From positions 1 through 42,542 of the forward strand of contig CAJBLH010000078.1 of assembly GCA_903953895.1 (NCBI GenBank): a DNA stretch of 42,542 bases. Reading direction: 5' to 3'. Shown here piece by piece: positions 1 through 42,542 of the stretch. Under the pieces are notes generated by a model. It worked only from the letters and a program-made list of their open reading frames with translations. It ran no database searches and was not told where the DNA came from. Each line of letters starts with the position of its first letter. Position 1 is the stretch's first letter. The position numbers and the translations under genes were made by a program. This DNA comes from an uncultured Desulfobacteraceae bacterium (lineage in GTDB: Bacteria > Desulfobacterota > Desulfobacteria > Desulfobacterales > Desulfatirhabdiaceae).

Positions 1-192
1 GAAATGTTTCGGGTCATCGAAGAGCTGCACAGCCAGGGCCTGACGATTTTTCTGGTCGAGCAGAATGTTCACCAGACACTTAAAATCGCCGACTACTGCT
101 ATGTGATGGAAAACGGCCGCATCGTCAAGGAAGGTACGGGAAAAGACCTGGAGAAAGATGCCTCCATCCGTGAAGCGTATCTGGGATTCTGA
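1..192 (+). CDS. LivF-type ABC transporter ATP-binding protein, C-terminal end (partial)
   Basis: The reading frame is open from the first base of the window, so only the last 63 codons are present. The visible part holds the H-loop region of an ABC ATPase (FLVEQNVHQTLKIADYCYV) and the ending ENGRIVKEGTGKDL...REAYLGF. This ending is typical of LivF, the second ATPase of branched-chain amino acid (HAAT family) importers, where the usual form is VLENGRIVLEG...VREAYLG. The Walker motifs lie outside the window. The rest of a liv operon probably lies to the left. An amide or urea transporter of the same family is an equally good reading, since only the C-terminus is seen. Confidence 0.85.
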   Translation, partial: EMFRVIEELHSQGLTIFLVEQNVHQTLKIADYCYVMENGRIVKEGTGKDLEKDASIREAYLGF

Positions 193-250
193 TGCTTTTC
201 TCCACTCCATTCCGCTCATTCATAGAAAGGCTGAATTCCCTTTATGGCTC

Positions 251-288
251 ACCGGCAATAGGCCCCTTGGCGTCCCCAGCTTACCGGT
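251..288. terminator. Inverted repeat between convergent genes, possible bidirectional terminator
   Basis: The arms accggcaa (251-258) and ttaccggt (281-288) pair with one G-T wobble and enclose a GC-rich loop. The repeat lies between the end of the LivF-type gene and the end of the repeat-protein gene on the other strand, where a shared terminator would sit. There is no clear T-tract on either side, so the call is tentative. Confidence 0.3.
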
Positions 289-298
289 AAAGCTATAT

Positions 299-847
299 TT
301 ATTGCACATCAACAGTTGTCGTTCGCGTGTTGCCTGTGGGGCTTGTCACTTCATGGGTTGCAGTGCCGGTTCCGGGATTAACTGTGGTTGTCGCTGAACG
401 ACTTTTCGTGGTGCCGCCGGGACCTGTGACCGATCCTGTGTTGGTAACACTACCGCTGCCGCTACGGACTGTTGAACCCGTGTAGGAACCTGTTTTGCCA
501 GAACCGGTTTCGACAGTGGCTGAGCGACTGCCGCTACCCGTACTCGTTGCCGTGCCTGTTCGCGTGTTGCCTGTGGGGCTTGTCACTTCACGGGTTGCAG
601 TGCCGGTTCCGGGATTAACTGTGGTTGTTGCTGAACGACTTTTCGTGGTGCCGCCAGGACCTGTGACCGATCCTGTGTTGGTAACACTACCGCTACCGTT
701 ACGAACTGTTGAACCCGTGTAGGAACCTGTTTTGCCAGAACCGGTTTCGACAGTGGCTGAGCGACTGCCGCCCGATGATTCATCTACACCAAGAACAGCA
801 AATGAAAGCACAGAAATTAACATGAACGTATTTTTAATTTTTGACAT
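299..847 (-). CDS. Secreted Thr/Ser/Gly-rich protein with two 79-residue repeats
   Basis: No known family is recognised. The start at 847 (MSKIKN) is chosen over the longer frame to 922 because AAGGAGG (853-859) stands just upstream of it. The first ~20 residues are a hydrophobic signal-like segment (TFMLISVLSFAVLG), without a clear AxA cleavage site. The rest (182 residues in total) is almost only G, S, T, R, V, N and P: two copies of a repeat with motifs such as SRSATVETGSGKTGSYTGST and GPGGTTKSRSATTTVNPGTG. Such low-complexity sequence suggests an extended extracellular or surface protein. A promoter with a perfect -35 box stands at 908-936, so it is probably a single-gene unit. Confidence 0.7.
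   Translation of the reverse strand: MSKIKNTFMLISVLSFAVLGVDESSGGSRSATVETGSGKTGSYTGSTVRNGSGSVTNTGSVTGPGGTTKSRSATTTVNPGTGTATREVTSPTGNTRTGTATSTGSGSRSATVETGSGKTGSYTGSTVRSGSGSVTNTGSVTGPGGTTKSRSATTTVNPGTGTATHEVTSPTGNTRTTTVDVQ
321..771 (-). repeat. Tandem 237-bp repeat inside the secreted repeat protein
   Basis: Copies at 321-534 and 558-771 (214 bp each) differ at about six positions by eye, roughly 97% identity. They are separated by a 23-bp linker, giving a period of 237 bp, exactly 79 codons, so the frame is kept. The few differences are mostly transitions. This points to recent duplication, and copy number may vary between strains. Confidence 0.9.
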
Positions 848-907
848 TTGCGCCTCCTTAATAAAAATGGTTAAAATGCATAAGCCAACAGATTTTAATA
901 CTTTTGA

Positions 908-936
908 ACAGTAACCCTCCACGTTATTTTTGTCAA
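908..936 (-). promoter_or_regulatory. Sigma-70-type promoter of the repeat-protein gene
   Basis: On the minus strand TTGACA (931-936) is followed after 17 bp by TACTGT (908-913). Spacing is ideal and the -35 box is perfect. The predicted transcript would have a leader of about 55 nt before the ribosome-binding site at 853-859. Confidence 0.55.
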
Positions 937-967
937 CTCCACAGTATTTTGCTAATCAGCAATCTCA

Positions 968-1140
968 TTAAATTAACCTATGCGCGGTTTTGCCCACGAC
1001 GCTGAAGCAGTGTTTGGAGTTGTTGTACTCCAGGCGGTAGTCTTCGATAATTCCGGATTCTCTGAACTCGTCAAGATCAATATCCAGATAGGTGACAACT
1101 ATTTTTTGCTTTTTACCGTTATTACATGACGATCAACCAT
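968..1140 (-). pseudogene. Short decayed gene fragment with a probable frameshift
   Basis: Read on the minus strand, an ATG at 1140 gives MVDRHVITVKSKK and then a stop. After the A6 run (complement of 1102-1107) another frame continues as IVVTYLDIDLDEFRESG...HCFSVVGKTAHRLI and stops at 968. Adding one A to the run would join the two into about 57 residues. The second part has protein-like composition, but no start codon of its own and no ribosome-binding site. The family is not recognised. It could be the remnant of a small or transposon-related gene, or a sequencing error in the homopolymer. Confidence 0.3.
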
Positions 1141-1185
1141 TTAAAAATAATTTGAATTTAGTTTAGACATGGCCTATTGTGCACT

Positions 1186-1302
1186 ATGTCTGATCAGAAA
1201 ACTCAACGTAGAAAGTTAAAAAGTGTTTCAGAAGATAAGTTTGAAATTATTTATGCGGTATCGAGTATAAACCAATCAATGGATAACAAGCCCAGCCCAT
1301 GA
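1186..1302 (+). CDS. Possible 38-residue ORF overlapping the pyrR start
   Basis: An ATG at 1186 opens a hydrophilic 38-residue frame (MSDQKTQRRKLKSV...NKPSP) whose TGA overlaps the pyrR ATG as ATGA. pyrR has no visible Shine-Dalgarno sequence (upstream bases are aacaagcccagccc), so translational coupling to this small ORF is one way pyrR could be started. The small ORF itself also lacks a clear ribosome-binding site. No family is recognised, so it may be chance. Confidence 0.3.
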   Translation: MSDQKTQRRKLKSVSEDKFEIIYAVSSINQSMDNKPSP

Positions 1303-1850
1303 AACCCCACATTATCATCGATTCCTCCGGTATCGACCGGATATTAACACGAATGACCCATGAAATTCTCGAAGTACACAAGGGAACGGAACAACTGACC
1401 CTGATAGGCATTCAAACTCGCGGCGTTCATATGGCCAGGCGACTTCAGCAACGCATTCACGCGATTGAACGCGTTGAGGTTCCCGTGGGTGTTCTGGACA
1501 TTACCATGTACCGGGACGACTGGACCCGGATCAGCCACCATCCGGTGATTCAGGCAACAGATATCGCATTTTCAGTGGATGATCGCGATATTCTCCTGAT
1601 CGATGATGTCCTGTTTACCGGCAGAACCATTCGAGCGGCAATGGATGCATTGATTGATTTCGGGCGGCCGAAACGAATCGAATTGGCGGTTCTGGTAGAC
1701 CGCGGCCACAGGGAGCTTCCGATTCAGGCCAATTATGTGGGGAAATCCCTACCGACTCGGAGATCGGAAAACGTGAATGTCATGTTTTTCGAAAGCGACA
1801 GCGTGGATCAGGTCGTTCTTGAAGAAGGAAAGGAGGAATATGGGAACTAA
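1299..1850 (+). CDS. pyrR: PyrR: pyrimidine operon regulator / uracil phosphoribosyltransferase
   Basis: PyrR-family proteins are phosphoribosyltransferases that convert uracil and PRPP to UMP; in some bacteria they also bind pyr mRNA to attenuate transcription. The 183-residue protein has the family's usual length. It has the N-terminal region LTLIGIQTRGVHMARRL (residues 33-50) and the PRPP-binding motif DILLIDDVLFTGRT (97-110). Near the C-terminus are VDRGHRELPIQANYVGKS and LPT, all typical of PyrR. The stop overlaps the next gene by 11 bp, so the two are co-transcribed. pyrB and pyrC are also in this window but 29 kb away, and no PyrR-binding leader was recognised before them. Whether this copy regulates or only salvages uracil is open. 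Confidence 0.93.
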   Translation: MKPHIIIDSSGIDRILTRMTHEILEVHKGTEQLTLIGIQTRGVHMARRLQQRIHAIERVEVPVGVLDITMYRDDWTRISHHPVIQATDIAFSVDDRDILLIDDVLFTGRTIRAAMDALIDFGRPKRIELAVLVDRGHRELPIQANYVGKSLPTRRSENVNVMFFESDSVDQVVLEEGKEEYGN

Positions 1851-2349
1851 AGAACACAAGACATCTGCGCCAATACATCTGCGGGTCGGCATTCTCTCCA
1901 TCTCCACCACCCGAACACTGGCAGAGGATAAAAGCGGTCACTGGATCAGCAAGCATTCAAAAAAAGAAGGGCACGAAGTTATATGTCACCGAGTGATCCC
2001 GGACGATGCACAAATCATCGCGGATACGGTGGCGGATGTTCTCCGAGAACTTTCGCCCCATGCACTGCTGTTGACAGGAGGCACAGGTATAAGTCCGAAA
2101 GATGTTACGATCGAGGCTGTCCGCCCCCTGCTTTCCAAGGAATTGACAGCCTTTGCTATTTTGTTCAGTCAACTCAGCTTCGAGGAAATCGACTCTGCGG
2201 CAATATTGTCGCGTGCCATGGCGGGTGTTATCGGCTCCACGCTGATATTCTGCATGCCCGGCAGTCTGAATGCCTGCAAGCTGGCCTGTAACTGCCTAAT
2301 TTTTCCTGAAATCGGGCATATAATCCACCATCTTCAGGAAGAACCGTGA
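1840..2349 (+). CDS. MoaB/MogA-like molybdenum cofactor biosynthesis protein
   Basis: The 169-residue protein belongs to the MoCF_biosynth fold, which binds molybdopterin. MogA adenylates it before metal insertion; the exact role of MoaB is less clear. Visible family marks are VGILSIS near the N-terminus, the phosphate/Moco loop LLLTGGTGISPKDVT (about residues 76-90), AILSRAMAGV and the C-terminal MPGS. The start at 1840 follows AGGAGG (1831-1836) and overlaps pyrR by 11 bp; a longer frame from 1777 would lie wholly inside pyrR and is unlikely. In canonical members an SRA(x)AG segment precedes the GS/T..MPGS motif, as here. MoaB is somewhat more likely than MogA from length. Confidence 0.88.
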   Translation: MGTKEHKTSAPIHLRVGILSISTTRTLAEDKSGHWISKHSKKEGHEVICHRVIPDDAQIIADTVADVLRELSPHALLLTGGTGISPKDVTIEAVRPLLSKELTAFAILFSQLSFEEIDSAAILSRAMAGVIGSTLIFCMPGSLNACKLACNCLIFPEIGHIIHHLQEEP

Positions 2350-2466
2350 TAATTCACGACACACCGATGCTGTACTTTTGAAAGATTATGATTTCCCACA
2401 CGAACCTACCTTTCGCTCATTTTTTTCTTTAAAATTAATTTTTTCGCTCTGCTGGTTTCCAAGCTC

Positions 2467-2483
2467 CAGGATTTAAAATCCTG
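2467..2483. repeat. Perfect 17-bp palindrome upstream of the DUF1566 gene
   Basis: CAGGATTT-A-AAATCCTG is a perfect inverted repeat 57 bp before the DUF1566 start. It could be an operator for a dimeric regulator or a hairpin in the leader. It resembles a tRNA-Leu(UAA) anticodon arm, but no cloverleaf can be built around it. Confidence 0.5.
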
Positions 2484-2540
2484 ACTGGATGTGTGTTTAA
2501 GTGTTCTTGTTGGTTTCAAATTTTAAAAAAGGAGGCTGTC

Positions 2541-4994
2541 ATGATAAGAATGGTTATTGCTGTACTGATTTTTGCGGTCAGTGCTTTTGCCGCGCCAGTG
2601 CCAGATACCGGACAAACCAAATGTTACGATGCCGCCGGAGACATGATCGCCTGTCCGTCTCCCGGCCAGCCACTTTATGGGCAGGATGGCAATTACACCA
2701 TCAGCCCGATGTCCTACACCAAGCTGGACGGAAGCGGTAATGCACTGCCGGATTCGGCTCCATCATGGATGATGGTGAAGGATAATGTTACGGGCCTAGT
2801 CTGGGAGGCGAAAACCAACCTGGACGGAATCAAGAACTACAATGACCCCCACGATGCGGATAACACCTACACCTGGTACGACGGCAATACGGCTACCACC
2901 GATCCCTATTTTCCCGGCGCTCCGGGCGACGGCACGGATACCGAAGACTTTATCAAAGCACTGAATGATACGCATTACGGCGGTTACAGCGATTGGCGGA
3001 TGCCCACAAACAAGGAGTTGGGCGCTATCGTCAACTTCAGCATTCCGTTTCCGGGGCCGACGATAGATACCGGATATTTTCCCAATACCCAGACGTCGTT
3101 TTATTGGTCTTCTGCTACCTACGCTTACTTTACGAGCTTTGCCTGGGGTGTGTACTTCAGCCACGGCCACGACGACTATTACAGTAAAGACTACGAATTC
3201 TATGTCCGCGCTGTTCGCGGAAGACCGGCTGGATCGTATTCTGATTTTTTGGTGATTTCGCCCGAAGCGACAACCGGTGACGATCATTATATTGATAACA
3301 ACAATGACACGGTGACTGATGCTTCTACGAGCCTGATGTGGCAGCAGGAAACACCTGGCAATTTGGTGACATGGGAGCAGGCGTTGTCATACTGCGAAAA
3401 TCTGTCTCTGGCAGGCTATACGGACTGGCGGTTGCCTACCATAAAAGAGCTGCGAAGTCTGGTTGATTACAGTCAGTATAAACCTGCACTCAACTCGACT
3501 TATTTTCCGGGTACAACCGAATCTTTTTACTGGTCTTCTACAACCTACGCCGGCAGCACGAGCAATGCGTGGGGCGTATACTTCAATTTCGGCTACGATC
3601 ACTTTGACGTCAATAAGAGCAAATACAACTATGTTCGAGCTGTGCGTGGGGGGCAGGGTAATTCGCTGCTGGTTTCAAATTCCACTGGTTCCCTCAATAC
3701 CATTCAGATTTCGGATATGACCGGTAAACTTCCTGCCAGTGGCGGTGCGATAACTGTTTCGGCATGGGATGTTAACGGCACTGCGATTGAAGAATCAGTT
3801 GGGGCTGCACCGCTGATGCTTTTCAATCATGGAACAACCAGTCTCTCCGGCCCGGAGCTTCAATCACGATTTCTAAATGGAACACCGGTGTTATACAAGT
3901 TTTCCATCGATGCGTCAGATGTGGTGATCACTAACATAAAAAACAGTATGAATGGTACCGATAAGATTCCGATCGTTTATATAAATGGGATGACTAATTT
4001 TGCTTCTAATTTCATTGGTAATTATAATACCATCAAAATTTCGGATATATCAGGAACACTCCCTGCCAGCGGCAGCGTAATCAGCGTTTTGGCATGGGAT
4101 GCGAACGGTAATGCGATTCCAGAATCCGGAAGTTCGACTTCATTGAAACTTTATAATCATGGCACAACCAGTATTTCAGGCTCAGATCTTGCTGCACGTT
4201 TTCTGACGGAATCACCCATGACTTACGAGTTTAATATCCAATCAGCTACTAAGGTGCTTATCACCAATGTAAAAAGAAGTACCGACAGCAGGTTAAATAT
4301 TCCAGTCGCCTATACCACTGGCGTGAGTCATTTTGTATCCAATTCCATTGGTAATTATAACACCATTGAGATATCCGACCTTTCCGGCACACTTCCTTCT
4401 GACGGTGGCGCGATCAGCGTTTTGGCATGGGATACGAACGGTAATGTGCTTTCACAATCAGGAAGTGCGGCGCCTTTAACGCTTTTCAATCATGGAACAA
4501 CCAGTATTTCAGGCGCAAACCTGGCGGCGCGTTTCCCTGCCGGCGCCCCCATGACTTACGAGTTTTTTGTCGAATCAAAGAAGGTGCTTATTACCAATGT
4601 CAAGAGCAGTACCGACGGCCTTGTAGAAATTCCAAGCATTTTCACAAGTGGTATTTCCAATTTTGCAACAAATTATGTAAGTTATCTCACCACCATCAAG
4701 ATTTCGGATATGTCTGGCACACTTTCTGCCGGAGGTGCCGCAATCATCATTACGGCCTGGGATGTAAACGGAAATGCGATTCCTGAAAGTGCGACGCCTT
4801 TGATACTTTACAACTACGGCACAACCACCATTACTGGCTCAGACCTTGCTGCACGCTTTCCATCCGGCTTTCCCGTTTTATATGAATTTTCCATTGGTTC
4901 GTTGAACACCATCATCACCAGTTTGACGACCAGTGTTGACGGATCAATCAAGACACCAGCAGTATTTACCATCGGACCTTATGGTGGGATATAG
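2541..4994 (+). CDS. Secreted DUF1566 (Lcl_C) protein with four C-terminal repeats
   Basis: The 817-residue protein starts at 2541 after AAAGGAGG (2529-2534). A signal peptide covers residues 1-17 (cleavage AFA/AP). Two DUF1566 domains follow, at about 78-228 and 245-371. Each carries the family's marks DWR(M/L)PT.KEL, FYWSS.TY and WGVYF..G, ending in YVRAVRG. DUF1566 domains are related to a C-type-lectin-like fold and are common in secreted deltaproteobacterial proteins; ligands are mostly unknown. From residue 380 to the end there are four repeats of ~109 residues with the pattern NTI.ISD.SGTLP..G..I.V.AWD.NG, then NHGTTS.SG..L.ARF and Y.F.I....ITN.K.S. The repeats look like beta-sandwich modules. 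Cell-surface binding or adhesion is an inference. Confidence 0.85.
3678..4991 (+). repeat. Four tandem ~109-residue repeats (about 330 bp each)
   Basis: Each unit begins near an NTI.ISD motif (at about 3693, 4026, 4359 and 4689) and contains AWD.NG.....S and HGTTS.SG. The units are clearly homologous in protein but diverged in DNA, so this is an older duplication than the one at 321-771. The last unit is shorter in its GS/AA linker and has NYGTTTITG in place of NHGTTSISG. Confidence 0.85.
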
Positions 4995-4995
4995 C

Positions 4996-5060
4996 TATAG
5001 ACTTTCAGAAAATTCATTTCGCAGGGCAGCAGGGTGGATATAATACTGAAGTACATGCTG
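4996..5060. repeat. Dispersed repeat, copy A (one end of a MITE-like element)
   Basis: tatagactttcagaaaattc, continuing to atttcgcagggcagcagg, matches 19206-19245 almost base for base. It also matches the right terminal repeat of the 106-bp element at 34107-34212 read on the minus strand. Similarity to the 19206 copy continues weakly to about 5060 (both have ATACTG-AGTA). No opposite terminal repeat is seen here, so this copy is one-ended. Confidence 0.7.
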
Positions 5061-5095
5061 TCAACGACCATAATCTTAACTTTTGAGCCCCCCGA

Positions 5096-5117
5096 CCCTC
5101 TCCCCGCTGGGGGAGGG
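5096..5117 (+). terminator. GC-rich hairpin after the DUF1566 gene
   Basis: ccctctcccc (5096-5105) pairs with gggggaggg (5109-5117) around a tiny loop. It lies 100 bp after the DUF1566 stop. There is no T-tract, so it may be a repeat-type hairpin rather than a strict intrinsic terminator. Similar C/T-rich hairpins stand at 9500-9534 and 13291-13309. Confidence 0.4.
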
Positions 5118-5130
5118 AGCATCAGGAAAG

Positions 5131-5158
5131 TTCAGATAATGGCCGTTCGCAGTATAAT
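5131..5158 (+). promoter_or_regulatory. Candidate promoter for the PAS/zinc protein gene
   Basis: A perfect TATAAT (5153-5158) is preceded after 16 bp by ttcaga (5131-5136), a 4-of-6 match to the -35 box. The transcript would start near 5165, about 28 nt before the ATG. Confidence 0.35.
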
Positions 5159-5192
5159 CACTTAAAAATACTTCCCCCTGTGAAAGGCAAAG

Positions 5193-5759
5193 ATGACTGA
5201 GCAAATTAAAAAAACAATATACTGGATTGACAGGAAAAAACGGATTATTTCCGTCAGTGACCTCTGGGATCGATTTGCTCAGGAAAATGGTGGCAGTGGA
5301 ATATCCGCAACAGATGTTCAAGGCAGATCGCTCTGGGACTTCATTATCGGTGATACAGCGCGAATGTGGCTTGAAGCACTGCTTCAGCTTACCGTTCTAA
5401 AAAATGAAACAGTTGTTCGACCTTATCGATGCGATTCCCATCAATTGAAAAGATACATGCAGATGCACCTCGTCCCTGAAGACTCTGGCATATTAAAGGT
5501 CGAGCATGTGTTACTTTCTACAGAAAATCGCATAGTTCCAGTCTTTATCCGGCATTCTCCGCAGCGATCAAACGAACATATTCATGCAAGATGCAGCGTA
5601 TGCGGAAGAATAGAGAATAATCAATTGTGGGAAGAGCCGGACCTGTACAAATCGAGTGGCTCAATTCATCTCAATGTTATTTATACGGTATGTCCGGATT
5701 GTTTGAATACGCTGCCTCAGGTCTTGGCTAAGAACAAGCTGAAAGCCCAAGCTGATTGA
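5193..5759 (+). CDS. PAS-like protein with C-terminal CxxC...CxxC zinc site
   Basis: The 188-residue protein is not assigned to a named family. The N-terminal half looks like a PAS-type sensory domain: IYWIDRKKRIISVSDLWDRF resembles the PAS start, and GRSLWDFIIGD the region where PAS domains have G..(L/I)(W/F)DF(I/L). The C-terminal part has two CxxC pairs, CSVCG (about residues 134-138) and CPDC (about 169-172), spaced like a zinc ribbon or rubredoxin-like knuckle. No DNA-binding or kinase domain is present, so it could act as a single-domain sensor or adaptor. AAAGG stands ~8 nt before the ATG. It is alone between a repeat/terminator region and the convergent kinase gene. Confidence 0.65.
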   Translation: MTEQIKKTIYWIDRKKRIISVSDLWDRFAQENGGSGISATDVQGRSLWDFIIGDTARMWLEALLQLTVLKNETVVRPYRCDSHQLKRYMQMHLVPEDSGILKVEHVLLSTENRIVPVFIRHSPQRSNEHIHARCSVCGRIENNQLWEEPDLYKSSGSIHLNVIYTVCPDCLNTLPQVLAKNKLKAQAD

Positions 5760-5820
5760 ACTCCTTAAAAAAACAAAAGCTGAAACCTTTTTCAAATGAG
5801 ATTTATATTTACACCTGTAT

Positions 5821-7281
5821 TTAACGCTTATCGTTCAATGTAAAAGTAATGGTGACGGTTGTTCCCTGCGCATCCGAATCAAACCGCATATTCCCCTTGA
5901 TCTGTCGCATCAGGGCGCGGACAAGCGTCAATCCAAGCGTAGTAGCTGAGGAAGAATCAACATCGTCAGGCATACCGATGCCGTTGTCCTGAACCATCAG
6001 TGTGTAGGTATTCTCCACTTTTTGAAATTTGATACGCATCTCTGGATAAATTGTCTCTGGAAAGGCATGTTTAACAGCATTGGTGATCAGTTCGTTGATG
6101 ATCAGTCCGCATGGAATCGCCGTATCGATATCAAGAAAGATGTCATGAACACTGACATGGATATCGATTTTTTTTTTGCCCCGATGATACGAAGAAATCA
6201 GATCACCGGCAATGCTATTGATATATTCGCTGAAGTTCACGGCCGAAAAGGTTTCCGATTGGTACACTTTTTCATGGACTAGCGCCATAGATTTGATCCG
6301 ATTCTGACAAATATCCAATAGTTGTTTGGCGGTCTCATCCTGGATTCGGTTAATCTGCAGGCCGATAAGTCCGGAAATAACCGCCAGGTTGTTCTTGACC
6401 CGGTGGTGGACCTCACTTAGCAGGGTTTCTTTTTCCTGCAGGTTTTGTTTGATTCGTTCTTCGGACAAAATGCGTTCGGTAATGTCCTCTGTGGCGAACA
6501 TGATATGCCTTACACCTTTTATTGTCAGCAAATTGGCGGATATGGACGCAATAAATATGCTGCCGTCTTTACAACGCTGCCGAATCTGTTGTTTCCTGGT
6601 CTCCCCGTTTTGAGCAATCGCATCGATGAGTCTTTTCCGATCATTTTGATCGACCCAGATATTTGCAGTCAGCGCGCTTTTCCCGATCATTTCTTCACGG
6701 GTGTATCCATACAAATCTTGTTCCGCCTGATTCGCATCTATCCATACGCCGTCTTCCAGCGAGGTGATAGCCAGCGCTACCGGACTGCCCATGAATGCGG
6801 CGCGAAAACGTGATTCACTTTCCTGGAGAGCTTCTTCTGCCAGATGGCGGTCGGTGATGTCGTGGATAATGGAATAAAGAAGATTCTTTCCCGCGATTTC
6901 AATCTCGTTGCTGAACACTTCCACATCCCGTATGGATCCGTCGGCCCTTCGGTGTCGAAATTCAAACTTGGCAGAGCGCGATGATTGGGCTTTCTTCATT
7001 CGAGCCATCACCGTCTCAGGAGGCAGTGTGTTGATCTGCTGAATGAACATGCTCTTGAGTTTTTCAATCGACCATCCATAAAAATGCGCTGCCGCTTCGT
7101 TGGCGTCAATCATTGCTCCTGTCTTCGGATCAATGATCAACTTGACTGCAGAATGGCATTGAAACAGCCTTCTGAATCGTTCTTCGCTTTCACGAAGCGT
7201 TTTTCCGGTCTTTTTTCGAGGGGAAAGCACTTTCGGGATTTCTTTCAATATTAATGTGTTATCATCAGCCTGCCGGTGCAA
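5821..7281 (-). CDS. PAS-PAS sensor histidine kinase (HisKA_2 / HATPase_c)
   Basis: This 486-residue kinase appears soluble, as no membrane segment is visible. Two PAS domains lie at about residues 30-150 and 152-275; both end in the PAC-like D(I)TDR/DITER and start with ESE.RFR. The phosphoacceptor region LSEVHHRVKNNLAVISGLI (289-306, His292/293) is the HisKA_2 type, not classical HisKA. The ATPase domain shows NELITNAVKHAF (N box, 396-407), DNGIGMP (432-438) and a TLGLTLVR G2 region (448-455). It follows the REC-PP2C gene after 36 bp on the same strand, so the two are probably partners: the kinase would phosphorylate the REC domain and thereby control the phosphatase. The start codon has no clear ribosome-binding site; coupling to the upstream gene is possible. 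Confidence 0.9.
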   Translation of the reverse strand: MHRQADDNTLILKEIPKVLSPRKKTGKTLRESEERFRRLFQCHSAVKLIIDPKTGAMIDANEAAAHFYGWSIEKLKSMFIQQINTLPPETVMARMKKAQSSRSAKFEFRHRRADGSIRDVEVFSNEIEIAGKNLLYSIIHDITDRHLAEEALQESESRFRAAFMGSPVALAITSLEDGVWIDANQAEQDLYGYTREEMIGKSALTANIWVDQNDRKRLIDAIAQNGETRKQQIRQRCKDGSIFIASISANLLTIKGVRHIMFATEDITERILSEERIKQNLQEKETLLSEVHHRVKNNLAVISGLIGLQINRIQDETAKQLLDICQNRIKSMALVHEKVYQSETFSAVNFSEYINSIAGDLISSYHRGKKKIDIHVSVHDIFLDIDTAIPCGLIINELITNAVKHAFPETIYPEMRIKFQKVENTYTLMVQDNGIGMPDDVDSSSATTLGLTLVRALMRQIKGNMRFDSDAQGTTVTITFTLNDKR

Positions 7282-7317
7282 TGGATTCGCTTGGTTTATA
7301 CTATTATAAATACTAAG

Positions 7318-8508
7318 TTATATCAAGCTGTTGATTTGTGGTACAGAGCAAATCTCATCCTTGATCTCAAAAGCCAGAATGCTGATGTCATCATCTGCCG
7401 GCTGTGTTCCGGCGAATTTCATGACTTTAGCGTAGAGCCCTTGGACCAGATCGTCAATGCTGGAGGATATCCGCAGCTCTCTCAGGGTCTGGTAGAGTCG
7501 TTCTTCTCCAAACAATTCGTTATTGGCATTCCTGCTTTCGACCACGCCGTCGCTGAGAAACACGACCTTATCGCCGGGATTGAGCGTTACAGTTTCCTGC
7601 CCAAAGGCAAACGCACTAACACCGATGACCGTTCCCGAAACGGTCAGGATTTTGAGGTCATTCTCACGGGGGATGATGATCGGTGCACAGTGAGCGGCGT
7701 TGCTGTAAGTCAGTGTGTTCGAGACCAAGTCCAGCACGGCATAGACAATGGTGAAATGCCGTTTGAATCGCATCAAGGGGAATTCAGTATCCAGCAGGTT
7801 GAGGACGGCCTCTGGTTCGAGGATGTGCGGCGGATCGGCGGAGTGATCGACAAGAATGCCGCTTTGGGGGTTTAAAAGCTGATAGACCATGACGGATATC
7901 ATGGCGGATGGAATACCATGGCCGGCGACATCAAGCAGGTAAAGGCCGACGTGGTCTGCATCCAGCGAGACGACATTGAATATATCCCCTCCTACATCAT
8001 CACAAGGTTTGAATTTCCATGCAAAATTCTTTTGATCACCCGCAGAAAAATGCTTCGGCAGGAGACTGAACTGGATTCTTCCGGCGGCGCTGATGGCTTC
8101 GTTGTTTTTTTGTAACGCTTCCACCAAGCTGGCCTGCATTTCGACCATGCGGCGCCCGACCTCGACACGGGCGAGAAGTTCACCGACATCAAAGGGCTTG
8201 ATCAGATAGTCATTGGCTCCGGCGGCCAGCCCTTCAATAATATCGGCCTTTTCGCCCTTAGCGGTCAGCATGATGATGTAGGGCGGCTTGTCGGTTTGTT
8301 GCGTCCGGACCCGGCGCAGCACCTCCAGCCCGTCAATCCCCGGCATACTCCAGTCGAGTATGCACAGTGCGGGGGCGCCAGACTGCTGCAACACCTTCCA
8401 GGCTTCGGCTCCGTTAATCGTGGCCGTCACCTCGTGACCTTCCTTTTTTAAAACGCCTGCCAGTATGGAGCGGGATGTGAAATCGTCTTCGGCAATCAGA
8501 ATACGCAT
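7318..8508 (-). CDS. Response regulator with PP2C (SpoIIE/RsbU-type) phosphatase output
   Basis: The 396-residue protein starts with a receiver domain: EDD (residues 7-9), phospho-acceptor Asp52 in ILDWSMPG, Thr82 in MLTAKG and Lys104 in LIKPF. A coiled linker (about 118-150) leads to a PP2C serine phosphatase with DDVGGDIFN (170-178), LLDVAGHGIPSAM (191-203), YSNAAHCAP, LSDGVVE and ADDDISIL. In known RsbU/SpoIIE-type systems such enzymes dephosphorylate a STAS anti-sigma antagonist and release a partner-switching cascade; no STAS or anti-sigma gene is near. GAGGAG precedes the ATG. It lies 15 bp after the VOC gene and 36 bp before the kinase gene, in one operon. Confidence 0.92.
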   Translation of the reverse strand: MRILIAEDDFTSRSILAGVLKKEGHEVTATINGAEAWKVLQQSGAPALCILDWSMPGIDGLEVLRRVRTQQTDKPPYIIMLTAKGEKADIIEGLAAGANDYLIKPFDVGELLARVEVGRRMVEMQASLVEALQKNNEAISAAGRIQFSLLPKHFSAGDQKNFAWKFKPCDDVGGDIFNVVSLDADHVGLYLLDVAGHGIPSAMISVMVYQLLNPQSGILVDHSADPPHILEPEAVLNLLDTEFPLMRFKRHFTIVYAVLDLVSNTLTYSNAAHCAPIIIPRENDLKILTVSGTVIGVSAFAFGQETVTLNPGDKVVFLSDGVVESRNANNELFGEERLYQTLRELRISSSIDDLVQGLYAKVMKFAGTQPADDDISILAFEIKDEICSVPQINSLI

Positions 8509-8523
8509 GGGTGATGACTCCTC

Positions 8524-9105
8524 TTATTCTTCCCCTGTCCGCAACACCCGGCCTTCGCCCGGGTAAACTATCTGGTCTTCCGGCGCAGTGCGCCGTGCCG
8601 GCTGCGGCCAGAGACTCGGCTGAGGTTCCGAGCCTTCACAGGCGATTTCGGTGGGTTGACGATCCATGTTGACGGGATGGCGTCGGACATTAATCCCTAC
8701 AACCGGTGCGCTGAATTCGATAGCAATATGGTTGGGATCAAATGCATAAATGGAATGAATGAACCCGTGGTCGATGACTTCGGAAACCCAGATATCGGAT
8801 GCCGCCAGTCTGTCTTTCAGCTCCCAGAGATCCGCATCGCTTTCCACTTCAAAGGATACATGATCAAAGGCAAACGGGCCCCTGACCGGAACACCGTGAT
8901 CCTTCAACGCTGTCTTTTCGACATCCGGCCACTCGAAAAACGCGATCATGTCATGGTCGGTGATTTCGAAAAAATAATGCCGATATCCCGGTTTTCCGAG
9001 ACCCGCCACCAGACGCATGCCCAGCAGATCCCGCCAGAAGCGGATGGTGGCATCCATATCTCCGGTTGCCATGGCCAGATGGTTGATGCCGGTAAAGCGG
9101 ACCAC
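8524..9105 (-). CDS. VOC-superfamily (glyoxalase/dioxygenase-like) metalloprotein
   Basis: The 193-residue protein has one vicinal-oxygen-chelate module pair. Probable metal ligands are His9 (GINHLAM), Glu58 (FFEWP), His82 (FDHVSFEV) and Glu130 (HIAIEFSAP), which fits the H-E-H-E set of glyoxalase/dioxygenase-type members. After the fold (from about residue 134) comes an unusual 60-residue Pro/Arg/Glu-rich tail, absent from minimal members. The start is GTG, only 4 bp after the cupin stop (TAG at 9110-9112), so translation is probably coupled. Substrate is unknown. Sitting in an operon with a cupin and a kinase/phosphatase pair, it may make, remove or bind the signal molecule; that is inference. 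Confidence 0.85.
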   Translation of the reverse strand: MVRFTGINHLAMATGDMDATIRFWRDLLGMRLVAGLGKPGYRHYFFEITDHDMIAFFEWPDVEKTALKDHGVPVRGPFAFDHVSFEVESDADLWELKDRLAASDIWVSEVIDHGFIHSIYAFDPNHIAIEFSAPVVGINVRRHPVNMDRQPTEIACEGSEPQPSLWPQPARRTAPEDQIVYPGEGRVLRTGEE

Positions 9106-9109
9106 CCGC

Positions 9110-9445
9110 CTAATTTCCCCGGATCATGGTGAGCAGCATTTTGAACTGCACCTGCGCATGCAGGGCATGAGAAATATTGGCCGGCATGATCAGCATCTGA
9201 CCGGCTTTTACCGTTTGCATCCTGCCGCCGATGGTGATCTCCGCCTCGCCGTCGAGTATATGCACCACCGCATCGAAAGGCGATGTGTGCTCGGAAAGGC
9301 CCTGCCCCTTGTCAAATGAAAACAAGGTGATGTTGCCGATATCTTTTTTCAGCAGCGTCTTGCTGACAACCGATCCGATGGCATAGGTGACATGTTCTTT
9401 CAAATCAAACGGAACGCCTTTTGTTGCAACGGAGTCATTGAGCAT
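9110..9445 (-). CDS. Small single-domain cupin protein
   Basis: The 111-residue protein is a one-domain cupin. LSEHTSPFDAVVHILDGEAEITIGG is motif 1 (with H and E of the G(X)5HXH(X)3,4E(X)6G pattern partly kept: the second His is replaced, SPFDAV). LIMPANISHAL is motif 2, with P..xxH. Loss of a motif-1 histidine may weaken metal binding. The start at 9445 follows AAAGGA; the frame extends upstream to 9559, but that part runs through a GC-rich hairpin and looks non-coding. It is first of four tightly packed genes (cupin, VOC, REC-PP2C, kinase). Proteins of this type are often annotated as small-molecule-binding or detoxification cupins, without a known substrate here. Confidence 0.82.
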   Translation of the reverse strand: MLNDSVATKGVPFDLKEHVTYAIGSVVSKTLLKKDIGNITLFSFDKGQGLSEHTSPFDAVVHILDGEAEITIGGRMQTVKAGQMLIMPANISHALHAQVQFKMLLTMIRGN

Positions 9446-9499
9446 GGGAAAATTCCTTTCTTTATGACTTTCCTGTTGATATTTGCAACCCTGACGATG

Positions 9500-9534
9500 A
9501 TATCCCTCTCCCCTTGAGGAGGGGTGAGGGATAT
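9500..9534. terminator. Long hairpin between the metallophosphoesterase and cupin genes
   Basis: Bases 9500-9514 pair with 9520-9534 over 15 positions with a single T-T mismatch and a 5-base loop (atatccctc-t-cccct / agggg-t-gagggatat). It lies 38 nt after the metallophosphoesterase stop and before the cupin operon, where a terminator is expected. It lacks a U-tract, and belongs to the C/T-rich hairpin type also seen at 5096 and 13291. Confidence 0.5.
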
Positions 9535-9572
9535 ATCTCAGCATGAGACAGCTCAACATCTACAAATTGACA

Positions 9573-10913
9573 TTATCTCGGATACGCCCATCCGATTTTC
9601 AGATCAAGGGTAAGGTTGTTGTCTGCCGTAGGCGGATCATGCCAGAGGCTGAGAAGGCCCATACCGATCAGTTTCAGGGCCGGGTCGGGCATCTGCAAGT
9701 ACCCTATTGCCGTCTGCAATGTTTCTGAATCCGGGTTCTCGTCACCCACGTAGTTGGCCTCAAACGCTTTGACGATATCCGGTGAATAGGCCGCCGCCTC
9801 AGCCGGATCCAACCCGAAATAATCGATAAGAATCGTCTGTGAGAGAATCAGCAGGCCGTCTTCCAGATATTGCTGAGCGTACTGCGGGAAAGGAATGCCT
9901 CCGGTGTCGTAATCGATTTCCGTGATGAGACGGCTTTCTATCTGGACAGCAGACAGTGTTTCATCAAGTGTGATTAACCGGTAGGGAACCGGGTACGTCA
10001 CCAGAGAACCGGTTTCCACATCAAATATAAAGGAGGGTGTTCTGCCGCGTTGGATCGTGCGTTTGACGGCATCCTGGGCATGATAATGTCCGGTAAAAAC
10101 CATTCGCATGCCGGCATCGGCGAAAAGCTTGGAAATGTTTGTCCAATCATCCACAAGATAGTCCCCAAACAACAGGGGCTCCATGGAATAATGTGCCACG
10201 ATACCGTGATGCATGAATCCGATGATCTGCTTGTTATTCGCCTTGGCCCACGCAATCTGAGCGAGTATCCAGTTCAGAGTTTCCTGACTGAAACGGCCTC
10301 CCACAATGGGAGTATCCATATTTTCCTTGTATCTGCAGGCATCCATCCCCAGAACACAGAGTCCTGGCGCAGGCTCCACCAGATAGCTCAGGGAATTTGC
10401 ATCCCTGGAAAGAGCCTGTTCAAAACCGAATTGACCATAAATAGTTACGAAATCATCCGGGCTGATATTCGGTACAGGAGTGGTTTGGGCGCCGCTGTAA
10501 GAAACAGCATCAGGATTATTGATATCGTGATTGCCGGGCACCACGTAAACCTGGATACCGCTGTCTTCCAAATCCTTTAGGTAAGCAGCCATATCCGTGT
10601 GACAGATCCGTTCACCATCCTTGGTCAGATCGCCGGATACCAGAAGAAACCGGATATTCGCCTGCTTGATTTCACTGATTGCCGCATTTAAGATTGCATC
10701 GCTTTCACGAAGCATTTTGCGATCGTACATCAGATAATTCTCAAATGCTTCACCCGTGGTTCCCAGAGCGCTGTCATAATAGTGGATATCCGAAAGTACA
10801 GCAAAGTGGACGGTTTCCGAAGATACAGATGCGCCGGCAGAAAAACCCACGGAAACAACAAGGATTGCTGAAAACACCATCACAACACAAACTATCAAAC
10901 ATTTCTTTTTCAT
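9573..10913 (-). CDS. Secreted calcineurin-like metallophosphoesterase
   Basis: The 446-residue protein begins with a signal peptide (residues 1 to about 28, MKKKCLIVCVVMVF... SAGA). It has the full metal-site series of calcineurin-like phosphoesterases: SDIH (Asp42, His44), VSGDLTKDG (Asp95), PGNHD (Asn128, His129), FMHHG and FTGHYHAQD. These enzymes cleave phosphomono- or diesters with two metals; the substrate is unknown, but an exported enzyme would act in the periplasm or outside, for example to gain phosphate. The C-terminal ~130 residues are helical-looking and family-specific. AGGAGG stands 8 nt before the ATG. It has its own candidate promoter and is followed by a strong hairpin, so it appears to be monocistronic. 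Confidence 0.92.
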   Translation of the reverse strand: MKKKCLIVCVVMVFSAILVVSVGFSAGASVSSETVHFAVLSDIHYYDSALGTTGEAFENYLMYDRKMLRESDAILNAAISEIKQANIRFLLVSGDLTKDGERICHTDMAAYLKDLEDSGIQVYVVPGNHDINNPDAVSYSGAQTTPVPNISPDDFVTIYGQFGFEQALSRDANSLSYLVEPAPGLCVLGMDACRYKENMDTPIVGGRFSQETLNWILAQIAWAKANNKQIIGFMHHGIVAHYSMEPLLFGDYLVDDWTNISKLFADAGMRMVFTGHYHAQDAVKRTIQRGRTPSFIFDVETGSLVTYPVPYRLITLDETLSAVQIESRLITEIDYDTGGIPFPQYAQQYLEDGLLILSQTILIDYFGLDPAEAAAYSPDIVKAFEANYVGDENPDSETLQTAIGYLQMPDPALKLIGMGLLSLWHDPPTADNNLTLDLKIGWAYPR

Positions 10914-10940
10914 CGTGAAACCTCCTGATAATATTTTGAC

Positions 10941-10969
10941 TGCTTACAAAGAAACCCTTTGAAAGTCAA
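10941..10969 (-). promoter_or_regulatory. Candidate promoter of the metallophosphoesterase gene
   Basis: On the minus strand TTGACT (10964-10969) is followed after 17 bp by TAAGCA (10941-10946). The -35 box is good and the -10 box is weak (T, A and final A kept). Confidence 0.3.
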
Positions 10970-10984
10970 GATTAACTTGCCATG

Positions 10985-11020
10985 AAGCCCCGGCCTAAAA
11001 TCATGGGAACTCCGGGGCTT
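10985..11020 (-). terminator. Inverted repeat after pbpC
   Basis: aagccccgg (10985-10993) and ccggggctt (11012-11020) form a perfect 9-bp GC-rich stem with an 18-base loop. It is 85 bp after the pbpC stop on that strand. No T-tract follows, so a terminator role is likely but not certain. Confidence 0.45.
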
Positions 11021-11105
11021 TAGAAGAAATGGTTCCGAACAGACTTGATAAGCTGCCTGTCCATTCAGTCCATAACATTGTCAACTGGTCATGCGATCAG
11101 AAAGA

Positions 11106-13256
11106 TTATTTCATCAGAGTTCGCTGAGGCCCTCGTACCTGGAAATGGACGGCATCCAGAATTGCACCGCCAGCTTCACAAAGCGCCAGTTCGTGATAAC
11201 CGGATGCCGGGCTCCAGGCGGTTCTTCCGGAGGCAGCCCGGAGAAACCGGCCGTCCAGCATCCAGCGGAGTCCTTTTCGGTGGCCGTGATATGCAAAAAA
11301 AATCTGCTGGTGTTCTTTCGGAATATCGCCATCAACGGCGAAGACAGCGCCGGATGGGGGATAGACGATACGGGGCATCGGGTCGGCAGCCTGAATGGAT
11401 ACCGCCGCCGGCTCCGTTCCCCGGATAAACCATTCCTGAATCTCTGCGCCCGTTTGCAACGGCAACCGAACCCGGCATCGGACAACACCGTCCGGGGGAT
11501 CGATCGACATCCTGCCCGAATTCGGATGCAGCCGGTTCATGATCTCGAGCCACAACGGCGCAGCACCGGTCATGCCGCTGACGTTCCACATGGGCTGCCC
11601 TGAAAAATTGCCAACCCACACGCCGACCGTGTATTGTCGCGAATACCCCACGCACCAGTTATCCCGCATATCCTTGCTGGTTCCGGTTTTAACGGCCGTC
11701 CAGAACCGGGTGGCCAGCACGTTTTCCAGGCCGAACGTCAGGCTGCGGGCCTGGCGATCGGAAAGGATATCCGAGATCAGAAAGGCGGCTTCTTTCGAAA
11801 ATACCGGCCGGGTATCCGGCTCTTTCTGATCAACAGGACGGCGCAGATACAACCGGCTGCAATTTCCGCCGTTGGCCAGAGTTCGGTAGGCGTTCACCAG
11901 CTCCCACAGGGTTACATCCGCCGAACCCAGCACAAGGGATGGCCCATAAAATGATCCGGATTCAGTCAGCTTCTCGATGCCAAGTTCTCTTAGAATCTGA
12001 ACAAACGTTTCATCTCCGATCATTTCACCGGCGCGTACCGCCGGAATATTCAGCGACGAGGCCAGCGCAACCCGTGCCGTCACCTGGCCCCTGTGCGCAT
12101 GGTCGTAATTGTTTGGCTGATAGATGCCGCCGGCAACCGCCAGATCGAGCGGCCCGTCATCCAGAAGCGTTGCCGGGGTCAGTATCCGACGGTCAAAGGC
12201 GGCCCCGTAAAGAAAAGGCTTCAACGTCGATCCGGCCTGGCGTCTGGCGACAACACCGTCCACGAACCGCGATCGGGCCGGATCGGTCGTAAGGCTTGCA
12301 TAAACAAAAACCTCCCCTGTGGCGTTTTCGACAACGAGAACAGCGCCTTCTCCCACATGGCTCGTTTTCAACTGAGACAGATGATGGGCCAGCCGCTCTT
12401 CGCAATACCGCTGTAAACCGTCATCGAGTGTGCAGGTCACAACCGTCTCTTTCTGATTTTTCAACAGCTTTCTGGCGACATGCGGCGCCGAATTCGCCTG
12501 ATGGGTCACCGGTCGGAAACCCTGAAACGCCTGGGTGATTTTCGCCTGGATCCGTGATTCCGGAATTTGTCGCGCCATTACCTGGCTCAGCTTCCCGGCT
12601 CTGCGGGCCACTTCGGATGTTGCGGCATTGGGACTTCGGATCAGAGAAGCCAGAATCAGCGATTCAGCATCGTCCAGCCCGTGCGGTTCTTTGCCGAAAA
12701 GACTTCGGGATGCGGCATGAACCCCCTGAAACTCGCCGGAATAATAAATCAGGTTCAGATAGGCTTCCAGAATCTCATCCTTGCTCCAGGTGCGTTCGAT
12801 ATCCCGCGCCGCCTGCATTTGACACCACTTCTGCCGCAACGACCGTCGCCCCTTTCCGGCCTGAAGCCCCCTGTCCAGAAAAGATGCCAGTTGCATGCTG
12901 ATGGTGCTGGCGCCCCGGATATGACCGGAAAACAGACGGGTAATCACAGCCCCTGCCAGCGCCACGTAGTCAACGCCGTGATGCGAAAAAAAACGCCGGT
13001 CTTCGGCCCATACGACGGCCTGCCGAAGTGCTGGCGAGATATCGGTCAGACTTGTCCAGGAAAGACGCCGGACGGTCGGATCGATTCTTGTTTCATGCAG
13101 CAGCAAACCGGAGCGATCCAGCAGCAGGGCCTCGGACGGCTGAAACCCGGCTTTCACCTGTTCAGCGGTTGGCAAAGCTTCAGCCGCCGTCAACAGAGGA
13201 CATACCGCTAGCCCCATGAAAAGTCCAATTAAGAAAAACAATAATTTTTTTCGCAC
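11106..13256 (-). CDS. pbpC: Penicillin-binding protein 1C (bifunctional glycosyltransferase/transpeptidase)
   Basis: The 716-residue protein has the whole PBP1C layout: a membrane anchor at the N-terminus (LLFFLIGLFMGLAVCPLL), then a GT51 glycosyltransferase with catalytic Glu85 in WAEDRRFFSHHGVD and GASTISMQLA (115-124). The transpeptidase follows with the SxxK serine in AGSTLKPF (Ser343, Lys346), SLN (401-403) and KTGT (523-526), then a C-terminal BiPBP_C domain (about 600-716). It would polymerise and crosslink peptidoglycan at the periplasmic face of the membrane. It lies 61 bp downstream of the alpha-2-macroglobulin gene, the arrangement known from E. coli yfhM-pbpC, where the two are thought to work together in envelope defence or repair. 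The start is GTG without a clear ribosome-binding site; Met14 (ATG) is an alternative. Confidence 0.95.
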   Translation of the reverse strand: MRKKLLFFLIGLFMGLAVCPLLTAAEALPTAEQVKAGFQPSEALLLDRSGLLLHETRIDPTVRRLSWTSLTDISPALRQAVVWAEDRRFFSHHGVDYVALAGAVITRLFSGHIRGASTISMQLASFLDRGLQAGKGRRSLRQKWCQMQAARDIERTWSKDEILEAYLNLIYYSGEFQGVHAASRSLFGKEPHGLDDAESLILASLIRSPNAATSEVARRAGKLSQVMARQIPESRIQAKITQAFQGFRPVTHQANSAPHVARKLLKNQKETVVTCTLDDGLQRYCEERLAHHLSQLKTSHVGEGAVLVVENATGEVFVYASLTTDPARSRFVDGVVARRQAGSTLKPFLYGAAFDRRILTPATLLDDGPLDLAVAGGIYQPNNYDHAHRGQVTARVALASSLNIPAVRAGEMIGDETFVQILRELGIEKLTESGSFYGPSLVLGSADVTLWELVNAYRTLANGGNCSRLYLRRPVDQKEPDTRPVFSKEAAFLISDILSDRQARSLTFGLENVLATRFWTAVKTGTSKDMRDNWCVGYSRQYTVGVWVGNFSGQPMWNVSGMTGAAPLWLEIMNRLHPNSGRMSIDPPDGVVRCRVRLPLQTGAEIQEWFIRGTEPAAVSIQAADPMPRIVYPPSGAVFAVDGDIPKEHQQIFFAYHGHRKGLRWMLDGRFLRAASGRTAWSPASGYHELALCEAGGAILDAVHFQVRGPQRTLMK

Positions 13257-13290
13257 GATGGTAGAAAAATCGGAAAAAAGTCAATCTGAG

Positions 13291-13309
13291 CTCCCCCCGC
13301 TGGGAGGAG
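13291..13309 (-). terminator. C/T-rich hairpin between alpha-2-macroglobulin and pbpC genes
   Basis: ctcccccc (13291-13298) pairs with gggaggag (13302-13309) with one mismatch and a 3-base loop. It is 9 bp after the alpha-2-macroglobulin stop. It may partly stop transcription and so lower pbpC relative to the upstream gene, or stabilise the mRNA end. No T-tract is present. Confidence 0.35.
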
Positions 13310-13317
13310 GAACATAT

Positions 13318-16300
13318 CTATGGTTGAATCTCCAGAACTGCATTGGGCGTCTCGCCAGACATTTCCGGGGCATACAGCGCCTCGACGCGTGTCGGGGGAA
13401 GGTGAAAGGTTCCGCTCTGGTTTAAACGCAGGGTATATGCCACTGTCCAGACGCCTTTGGGGGCATCTTCGAAATACGCCCGATATGCAGACTGAGATCG
13501 CTCCACAAAGGCCGGCAGAACATTCCCTTTGCGGTTTTCTCCTTGCGTCAGCATCCGGGAATCCCTTTCCAGACCTGTTCCCAGAATGGCAGCACCTGCA
13601 GGCACCGGATCTGAAACCGCCACCCAGACCATGTCTGTCTGAGCCCGTATCTCGATGTCTATGCGCAGAATATCCCCCCGGGTCCACCGGTCCGGCGTCT
13701 TTCGCTCGACGGCGGTAAAAGTCTTTTTGATTTCATAGCCGCTCGACAGGGGTTCCTTCAGCGCAACAGCCGCTATACTCTGCAACGACAGCCACGGTTT
13801 GCCCTGTCCCTGATGCACGGCAGTCAGGGAGGCCTGGCCATCCGGCCAGGGCAATGTCGCCGAGTCCCCTGTTGGATGAACCGCCCAGTCAAAGCGGTGA
13901 GCCTGCCCAGGAACCGAAACAGTGGTTTGACCGGCTACCGTTTCGGCCTCGAACCGCTGGGAGAACTTCTCCATGGCCAGTACCCCCCAGGCATTGGCGG
14001 TGGTTAAATCCCATCGCCCGGCTTTCTGACGGCCCAGAACCCCGCGGACCATCTTCGGGATGTCCGATTCCCAGCCCTTCAACTGGAGAGCGGTCAACAG
14101 CAGCCGGGCGGCATTGACATCGCCGGAGACCATAAGCTGCCAGAGCCGGTCGGTCTCTCCGGTGGAAAATCCCATGATGGTTCCCTGATAGGACAGTCGG
14201 GATCGCAGCACCTGCTCGGCTAAAGCCAGCTTTTCTTTTTGTCCGTGTAATAGATCCAGGCTGGAGAGAATGTTCATCCAGTCGATCACGGCGGACGTCG
14301 GCCACAGATTGGGCGCAACGGCAATGGTGTCGAGCAGACCGGCATCGGCCTGACCGATTCGGGAAAGTGCCTCGATGGCCGACAATTTCCGCAGGGTCAG
14401 ATCCACCGAGGGAAGGAGGCCGTGACGGACAATGCCGCCTTCCACGAATTTGCGAAGGCCGGCCGCCGCCTGTTGAACGACATCTTCAGGCAGGCTCCAG
14501 CCGGATTCATGGCTGATTGCGATCAGATAGGCAGTCAACACCGGGTCCCCCAGAGCGCATGCAGGAAAATACTTGGCCAGGCCGTCCGCATCCATATAAG
14601 CCGCAATACGGGCCATCGTATGATCCCACAGAACCTTGTTCCGAAGCGCCACCGCAATCGACGCCTTCTGTTCCAGGCATCCGTATGGATATTGTTTCAT
14701 GTAATCGGCCACTGCCGTCAGACTGTCCCCCAGCCTGGCTTTGACATCGACATGAATACCGCCGCCGGGAACCGCACCCTGCGGCTGCTCGACCGGCAAC
14801 ACATACTCGCCCTCGATTCGTGACAGGGTTGCCTGGAAAACACGAAGCGGCACCGCGGGAAGGACTTTCTGAACCAGGCGGATGTGATCTTCGGCCGAAC
14901 CGTCATCCGTCGCTGCATCGATATTCCAGGGAATACTCTCCACACCTGACGGCGCTGTCACATCCCAGCCAATGTTCCGGGATTCGCCGGGTGGAATCGC
15001 TATCTCCTGAAACACCGGCAGAGCCGCCATGTCTCCGGCTTTTGCCGAAATCTTCACCGTCATGGGCCGCCGGGAAGCGTTTCGAATGGTCACCCCTGCC
15101 CGGTAGGCGTCGCCTTCGCGCACCAGCGGCGGCAGGCCGGAAAAAATCGCCAGATCCTGTGTGGTTTGAATCGTCGTCGATCCGTTTCCAAACAGGCCGG
15201 TATCACCGGATGCCACGGCGACAATGCGAAAAGCGGTAACGCTGTCATTCAACGGCACCACAATATCGGCCTCACCGCGATCGTTTAAGAAAATCCTGCC
15301 TTTCCACAGCAGCAGGGTGTCAAAGAGCTCGCGGGTAACCTGACGGCCGCCGGCGCCTCCCGGAGCCAGCGATTTCAACCCAAAATGCCGTTTGCCCACA
15401 ACATGCATCTGGGCCGTTGCGGTTTCAACCGAACAGGCACGCAGTCCCATCATGGCCGGCAGAATGTTCCAACTGTTATTTTTCATCAGCTCCAGCAAGC
15501 CTTCATCCACAGCAGCCAGGGCGATTTCCGTGCCTGCCGGGGGCGGCTGGCCGTCTGCGGCTGTCACCCGGACGGAAACCGCCGCCTGTTCGCGCACCTT
15601 GTATGTCTTTCGATCCGTATTCACCACCACGTTCAGTTCATGGGCCTTCCAGCCGACATATATTTCCGCCATGCCGATCCGGAAGGCGGGTTTTCCCAGA
15701 TCGGCCATGGCGGTCGGCTGAACATCGGATATCCGCCCGCGCACCGCCAGCACCGACACATAGACGTTCGGCGCATAATTTCCGAGTATCGGCACTTCAA
15801 TGACCGGCGATTTGCCGGATATTTTCTGAACACGGGTTTCCATAACCCCTTCGCGCTCGACGGAGATCAGGGCCGTGGCTTCTCGAAACGGCATCCGCAC
15901 CTGAAAACCGGCGGTCTCTCCCGGCTCGAAGCGCTTTTTGACCGGGATCAAATCCATCCTGTCGTTATCCCCGCTCTCGAACCACCACTCTTTTTTTCCG
16001 GCAATCCAGATACTCTGATTGGCCAGGGTCCGGTTTCCGGCTGCATCCCGGCTTTCGGCAACCAGAAGAACTTCTCCGGATACCGGAGATTTGCCCTCAC
16101 AGAGCAGCAACCCCTGTGCATCGGTCTTTCCCTTGAAAAACGTTCCGATCCGTTTGATTTCGGTGCTGTGGTCGTAGCTGTAAAACCCGCCCACCAGACG
16201 CTTCCGGTGCGACATGACATTTCGCTGATACAGCGTCACCTCAACAGGCGCCTCGGCAACCGGTTTTCCCGTTATATCCACCACCGCCGTCCGAAACTGG

Positions 16301-19032
16301 AGATTTTCCAAGGCCATGGCCCAATTGCCAAGCTGAATCCCGACAAGACGCCCGGAATTCCAGAGCGGTATTCGCCTGGAAACGGTCTGAATCTCACCGT
16401 TCGGGTCGTTGAATTCCATTTCAAGTGTCATTTCCCGGGGCCGATCCGAGTCTGGAATCTGCGTGATCCGGGTGCGTGCAAAACCGTTGGCATCCAGAGT
16501 CAAATCCCGGCTCTGGAGTGTTGACGGCTGTTCAGCCGCATCGTTTTCTTCATCATCGGTCTCCTCTCCCTGCCTGAACAGACCTTCCCGAACCCCTCCG
16601 TTTCCAAAGATCACGTCTTCGAAGCCCTCGAATGTTGAAAGAGCCTTATCGCCGACCGCCGTCCGCAGCTTGACAGGCAGAAGACCGGCCGCGCCTCCCG
16701 ACAGATACTGGACGCTTAAATCCACCATGGCTTCCCGGCTGTTGACCAGGGGCTCGGCCGGGGGCTGGATCATTGCCTTCATGAGCGGCACCCGGAATTC
16801 CTCGACACGGAACCAGCCCGATTCCAACCACCTTTCATCATCCCCGACATTGCCAGGGGCGAGGCCACTGTCGGCCTCCCGGTCGATCCACCCGGCATAT
16901 TCCGCGTAAGCCCGATTGCTGAGACTGATACGATACCCCCCCAGCTTGGCTTCCCGGGGGATTTCCCAGAGACACTCCGCCACCCCGCCCGCCGGGTCCC
17001 AGGTCAGGGGAACCGAATATGTCTGGTTGCTGCCGCCATGACGGATAAAGGCCGTATCCGGAAGCAGCTTTCCTGTCGGACACGAAAATCCGCCCATGGT
17101 CTGCCTGCGGATGACATGCTTCATGTGGAGGGTCTCACCCGCCCGAAGCAAAGACCGATCGAGGATGGTATGGGCGATGACGGGCCCTGGATTTTGTGCA
17201 TTCTGCAGATTGAATTGCCAGAGTTCGATCCCATCATCCCAGGTGGAATGGACAAAGCTCATGTCGCTACCGGTCCGGGCCGTGATAAACAGCCCCCTTC
17301 CCAGTGATCGCAAGGGACTCCCCGCAGATTCGTCGAAATCGGTCGGTGGATCCCACCCACATCTGGGTAAAGCATTGTCATCCGGAAGCCGCGCATCGAT
17401 CCGGGCAATACCACTGTCATCGGTTCTGCCCGTCCAGATGACGTTTCCCTTGCAGTCCATCATCTGGATGTCCGCGTGGTTGACGGGTTCCCCCCGATCC
17501 AGGGTCGTCACCCATACCAGAGAGGATTCGCGGCCCTGTTTGAAATGCACCGACAGGTTGGTGACCAGAACCGCCGCCTGCACGAACATGGGTTTGGGCG
17601 GCTCCAGCAACGTATTGCCCAGGATGGCGCTTTCAATCTCGATAACATAAAGACCCGGCTTTTTCAGGGGGATACCCACCACCTCAAACTCCCCTTTGCT
17701 CTTGATTTTGGGCAAGATAAATTCCTCGGCCGCCTCCTTTCCATCAAAGAGAGACTTTTCCCGTGAAGCCGCGGCCACTTTTCTGAGCCAGGTCTGAACA
17801 TCCTCAACCCGTTCCGGCGGCAGATTCATGCGCCTGCCCGTTAACCTGGCGTCCATACCGGCATCCGCGTTTTGGACCGCAACCATCCTGGCCTTGACAT
17901 CGGGCTCGATATTTCGAAGGGTCAGAGGAAGCACCGGGTCCGCATTCAACTCGATGATGCCAAAGCGAGCGGCGAACTTGGCCAGGGACGGATAGGCGCC
18001 GGTACGTATCTTGAGCGGAAATCTGCCGGCATTTGAAAGCCGCCTTCCCGCATCATCCGTGACACCTTCGGGAAGCTCCAGCCAGAAATCGGTTTTTTCG
18101 AGAAACGGCCCATTAAAACGGATCTCCCGCTCTTGCGGATTCAGCGATACTTTCTGAACGCTGCCGTCGGATCCCTTCAGCAGCACATCGCCGGTACATT
18201 CCGGAGCCAGGCTGGCATTGAAGTCAAGACTGAACGGCAGAACCGGGATACAGCCGGAGCGCTGGTTTTCGCGTTGACAGTGAAATTCGGCAAAAAAAGC
18301 CTTCCGTACCCTGAAATGGAGTACCTGATCTTTTGCGGTGGCCACACCCGTGGCGGATTTGATCCCCTTGCCCCAGACCAGATTCACTTTGGCCCGTTCG
18401 GGAAAACGTTGCCGGCACTGCAACAGCAACAACCGGTCGGGATCAGTTTCTTTCAGCAGCCAGGAATGGGTCTTTATAATGGCCTCCCGCTGCGGGTCTC
18501 TGACGATCTGTGCATCCACCCGCTGCCGGATACCGTCGATGGCAAACCCCACATTGGCAAGCACCGTGGCTTCCCCGACCGGTGCATCAAGGGTCAGGAT
18601 AAACACCTGATCCTCGGCAATTTCATTGTGACCGTCATAAGGGGTGGAAAGCATCACGGCAGGGCCGCCCGTTGAAATAGAATATTTTCCGGGATCGACG
18701 ATTTGCTGCCCGTTCATATCTCGCAGGCCGGCAACCAGTTGGAAACTGCAACGCACCCCGCCGGGAAGATCGCGTTGAAAATCATAGACCCAGTTGTGGG
18801 GATCGACCCATCGGCCCTTGCCCGGTTCCTGGCAGGTAATGATAAAAGGATTTTGCCCGGCCCCGGAATTGCCGAAAGCCACCATGGCGGATGAAAACTC
18901 CGCCCGCACCTGGCGGATCGATTTGACAGCTCCCTGTGGTGAAAAACGGGTGATATGCGCCGCTTCCTGGGCAAAAACCACCGCATGCAGAAAAAAAAGA
19001 ACCAGAATCAGTCCCACCAGTTTTCGAAGCAT
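13318..19032 (-). CDS. Bacterial alpha-2-macroglobulin with thioester (YfhM family)
   Basis: This 1904-residue secreted protein is a type-1 bacterial alpha-2-macroglobulin, a periplasmic trap for proteases. A signal peptide covers about residues 1-21 (FLHAVVFA/QEA). There is no lipobox Cys, unlike E. coli YfhM, so it is probably soluble or anchored otherwise. The thioester motif CLEQ is complete (Cys1452-Gln1455, in YPYGCLEQKA), within the thioester-domain start. Upstream are macroglobulin-like and A2M_N domains (for example GETLHMKHVIRRQT, typical of MG3/MG4) and the A2M domain start LLLWKGRIFLNDRGEADIVVPLNDS at about 1240. It is about 250 residues longer than the E. coli protein. AAAGGAG precedes the ATG by 8 nt. 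pbpC follows 61 bp downstream, the conserved pairing. Confidence 0.95.
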   Translation of the reverse strand: MLRKLVGLILVLFFLHAVVFAQEAAHITRFSPQGAVKSIRQVRAEFSSAMVAFGNSGAGQNPFIITCQEPGKGRWVDPHNWVYDFQRDLPGGVRCSFQLVAGLRDMNGQQIVDPGKYSISTGGPAVMLSTPYDGHNEIAEDQVFILTLDAPVGEATVLANVGFAIDGIRQRVDAQIVRDPQREAIIKTHSWLLKETDPDRLLLLQCRQRFPERAKVNLVWGKGIKSATGVATAKDQVLHFRVRKAFFAEFHCQRENQRSGCIPVLPFSLDFNASLAPECTGDVLLKGSDGSVQKVSLNPQEREIRFNGPFLEKTDFWLELPEGVTDDAGRRLSNAGRFPLKIRTGAYPSLAKFAARFGIIELNADPVLPLTLRNIEPDVKARMVAVQNADAGMDARLTGRRMNLPPERVEDVQTWLRKVAAASREKSLFDGKEAAEEFILPKIKSKGEFEVVGIPLKKPGLYVIEIESAILGNTLLEPPKPMFVQAAVLVTNLSVHFKQGRESSLVWVTTLDRGEPVNHADIQMMDCKGNVIWTGRTDDSGIARIDARLPDDNALPRCGWDPPTDFDESAGSPLRSLGRGLFITARTGSDMSFVHSTWDDGIELWQFNLQNAQNPGPVIAHTILDRSLLRAGETLHMKHVIRRQTMGGFSCPTGKLLPDTAFIRHGGSNQTYSVPLTWDPAGGVAECLWEIPREAKLGGYRISLSNRAYAEYAGWIDREADSGLAPGNVGDDERWLESGWFRVEEFRVPLMKAMIQPPAEPLVNSREAMVDLSVQYLSGGAAGLLPVKLRTAVGDKALSTFEGFEDVIFGNGGVREGLFRQGEETDDEENDAAEQPSTLQSRDLTLDANGFARTRITQIPDSDRPREMTLEMEFNDPNGEIQTVSRRIPLWNSGRLVGIQLGNWAMALENLQFRTAVVDITGKPVAEAPVEVTLYQRNVMSHRKRLVGGFYSYDHSTEIKRIGTFFKGKTDAQGLLLCEGKSPVSGEVLLVAESRDAAGNRTLANQSIWIAGKKEWWFESGDNDRMDLIPVKKRFEPGETAGFQVRMPFREATALISVEREGVMETRVQKISGKSPVIEVPILGNYAPNVYVSVLAVRGRISDVQPTAMADLGKPAFRIGMAEIYVGWKAHELNVVVNTDRKTYKVREQAAVSVRVTAADGQPPPAGTEIALAAVDEGLLELMKNNSWNILPAMMGLRACSVETATAQMHVVGKRHFGLKSLAPGGAGGRQVTRELFDTLLLWKGRIFLNDRGEADIVVPLNDSVTAFRIVAVASGDTGLFGNGSTTIQTTQDLAIFSGLPPLVREGDAYRAGVTIRNASRRPMTVKISAKAGDMAALPVFQEIAIPPGESRNIGWDVTAPSGVESIPWNIDAATDDGSAEDHIRLVQKVLPAVPLRVFQATLSRIEGEYVLPVEQPQGAVPGGGIHVDVKARLGDSLTAVADYMKQYPYGCLEQKASIAVALRNKVLWDHTMARIAAYMDADGLAKYFPACALGDPVLTAYLIAISHESGWSLPEDVVQQAAAGLRKFVEGGIVRHGLLPSVDLTLRKLSAIEALSRIGQADAGLLDTIAVAPNLWPTSAVIDWMNILSSLDLLHGQKEKLALAEQVLRSRLSYQGTIMGFSTGETDRLWQLMVSGDVNAARLLLTALQLKGWESDIPKMVRGVLGRQKAGRWDLTTANAWGVLAMEKFSQRFEAETVAGQTTVSVPGQAHRFDWAVHPTGDSATLPWPDGQASLTAVHQGQGKPWLSLQSIAAVALKEPLSSGYEIKKTFTAVERKTPDRWTRGDILRIDIEIRAQTDMVWVAVSDPVPAGAAILGTGLERDSRMLTQGENRKGNVLPAFVERSQSAYRAYFEDAPKGVWTVAYTLRLNQSGTFHLPPTRVEALYAPEMSGETPNAVLEIQP

Positions 19033-19205
19033 GATGATCTCCTTTCATCGGATCGGTCTCAACAGCTCTCCAGGTACGCAATCAATATGCGGAATGCATC
19101 CAGGGTCTTCGGATACGAGTTGCCTTATTATCTGATATACTGACAAAATATCAAATCAGGGAATTTTGGACAAGTTTTAAAATAGTCGTCCACTATCTCC
19201 GAATT

Positions 19206-19260
19206 TAGACTTTCAGAAAATTCATTTCGCAGGGCAGCAGGCAGGAGAGAATACTGTAGT
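19206..19260. repeat. Dispersed repeat, copy B, in a 553-bp gap without a gene
   Basis: tagactttcagaaaattcat and the following ttcgcagggcagcagg repeat copy A (from 4998) nearly exactly, and similarity fades by about 19260. A possible degenerate opposite end lies at 19447-19470 (tcctccct...ccttgcgaaatg), resembling the right end of the complete element at 34107-34212. If so, copy B spans about 265 bp. The rest of 19033-19585 shows no convincing gene, and contains the upstream regions of two divergent genes. Confidence 0.7.
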
Positions 19261-19585
19261 ATATCTCCGACCGGATTCCGTAACCGCTGGACTGAAACCG
19301 GCTGTGCGTCGGTAGGGCTGTCTGGATATGGCAGGATATCAGAGATATTTGAAATATCGTTGATATTGATTGATGGTATGATAAGATGGATGAAAAACGT
19401 TTGATCGGGGATCAAAATAATATGACTCGTTTCCTCCGCAACATTTTCCTCCCTCTATCCTTGCGAAATGTAGGTGCTAAGGCTTACACTGCGCGATTGA
19501 AGCCGAAGCTGCTTACAAAACTCTGCCGGAAATCGTGGGCAGCAATTCTGAAACCATGAGAAAATACGACCGAGGGCGAATCCTG

Positions 19586-20734
19586 ATGACAGACCTGGAC
19601 AAAACCATTGAATCCATCCTCCTGGTTGACGATCAACCGGCCAACCTCCAGGTGCTTTCCCAGACACTGGAGAAACTCGGGGCCAAGCTGCTGTTTGCAA
19701 AAAACGGCGAGACCGCCCTGGCGATTGCGCAAAAAGCCCGTCCCAATCTCATTTTGCTCGACATCATGATGCCGGGAATCGATGGATTCGAAGTCTGTCG
19801 CCGGTTGAAAGCAAATCCGGAAACCCGCAAAGTTCCCGTGATTTTTCTTTCCGCACTGGATGAGACCGGAGACAAGGTACGCGGACTACAGCTTGGAGCT
19901 GTCGACTATGTCGCCAAGCCCTTCCAGCCTGAAGAAGTGATCGCCCGCGTTAACACACACCTGACGATTCACCGGCTGAGTTGCGAAGTCCAACAGCAGC
20001 GGGATGAACTGGAACACGAACTGCTCGTTGTATCGCAGCTCCAGCGAAACCTTCTGCCTGAACGTTTGCCGGAAATTCCCGGGCTGAAACTGGCGGTACA
20101 TTACGAAACCAGCCGGTACGCGGGCGGCGATTATTACGATGTCGTGCAGTTGCCGGACGGCAAACTGGCCGTTCTGGTTGCGGACGCGGAAGGCCATGCC
20201 GCACCGGCGACGGTCATGATGGCCATGACCTGTGCCTTGTTTCGTTCCTGTTCCACCCGTCTCGGAGAGCCGGATCAGATACTCTCCTACCTCAACGATA
20301 ACCTGTGCAAAGTCAACCGGGGAAGCTTCGTCACAGCGATATTTGCGGTTTACGATACCCATTCCAGAACACTCAAGATGGCCCGCGCCGGCAATCCGCT
20401 GCCCATCCTCCACAGAGCCTCCGAAAAAACGACAACTGAACTATCCTGTGAAGGTGTATTGATCATGGGGCTCTACCCTTACACCGATGTACCGGTTACC
20501 GAAGTGACGCTTCAACCCGGAGACCGACTGCTTTTCTATACCGACGGCATTACCGAGCGATTCAATGATGAGCGGGAAATCTACGGAACAGACCGCCTGT
20601 TAAGCCAATTTGGAAGCACCGACACCGACGATCTTTCAGACATTCTCGAAAGGATCATGAATGATCTGTCCCGGTTCGCCGGGCCGCGTCCGGCAGATGA
20701 CGATATGGCGATGCTGATGATGGTTGTCGAATAG
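19586..20734 (+). CDS. Response regulator with PP2C (RsbU-type) phosphatase, second copy
   Basis: The 382-residue protein has a receiver domain ([11 protein letters not shown], phospho-acceptor Asp in [19 protein letters not shown], and Lys in VAKPF) and a coiled linker ([20 protein letters not shown]). A PP2C domain follows with [39 protein letters not shown] and ADDDMAML. The usual DVSGHG is DAEGHA here, but the metal-binding Asp is kept. It resembles the protein at 7318-8508 in layout but is not a close copy. The start at 19586 (MTDLDK) is preferred because gaggg stands ~9 nt upstream; the frame is open to a GTG at 19535. The hybrid kinase follows after 23 bp and is the likely partner. Confidence 0.9.
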
Positions 20735-20757
20735 CAACTCGGGAACTTCCTCGGAGA

Positions 20758-23700
20758 ATGTCGATCCATACACATGCCTTTACATGCGATGCCGTCAATC
20801 AGTTCAGTGGAAAAGAGATGGGGGATGACGCCGTGAAACATACTATACAATCCAAAACAGAATCGAGTTACAAGACTGATCTGGAAAAATTGCTGGAAGA
20901 GCGAACCGAGAAACTCCGACAATCCGAGGAATACAGCCGTCTTATCCTGCAATCAGTGGCTGAAGGCATTTTCGGCACCGACGCACAGGGTCGGTGTACC
21001 TTTGTCAATGAAGCTGCTCAAAAGATGCTCGGTTTTACCCCCGATGAAATCCTGGGTCAGTTTGTTCACGACTTGATTCACCATTCAAATCCCGATGGTA
21101 CTCCGCATCTGCAGCAGGAATGCCCCATCTATCTTGCCTATACCGTGGGCATCACCACATTTCGAAGAGATGAGGTTTTCTGGCGCAAGGACGGATCGTA
21201 TTTCGATACTTCCTACACCAGCGTGCCCAAGCGTAAAGGCGATGAGATCATCGGTTCCGTGGTGGTATTCCGCGACATCACCCTGCGCAAGATAGCCGAA
21301 GATGCGCTGCAGGAGAGCGAATACCGTCTTCAGAAGATTCTGGCCACATCCAACGAAGGGTTCTGGTGGGTGAACAACGATGCGGTTACCTTGGCCGTAA
21401 ACGACGCCATGAGCATAATTCTCGGAAGGCCTCAGGAAGATGTGCTTGGCAGAACGGTGTTTGAGTTCCTGGATGCCGAGAATCTGCCGATCATGAAAGA
21501 GCAACTCAAGCGCCGGGCCAGGGGTGAAAACAGCGTCTATGAAATTGCTCTCAGCAGGCCGGATGGCTCCAAAGCGCCTTGTCTCTTCCATGCAACCCCG
21601 TTTTACGACAAACACGGGATAAAAACCGGTTCCTTCGCCATGGTTACCGATATCATTCATCTCAAGCGGATGGAAGCCGAACTCATCGAGGCCCGTAACA
21701 AAGCGGAATCCGCCACCCGGGCAAAAGGGGATTTTCTGGCCAACATGAGCCACGAAATCCGCACCCCCATGAACGCCATTCTGGGAATGACGCATCTGGC
21801 GCTCAAGACGGATCTGACACCCAAGCAAAGAGACTACCTCAACAAAATTCAGTTTTCCGCCAACTCGCTGCTCGGAATCATCAACGACATTCTGGACTTT
21901 TCCAAAATCGAGGCCGGAAAGCTGAACATGGAGTCCATCGTTTTCAACCTGGATACCGTTCTGGATAACCTGGCCACGCTGATGACGGTCAAGACCCTGG
22001 AAAAAGAAGGCATTGAAGTATTATTCAGCACCGATGCCGATATCCCCCGCTCACTTGTTGGGGATCCCCTGCGGTTGAGCCAGGTTCTGATCAACCTGGC
22101 CAACAATGCCCTCAAGTTCACCGATCACGGTGAAATCGTGGTTTTCTCGGAACTGGTCGCGCAGGAGACAAATCGTGCAGAAATCAAATTCGGGGTGCGC
22201 GATACCGGCATTGGTATGACCGATGAGCAGATGTTGCAATTGTTCGCCCCTTTCACCCAGGCAGACTCTTCGATTACCCGTAAGTACGGCGGCACCGGAT
22301 TGGGGCTGACCATCTGTCACCGACTGGTGGAAATGATGGGGGGCCGTATCTGGGTGGAAAGTACTCCCGGAATCGGCAGCACATTCTTTTTTACCGCCGT
22401 TTTCGGTATCGACCTGAAAGAAAACAGAGGATGCCACCTTCCCCCGACAGACCTCAGAGGGATCAAAGCACTGGTTGTGGACGACAATCCGACATCCCGG
22501 GAAATTTTCCAGAAAATGCTGGAATCTTTCAGTTTCAAAGTCACACTGGCCGCTTCCGGCGAAGAAGGTTTACAGGAGATGGAAAAGTCCATCGGAGATC
22601 GGCCATACGATATCGTGGTCATGGATTGGAAGATGCCTGGGATGGACGGCTTCGATGCAGCCAAACGGATCAAACACGATTCCCGCCTGACCAAGATTCC
22701 CGCCATTGTTCTGGTCAGCGCCTATGGCCGGGAAGAAATCATGTGGCGGGCCGAGGCAGCCGGACTGGACGCTTTTCTGATCAAACCGATCAGTCCGTCC
22801 GTGATGTTCGATACCATCCTGCATGTGCTGTCAAAAGATACTTCCAGGGAATTCAAACCGCCCGAGCGCAAAGAACAGACTGCGAACATACTGAAGAGCC
22901 TTGCAGGCGCCAGGGTACTGATTGTTGAAGACAACGAACTCAACCAACAGGTCGCAACGGAAATCCTGTCCAACGTCGGGGTTGTCACCTCCCTGGCCGG
23001 CAACGGACAGGAAGCCCTGGATGCGGTGCAGGCCAATCGCTATGATGCCGTGCTGATGGATGTTCAAATGCCGGTGATGGACGGCTACACCGCCACTCGG
23101 ATCATCCGCCGGGATATGCGCCTGACGGATCTGCCGATCATCGCCATGACCGCACATGCCATGGCCGGTGATCAAGAGAAGAGTGTTGCTGCGGGCATGA
23201 ACGATCACATCACCAAACCCATCGACCCGACCCAGCTTTATGCTGTCTTATCACACTGGATTTCAGCATCACCGTTTCCGCTCAGGGAAGAACCCACATC
23301 CGAGGTATTGCCGCAGCCAGATGGAGTAACCTTTACCGGCGATGTTACCCCGTCATCTTTGCACGCCCTGCCGTTTCCGGATGCGCTGGATGGATTTGAC
23401 CTGATGGATGGACTGAAGCGCCTGGGCGGGAATAAAGCCTTCTACCACAAACTGTTGATGGGGTTTGCCACCCGATACTCACAAACCGCCGGTGACATTC
23501 GCCGGGTGCTGGATGCCGGAAACTACCCCCAGGCCCACAGTATGATTCACGACATCAAAGGCCTGGCCGGCAACCTGTCGGCAGGATATCTTCAGGCTGC
23601 GGCAACCGAATTGGAAAAACTGGTCAAACATGCGGACAAAAACAATCCACAGCAGTCAGATGCCGTCAGCCATGCATTTGCTTCTTTTGAGAGACGACTG

Positions 23701-24009
23701 GAGCAGGCTTTGCGATCCGCCCAGACCCTGGTATCACAGGCTCCCGAACCGACTCCCATACCTTCTGAAATGGGTGGTGAACTGCCATCGGATTTAGCAG
23801 GAGACGCCGCAGTACGATTGCGAAAGACCGCCGAAATCGGGGATGTATCCGGACTGAAAGCTATCGCCGATGATATGATTTCCCGATCAAAAGATTTTTC
23901 CCCCTATCGGGACAGGATCATAGAATTATCCGATGATTTTGATTTTGAAGGGATTCTGGCGTTAGCCGATGAACTGGGAAACATGACCGGCGGTCCTGCC
24001 GGCGGTTGA
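20758..24009 (+). CDS. Hybrid sensor kinase: PAS-PAS-HisKA-HATPase-REC-REC-HPt
   Basis: The 1083-residue kinase has no visible membrane segment. In order: coiled start, PAS1 (about 53-175), PAS2 (about 185-305), HisKA with His332 in [13 protein letters not shown], and HATPase_c ([25 protein letters not shown]). Then come receiver 1 (Asp623 in [11 protein letters not shown]), receiver 2 (Asp768 in [11 protein letters not shown]) and an HPt domain (His931 in [10 protein letters not shown]). This is a complete internal phosphorelay; from HPt the phosphate would pass to a separate receiver, most simply the REC-PP2C protein encoded 23 bp upstream. The first ATG has cggaga almost touching it; ATG at 20818 (MGDDAV), after ggaaaagag, is an alternative start. 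Confidence 0.94.
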
Positions 24010-24151
24010 TGGTTAACCAGGGGGGACTTTCTTTTTTTTGATAATTCCGGGGAGCCGGAAGCGCCGATTGTCAAAATACCGTTTGATATCTTACAAATTT
24101 TGCTGATGACGCTTTTTCTGAAAATCGATATTCCACAAATAATATTTTGAC

Positions 24152-24185
24152 CGGCTGCTGACATCACGCCTGAAATCAGCAGCCG
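24152..24185. terminator. Inverted repeat downstream of the hybrid kinase
   Basis: cggctgctga (24152-24161) and tcagcagccg (24176-24185) are a perfect 10-bp stem with a 14-base loop. It lies 143 bp after the kinase stop, in a 382-bp gap before the HDOD gene. No T-tract follows. It could be a terminator or a binding site. Confidence 0.4.
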
Positions 24186-24188
24186 AAT

Positions 24189-24260
24189 GTCTTGCCAATA
24201 AGCCTTCTTCGAAATAATTTGCAAATTTACAACGATTTGTTTTTTGTGTCTTGCCAATAA
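24189..24260. repeat. 14-bp direct repeat upstream of the HDOD gene
   Basis: tgtcttgccaataa occurs at 24189-24202 and again exactly at 24247-24260, 58 bp apart from start to start. The pair lies just upstream of a candidate sigma-54 promoter, where enhancer-binding activators attach. It could be an activator site, but the repeat is AT-rich and could be chance. Confidence 0.4.
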
Positions 24261-24282
24261 AATCCTCCTGGTTGTGTATTTC

Positions 24283-24296
24283 GGCATGTCAATTGC
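24283..24296 (+). promoter_or_regulatory. Candidate sigma-54 promoter of the HDOD gene
   Basis: The element GGCATGTCAATTGC has the invariant GG-N10-GC spacing of sigma-54 promoters and fits GGCA(C/T)G-N4-TTGC well. Transcription would start near 24308, about 84 nt before the chosen start codon. A sigma-54 activator gene is present in this window at 32657, but no link between the two can be shown. Confidence 0.4.
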
Positions 24297-24391
24297 TTTT
24301 CTATTTATTAGCCTTAAGCCGACGGTTCTGATTTTAAGATTCATTTTTCAGCGGTTTTCCGCGATTCCCTATAATGCGAGGTCTATATCTT

Positions 24392-25966
24392 ATGTATTTC
24401 GATAAGCCATTATTGGACAAACTGAGCAGGTTAAAGCATATTCCGACGCTGCCGCATATTCTTCTGCAGTTGATCAAAACCTGCAATTCAGACAAAGGCA
24501 GCCTCAAGGAAATATCCGCAATCGTCGAAAAAGACCCGGCCCTGACCACCCGCATTCTCACTCTGGTCAACTCTGCATATTATTCAAAAAGCAGTAAGGT
24601 CACCAATGTGGATGGCGCTGTGATCTTTCTAGGAATGAATGCCATCAAGAATGTTGCTGTCTGCAGTTCCGTTCATGAAGTTTTCCAGAATGTCGAATCG
24701 AGAAAAGGCTTTAATTTAAAATACTTTTGGTGGCACTCATTGCGGTGTGCGATTCTGGCGAAACTGATCGCAAAGAAACAGAAGTATTGTGATCCGGAGG
24801 ATGTATTCCTGTTCGGTATGCTTCACGACATCGGCAAGATCATTCTGCTGGTAAATTTTCCTGAGCAATATTCGGAACTTCTGGAAAAACGAAAGGACCG
24901 TCCCGACCTGATTCTGGCCGGAGAAACCCAGATCGGCGCCAATCATGCTGAAATCGGCGCCTGGCTGCTGGATCAATGGAATTTTCCCCACCAGATCGCC
25001 GATGCGGTTCTTTGTCATCACCATTCTGCATTCGATATGCTGAGCGCCCCTCCGTTGGCTCAGTTCATATACGTGGCAAATTTATTGAGCAGCGATTCCG
25101 AACCAAAGATAAAAGAAGGGCTGGCTGCGGCAGAGAAAATATTCGGATTCACCCAAGCCATGGCCCAAGAACTCCTTAGCCGAACCGATGAAGAACTGGC
25201 GGCAACGGCCGAGTCCTTGAACATTTCTATCGAGCCGTTCAAATCCAACAATTTCGAGTACTCCGCAGATGATCGTCAACAGCAGATTCACCTGACCCAG
25301 GAAGTGCAGGACCGATCGCTTTTACTGAGTACCGTCCAGAACATGCTGGAAGCAACCGATGAGGCGGCTGTATGGAAGGAAATCGCTCAGGGACTCCATA
25401 TCCTTTTTGAACTCTCCAGCATCTTTTTCTTTGTCTATGAGCCTGAAACCAGCGACCTTCGAGGGGTTGTCCTTCCGGATGCCGTAAAATCCACCACGAT
25501 CAAGGATATGATGGTTCCGCTGAAGACGGAAAAAAGTCTGCTGATCGAATGTCTTCAGTCTCGAAAGGTTACCGACTCGTTTAACCGGTCCGCAGAAGCC
25601 GTCCCGTCTATGCCGGATAAACAAATTATCACGCTATTGAATAAGGATGGAATTGCCTGTATACCCATGGTCGCTTACGGCGAAAAAGTGGGGGTGATTG
25701 TGCTGGGTCTGAACCCGACGGAATTTTCCAACATCAAATCTCAAATTAAACTACTACAAATGATGGCGGACCAGGCGGCGGTCGCTGTTCGCGTTCATCA
25801 TCTCGGACGGTCGAAGCTGCTGCAGACACAACCGGAGAAGCTTCAGACTGCACTATCGAGTACCCAAAACAATTCACAAAAAGCCAGCAAACCTACGAGC
25901 ATATTAAAAAAATATCTGAAACTGCCCTGGACCGGATCAGGCAAAATGGATGCCGCTCCACAATAA
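24392..25966 (+). CDS. HDOD-domain signalling protein with C-terminal GAF-like domain
   Basis: The 524-residue protein starts with an HDOD domain (about residues 5-205): IPTLPHILLQLI, IVEKDPALTTRIL..VNSAYY, FLGMNAIKNVAVCSSV, the partial HD motif FGMLHDIGKIIL, and HAEIGAWLLDQWNFPHQIADAVLCHH. HDOD domains are non-enzymatic HD relatives found in regulatory proteins. The C-terminal half (about 290-470) resembles a GAF domain (LLSTVQNMLEATDE, then GIACIPMVAYGEKVGVIVLG), probably sensing a ligand. The start at 24392 is chosen since GAGG lies 10 nt before it; an ATG at 24374 adds six residues without a ribosome-binding site. A sigma-54-like promoter stands upstream. Confidence 0.88.
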   Translation: MYFDKPLLDKLSRLKHIPTLPHILLQLIKTCNSDKGSLKEISAIVEKDPALTTRILTLVNSAYYSKSSKVTNVDGAVIFLGMNAIKNVAVCSSVHEVFQNVESRKGFNLKYFWWHSLRCAILAKLIAKKQKYCDPEDVFLFGMLHDIGKIILLVNFPEQYSELLEKRKDRPDLILAGETQIGANHAEIGAWLLDQWNFPHQIADAVLCHHHSAFDMLSAPPLAQFIYVANLLSSDSEPKIKEGLAAAEKIFGFTQAMAQELLSRTDEELAATAESLNISIEPFKSNNFEYSADDRQQQIHLTQEVQDRSLLLSTVQNMLEATDEAAVWKEIAQGLHILFELSSIFFFVYEPETSDLRGVVLPDAVKSTTIKDMMVPLKTEKSLLIECLQSRKVTDSFNRSAEAVPSMPDKQIITLLNKDGIACIPMVAYGEKVGVIVLGLNPTEFSNIKSQIKLLQMMADQAAVAVRVHHLGRSKLLQTQPEKLQTALSSTQNNSQKASKPTSILKKYLKLPWTGSGKMDAAPQ

Positions 25967-26326
25967 AATCAAGATGATAACGCGTGTAATTGATAGGCCC
26001 GCATTGCCTTGCTCGCTCCGAACAATCCAGAAGGTTTCAGCTTTCCAGAAAACAGCCGATGGCGATACATCATCACCTGGCACCTCGCCCGGCTGCCTGC
26101 CGATTTGAATATCACCCGAAATCGTAGTGTAATTCTTGTCTTGCGCAGAAGTGAGTACAGAATCGCAGCGAAAAACACCTTGACTCATACGTGTCATGTT
26201 ATGTATTAACCAAAACATTGAATACGCTGAAGAGTTTCCATGCATAAAGTCTGACAATCCTTTTTTTCCATGATTTGGCGGAAAATTCGTCCATGCTGTC
26301 AGCCAGCCAATTCGCTGTGAAAGGAT
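25967..26326 (+). promoter_or_regulatory. 360-bp gap before cvpA, with a candidate promoter at 26180-26209
   Basis: No gene is supported in this gap. A sigma-70-type promoter is possible: TTGACT (26180-26185), 18 bp, TATTAA (26204-26209). It would drive the cvpA-mazG-hisH run with a leader of about 110 nt. No riboswitch or strong hairpin was recognised. Confidence 0.35.
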
Positions 26327-26857
26327 ATGATGAATCCATTTGACACGATCATTGCCATCCTCCTTGGTTATTGCCTGATCAGAGGCTTTTTCAGAGGGCT
26401 TATCAAAGAGATTTCCTCCATCATAGGGGTCCTGGGTGGTTTCTATGCCGGATATACGTATTACCCGGACATTTCAAAACTCCTGAGCGCCTGGATCAGC
26501 AATCCTGCCTATGCCAAGATAACAGGATTCATGCTGCTGTTCTGCGGTGTTTTTATCTTTGTCAGCATCATCGGGGTTATCATCAAATATTTGATGAATA
26601 TCGCTTTTCTGGGATGGGTAGATCGTATCTGCGGTGTGTTGTTCGGCATTGCCAAAGGAGTTCTCATCGCCTCTGTTCTGCTCATGATTCTTACTGCTTT
26701 TCTCCCCAAAGGCGCACCGCTGATCAAGGATTCGCTTCTTGCGCCGCATGTATCCAGAATTTCAGAAGTTATGGCTCAACTGGTTTCAAAGGACATGAAA
26801 CTTGAATTTACTACCAAAATTGTGGAATTGAAAAAAATTTGGAACATCCCTCTATAA
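26327..26857 (+). CDS. CvpA family membrane protein
   Basis: The 176-residue protein matches the CvpA/colicin V production family. MNPFDTIIAILLGYCLIRGFFRGLIKEISSI is the typical start, where family members have D........G..RG...G...E. About four hydrophobic segments follow, at residues 5-22, 28-47, 65-90 and 105-125. It would lie in the inner membrane; the molecular role is not well known. Two ATGs follow each other (26327, 26330); the second has the better distance from AAAGGA. The end overlaps mazG by 19 bp. Confidence 0.85.
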   Translation: MMNPFDTIIAILLGYCLIRGFFRGLIKEISSIIGVLGGFYAGYTYYPDISKLLSAWISNPAYAKITGFMLLFCGVFIFVSIIGVIIKYLMNIAFLGWVDRICGVLFGIAKGVLIASVLLMILTAFLPKGAPLIKDSLLAPHVSRISEVMAQLVSKDMKLEFTTKIVELKKIWNIPL

Positions 26858-27669
26858 CGCCGGACTTCAAAGATATCTCCGCACTGATTCGCTTGATTGA
26901 ACAATTGACCGGAGAAAACGGTTGTCCCTGGGATCGGAAACAAACCCCTCGAACGCTGACGGTCTACCTGATCGAAGAAATGTTTGAACTGGTGGATGCC
27001 ATCACATCCGAAAACCCCGAAGATGTATGTGAAGAACTGGGGGATGTTCTGTTTCAACTACTGTTTATCGCCCATCTCTACCAGAAAGCTGGCCATTTCG
27101 ATTTTCAGGAAGCCGCCCGCCGGAATACCCAGAAAATGATCCGTCGCCATCCCCACGTGTTTGGAGAGGAAATCGCTGAAACCAGCGAAGACGTGCGCAA
27201 ACGTTGGCATTCGATCAAAATGGCTGAAAAAAAACACAGCCAGAATGTCGGACTCCTGGATTCGGTTCCCAACGGCCTTCCCGCCCTGATGCGTGCATAC
27301 CGGATTTCCGAACGGGCTGCCAGGGCCGGATTCGACTGGGAAGCGATGTCGGGAGTCATGGAAAAGGTTGAGGAAGAATGGGCGGAATTCAAAACTGAAG
27401 TGGCGCTGTCGCAATCCGGACTGTCATCGGATGTGAAAGCCCAGGAAAAACTGTCTCTGGAATTCGGCGATGTGCTGTTTACGCTGGTGAACGTCGCCCG
27501 GTTCGCCAAAATTCATCCGGAAACATCTCTGGCGGATTCCACCCGAAAGTTTGAAAAACGATTTAAACATATGGAACGGTTCCTTGCTCAAGACGGCCGG
27601 AAAATCGATACGGTCTCCTATACGGAGCTGAATGATTTATGGGAACAAGCCAAACTGGCTGAAGGATAA
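26839..27669 (+). CDS. mazG: MazG nucleoside triphosphate pyrophosphohydrolase
   Basis: The 276-residue protein has two MazG repeats, as in the E. coli enzyme that hydrolyses NTPs and dNTPs to NMP and pyrophosphate and has been linked to lowering ppGpp. Visible are the N-terminal GENGCPWDRKQTP, the Mg-binding EE.FEL.DAI followed by EELGDVLFQLLF (first repeat, about residues 30-80), and KVEEEWAEFK and EFGDVLFTLVNVARF (second repeat, about 175-225). The start is TTG at 26839 inside the cvpA end, with no clear ribosome-binding site; no better start lies before the conserved region. hisH follows one base after the stop. Confidence 0.95.
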   Translation: MEHPSITPDFKDISALIRLIEQLTGENGCPWDRKQTPRTLTVYLIEEMFELVDAITSENPEDVCEELGDVLFQLLFIAHLYQKAGHFDFQEAARRNTQKMIRRHPHVFGEEIAETSEDVRKRWHSIKMAEKKHSQNVGLLDSVPNGLPALMRAYRISERAARAGFDWEAMSGVMEKVEEEWAEFKTEVALSQSGLSSDVKAQEKLSLEFGDVLFTLVNVARFAKIHPETSLADSTRKFEKRFKHMERFLAQDGRKIDTVSYTELNDLWEQAKLAEG

Positions 27670-27670
27670 T

Positions 27671-28297
27671 ATGATTGCGATCATCGATTATGATGCCGGC
27701 AACCTGGCCAGCGTAGCCCGCGCCATCACCCATCTGGGGTACGCAAATATCGTCACCCGGCATATTGCAGAAATCCGGTCTGCCGACCGCATTATTTTCC
27801 CGGGAGTCGGTGCGGCCGGATCTGCCATGACCAGCCTGAAACGACTGGGCATGGATGCAGCGATTCACGAGGCATTCAACCAGGGAAAACCAATACTGGG
27901 AATCTGCCTGGGAACCCAGATCATCATGGGATTCAGCGAAGAAAATCAAACACCGTGCCTGGGAATCATTCCGGGAATTGTCAGAGCATTCCCCCCGAGT
28001 CTCTGCGATTCAGATGGAACCCGGCTTAAAATTCCCCAGATGGGATGGAACCGCATATATGCCGTGCACGACCATCCGGTGCTGGCAGGATTCAGGGAAA
28101 CAGATGAATTTTATTTCGTTCATGGGTATTATCCGGAGCCGGCCCATTCGGAGCATATCGTAGGAACAACCCGTTACGGAATTCAGTTTGCTTCTGTCGT
28201 CGGATATCGCAACATCATCGCCACTCAGTTTCATCTGGAAAAAAGCGGCAAGCCGGGCCTGGCGATGCTGAACAATTTCTGCCGGTGGATGCCGTAA
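27671..28297 (+). CDS. hisH: HisH: imidazole glycerol phosphate synthase, glutaminase subunit
   Basis: The 208-residue protein is a class-I glutamine amidotransferase: IDYDAGNL at the start, PGVGAAGSAM, nucleophile Cys79 in GICLGTQ, and His188/Glu190 in TQFHLEKSG. With HisF it makes imidazole glycerol phosphate and AICAR in histidine synthesis. GAAGGA lies just before the ATG and the mazG stop is one base away, so the genes are coupled. hisF follows after 134 bp. The other his genes are not in this window. Confidence 0.96.
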   Translation: MIAIIDYDAGNLASVARAITHLGYANIVTRHIAEIRSADRIIFPGVGAAGSAMTSLKRLGMDAAIHEAFNQGKPILGICLGTQIIMGFSEENQTPCLGIIPGIVRAFPPSLCDSDGTRLKIPQMGWNRIYAVHDHPVLAGFRETDEFYFVHGYYPEPAHSEHIVGTTRYGIQFASVVGYRNIIATQFHLEKSGKPGLAMLNNFCRWMP

Positions 28298-28431
28298 GGC
28301 AGCTCAAAACATAGAATCCACCATGATTCACTTAAATATTTTTTGCATGGATATACACGGTGTACAGGATATGCATCGTTCCCTGCGACCGATATATCCG
28401 GCTTCGGGATTCTATTGTAAGGACAAACCCA

Positions 28432-29211
28432 ATGCTCAGCAAGCGCATCATTCCCTGCCTGGATGTTCGTGAAGGCAGGACAACCAAGGGCATCAAATTC
28501 AAAGACAACGTCGATATCGGTGATCCCGTAGAAATGGCCAGATTTTATTATGAAAACGGGGCCGATGAAATTGTTTTTTACGATATCACAGCATCCAGCG
28601 ACAAGCGGGACATCATGATCGAAGTGGTGCGACGGGTTGCAGAAACCATTTTTATCCCATTTTCGGTGGGTGGCGGCATCCGGTCGGTCGAAGACATGCG
28701 CAAGGTGCTGTTGGCCGGTGCTGAAAAGGTCAGCATCAACTCCGCCGCCATCCTGAACCCCGACTTGATTTCGCAGGGTGCGAAAGCTTTCGGCAATCAG
28801 TGTGTGGTGCTGGGCATGGATGTTAAATTTTCGGGAAAAAGCCCTGACATTCCTTCCGGATATGAAATGGTCATCAACGGCGGCCGGAAACCCATGGGAA
28901 TTGACGCCCTGGAATGGGCCAAAACAGCGGAATCTCTGGGTGCAGGTGAAATTTGTCTGAACTCCATCGACGCAGACGGCACGCAGGATGGATATGAAAT
29001 TCCGCTGACCGCAATGATTTCATCCCAAGTATCCATCCCTGTCATTGCCTCGGGAGGTGCTGGAAAACCGGAACATCTTCTGGATGTTCTGACCCGGGGT
29101 CACGCGGATGCCGCCCTCATTGCCTCGATGGTCCATTATGGCGCCTATTCCATTCCGCAAATCAAATCTTATCTGCATGCCATGGGTGTCAAAATCCGCA
29201 ATACCTGGTAG
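28432..29211 (+). CDS. hisF: HisF: imidazole glycerol phosphate synthase, cyclase subunit
   Basis: The 259-residue TIM-barrel protein has all HisF marks: start [11 protein letters not shown] with catalytic Asp11, the second catalytic Asp130 in VVLGMDV, phosphate loops SVGGGI (78-83) and ASGGAG, and [14 protein letters not shown]. It uses ammonia from HisH to close the imidazole ring. Length fits the family (E. coli 258). The start is set by AAGGA at 28419-28423; an upstream in-frame ATG at 28360 gives a non-conserved extension. Confidence 0.97.
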
Positions 29212-29234
29212 GGGGCAGCCTCTGAGACAATTTC

Positions 29235-29263
29235 TTGACAAAAATTGCGCCGGGTTATAGAAA
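29235..29263 (+). promoter_or_regulatory. Candidate promoter directly before pgpA
   Basis: A perfect TTGACA (29235-29240) is followed by TATAGA (29256-29261, short 15-bp spacer) or TAGAAA (29258-29263, 17-bp spacer). Either would start transcription within a few bases of the pgpA ATGs (29269, 29272), giving a leaderless message. Confidence 0.35.
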
Positions 29264-29271
29264 TAGGCATG

Positions 29272-29757
29272 ATGAATCACAAAGCCATTGCTCTGTTTCT
29301 GGCGACCGGCTGTAAATCCGGCTATTCACCGGTTATCCCCGGAACAGCCGGGTCCCTGGCTGCATTGTTGCCCTGTTGGGTCTTGTCACTGCTTCCACTT
29401 CACGTTACCGTCGTATTTCTTATAGCGTTCATTGTGTTAGCAGTCTGGGCGGCAGAGATTTCTGAAAGCATGCTCGGGCAAAAAGATCCGGGTTGCATCG
29501 TCATCGATGAATTTGCCGGAATGATGATCACCCTGATCGGCGTTCGCTTCACCTGGCAGTCAGCGCTTGCGGGTTTTTTGATCTTTCGCGTCATGGACAT
29601 CCTGAAACCATTTCCAATTCGTTATCTGGAACGAACAATCCCCGGCGGCGCCGGTGTCGTGATGGACGATGTGGCTGCCGGCATTGCAGCCCATCTATGT
29701 TTAAGGCTTTTTTTGCTTACACCCTTGGCATCATCATTCACCCTTGTTAGCCCTTAA
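29272..29757 (+). CDS. pgpA: PgpA: phosphatidylglycerophosphatase A
   Basis: The 161-residue integral membrane protein removes the phosphate from phosphatidylglycerophosphate in phospholipid synthesis. Family marks: ATGCKSGYSPVIPGTAGSLA (residues 11-30), CIVIDEFAGMMITL (with the conserved DE), FRVMDILKPFPI and GGAGVVMDDVAAGI near the end. Three to four hydrophobic segments are visible. The start at 29272 gives the best distance to the weak atagg; 29269 is also ATG. A promoter-like sequence stands immediately upstream. Confidence 0.94.
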   Translation: MNHKAIALFLATGCKSGYSPVIPGTAGSLAALLPCWVLSLLPLHVTVVFLIAFIVLAVWAAEISESMLGQKDPGCIVIDEFAGMMITLIGVRFTWQSALAGFLIFRVMDILKPFPIRYLERTIPGGAGVVMDDVAAGIAAHLCLRLFLLTPLASSFTLVSP

Positions 29758-29793
29758 TGTTTTTCATATGCACACAAAGGCAGTCACCACACA

Positions 29794-30438
29794 TTGAAAT
29801 CGACAAGCATCTCCACCAAAAACACCCAGATCCAGACCAAAAGCCGTCTGCGCGAAAATATCGAGGCAATTGTTGTTGCCGTCATTCTGGCGCTTTTTAT
29901 TCGGACATTTATCGTTCAGGCATTTAAAATTCCTTCCGGTTCGATGAAAGAAACGCTTCAAATCGGCGATCATATTCTGGTCAATAAATTCATTTACGGC
30001 ATCAAACTGCCCTTTCTTCAAACCACACTGATCTCCATAACCGATCCCCAACGGGATGATATCGTTGTCTTCGAGTTTCCCGAAGACAAAGACAAGGATT
30101 TCATCAAGCGGGTGGTGGGTGTTGCCGGCGATGCGGTTGAAGTGCGCAACAAAAAGGTACGGGTCAACGGTGTTCTGCAGGAAGGAAACTATATCGTCAA
30201 CAGCGATTCCCACATTTTTCCCGGAAACCTTCAGCCCAGAGACAATTTTGGACCGGTCACGGTGCCGGCGCACTCCCTTTTTGTAATGGGAGACAACCGG
30301 GATCACAGTTACGACAGCCGGTATTGGGGGTTTGTCGACCTGAAAGCCATAAAAGGCAAGGCTTTTATCATTTACTGGTCTTGGGATAAAGACAATTTTG
30401 GCATTCGATGGCGGAGAATCGGACATATCTTAAAATAA
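29794..30438 (+). CDS. lepB: LepB: signal peptidase I
   Basis: The 214-residue protease cleaves signal peptides of exported proteins at the outer face of the inner membrane. One membrane segment (about residues 24-42) is followed by the catalytic Ser50 in [11 protein letters not shown], box C/D with Lys105 in [12 protein letters not shown], and [15 protein letters not shown]. Only one transmembrane segment is seen, as in many non-enteric bacteria. The start codon is TTG at 29794, with AAAGG 13 nt upstream, a wide spacing. pyrB begins 5 nt after the stop. Confidence 0.95.
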
Positions 30439-30443
30439 CGGCT

Positions 30444-31385
30444 ATGCTGAAATTCACCAAAAAAGACATACTGGAGATATCCTCTCTATCCGTTGAAGAA
30501 ATCACTCTGATTCTGGATACCGCGGAAAGAATGAAGGAAATTTCCGAAAGACCGGTCAAAAAAGTGCCCACACTCCGGGGAAAGACCGTGGTTCTCTATT
30601 TTTATGAACCCAGCACCCGGACCCGAACTTCATTCGATATCGCCGCCAAGCGGCTAAGTGCGGACAGCATCTCCCTTTCCGGAAGCACCAGCAGCATGGT
30701 CAAAGGGGAAACCCTGATAGATACGGCGCGCAACCTTGAAGCCATGAAGCCGGATGTCATCATTCTGCGGCATCCTTCTGCAGGCGCCCCGCATATGCTG
30801 GCCAGAGCGGTCAGCGCATCGATCATCAACGCCGGCGACGGCATGCATGCCCATCCCACACAGGCCCTCCTCGACATGTTGACGGTCCGGCAGCACAAGG
30901 GAACGCTTGCCGGGCTTCGCATCGCCATTATCGGCGATATTGCCCACAGCCGGGTGGCCCGATCTGATTGCGAGGGGTTTACAAAGATGGGAGCCGGCGT
31001 CATATTGTGTGCGCCGCCGACCCTGATTCCCAAAGGCATCGAATCCTACGGGGTATCGGTTACCTCTGATATCAACCAGGCCATTGACGGCGCCGATGTG
31101 ATCATGATGCTGCGAATTCAGAAAGAACGCCAGTCCGGCTTTTTTTTCCCCTCTGAACGGGAATATTCCAGACGGTATGGTCTGAACCTGGAAAAGCTTA
31201 AATCCGCCAGATCCGATGTGTTGATCATGCATCCCGGCCCCATCAACCGGGGTCTTGAAATCTCTCCGGATGTCGCGGACGGCCCGCATTCGATCATTCT
31301 GGATCAGGTAACCAATGGTGTTGCCGTACGCATGGCCCTGTTATATCTGGTTACGGGAGGAACGCGAAATGCGGATTCTGATTAG
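30444..31385 (+). CDS. pyrB: PyrB: aspartate carbamoyltransferase catalytic subunit
   Basis: The 313-residue enzyme joins carbamoyl phosphate and aspartate, the first committed step of pyrimidine synthesis. Seen are the carbamoyl phosphate loop [10 protein letters not shown] (55-64), [27 protein letters not shown], and [11 protein letters not shown] near the end. No pyrI regulatory gene is adjacent, and direct overlap with pyrC (17 bp) suggests the pyrB-pyrC unit of many bacteria, in which the two products can form a complex. The ATG at 30444 lies 5 nt after lepB; no ribosome-binding site is clear, so coupling to lepB is likely. An ATG at 30408 inside lepB would add 12 residues. Confidence 0.96.
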
Positions 31386-32652
31386 GGGCGCAAGAGTCAT
31401 CGATCCGGGATTCCTGGATGGCCGGATGGATGTCCTGGTGCAAGAGGGCCGGATTACAGATATTCAACCACCGGGTATTCTGCCCCCCCCAGCCGGAAAT
31501 GATGTCGCCATTTATGAAGCATCCGGTTATATTCTGGCTCCCGGTTTGATCGATATGCACGTTCATTTTCGGGAACCAGGACAGGAATACAAGGAAACCA
31601 TCGCCTCCGGTTGCCGGGCTGCCGCAGCCGGCGGGTTCACGGCAGTCTGTACCATGCCCAACACCATCCCTGTCAACGATAACGCTCAGATCACCCGATT
31701 TATTTTATCCCAGGCCGCCAAAGCGTGCGGCGTGCGGGTTTATCCGGTCGGCGCTATCAGCAAATCTTTAGACGGCAAATCCCTGAGTGAATTCGGCGAG
31801 ATGAAAGGTGCCGGCGCCGTGGCTGTCACGGATGACGGCAAACCCGTCATGAACAGCCTGATGATGCGTCGCGCCATGGAATATGCCGGCGGACTCGACC
31901 TACCGGTGATCTCCCATTGCGAGGATATGGATCTGGCGCATGGCGGCTCCATGAACGAGGGTGCCGTTGCCACACGAATGGGTCTGTCGGGTATTCCCAA
32001 TGCCGCAGAAACCATCATGGTCCTGCGGGACATCGCCCTTTGCGAACTCACCGGCGCAAGACTCCACATCGCCCATGTCAGCACTCGGGAATCGGTCCGG
32101 GCCATCCGGGAAGCCAAAAAACACGGCATCCCGGTCACCGCCGAAACCGCCCCCCACTATTTTACACTTACCGAAGATGCTGCCCGCAATTATAACACGC
32201 ACGCAAAAATGAATCCACCACTTCGCACGCAACACGATGTCGATGCCATATGTGAAGGCTTGGCGGATGGCACCCTGGATGTCATCGCCACCGATCATGC
32301 ACCACATTCGCCGGTAGAAAAAGATGTTGAATTCGATCAGGCAGCCAACGGCATCATCGGACTTGAAACATCGCTGGCGCTGGGATTGCGGCTTGTTGAA
32401 TCCGGTGTTTTATCCCTGACCCGCCTCATTGAAAAAATGTCCACCCATCCGGCCGGCATTCTGGGCCTGGCATCCGGACTTAAAATCGGCCAACCTGCGG
32501 ATATCACCCTCTTTGATCCGGACAGGACCTGGACCGTGGATGCACGTCGCTTCGAATCCATCAGCCGCAATACGCCTTTTGACGGCTGGACGCTCAAGGG
32601 AAAGGCTGTTCTGACTATGGTCGACGGAATTGTCCTGATGGAGAGTCTATAA
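31369..32652 (+). CDS. pyrC: PyrC: dihydroorotase (class I)
   Basis: The 427-residue amidohydrolase closes carbamoyl aspartate to dihydroorotate. Metal ligands are visible: His64 and His66 in [10 protein letters not shown], His183 in VISHCED, His236 in IAHVST and Asp309 in ATDHAPH. The bridging residue is Asp in VTDDG rather than a carbamylated Lys, as in class I enzymes. The start at 31369 follows GGGAGG (31355-31360) inside the end of pyrB. All metal residues are present, so it should be active, not a PyrC-like scaffold. The sigma-54 regulator gene begins 4 nt after the stop. Confidence 0.96.
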
Positions 32653-32656
32653 CCTT

Positions 32657-34075
32657 ATGACTTCTGATGTCGCCCCCCACATTCTGGTTGCCGATGACGA
32701 ACTCAGCATGCGCGAGCTGCTGGAATACATGCTGACCAAAGAAGGCTACCGGGTATCCTGCGCTGAAAACGGCCGCAAAGCCATTTCGATGATCGAAGCC
32801 ACCGCTTTTGATCTGCTGATCTGCGACATTCGCCTGGGAGATATATCCGGCCTGGACGTCCTCAAGGCCACTAAAAAAATCAGCCCTCAAACCGTGGTAA
32901 TCATGATTTCCGCCTATACCACTACGGAAACCGCTGTTGCATCCATGAATGAAGGTGCATTTGATTTTGTTCCCAAGCCGTTCAACAACCAGGAACTCAA
33001 GCAGACCATTACCAATGCCCTGACCCTGAAGACCGTTGAAAATGAAAAAAAAAGTCTGGATGTCGCCCTGAAAAAGACACTTCATTTTGGGAAAATCATC
33101 GGAAATTCGCCCAAAATGCTTCTGGTTTATGACATGATTCGGCAGGTGGCAAAAACCACCACCAATATTCTGCTCACCGGTGAAAGCGGCACGGGTAAGG
33201 AACTGGTGGCCAGAGCCATTCATGACGAAAGCGACCGATGCAGCAAACCTTTTGTTGCGGTCAACTGCGGCGGCATTCCGGAAACCCTGATGGAAAGCGA
33301 ACTCCTGGGCTATAAGAAAGGCGCTTTTACCGGCGCCAACCTGGATAAAAAAGGATTGTTCGAGATCGCCAACAAGGGAACGATTTTTCTGGATGAAATC
33401 GGAGAACTCAGCACATCCATACAGGTGAAACTGCTGCGGGTCGTCCAGGAAAAAGCATTTAAGCCGGTTGGCGCCGGCGAAGATATCAGTGTGGATGTCC
33501 GCATCATCGCCGCCACCAATAGAGTACTCGAAGATGAAGTCATTGCCGGCCGTTTCAGAGAAGATTTGTTTTATCGCCTGAATGTCATCGGCATCCGCCT
33601 GCCCTCACTCCGGGAGCGAAAAGAAGATATCCGCCTTCTGGCCCATCATTTTCTGGAGAAATATTCCCGCGAAATGGGCAAAGAAATTACAAAGCTTTCT
33701 TCTTATGCCGTTGATTTACTGATGAAATATGATTTTCCTGGCAATATCCGCGAACTGGAGAATCTCATCGAGCGAAGTGTGGCCCTCTCCAATACCAATA
33801 TCATCCTGCCCGAAAGCCTGGCCATCTCACTTCACAAACAAATCCACAAACGCCGCTGGATCGAAGGCATCAAAAACAGGCGATATGATCTGGAAGATGT
33901 TGAAAATGGCGTCTCGATAGACACCATACTGGAAGAAATCGAAAAAGCTTATGTGGAAAAAGCCCTTGAATTCTCCAGAGGCGATAAATCCAGGGCTGCG
34001 GAACTTCTCAAGATCAACCTGCGATCCCTCAGATATCGGCTGGATAAGCTGTCCATCAAAAGTAAGAGGGATTAA
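32657..34075 (+). CDS. Sigma-54-dependent response regulator (NtrC family)
   Basis: The 472-residue protein has the three-domain NtrC layout. Receiver: DDE (13-15), phospho-acceptor Asp57 in ICDIRLG, Ser85 in MISAY and Lys107 in VPKPF. AAA+ domain: Walker A GESGTGKE (175-182), the sigma-54 contact loop GAFTGA (222-227), Walker B FLDEIGEL and the arginine region FREDLFYRLNV. The C-terminal Fis-type helix-turn-helix ends the protein (SRAAELLKINLRSLRYRLDKL). It would activate sigma-54 promoters when phosphorylated. It is 4 nt after pyrC, an unexpected partner, and no kinase gene follows; the next feature is a mobile-like inverted repeat. By layout it is closest to PilR/AtoC-type regulators, but its targets are unknown. 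Confidence 0.94.
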   Translation: MTSDVAPHILVADDELSMRELLEYMLTKEGYRVSCAENGRKAISMIEATAFDLLICDIRLGDISGLDVLKATKKISPQTVVIMISAYTTTETAVASMNEGAFDFVPKPFNNQELKQTITNALTLKTVENEKKSLDVALKKTLHFGKIIGNSPKMLLVYDMIRQVAKTTTNILLTGESGTGKELVARAIHDESDRCSKPFVAVNCGGIPETLMESELLGYKKGAFTGANLDKKGLFEIANKGTIFLDEIGELSTSIQVKLLRVVQEKAFKPVGAGEDISVDVRIIAATNRVLEDEVIAGRFREDLFYRLNVIGIRLPSLRERKEDIRLLAHHFLEKYSREMGKEITKLSSYAVDLLMKYDFPGNIRELENLIERSVALSNTNIILPESLAISLHKQIHKRRWIEGIKNRRYDLEDVENGVSIDTILEEIEKAYVEKALEFSRGDKSRAAELLKINLRSLRYRLDKLSIKSKRD

Positions 34076-34106
34076 TGAGCCTGCGCCTGCCAACATCGTG
34101 AGCTTA

Positions 34107-34212
34107 TATAGACATTCAGAAAAATAATTTCGCTGCGTTATCGGTCGGGAATGGCCGAAAAAGGCCTATTCCCTCCCTGCGCCTTGCGAAATGAATTTTC
34201 TGAATGTCTATA
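34107..34212. mobile_element. 106-bp MITE-like element with 27-bp terminal inverted repeats
   Basis: Left end (34107-34133) and right end (34186-34212, reversed) match at 25 of 27 positions: both begin TATAGACATTCAGAAAA and end ATTTCGC. The interior also folds (gggaatggcc ... ggcctattccc), so the element can form one long hairpin. It encodes nothing. One-ended relatives lie at 4996 and 19206. Outer ends TATA may reflect a TA target duplication. Standing 31 bp after the regulator stop, it may also act as terminator. Size and structure fit a non-autonomous element, but no parent transposase is in the window. Confidence 0.75.
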
Positions 34213-34288
34213 GATGTAACTCAAGCATTTTTTCATAAAATCCTGGATCATGTTTTTCGTTGGGTTATCAGGGCTAAGGATCAAACGT

Positions 34289-35935
34289 ATGAAACGTTTT
34301 TTCAATACCGCTGGGCCGGTGAAATGCCACAACCATTACTGTATTCCACCGCTCGAGCGCCTCAATCTGCCTGAAATTCTTTCCCTGATCGACCAGGAGA
34401 AATATTTTGTACTGCATGCCCCCAGGCAGACCGGAAAAACATCCTGTCTTTTGGCGCTCATGGAGCATCTGAACCGGCAGAGCCGGTATGAATGTCTGTA
34501 TGTCAACGTTGAAATTGCTCAGTCCGCCAGACAGAATGTTCATCGCGGGATCAAGGGGATATTAAACGAGATATCGGAAAGAGCCAGAATCTATTTGCAG
34601 AACGACAGGATTCAGCGTATCTGGCCCGATATTTTATCCGTCAGCGGAGAAGAAGGCGCCTTAAATACGGTATTGACCCGATGGGCGGAAGAATCAGCCA
34701 AGCCCATTGTGTTATTGATCGATGAAATCGACGCCTTGATCGGAGATACCCTGATATCGGTGCTGCGTCAGCTTTGGGCCGGATACGACAAGCGGCCGCA
34801 GCATTTTCCGCAAAGTATTATTTTATGCGGTGTTCGGGATGTCCGGGATTACCGCATCCACTCGGAAAAGGAACAAGCAATCATTACCGGCGGCAGCGCG
34901 TTCAATATCAAGACAAAGTCCTTGCGTCTCGGAGATTTTACCCGTGAAGAAATGAACCGGCTATATGATCAGCATACGGAAGAAACTGCACAGATTTTTC
35001 TTCCAGAGACGATCGACCTGGCGTGGCAATATACCAATGGTCAACCGTGGATCATCAATGCACTGGGATATGAAGTCTGTTTTGAAATGACAGGGGGACA
35101 TATCCGAGAATATCCCATCCTGCCGGAAATGGTTGCCCAGGCCAAAGAAAATCTGATTTTACGCAGAGAAACCCATCTGGACCAACTGGCAGACAAGCTT
35201 AAGGAAGATCGGGTTCGAAGGGTCATCGGTCCCGTACTGGCTGGTTTTACTGAACCTGAAAAAATCCCTGTGGACGATTTGAATTATGTGTGTGATCTGG
35301 GACTGATTCGGATAGACGGCCAGATTCGAATTGCCAATGAAATTTATCGGGAGATTATCCCGCGGGAACTCAATTATTCGACCCAGGTCACGATCTCCCA
35401 TGAACCATCATGGTATATTCGTGAAGATGGAGCGCTGGATATGAAAAAGCTGCTATCAGCGTTTCAGGATTTTTTTCAGGAACATTCGGAACACTGGATG
35501 GAACGATTTGACTACAAAGAAGCCGGGCCGCAACTGCTGATCCAGGCTTTTTTGCAGCGGATCGTAAACGGCGGTGGTCGGATCGAGCGGGAGTATGGGT
35601 TGGGCCGAATGCGAACGGATCTTCTGGTGATATGGCCGATCAAAGAACCGGATGACAGACGGCAGATAACAGAGGACACAGGGTACCAGTCATCCGCCGA
35701 CCGGCATCCGGAGAAAAACCAGCGGGTGGTCATCGAATTGAAGATTCTCTATAAAAGCATGGAGAAGACCATCGATGCCGGCCTGCAACAGACCTGGAAG
35801 TATATGGACCGTTGCCGGGCCGATGAAGGACATCTGGTCATCTTTGACCGCAGCCCCAAAAAATCCTGGAAGAAAAAACGCTTTGTCATGGAAAAGCGCT
35901 TTCAGGCACATTCCATTACGGTGTGGGGGATGTAA
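34289..35935 (+). CDS. ATPase with C-terminal PD-(D/E)XK-like nuclease, copy 1
   Basis: The 548-residue protein belongs to an uncharacterised family of AAA-like ATP-binding proteins. The start FFNTAGPVKCHNHYCIPPLER is followed by Walker A HAPRQTGKTS (43-52) and Walker B VLLIDEID (141-148), then a possible sensor region FPQSIILCGVRDVRDYR (174-189). A middle part (about 215-400) looks helical/winged. The C-terminal domain has the PD-(D/E)XK pattern: Glu435 (EREYGLGR), Asp444 (RTDLL), Glu483-x-Lys485 (VIELK) and a Q...Y motif (QQTWKYMD). A stretch of ~26 residues is inserted between Asp444 and Glu483. Start set by CTAAGGA 8 nt before the ATG. No signal peptide, so cytosolic. Function unknown; defence or mobile-element-related nuclease is an inference. 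Confidence 0.85.
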   Translation: MKRFFNTAGPVKCHNHYCIPPLERLNLPEILSLIDQEKYFVLHAPRQTGKTSCLLALMEHLNRQSRYECLYVNVEIAQSARQNVHRGIKGILNEISERARIYLQNDRIQRIWPDILSVSGEEGALNTVLTRWAEESAKPIVLLIDEIDALIGDTLISVLRQLWAGYDKRPQHFPQSIILCGVRDVRDYRIHSEKEQAIITGGSAFNIKTKSLRLGDFTREEMNRLYDQHTEETAQIFLPETIDLAWQYTNGQPWIINALGYEVCFEMTGGHIREYPILPEMVAQAKENLILRRETHLDQLADKLKEDRVRRVIGPVLAGFTEPEKIPVDDLNYVCDLGLIRIDGQIRIANEIYREIIPRELNYSTQVTISHEPSWYIREDGALDMKKLLSAFQDFFQEHSEHWMERFDYKEAGPQLLIQAFLQRIVNGGGRIEREYGLGRMRTDLLVIWPIKEPDDRRQITEDTGYQSSADRHPEKNQRVVIELKILYKSMEKTIDAGLQQTWKYMDRCRADEGHLVIFDRSPKKSWKKKRFVMEKRFQAHSITVWGM

Positions 35936-35939
35936 CGAT

Positions 35940-36095
35940 ATGGGGATACCCCCGCGATCGTGGTTTTTTTCGTACAGTGGATTTACGGAGGAGGCTGTCG
36001 CGCGGATGAAAGCGGTTGGGATGTTCTGGTCGTCGCAAACCGAACTGAATGAGCTGCTCGATTATGCCGGTCTCAGGCGGTTGCCGGATTTATAG
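35940..36095 (+). pseudogene. Duplicated 3' end of the 37880-39670 gene
   Basis: Bases 35954-36095 match 39529-39670 at 140 of 142 positions, in frame, encoding RSWFFSYSGFTEEAV...LRRLPDL, the last 46 residues of the larger ATPase. Here they are joined to five residues (MGIPP) from sequence that also follows copy 3 (tggg-ataccc). The frame is open (51 residues) but lacks the rest of the gene, so it is a fragment moved by recombination rather than a working gene. Confidence 0.85.
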
Positions 36096-36128
36096 TGGTT
36101 GAACTTCAAATGAAAAAATACGTATTAC

Positions 36129-36155
36129 TTTCGTGTTTTTCGTGTATTTCGTGGT
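36129..36155. repeat. Three 9-bp units TTTCGTGnn
   Basis: TTTCGTGTT, TTTCGTGTA and TTTCGTGGT follow each other without a gap in the intergenic stretch between the 3'-end fragment and copy 2. Similar TTTCGTG-rich stretches are known to me as recurrent intergenic sequence in environmental bacterial genomes; the role is unknown. Confidence 0.6.
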
Positions 36156-36221
36156 TAATATATTTTTCACGGTAATAGCGATTTATCCCGAATCGTAAAT
36201 GATGACAAACGAGGTTCGATC

Positions 36222-37796
36222 ATGAAATTCTTTACCACCGAAGGCCCTGTCAATTGCCAGGATCATTACTGCCTGCCGCCGCTCGAGCGGTTCGATCTGG
36301 ATGAAATTCTCAATCTGATAGCCCTGAAAAAATACTTTCTGATGCATGCCCCCCGCCAGACCGGAAAGACCAGCAGCCTTCTGGCGCTGATGGACTACCT
36401 GAATCGGGAAGGCACCTACCGGGCGCTGTATGCCAACATCGAAGGGGCGCAGGCCGCACGGGAAGACATTGAAATGGGGACGGCGGAGGTGATTCACAGT
36501 ATCGCTTTTTCTGCACGGGATTTTTTGGGTGATCATGAAGCACTGATTCTTGCCGAAAAGATCGTGGCGCAGGTACCAGCGACATCGGTGATCAAGGAGT
36601 TTCTCAACCAATGGTGCCGGCGATCATCCATCCCGTCGGTGCTGATTCTGGACGAGGCGGATGCCCTGATCGGCGACACCCTCATCTCCCTGCTGCGGCA
36701 ACTGCGGTCCGGTTACACCAACCGGCCGACGCTGTTTCCCCAATCCGTCATTTTGTGTGGAGTTCGGGATATCAAGGATTACAGAATCCATTCGAGCAGA
36801 GAAAATACGGTGATCACCGGCGGCAGCGCCTTCAATATCAAGGCGGAATCGCTGCGGCTTGGGGATTTCATTGCTCGGGAAGTTAACACTCTCCTTCATG
36901 AGCATACCCAAGAAACCGGGCAGGTTTTTGCGGACGATGCCTGCCGATCGATATGGAACTATACACAGGGACAGCCCTGGCTGGTCAATGCCCTGGCTTA
37001 TGAAGTCTGCTTCAGGATGAAGGAAGGCCGGGATCGAACCCGTCCCATCACCTCCGCAATGGTTGTTCAGGCCAAGGAACAATTGATCGAAAGACGGGTG
37101 ACGCATCTGGATCAACTGGCCGACAAGCTGATGGAACCACGCGTCCGGCGGGTGGTGGAGCCTATGCTGGCTGGTCTCAGTCTGGAAAGTATGAATCCGG
37201 ATGATATTCAGTATGTGGTGGATTTGGGGCTGTGCCGGATGAAATCGACCGGCCTGATCGAAATCGCCAACCCCATCTACCGGGAGGTATTGCCACGGAC
37301 ATTGGCGTTTGTACCCCAGGCATCGCTGCCTCAGATTTCGCCGACCTGGCTGAAACTGGACGGCGGTTTAGACACACAGACCCTGCTTATGTCATTTCTG
37401 CTGTTCTGGCGTCAGCACGGGGAACCCCTCCTGCGCAGTGCGCCCTATCATGAAATTGCGCCGCATCTGGTGCTGATGGCGTTCATGCACCGGGTGGTCA
37501 ACGGCGGCGGCACCATCGATCGGGAATATGCCATTGGCAGCGGCCGGATGGACTTGTGTATCCGGTATGGGGAGGTGACCCTGGCCATCGAACTGAAAGT
37601 CTGGCGGGATGGGGAGCCGGACCCCTTATCCGAAGGCTTGGAGCAGATCGATGGCTATCTGGGAGGGCTGTCTATGGATACCGGCTGGCTGGTGATCTTC
37701 GACCGCCGAAGCGATCAGCCCCGGATTCATGAGCGGACATTCACGGAGTTTGCTCTGACGACAACCGGCAAGGCTATTACCGTAATTCGGGCGTAA
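36222..37796 (+). CDS. ATPase with C-terminal PD-(D/E)XK-like nuclease, copy 2 (diverged)
   Basis: The 524-residue protein is a clear but distant relative of copies 1 and 3 over its whole length. Walker A HAPRQTGKT (42-50), Walker B VLILDEAD (140-147), the shared block TLFPQSVILCGVRDIKDYRIH, and the nuclease residues Glu435 (DREYAIGSGR), Asp444 (GRMDL), Glu457-x-Lys459 (IELK) with Q475/Y479 are all present. It lacks the 26-residue insertion between the nuclease Asp and Glu that copies 1 and 3 carry, so it probably shows the ancestral form. GAGG lies 7 nt before the ATG. It was not homogenised with its neighbours, which suggests a different target or partner. Function unknown. Confidence 0.85.
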   Translation: MKFFTTEGPVNCQDHYCLPPLERFDLDEILNLIALKKYFLMHAPRQTGKTSSLLALMDYLNREGTYRALYANIEGAQAAREDIEMGTAEVIHSIAFSARDFLGDHEALILAEKIVAQVPATSVIKEFLNQWCRRSSIPSVLILDEADALIGDTLISLLRQLRSGYTNRPTLFPQSVILCGVRDIKDYRIHSSRENTVITGGSAFNIKAESLRLGDFIAREVNTLLHEHTQETGQVFADDACRSIWNYTQGQPWLVNALAYEVCFRMKEGRDRTRPITSAMVVQAKEQLIERRVTHLDQLADKLMEPRVRRVVEPMLAGLSLESMNPDDIQYVVDLGLCRMKSTGLIEIANPIYREVLPRTLAFVPQASLPQISPTWLKLDGGLDTQTLLMSFLLFWRQHGEPLLRSAPYHEIAPHLVLMAFMHRVVNGGGTIDREYAIGSGRMDLCIRYGEVTLAIELKVWRDGEPDPLSEGLEQIDGYLGGLSMDTGWLVIFDRRSDQPRIHERTFTEFALTTTGKAITVIRA

Positions 37797-37815
37797 GGTG
37801 ATTTACATTATTATA

Positions 37816-37868
37816 AAGTATGAATTATGAATGAAGGATAATTCCAGTTTGATTCATAATTCATACTT
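37816..37868. repeat. Perfect 17-bp inverted repeat between copy 2 and the fourth ATPase
   Basis: aagtatgaattatgaat (37816-37832) and its exact reverse complement (37852-37868) enclose a 19-base loop. It follows the copy 2 stop by 19 bp and ends 11 bp before the next gene. It could be a terminator without U-tract, an operator, or another small palindromic repeat. Confidence 0.7.
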
Positions 37869-37879
37869 GAAATGTCGAG

Positions 37880-39670
37880 ATGATTATGGAAAAAAAACTC
37901 CCAGCGTATGCCATCCGCCCCATTGTTCCGGAGCCGGTTTATACCGACCGGAAAGAGCATCTGGATTATCTGTACCAGGCGGCGCTGGACGCCGTCGAAC
38001 GCCGCACCCTGTCGCTGGTGCTGTTGGGACAGCGCCGGATGGGAAAGACCGAGATATTCAAGCGGGTGGTGAACCGGCTGTTTTTCGGGCAGGAACATTA
38101 TGCGGATATCCATCGATCCGTGGTGCCGGTGTATTACTGTTTTCAGGATACCATAACGGACCGGTGGGATTTCAGCCTGAAATATGTCGAGAATTTCATT
38201 CGCTGGTATCTGGCGTTTCGATTGAGAGACGTTACGATTCTGTCATCCAAAGAAGTTACCCGGGAAAATCTGGTACGATTTTTGACGGACCGTCTCGATC
38301 AGTTTGGGGAAATGGAAGCAGCACTCAATTATTATGAAGGGTTTTTGAAGAAGGATGTTACCCTTCCTGAAAGTGCTGCCTTGTCCATTCCCCGACTTGT
38401 GTCGGACTGGCATGAGGCCACGATCGTGATGTTTATAGACGAGTTTCAGAACACCCGGCTGCCTCAGTACGGATTCGATGTGGTTGGCTTCATGCAGGAG
38501 GCGGTTGAATCGCCGACCTGTCCGCATTTCGTGACGGGGTCGGCCATGAGCATTCTGGCGCGGGAGATTCTGGGGCGGGGGTCGCTGTTCGGGCGGTTTG
38601 AAAGCGACCCCATTCAGGAAATGACCCCATATTGGGGAACCGAGCTGGCTGTGAAATCCGCTGAATATTATCATGCCGTCATCTCACCATCGCTGGCCCC
38701 GGTGATAGCGGAGCGGTGCGGCGGCAATCCGTTTTATATCACAGCGGTGATTCGTCAGTCCGCCAAACAGAACAAGCCTCTGACTGACGAAACCGTATTA
38801 AACGAGATTCTGGCCGTCGATCTGTCCTCCGGCTTTATCTGGGGAGAGTTGAGCGATCAGGTCAGTCGGTGGATCGCCCGGATCAACGAACATCAGATCA
38901 CCAAATGGGTGCTGTATCTATCCGCCCTGGAAGAAGGGGACAGGATCGATCTGGAACGGATTCAGCGTCAGATACGGGAAAAGGAAGGCCGGGATGTGCC
39001 GATGGATGTCATCCGGGATGTGCTGATCAAGCTGTCCCGCGGCGATCTGCTGGATTACATGGAGCTGGGCGGGTGGTTCCGGAAGGTGCAGGACCCGATT
39101 CTTCTGGAATTTCTGAAGGTCTGGGGAAAAATTGAGGTCGAGGGCATCAGCCCCTACCGGGTTCAAAAAGATATTCAGCAGAAATATCAGACCCTGGAAA
39201 AGCGAATCCGTGATCATCTGGGCTATGTGGCGGAGATTTACATGGCGCAGATATTGTGGAATTGCCAGAACAAGACCGTCCCCGGCCGGTGGTTCAATCA
39301 GGAGCAGGATATCGACGTACCATGGCATTTCAACTATATCTGGCACAGAACCCGCATTGGCGCCGGCAGGAACATGGAGCTGGATATCGAGGCGGCAGCC
39401 GGTGCGGAAATCTGGATCTGCGAAAGCAAATGGTGGAAGGATAGAAAAGCCGGCGTCCATGATGTCGAAATTCTGATCGAAAAAGGCAATCTGTTTCGGC
39501 TTAAAGAAGGAGCCGGGCTGAAAACGCTGCGATCGTGGTTTTTTTCGTACAGTGGATTTACGGAGGAGGCTGTCGCGCGGATGAAAGCGGTTGGGATGTT
39601 CTGGTCGTCGCAAACCGAACTGAATGAGCTGCTCGATTTTGCCGGTCTCAGGCGGTTGCCGGATTTATAA
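37880..39670 (+). CDS. P-loop ATPase (archaeal-ATPase-like) with C-terminal nuclease-like domain
   Basis: The 596-residue protein is not a close relative of copies 1-3. Its start (YTDRKEHLDYLYQ) and Walker A LLGQRRMGKTEI (48-59) with Walker B IVMFIDEFQ (182-190) resemble the archaeal-type STAND-like ATPases. A winged-helix-like middle (about 330-410: SALEEGDRIDLERIQRQI, LIKLSRGDLLDY) fits that group too. The C-terminal part carries Glu452, Asp502 (MELDIEA) and Glu515-x-Lys517 (CESKWW), a PD-(D/E)XK-like set. Two starts are near (37880, 37886); the second has the better-placed purine-rich stretch. Its last 142 bp are also present behind copy 1. Function unknown; such ATPases are often found in mobile or defence regions. 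Confidence 0.82.
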   Translation: MIMEKKLPAYAIRPIVPEPVYTDRKEHLDYLYQAALDAVERRTLSLVLLGQRRMGKTEIFKRVVNRLFFGQEHYADIHRSVVPVYYCFQDTITDRWDFSLKYVENFIRWYLAFRLRDVTILSSKEVTRENLVRFLTDRLDQFGEMEAALNYYEGFLKKDVTLPESAALSIPRLVSDWHEATIVMFIDEFQNTRLPQYGFDVVGFMQEAVESPTCPHFVTGSAMSILAREILGRGSLFGRFESDPIQEMTPYWGTELAVKSAEYYHAVISPSLAPVIAERCGGNPFYITAVIRQSAKQNKPLTDETVLNEILAVDLSSGFIWGELSDQVSRWIARINEHQITKWVLYLSALEEGDRIDLERIQRQIREKEGRDVPMDVIRDVLIKLSRGDLLDYMELGGWFRKVQDPILLEFLKVWGKIEVEGISPYRVQKDIQQKYQTLEKRIRDHLGYVAEIYMAQILWNCQNKTVPGRWFNQEQDIDVPWHFNYIWHRTRIGAGRNMELDIEAAAGAEIWICESKWWKDRKAGVHDVEILIEKGNLFRLKEGAGLKTLRSWFFSYSGFTEEAVARMKAVGMFWSSQTELNELLDFAGLRRLPDL

Positions 39671-39735
39671 CGATTGAACGTCACCCGATGTACCGAAAGC
39701 ATTTTATTGGGGCTGGGTTCTATCTTCGTCCACAT

Positions 39736-39777
39736 GTTGGCGCAATTATTCAAGGCCATTCAATTCATGCAATAACA
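39736..39777 (+). repeat. 42-bp direct repeat, left copy
   Basis: This stretch (gttggcgcaattattcaagg, then ccatt...aataaca) matches 41686-41727 at 37 of 42 positions, same orientation. The two copies bracket ATPase copy 3 and the truncated Uma2 gene. Confidence 0.75.
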
Positions 39778-39791
39778 GAAGGATCAAACGC

Positions 39792-41444
39792 TTGAAACGT
39801 TTTTTCAACACCGCTGGGCCGGTGAAATGCCACAATCATTACTGTATTCCACCGCTCGAGCGCCTCAATCTGCCTGAAATTCTTTCCCTGATCGACCAGG
39901 AGAAATATTTTGTGCTGCATGCCCCCAGGCAGACCGGAAAAACATCCTGTCTTTTGGCGCTCATGGAGCATCTGAACCGACAGGGGCGGTATGAATGTCT
40001 GTATGTCAACGTTGAAATTGCTCAGTCCGCCAGACAGAATGTTCATCGCGGAATCAAGGGGATATTGAACGAGATATCGGAAAGAGCCAGAATCTATTTG
40101 CAGAACGACAGGATTCAGCGTATCTGGCCCGATATTTTATCTGTCAGCGGAGAAGAAGGTGCGCTGAACACGGTATTGACCCGGTGGGCGGAAGAATCAC
40201 CCAAACCCATTGTTTTATTGATCGATGAAATCGACGCCTTGATCGGAGACACCTTGATATCTGTGCTGCGCCAGCTTCGGGCCGGATACGACAAGCGGCC
40301 GCAGCATTTTCCGCAAAGCATTATTTTATGCGGTGTCCGGGATGTACGAGATTACCGGATTCATTCGGACAAGGAAAATTCGGTCATCACCGGCGGCAGC
40401 GCATTCAATATCAAGACCAAATCCTTGAGACTCGGGGATTTTACCCGCAAAGAAATGAACAGCCTCTACCAACAGCATACGGATGAAACGTCGCAGATTT
40501 TTCTTCCCGAAACCATCGATCTGGCATGGGAATACACCAACGGCCAGCCATGGATTGTAAACGCGCTGGGATATGAAGTTTGCTTTGAAATGGAAGCGGA
40601 ACATATCCGGCAAAATCCGATAACACCGGACATGCTGGCTCAGGCCAAAGAAAATCTGATTATCAGGCGCGAAACCCATCTGGATCAACTCATGGACAAG
40701 CTTCAGGAAGCTCGTGTCATACGGGTGCTGGGACCGATTCTTGAAGGAAAGACGTTAACGCAGTCCTTTCAGAAAGATGATATCGGATATGTGCTGGATA
40801 TCGGTCTTATCCGGCAGGCGGCCAACGGGGAGATTCAACTGGCGAACCGGATATACCAGGAGATCATTCCGCGTGAGCTGGTGTGGAACATTCAATCCGG
40901 AATGACAGAAAAAACGTCCTGGTATATCCGGGAAGATGGTCTGCTGGATATGAAAAAGCTGCTTTCGGCGTTTCAGAATTTTTTTCAGGAGCATTCGGAA
41001 CACTGGATCGAGCGATTTGATTACAAAGAAGCCGGGCCGCAACTGCTGATCCAGGCATTTTTGCAGCGGATCATAAACGGCGGCGGTCGGATCGAGCGGG
41101 AGTATGGGTTGGGCCGAATGCGAACGGACCTTCTGGTGATATGGCCGATCAAAGAACCGGAGGACATACGTCAGATAACAGAGGACACGGAGTACCAGTC
41201 GTCCGCCGACCGTCAACCGGAGAAAAACCAGCGAGTGGTCATCGAATTGAAGATTCTCTATAAAAGCATGGAGAAGACCATCGATGCCGGCCTGCAACAG
41301 ACCTGGGAGTATATGGACCGTTGCCGGGCCGATGAAGGGCATCTGGTCATCTTTGACCGCAGCCCCAAAAAATCCTGGAAGAAAAAACGCTTTGTCATGG
41401 AAAAGCGTTTTCAGGCACATTCCATTACGGTGTGGGGGATGTAA
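39792..41444 (+). CDS. ATPase with C-terminal PD-(D/E)XK-like nuclease, copy 3
   Basis: The 550-residue protein is almost identical to copy 1 in residues 1-190 (five or so differences) and from about 402 to the end, but clearly diverged between about 215 and 400, with two extra residues there. All ATPase and nuclease motifs are kept (Walker A HAPRQTGKTS, Walker B VLLIDEID, RTDLL with Asp446, and IELK with Glu485/Lys487), including the insertion in the nuclease core. The start is TTG where copy 1 has ATG, in an otherwise conserved setting (AAGGATCAAACG just before it), which may lower its expression. A truncated Uma2 gene follows. Function unknown. Confidence 0.85.
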   Translation: MKRFFNTAGPVKCHNHYCIPPLERLNLPEILSLIDQEKYFVLHAPRQTGKTSCLLALMEHLNRQGRYECLYVNVEIAQSARQNVHRGIKGILNEISERARIYLQNDRIQRIWPDILSVSGEEGALNTVLTRWAEESPKPIVLLIDEIDALIGDTLISVLRQLRAGYDKRPQHFPQSIILCGVRDVRDYRIHSDKENSVITGGSAFNIKTKSLRLGDFTRKEMNSLYQQHTDETSQIFLPETIDLAWEYTNGQPWIVNALGYEVCFEMEAEHIRQNPITPDMLAQAKENLIIRRETHLDQLMDKLQEARVIRVLGPILEGKTLTQSFQKDDIGYVLDIGLIRQAANGEIQLANRIYQEIIPRELVWNIQSGMTEKTSWYIREDGLLDMKKLLSAFQNFFQEHSEHWIERFDYKEAGPQLLIQAFLQRIINGGGRIEREYGLGRMRTDLLVIWPIKEPEDIRQITEDTEYQSSADRQPEKNQRVVIELKILYKSMEKTIDAGLQQTWEYMDRCRADEGHLVIFDRSPKKSWKKKRFVMEKRFQAHSITVWGM

Positions 41445-41448
41445 CAAT

Positions 41449-41751
41449 GTGGGAATACCCAAAAAAACCATCGAGACCACCACAGCAGATGAATATTTTT
41501 CCCTTGAACGGCAATCTGTGGAAAGAAACGAATTTTATCAGGGAGAATGTATGGCCATGGCCGGAGGTTCACGATGGCATAACCGTCTGGCCGGACAGAT
41601 TTTCGCTGCCTTGATCCACCATCTTGATGGGAAACCCTGTACGCCGTATATGGCGGATATTCGTCTCAGTCCAATTTTCCATTACGTTGGCGGAATTATA
41701 CAAGGCCATTCGATTCACGCAATAGCACGTGTTCTGCCCCGCTATTCGTAG
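41449..41751 (+). pseudogene. Uma2-family (DUF820) gene, truncated
   Basis: From a GTG at 41449 the frame reads VGIPKKTIETTTADEYFSLE, then RQSVERNEFYQGECMAMAGGSR, HNRLAGQIFAAL, DGKPCTPYMADIRL. This is the N-terminal half of a Uma2-family endonuclease-like protein (PD-(D/E)XK fold, usually ~185 residues). After YMADIRLSP the similarity ends, within the region of the 42-bp repeat (41686-41727), and the frame stops at 41751. The DEF/ExK core expected further on is missing, so it is broken. Its end overlaps the convergent toxin gene by 10 bp. Confidence 0.75.
41686..41727 (+). repeat. 42-bp direct repeat, right copy
   Basis: Matches 39736-39777 at 37 of 42 positions and lies exactly where the Uma2 gene loses similarity to its family, 14 bp before the toxin stop. 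This is the likely breakpoint of the rearrangement that truncated Uma2. Confidence 0.75.
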
Positions 41752-42005
41752 TGAGTCCACATGCGAATGACTTTGACAGTTTTTTGATCATCTATAACCT
41801 GATAAATTAACCGGTGCTGAATATTTATTCGCCGAGAAAAAGCGCCTGCTAAATCACCGACGAGCTTTTCATAGGCTGGTGGAACTTGGTAAGGATTCTC
41901 GCGTAGGATTTGAAGTAATGTTTCAGCTTTCGTTCTGAGTCCAGACGTAGTTAATTTTTTAGCATCCTTCTGGGCTAGCTTCGTGAAAACGAGTCTCCAA
42001 CTCAC
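41742..42005 (-). CDS. yoeB: YoeB-type toxin (RelE superfamily mRNA interferase)
   Basis: The 87-residue protein matches YoeB, a ribosome-dependent mRNA endonuclease that blocks translation. Family blocks are all there: VFTKLAQKDAKKL, KLVGDLAGAFSRRINIQHRLIY and the end RMWTHYE. The catalytic residues Glu46, Arg65 and the C-terminal His (His85; His83 in E. coli) are present, so it should be active. The start is GTG overlapping the antitoxin stop as GTGA, with AGGGGA upstream; an in-frame TTG one codon earlier is less likely. It is the second gene of a toxin-antitoxin operon. Confidence 0.93.
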   Translation of the reverse strand: MSWRLVFTKLAQKDAKKLTTSGLRTKAETLLQILRENPYQVPPAYEKLVGDLAGAFSRRINIQHRLIYQVIDDQKTVKVIRMWTHYE

Positions 42006-42244
42006 CAATCGAGTTCCCCTCTACATTCATCCAGTGGCGTTGCTAAACCTTCACGGATAGACTCCCGCATACCAGGAATGTTTAAAAGATACATGGTTTC
42101 TTGAATTGAACGCCAGTCATCCTCAGATATTAAAACGGCGTTTCCACGTTTGCCTGTTATAAGGATTGGCTCGTGAGATGACGATGTTTGATCGATAAGT
42201 CGATACAGATTGGTTCTTGCCTCTGTGGCTGATAATGTCGGCAT
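42002..42244 (-). CDS. yefM: YefM-type antitoxin (Phd/YefM family)
   Basis: The 80-residue protein has the N-terminal DNA-binding Phd/YefM fold (TLSATEARTNLYRLIDQ, ILITGKRGNAVLISEDDW) and the C-terminal toxin-binding tail (ETMYLLNIPGMRESIREG). It neutralises YoeB and represses the operon with it. The start at 42244 follows GAGGT at a good distance; the frame also opens 4 codons upstream without a ribosome-binding site. It is encoded before the toxin, as usual. Confidence 0.94.
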   Translation of the reverse strand: MPTLSATEARTNLYRLIDQTSSSHEPILITGKRGNAVLISEDDWRSIQETMYLLNIPGMRESIREGLATPLDECRGELDW

Positions 42245-42266
42245 GGTACACCTCATTTTTTGATTA

Positions 42267-42295
42267 ACAGTACGTCATGGCGTACGTTATGTCAA
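42267..42295 (-). promoter_or_regulatory. yefM-yoeB promoter with palindromic operator
   Basis: On the minus strand TTGACA (42290-42295), 17 bp, TACTGT (42267-42272). Between and over the boxes lies GTACGTCATGGCGTAC (42270-42285), a palindrome with 14 of 16 positions symmetric and centre CATG. Its place is right for autorepression by YefM-YoeB, as in known systems. Confidence 0.6.
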
Positions 42296-42440
42296 TGCTT
42301 ATTTTAAGACAAAACGTAAGGCTTGGCGATACACGGATAAATGTCTGGCAGAAACAATGATCAATGCATAGAAAAAATCTGAATCAGACAATGGTATTTT
42401 TGGCATCCTTCATTTCTCAGTTAACACTTTGCATGGAAAA

Positions 42441-42542
42441 TTATAAGAATTTATTACCGTAAACGACAGCGCCCTGTTTATTGGAGCTTCTTTTCCAAAA
42501 GGTCTTCAAATCAATGGCCGGAACTGATTTTAACCTTTTCAA
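42441..42542 (-). CDS. Possible end of a gene entering from the right edge
   Basis: The minus-strand frame is open from the window edge for 33 codons (LKRLKSVPAIDLKTFW...VVYGNKFL) and stops at 42441. Composition is protein-like, but it is too short to assign or to be sure it is coding. The stretch 42296-42440 between it and the toxin-antitoxin promoter holds nothing I can support. Confidence 0.3.
   Translation of the reverse strand: MKRLKSVPAIDLKTFWKRSSNKQGAVVYGNKFL

Follow-up and report, generated by a model that had tools for sequence, protein, structure and literature searches.

In a 42,542-nucleotide stretch of DNA from an uncultured Desulfobacteraceae bacterium (the window), four complete ORFs, all on the forward strand, occupy positions 34289-41444 (Table 1). 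Genes 1, 2 and 4 belong to one family (F1) and gene 3 to another (F2), each joining a P-loop ATPase to a predicted C-terminal PD-(D/E)XK nuclease. The first-pass annotation had proposed both this architecture and the three-plus-one split, and both are borne out by the intact ORFs, the near-invariant motifs and the order of helices and strands in structural models. The closest relative of gene 4 is an F1 gene on contig C77 of genome G001, and gene 2 has close relatives elsewhere in G001, in G004 and G007, and on contig C300 of its own genome. A further in-frame ATG for gene 1 is present at 34250.

The sigma-54 response regulator that anchors this variable site has best matches in all seven related genomes searched, and within the 2.5-9 kb read downstream of it in each, only G001 has an adjoining F1 gene. 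The MITE-like element reported earlier is real and has at least 40 long copies in the genome, its own copy counted (40 of the 158 candidates scored); the toxin-antitoxin pair is equally genuine. Recombination scars proved richer than had been claimed, comprising the tail of an F2 gene, a Uma2-like remnant and a direct repeat of ~42 bp (88% identity) on both sides of gene 4, of which a third copy lies upstream of an F1 gene on contig C88. The repeated sequence at the contig end is probably the end of an IS.

Table 1. Features of the array and its flanks (coordinates in the window).
Feature	Position	Strand	Evidence
Sigma-54 response regulator, NtrC/PilR-like, anchor of the variable site	32657..34075	+	Pfam Sigma54_activat 2e-69, Response_reg
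MITE-like element, 106 bp, 27-nt inverted ends 93% complementary	34107..34212	.	
Gene 1, F1: STAND-type ATPase + predicted PD-(D/E)XK	34289..35935	+	ORF, Pfam, conserved residues
Gene 1 M2 segment, winged helix, ~aa 307-376, allele unlike that of gene 4	35207..35416	+	
F2 gene 3' tail remnant, 95% identical to 39520-39683	35945..36108	+	
Gene 2, F1, second subfamily	36222..37796	+	ORF, Pfam, relatives
Small inverted repeat, 20-nt arms, between genes 2 and 3	37816..37868	.	
Gene 3, F2: archaeal-type STAND ATPase + Mrr/AF1548-like predicted nuclease	37880..39670	+	Pfam, profile match, model
Gene 3 segment corresponding to F2 variable module V, ~aa 103-175	38186..38404	+	
Gene 3 predicted nuclease domain, ~aa 426-596; D502, E515, K517	39155..39667	+	
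Direct repeat copy 1, directly upstream of gene 4	39736..39777	.	
Gene 4, F1, TTG start	39792..41444	+	ORF, Pfam, conserved residues
Gene 4 V1 segment, helical, inserted between the Walker A and B motifs, ~aa 81-135	40032..40196	+	
Gene 4 M2 segment, winged helix, ~aa 307-378, allele common to G001	40710..40925	+	
Gene 4 predicted PD-(D/E)XK domain, ~aa 385-550; E437, D446, E485, K487, Q503, Y507	40944..41441	+	
Uma2-like (PF05685) remnant	41455..41670	+	Pfam E 2.3e-5, 24.4 bits vs cut-off 27
Direct repeat copy 2	41686..41727	.	
YoeB/ParE-type toxin	41742..42008	-	
Phd/YefM-type antitoxin	42002..42256	-	
Repeated sequence at the contig terminus, shared with the ends of six further contigs	42402..42542	.	

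The suggested paralogue expansion extends well beyond the array, the genome containing 21 F1 and 7 F2 matches with fragments counted. Among 57 genomes searched, this one included, F1 was found in 21 and F2 in nine. One genome collection has F1 relatives at 570 loci or more, and they occur in diverse environmental bacteria and archaea; none was found in phage records or, by close-relative patterns, in viral contigs. Relatives on plasmids carry labels as vague as anticipated ('ATP-binding protein', 'AAA family ATPase', 'AAA-like domain-containing' or hypothetical). The defence or mobile-element island context that had also been proposed found no support among the neighbour families listed. For the 343 neighbouring proteins scanned (97 of 98 from the same genome, 113 of 149 from other genomes and 133 of 329 around named loci), the 25 commonest Pfam families listed per set have housekeeping functions (metabolic, regulatory, pilus, repeat and transport families). 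One set also held two YhgA-like transposase and two DUF1703-type matches, and no Tn7-type transposase stood among the commonest families listed. PADLOC returned some defence matches in these neighbours, with no family among those listed exceeding five members of a set.

The ATPase and nuclease halves

Pfam places AAA_22/AAA_35 above cut-off in genes 1 and 4 and below it in genes 2 and 3; for AAA_35 (PF14516, gathering score 27) the scores are 30.1 bits in gene 1, 34.8 in gene 4 and 18.4 in gene 2. This family, which covers the ATPase half only, is matched by 38/38 F1 members at E<=0.01. Two AlphaFold2 models were examined, one for F1 and one for F2 (mean pLDDT 82.0 and 88.1). The best solved match of the F1 model was 2qen (Z 21.1, rmsd 3.6, 312 residues aligned), followed by 2fna (Z 18.3) and then by plant NLRs, ORC2 and CED-4, while the F2 model was closest to 2fna (Z 25.3, rmsd 3.5, 328 aligned) and next to 2qen (Z 24.8). 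In both families the 2fna/2qen matches (Z 18-25) span the ATPase and the winged helix. RQxGKT, D145/E146, G251 and P253 are conserved in 135-136 of the 136 F1 sequences that cover most of the profile, Walker A conservation being partly by construction because a Walker-A pattern served to retrieve 80 of the loci. The GxP motif is a STAND marker, and its glycine and proline are present in 136/136 F1 sequences; in F2, K56, D187, E188 and the GxP proline P284 are found in 67/67. Judged by modelled fold and conserved residues, the ATPase halves of F1 and F2 are STAND-type P-loop NTPases, with the defining Walker A, DE-bearing Walker B and GxP motifs and, beyond the core, helical and winged-helix domains.

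Profile searches of the C-terminal half, which had been advised as a check, gave an uneven outcome. Single-sequence Pfam matches were weak (PDDEXK_3 at E 0.14 and 0.16, PDDEXK_9 at 0.045, DUF234 at 0.057), whereas the F2 domain matched 1y88/AF1548 by profile (E 1.1e-4, positions 492-594). By this profile similarity the F2 C-terminal domain is Mrr/AF1548-like; Mrr_cat itself was matched in only 3/27 F2 members, and PDDEXK_9 in 7/38 F1 members (best E 9.6e-5). The putative catalytic motif is nearly invariant in F1, with E437 and K487 in 136/136 sequences and D446, E485, Q503 and Y507 in 135/136 each, a catalytic residue being broken in two of the 136. In F2, E452, D502 and K517 are present in 67/67 and E515 in 58/67, with Q at that position in the other nine. 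The order of helices and strands in both models fits the restriction-endonuclease core, residues 439-441 and 458-475 of the F1 model lying below pLDDT 50. Frame segments of four pairs show purifying selection (pN/pS 0.05-0.32).

Segment replacement between paralogues

F1 paralogues consist of near-identical frames carrying exchanged alleles at two places, the helical insert V1 (~aa 81-135) and the winged helix M2 (~aa 303-378). Between genes 1 and 4, fourfold-degenerate sites differ at 14/76 in the N-terminal frame and 11/63 in the C-terminal frame, compared with 15/18 in M2; the F1 genes of C88 and G006 present the reverse pattern (N 20/71, C 14/52, M2 1/29). Trees of the separate segments, in which the groupings tested were picked after a first look at the segment differences, conflict accordingly. 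Genes 1 and 4 group together in the N tree (support 100/99), a grouping rejected for M2 (p-AU 7e-4), while gene 4 groups with G001 in the M2 tree (97/95), which is rejected for both N and C (2e-5 each). For the C88 and G006 grouping, the M2 data give support and the C data rejection, but N does not reject it (p-AU 0.061); a genus clade is rejected only marginally by M2 (0.042).

The pattern recurs well outside this locus. M2 is at most 65% identical in 11 of the 15 F1 pairs whose N and C segments are at least 80% identical, and V1 or M2 is the lowest block in 10/12 F1 clusters (8/10 without the two block-defining clusters, p 1.7e-4). In G033, two V1 and two M2 alleles occur in every one of their four pairings across a four-gene array, and the five copies on a Latescibacteria chromosome record carry three V1 and two M2 alleles. 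In a pair of copies from Methanospirillum stamsii, an archaeal isolate, replacement took in V1 together with the sequence around it (V1 18% amino acid identity, M2 99%). Exchange is not confined to these blocks, having also affected the N-terminus of one Latescibacteria copy and, in M. stamsii, the greater part of aa ~15-180, nor are all edges sharp: genes 1 and 4 part gradually on the left, with DNA identity of 69-97% over residues ~187-306 ahead of the drop to 39-61%, and with silent divergence raised there as well (pS 0.57). In M2, pN did not exceed pS (Fisher p >=0.89), and the allele of gene 4 and G001 is conserved between species (pN 0.04). The mean variability profile is the same within genomes as between them, meaning that the variable segments are the fastest-evolving everywhere, so that only the sharp mosaics and the reassortment of alleles argue for swapping.

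F2 mosaics involve one main segment, V. Per-window DNA identity in the tandem pair of G013 is 92-100% outside this segment and 56-86% inside it, and in that of G055 81-100% and 50-86%, respectively. V is the lowest block in 8/13 F2 clusters (4/8 without the five V-defining clusters, p 0.0035), and in some clusters the nuclease end was swapped too. As read from these sequence comparisons, both families have undergone segment replacement, and in F1 alleles have been reassorted.

Possible function and rival explanations

From these features we infer recognition, cutting and a target, and we consider the chances about even that each F1 or F2 gene encodes by itself an ATP-switched nuclease whose target-recognition cassettes can be swapped, used in intracellular conflict. 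Each gene would supply a STAND-type ATPase followed by the predicted nuclease. HsdS carries two target-recognition modules, and V1 and M2 may, by analogy, form comparable recognition surfaces. Binding of the target together with ATP would drive assembly, releasing the nuclease on DNA, and homologous recombination in the conserved frame of tandem arrays could generate new cassette combinations. Most likely they would restrict mobile elements or DNA entering the cell, acting as stand-alone genes and not as part of classical defence islands; this preferred conflict role is suggested by the STAND core and the cassette swapping, rather than by gene context.

Several other explanations bear on the same data. 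F1 and F2 could be selfish, homing-like genes that spread by cutting, the variable segments setting the insertion target. They are indeed multi-copy and patchy, one site has F1 in G001 and lacks it in G002, the sequence shared by genes 1 and 4 starts just before the start codon and stops just past the stop, solo F1 tails exist (C88:8357 and G005:C4:700-764), and the fold resembles TnsC/MuB (Z ~15). This account is nevertheless unlikely, given that genes 1 and 4 carry different M2 alleles in one array and that the four combinations of G033 share one 12-kb stretch, so the allele does not predict the site there; in addition, inspection by eye of a set of flanks revealed no terminal repeats that the copies have in common, and purifying selection also speaks against it. 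A role in chromosome maintenance or repair, with an Orc/Cdc6- or RuvB-like ATPase, a resolvase-like nuclease and loosely constrained variable segments, would agree with the fold similarity to Cdc6/Orc and RuvB, the AF1548-like tail of F2, the housekeeping neighbours and an archaeal OLD-family ATPase-nuclease which, in the available text of its report, acts in the cell cycle and apparently not in defence (PMC12796447). Yet most related genomes lack F1 and F2, others have them at high copy number, and an M2 allele conserved across species while differing between paralogues of one array is not what loose constraint would give, making this role quite unlikely.

That the mosaics are misassembled repeats deserves mention, since the genome is fragmented, with many copies at contig ends, and several genomes, G001 and G006 among them, are MAGs in which near-identical repeats are open to mis-assembly. 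The same pattern in the M. stamsii isolate and in the single-chromosome record, and an M2 allele common to gene 4 and G001 across separate assemblies, render an artefact very improbable. Secretion of the proteins as effectors directed at other cells, a role suggested for the DUF1703 proteins of Cardinium, is also very improbable: the architecture type and the recombining expansion are alike and signal peptides are predicted there in 10 of 25 copies, according to the portion of that report drawn on here (PMC6387759), but the window proteins have no signal peptide obvious by eye, and the hosts of the relatives are environmental bacteria and archaea of diverse kinds.

Returning to the conflict nucleases, a bolder and distinctly tentative extension is that F1 constitutes an unrecognised combinatorial recognition family with two exchangeable cassettes, its arrays being reassorting repertoires, and F2 a parallel one with a single main cassette. 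Such arrays would be a prokaryotic equivalent of NLR clusters, with domain shuffling of the HsdS kind added. Annotations of F1 relatives elsewhere go no further than ATP-binding or hypothetical protein. Should V1 and M2 be recognition cassettes, nature will already have carried out the domain-swap experiment, and near-isogenic proteins differing in one module would point straight at the specificity determinants. Pairs like genes 1 and 4 would then allow the role of these expanded ATPase-nucleases to be tested, and prokaryotic conflict systems would gain a combinatorial strategy for diversifying recognition.

Relation to known systems

As an architecture the array is not undescribed, contrary to the first-pass annotation, because fusions of an AAA-ATPase to a PDDEXK domain were defined as DUF1703 in 2007 (PMC1913061) and a recombining 25-copy expansion of them was described in Cardinium in 2019 (PMC6387759). 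According to the available text of these reports, DUF1703 proteins (AAA-ATPase_like PF09820 plus PDDEXK_9 PF08011) share with F1 and F2 the N-terminal P-loop ATPase, the C-terminal PD-(D/E)XK domain, a tie to the archaeal ATPase family and paralogue expansion with intragenic recombination. F1 differs in fitting AAA_35 (38/38) better than PF09820 (18/38 at E<=0.01). Membership was rejected, and F1 is called DUF1703-like, because both domains fall below the Pfam gathering scores: PF09820 reaches 20.4 bits in gene 1 and 19.4 in gene 4 against 26.1, with gene 2 unlisted, and PF08011 14.2 bits in gene 2 against 25.5.

The archaeal ATPases SSO1545 (2fna) and PABY2304 (2qen), of PF01637, have the same STAND-type core with winged helix; their solved chains have ~350 residues, to which F1 and F2 add at least ~170 nuclease residues and cassette swapping. 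Avs proteins and NLRs likewise join a STAND ATPase to an effector, and an Avs5 chain is among the structural matches of F1 (Z 13.2). Characterised antiviral STAND proteins, as far as the excerpted source goes, usually have an N-terminal effector and a variable C-terminal sensor (PMC10907252), whereas F1 and F2 have their predicted nuclease at the C-terminus and vary within the ATPase module. An Avs identity was rejected on account of this C-terminal nuclease, of Pfam and model searches that found no repeat domain in the array proteins, and of PADLOC matches of the array genes that contained no Avs family up to E 1. The PADLOC phage-defence candidate PDC-S01 matches genes 1, 3 and 4 weakly at the P-loop (E 3e-4 to 1e-2), over only part of the ATPase, which does not amount to a family match.

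Exchange of variable recognition modules by recombination is reported for HsdS of type I restriction, in the parts of the literature cited here (PMC3077401, PMC7394358). The exchanged modules of F1 and F2, whose recognition role is proposed by analogy, sit instead in an ATPase-nuclease, and these proteins have no known methylase partner such as that of HsdS. STAND antigen sensors of multicellular bacteria are diversified by DGRs, through targeted hypermutation by error-prone reverse transcription, as the same partial source describes (PMC10907252); F1 and F2 resemble them in having diversified putative sensors on STAND proteins and differ in that discrete alleles are exchanged. For Cardinium, the available text reports recombination and 'no apparent homogenization', and does not describe discrete cassettes in a homogenised frame (PMC6387759). 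What appears to be new here is the manner in which the copies differ, namely by the exchange of discrete segments.

The array and the site that it occupies

The window is the whole of contig C78 and belongs to a 5.47-Mb genome in 315 contigs, whose nearest named relatives are Deltaproteobacteria/Desulfobacteraceae MAGs. The four complete genes proposed by the first-pass annotation were confirmed, as was their division into two families, genes 1 and 2 matching gene 4 at 87% and 51% identity within the matched portion (family F1) and gene 3 belonging to a second family (F2). The scars of recombination that it had read in the array also proved real, and comprise three features absent from its list: a truncated F2 tail downstream of gene 1, a Uma2 remnant downstream of gene 4, and a ~42-bp direct repeat that brackets gene 4 and has a third copy adjoining an F1 gene on C88, another contig of the same genome. 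Its MITE-like element was borne out by copies across the genome; further copies occur in related genomes. Solo F1 3' tails comparable to the window's F2 tail were seen at two other loci, and look as if left by recombination or deletion. The repeat closing the contig is probably the end of an IS that interrupted assembly.

Coordinates of the array, its surroundings and comparable fragments (window contig C78 unless another is named)
Feature	Position	Strand	Remarks
Sigma-54 regulator gene	32657..34075	+	
Variable locus	32657-34250		L136, L184
MITE-like palindromic element	34107-34212		106 bp; at least 40 long copies in own genome, 81-97% identity
Four ATPase-nuclease genes	34289-41444	+	
Sequence just before contig end	42325-42394		~70 bp; recurs many times in genome G006 (87-99%)
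Repeat at contig end	42402-42542		~140 bp; also at ends of C233, C242, C209, C198, C143, C180
Solo F1 3' tail (L117)	C88:8357-8455		
Solo F1 3' tail (L189)	G005:C4:700-764		

The sigma-54 regulator upstream of gene 1 has a best match in 7/7 relatives. In one of them, G001, the regulator is followed by an F1 gene, two small ORFs (toxin-antitoxin-like by eye) and a pilin-like gene. That pilin-like gene begins only ~420 bp past the regulator in G002, with homology to G001 picking up again ahead of it, so that the interval is an empty site at species distance. The remaining relatives carry different genes after the regulator (2.5-9 kb read). The contents downstream of the regulator differ in this way among genomes, and the locus is therefore a variable one; since F1 adjoins the regulator in both the window's genome and G001, the arrangement is common to two species.

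The suggestion that the array lies in a defence island was not supported among the 25 commonest families listed for each set in the neighbour scans, which had no control set alongside and covered 97/98, 113/149 and 133/329 of the neighbour proteins (the rest falling to sampling, size limits and, for two frames, overlap with the F1 match itself); the scanned sets may still include some antisense frames. Other ATPase-nuclease-like genes adjoin F1 at a few loci (neighbour sets A4 and A5), namely two DUF1703-type members, two each of AAA_14 and DUF4143, and PDC-S01 matches.

Exchange of segments between copies

Between genes 1 and 4, identity is 92-99% in the first ~550 bases and 91-98% in the last ~450, but only 53-59% around bases 900-1125. 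The right edge of the divergent stretch is sharp, near residue 378; on the left, identity is 69-97% from ~residue 187 and drops to 39-61% at residue 307, in the winged helix. This variable segment (M2, ~aa 303-378) differs at 15/18 fourfold sites, the flanking frame segments N and C at 14/76 and 11/63. The M2 allele of gene 4 is also found in the G001 gene. Similarly, the C88 copy (L117) and a gene of another species (G006_C357, L060) have a common M2 that differs at 1/29 fourfold sites, below the 20/71 and 14/52 of their frame, which suggests that only the cassette was transferred, and recently.

The segment trees, in which the groups tested were picked after the identities had been seen, conflict accordingly. 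In the N tree gene 1 pairs with gene 4 (100/99), and a grouping of gene 4 with G001 is rejected (p-AU 2e-5). The M2 tree supports the pairs gene 4/G001 (97/95) and C88/G006 (99/99), and here it is gene 1/gene 4 that is rejected (p-AU 7e-4). The C tree rejects both gene 4 with G001 (p-AU 2e-5) and C88 with G006 (0.001). No rejection was obtained for C88 with G006 in N (p-AU 0.061) or for gene 1 with gene 4 in C (0.30), and the tree of residues 191-290 decides for neither gene 1 nor G001 as the partner of gene 4. Fifteen F1 pairs reach 80% identity or more in both N and C; in 11 of them M2 is at most 65% identical, and gene 4/G001 and C88/G006 are two of the other four (M2 >65%).

Mosaic copies were found independently elsewhere. 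A four-gene F1 array in genome G033 combines two alleles of V1, the other variable segment of F1 (~aa 81-135; alleles 33% identical in amino acids), with two M2 alleles (51-54%) in all four possible ways, within a frame of 94-100% identity. Two F1 rows with ambiguous letters were dropped from the F1 alignment, where the C88 row was also omitted; one of them, the fourth G033 copy, was kept in the profile, segment-tree, mosaic and cluster comparisons, ambiguous letters being ignored. A Latescibacteria chromosome record contains five copies, among which V1 has three alleles and M2 two, one copy differing in its N-terminus too. In the archaeal isolate Methanospirillum stamsii, the two tandem copies diverge over aa ~15-180, most strongly in V1 (18% identity), with M2 at 99%. 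In F2, the tandem pairs of genomes G013 and G055 are near-identical except in one segment (aa ~85-175). Within clusters of closely similar sequences, the block of lowest identity was V1 or M2 in 10/12 F1 clusters (8/10 without those that defined the blocks) and V, the variable segment of F2, in 8/13 F2 clusters (4/8 on the same basis); the other five F2 clusters are most variable outside V, in one case where the nuclease domain ends.

The idea that the variable segments are peculiar to paralogues was rejected, mean profiles being alike within and between genomes: V1, M2 and V evolve fastest between genomes as well. The claim retained is one of discrete swaps and reassortment only. No positive selection was detected in M2 by pN/pS (0.12 for gene 4/G001, 0.56 for C88/G006), and the absence of a replacement excess indicates that in these pairs diversity comes from exchange of old alleles and not from fresh mutation.

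Domains, predicted structure and distribution

Pfam searches with single sequences identified the ATPase half clearly in genes 1 and 4, all other matches being weak. AAA_35 matched 38/38 F1 sequences and PDDEXK_9 7/38, ATPase_2 19/27 F2 sequences and Mrr_cat 3/27, and the F2 profile found AF1548 (1y88; E 1.1e-4). No sequence match of F1 to solved nucleases was obtained (E up to 1), and profile comparison of the F1 and F2 nuclease domains gave a probability of 2.3%, although D and ExK align. Residues of the nuclease motif hardly vary across 136 F1 and 67 F2 sequences, all selected because they span most of the profile; since a Walker-A pattern served to retrieve 80 of the loci, the conservation of Walker A in F1 is in part built in. 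E515 of the F2 ESK motif (gene 3 numbering) is Q in 9/67 sequences and E500 is Q in 15/67, reminiscent of the Mrr-type QxK variant. A tie of DUF234 to natural transformation was discarded, the text match concerning DUF2341.

The AlphaFold2 models (pLDDT 82.0 for F1, 88.1 for F2) found archaeal STAND ATPases as best structural matches (F1, 2qen, Z 21.1; F2, 2fna, Z 25.3), followed by plant NLRs, ORC/Cdc6, CED-4 and, further down, TnsC; these matches extend over the ATPase and winged helix, and the structure search hardly probed the nuclease halves. V1 and V correspond in position in the models, each made up of the helices that lead from the second strand to the Walker-B strand.

F1 was detected in 21/57 genomes searched, the window's among them, and reaches 29 matches in one genome; F2 was detected in 9/57. 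Named F1 loci number at least 570, of which the best 80 belong to Desulfobacterota, Chloroflexi, Latescibacterota, Acidobacteria, Gammaproteobacteria, Spirochaetes, Bacteroidota, Heliophilum and methanogenic archaea. Relatives also occur in 15 plasmid-collection records (11 cyanobacterial); eight plasmids (H4-H11) of two Pseudanabaena strains carry F1 relatives at 39-40% identity. No relatives were found in phage records, nor in viral contigs searched with close-relative patterns. All nine F2 genomes contain F1, vs 21/57 overall (p 3e-5), a co-occurrence that large genomes may favour for both families. Among the matches listed, F1 lies within 1 kb of F2 at 7 places (2 in the window) in 5 genomes, vs 0.8 expected under uniform placement, a generous null, with two own-genome fragments omitted. 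An F2-like gene was found at only 1/80 named F1 loci (flanks up to 3 kb), which speaks against pairing as a general rule; it is at most lineage-specific.

Proposed mode of action and precedents

The sequences show that the genes are intact, join a STAND ATPase to a nuclease domain and differ by exchanged modules. STAND proteins are switches triggered by ligand binding and ATP, and in Orc/Cdc6 relatives DNA is contacted by the winged helix and an ATPase insert. In the proposed model, the exchanged modules would recognise targets and, after the ligand- and ATP-driven switch, the C-terminal nuclease would cut DNA. Given the contacts of Orc/Cdc6 relatives, DNA is a plausible ligand; by analogy with Avs, the ligand may instead be a protein. 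Recombination would both produce the arrays and act on them.

The ATPase-nuclease architecture is already known from DUF1703 (PMC1913061), and an expansion of DUF1703 proteins with recombination is described for Cardinium (PMC6387759); the window genes fall below the DUF1703 Pfam thresholds. The literature searched, most subscription papers lying outside its scope, yielded no account of cassettes being shuffled in such ATPase-nucleases, and within that literature what appears new here is the shuffling of cassettes on an already known architecture.
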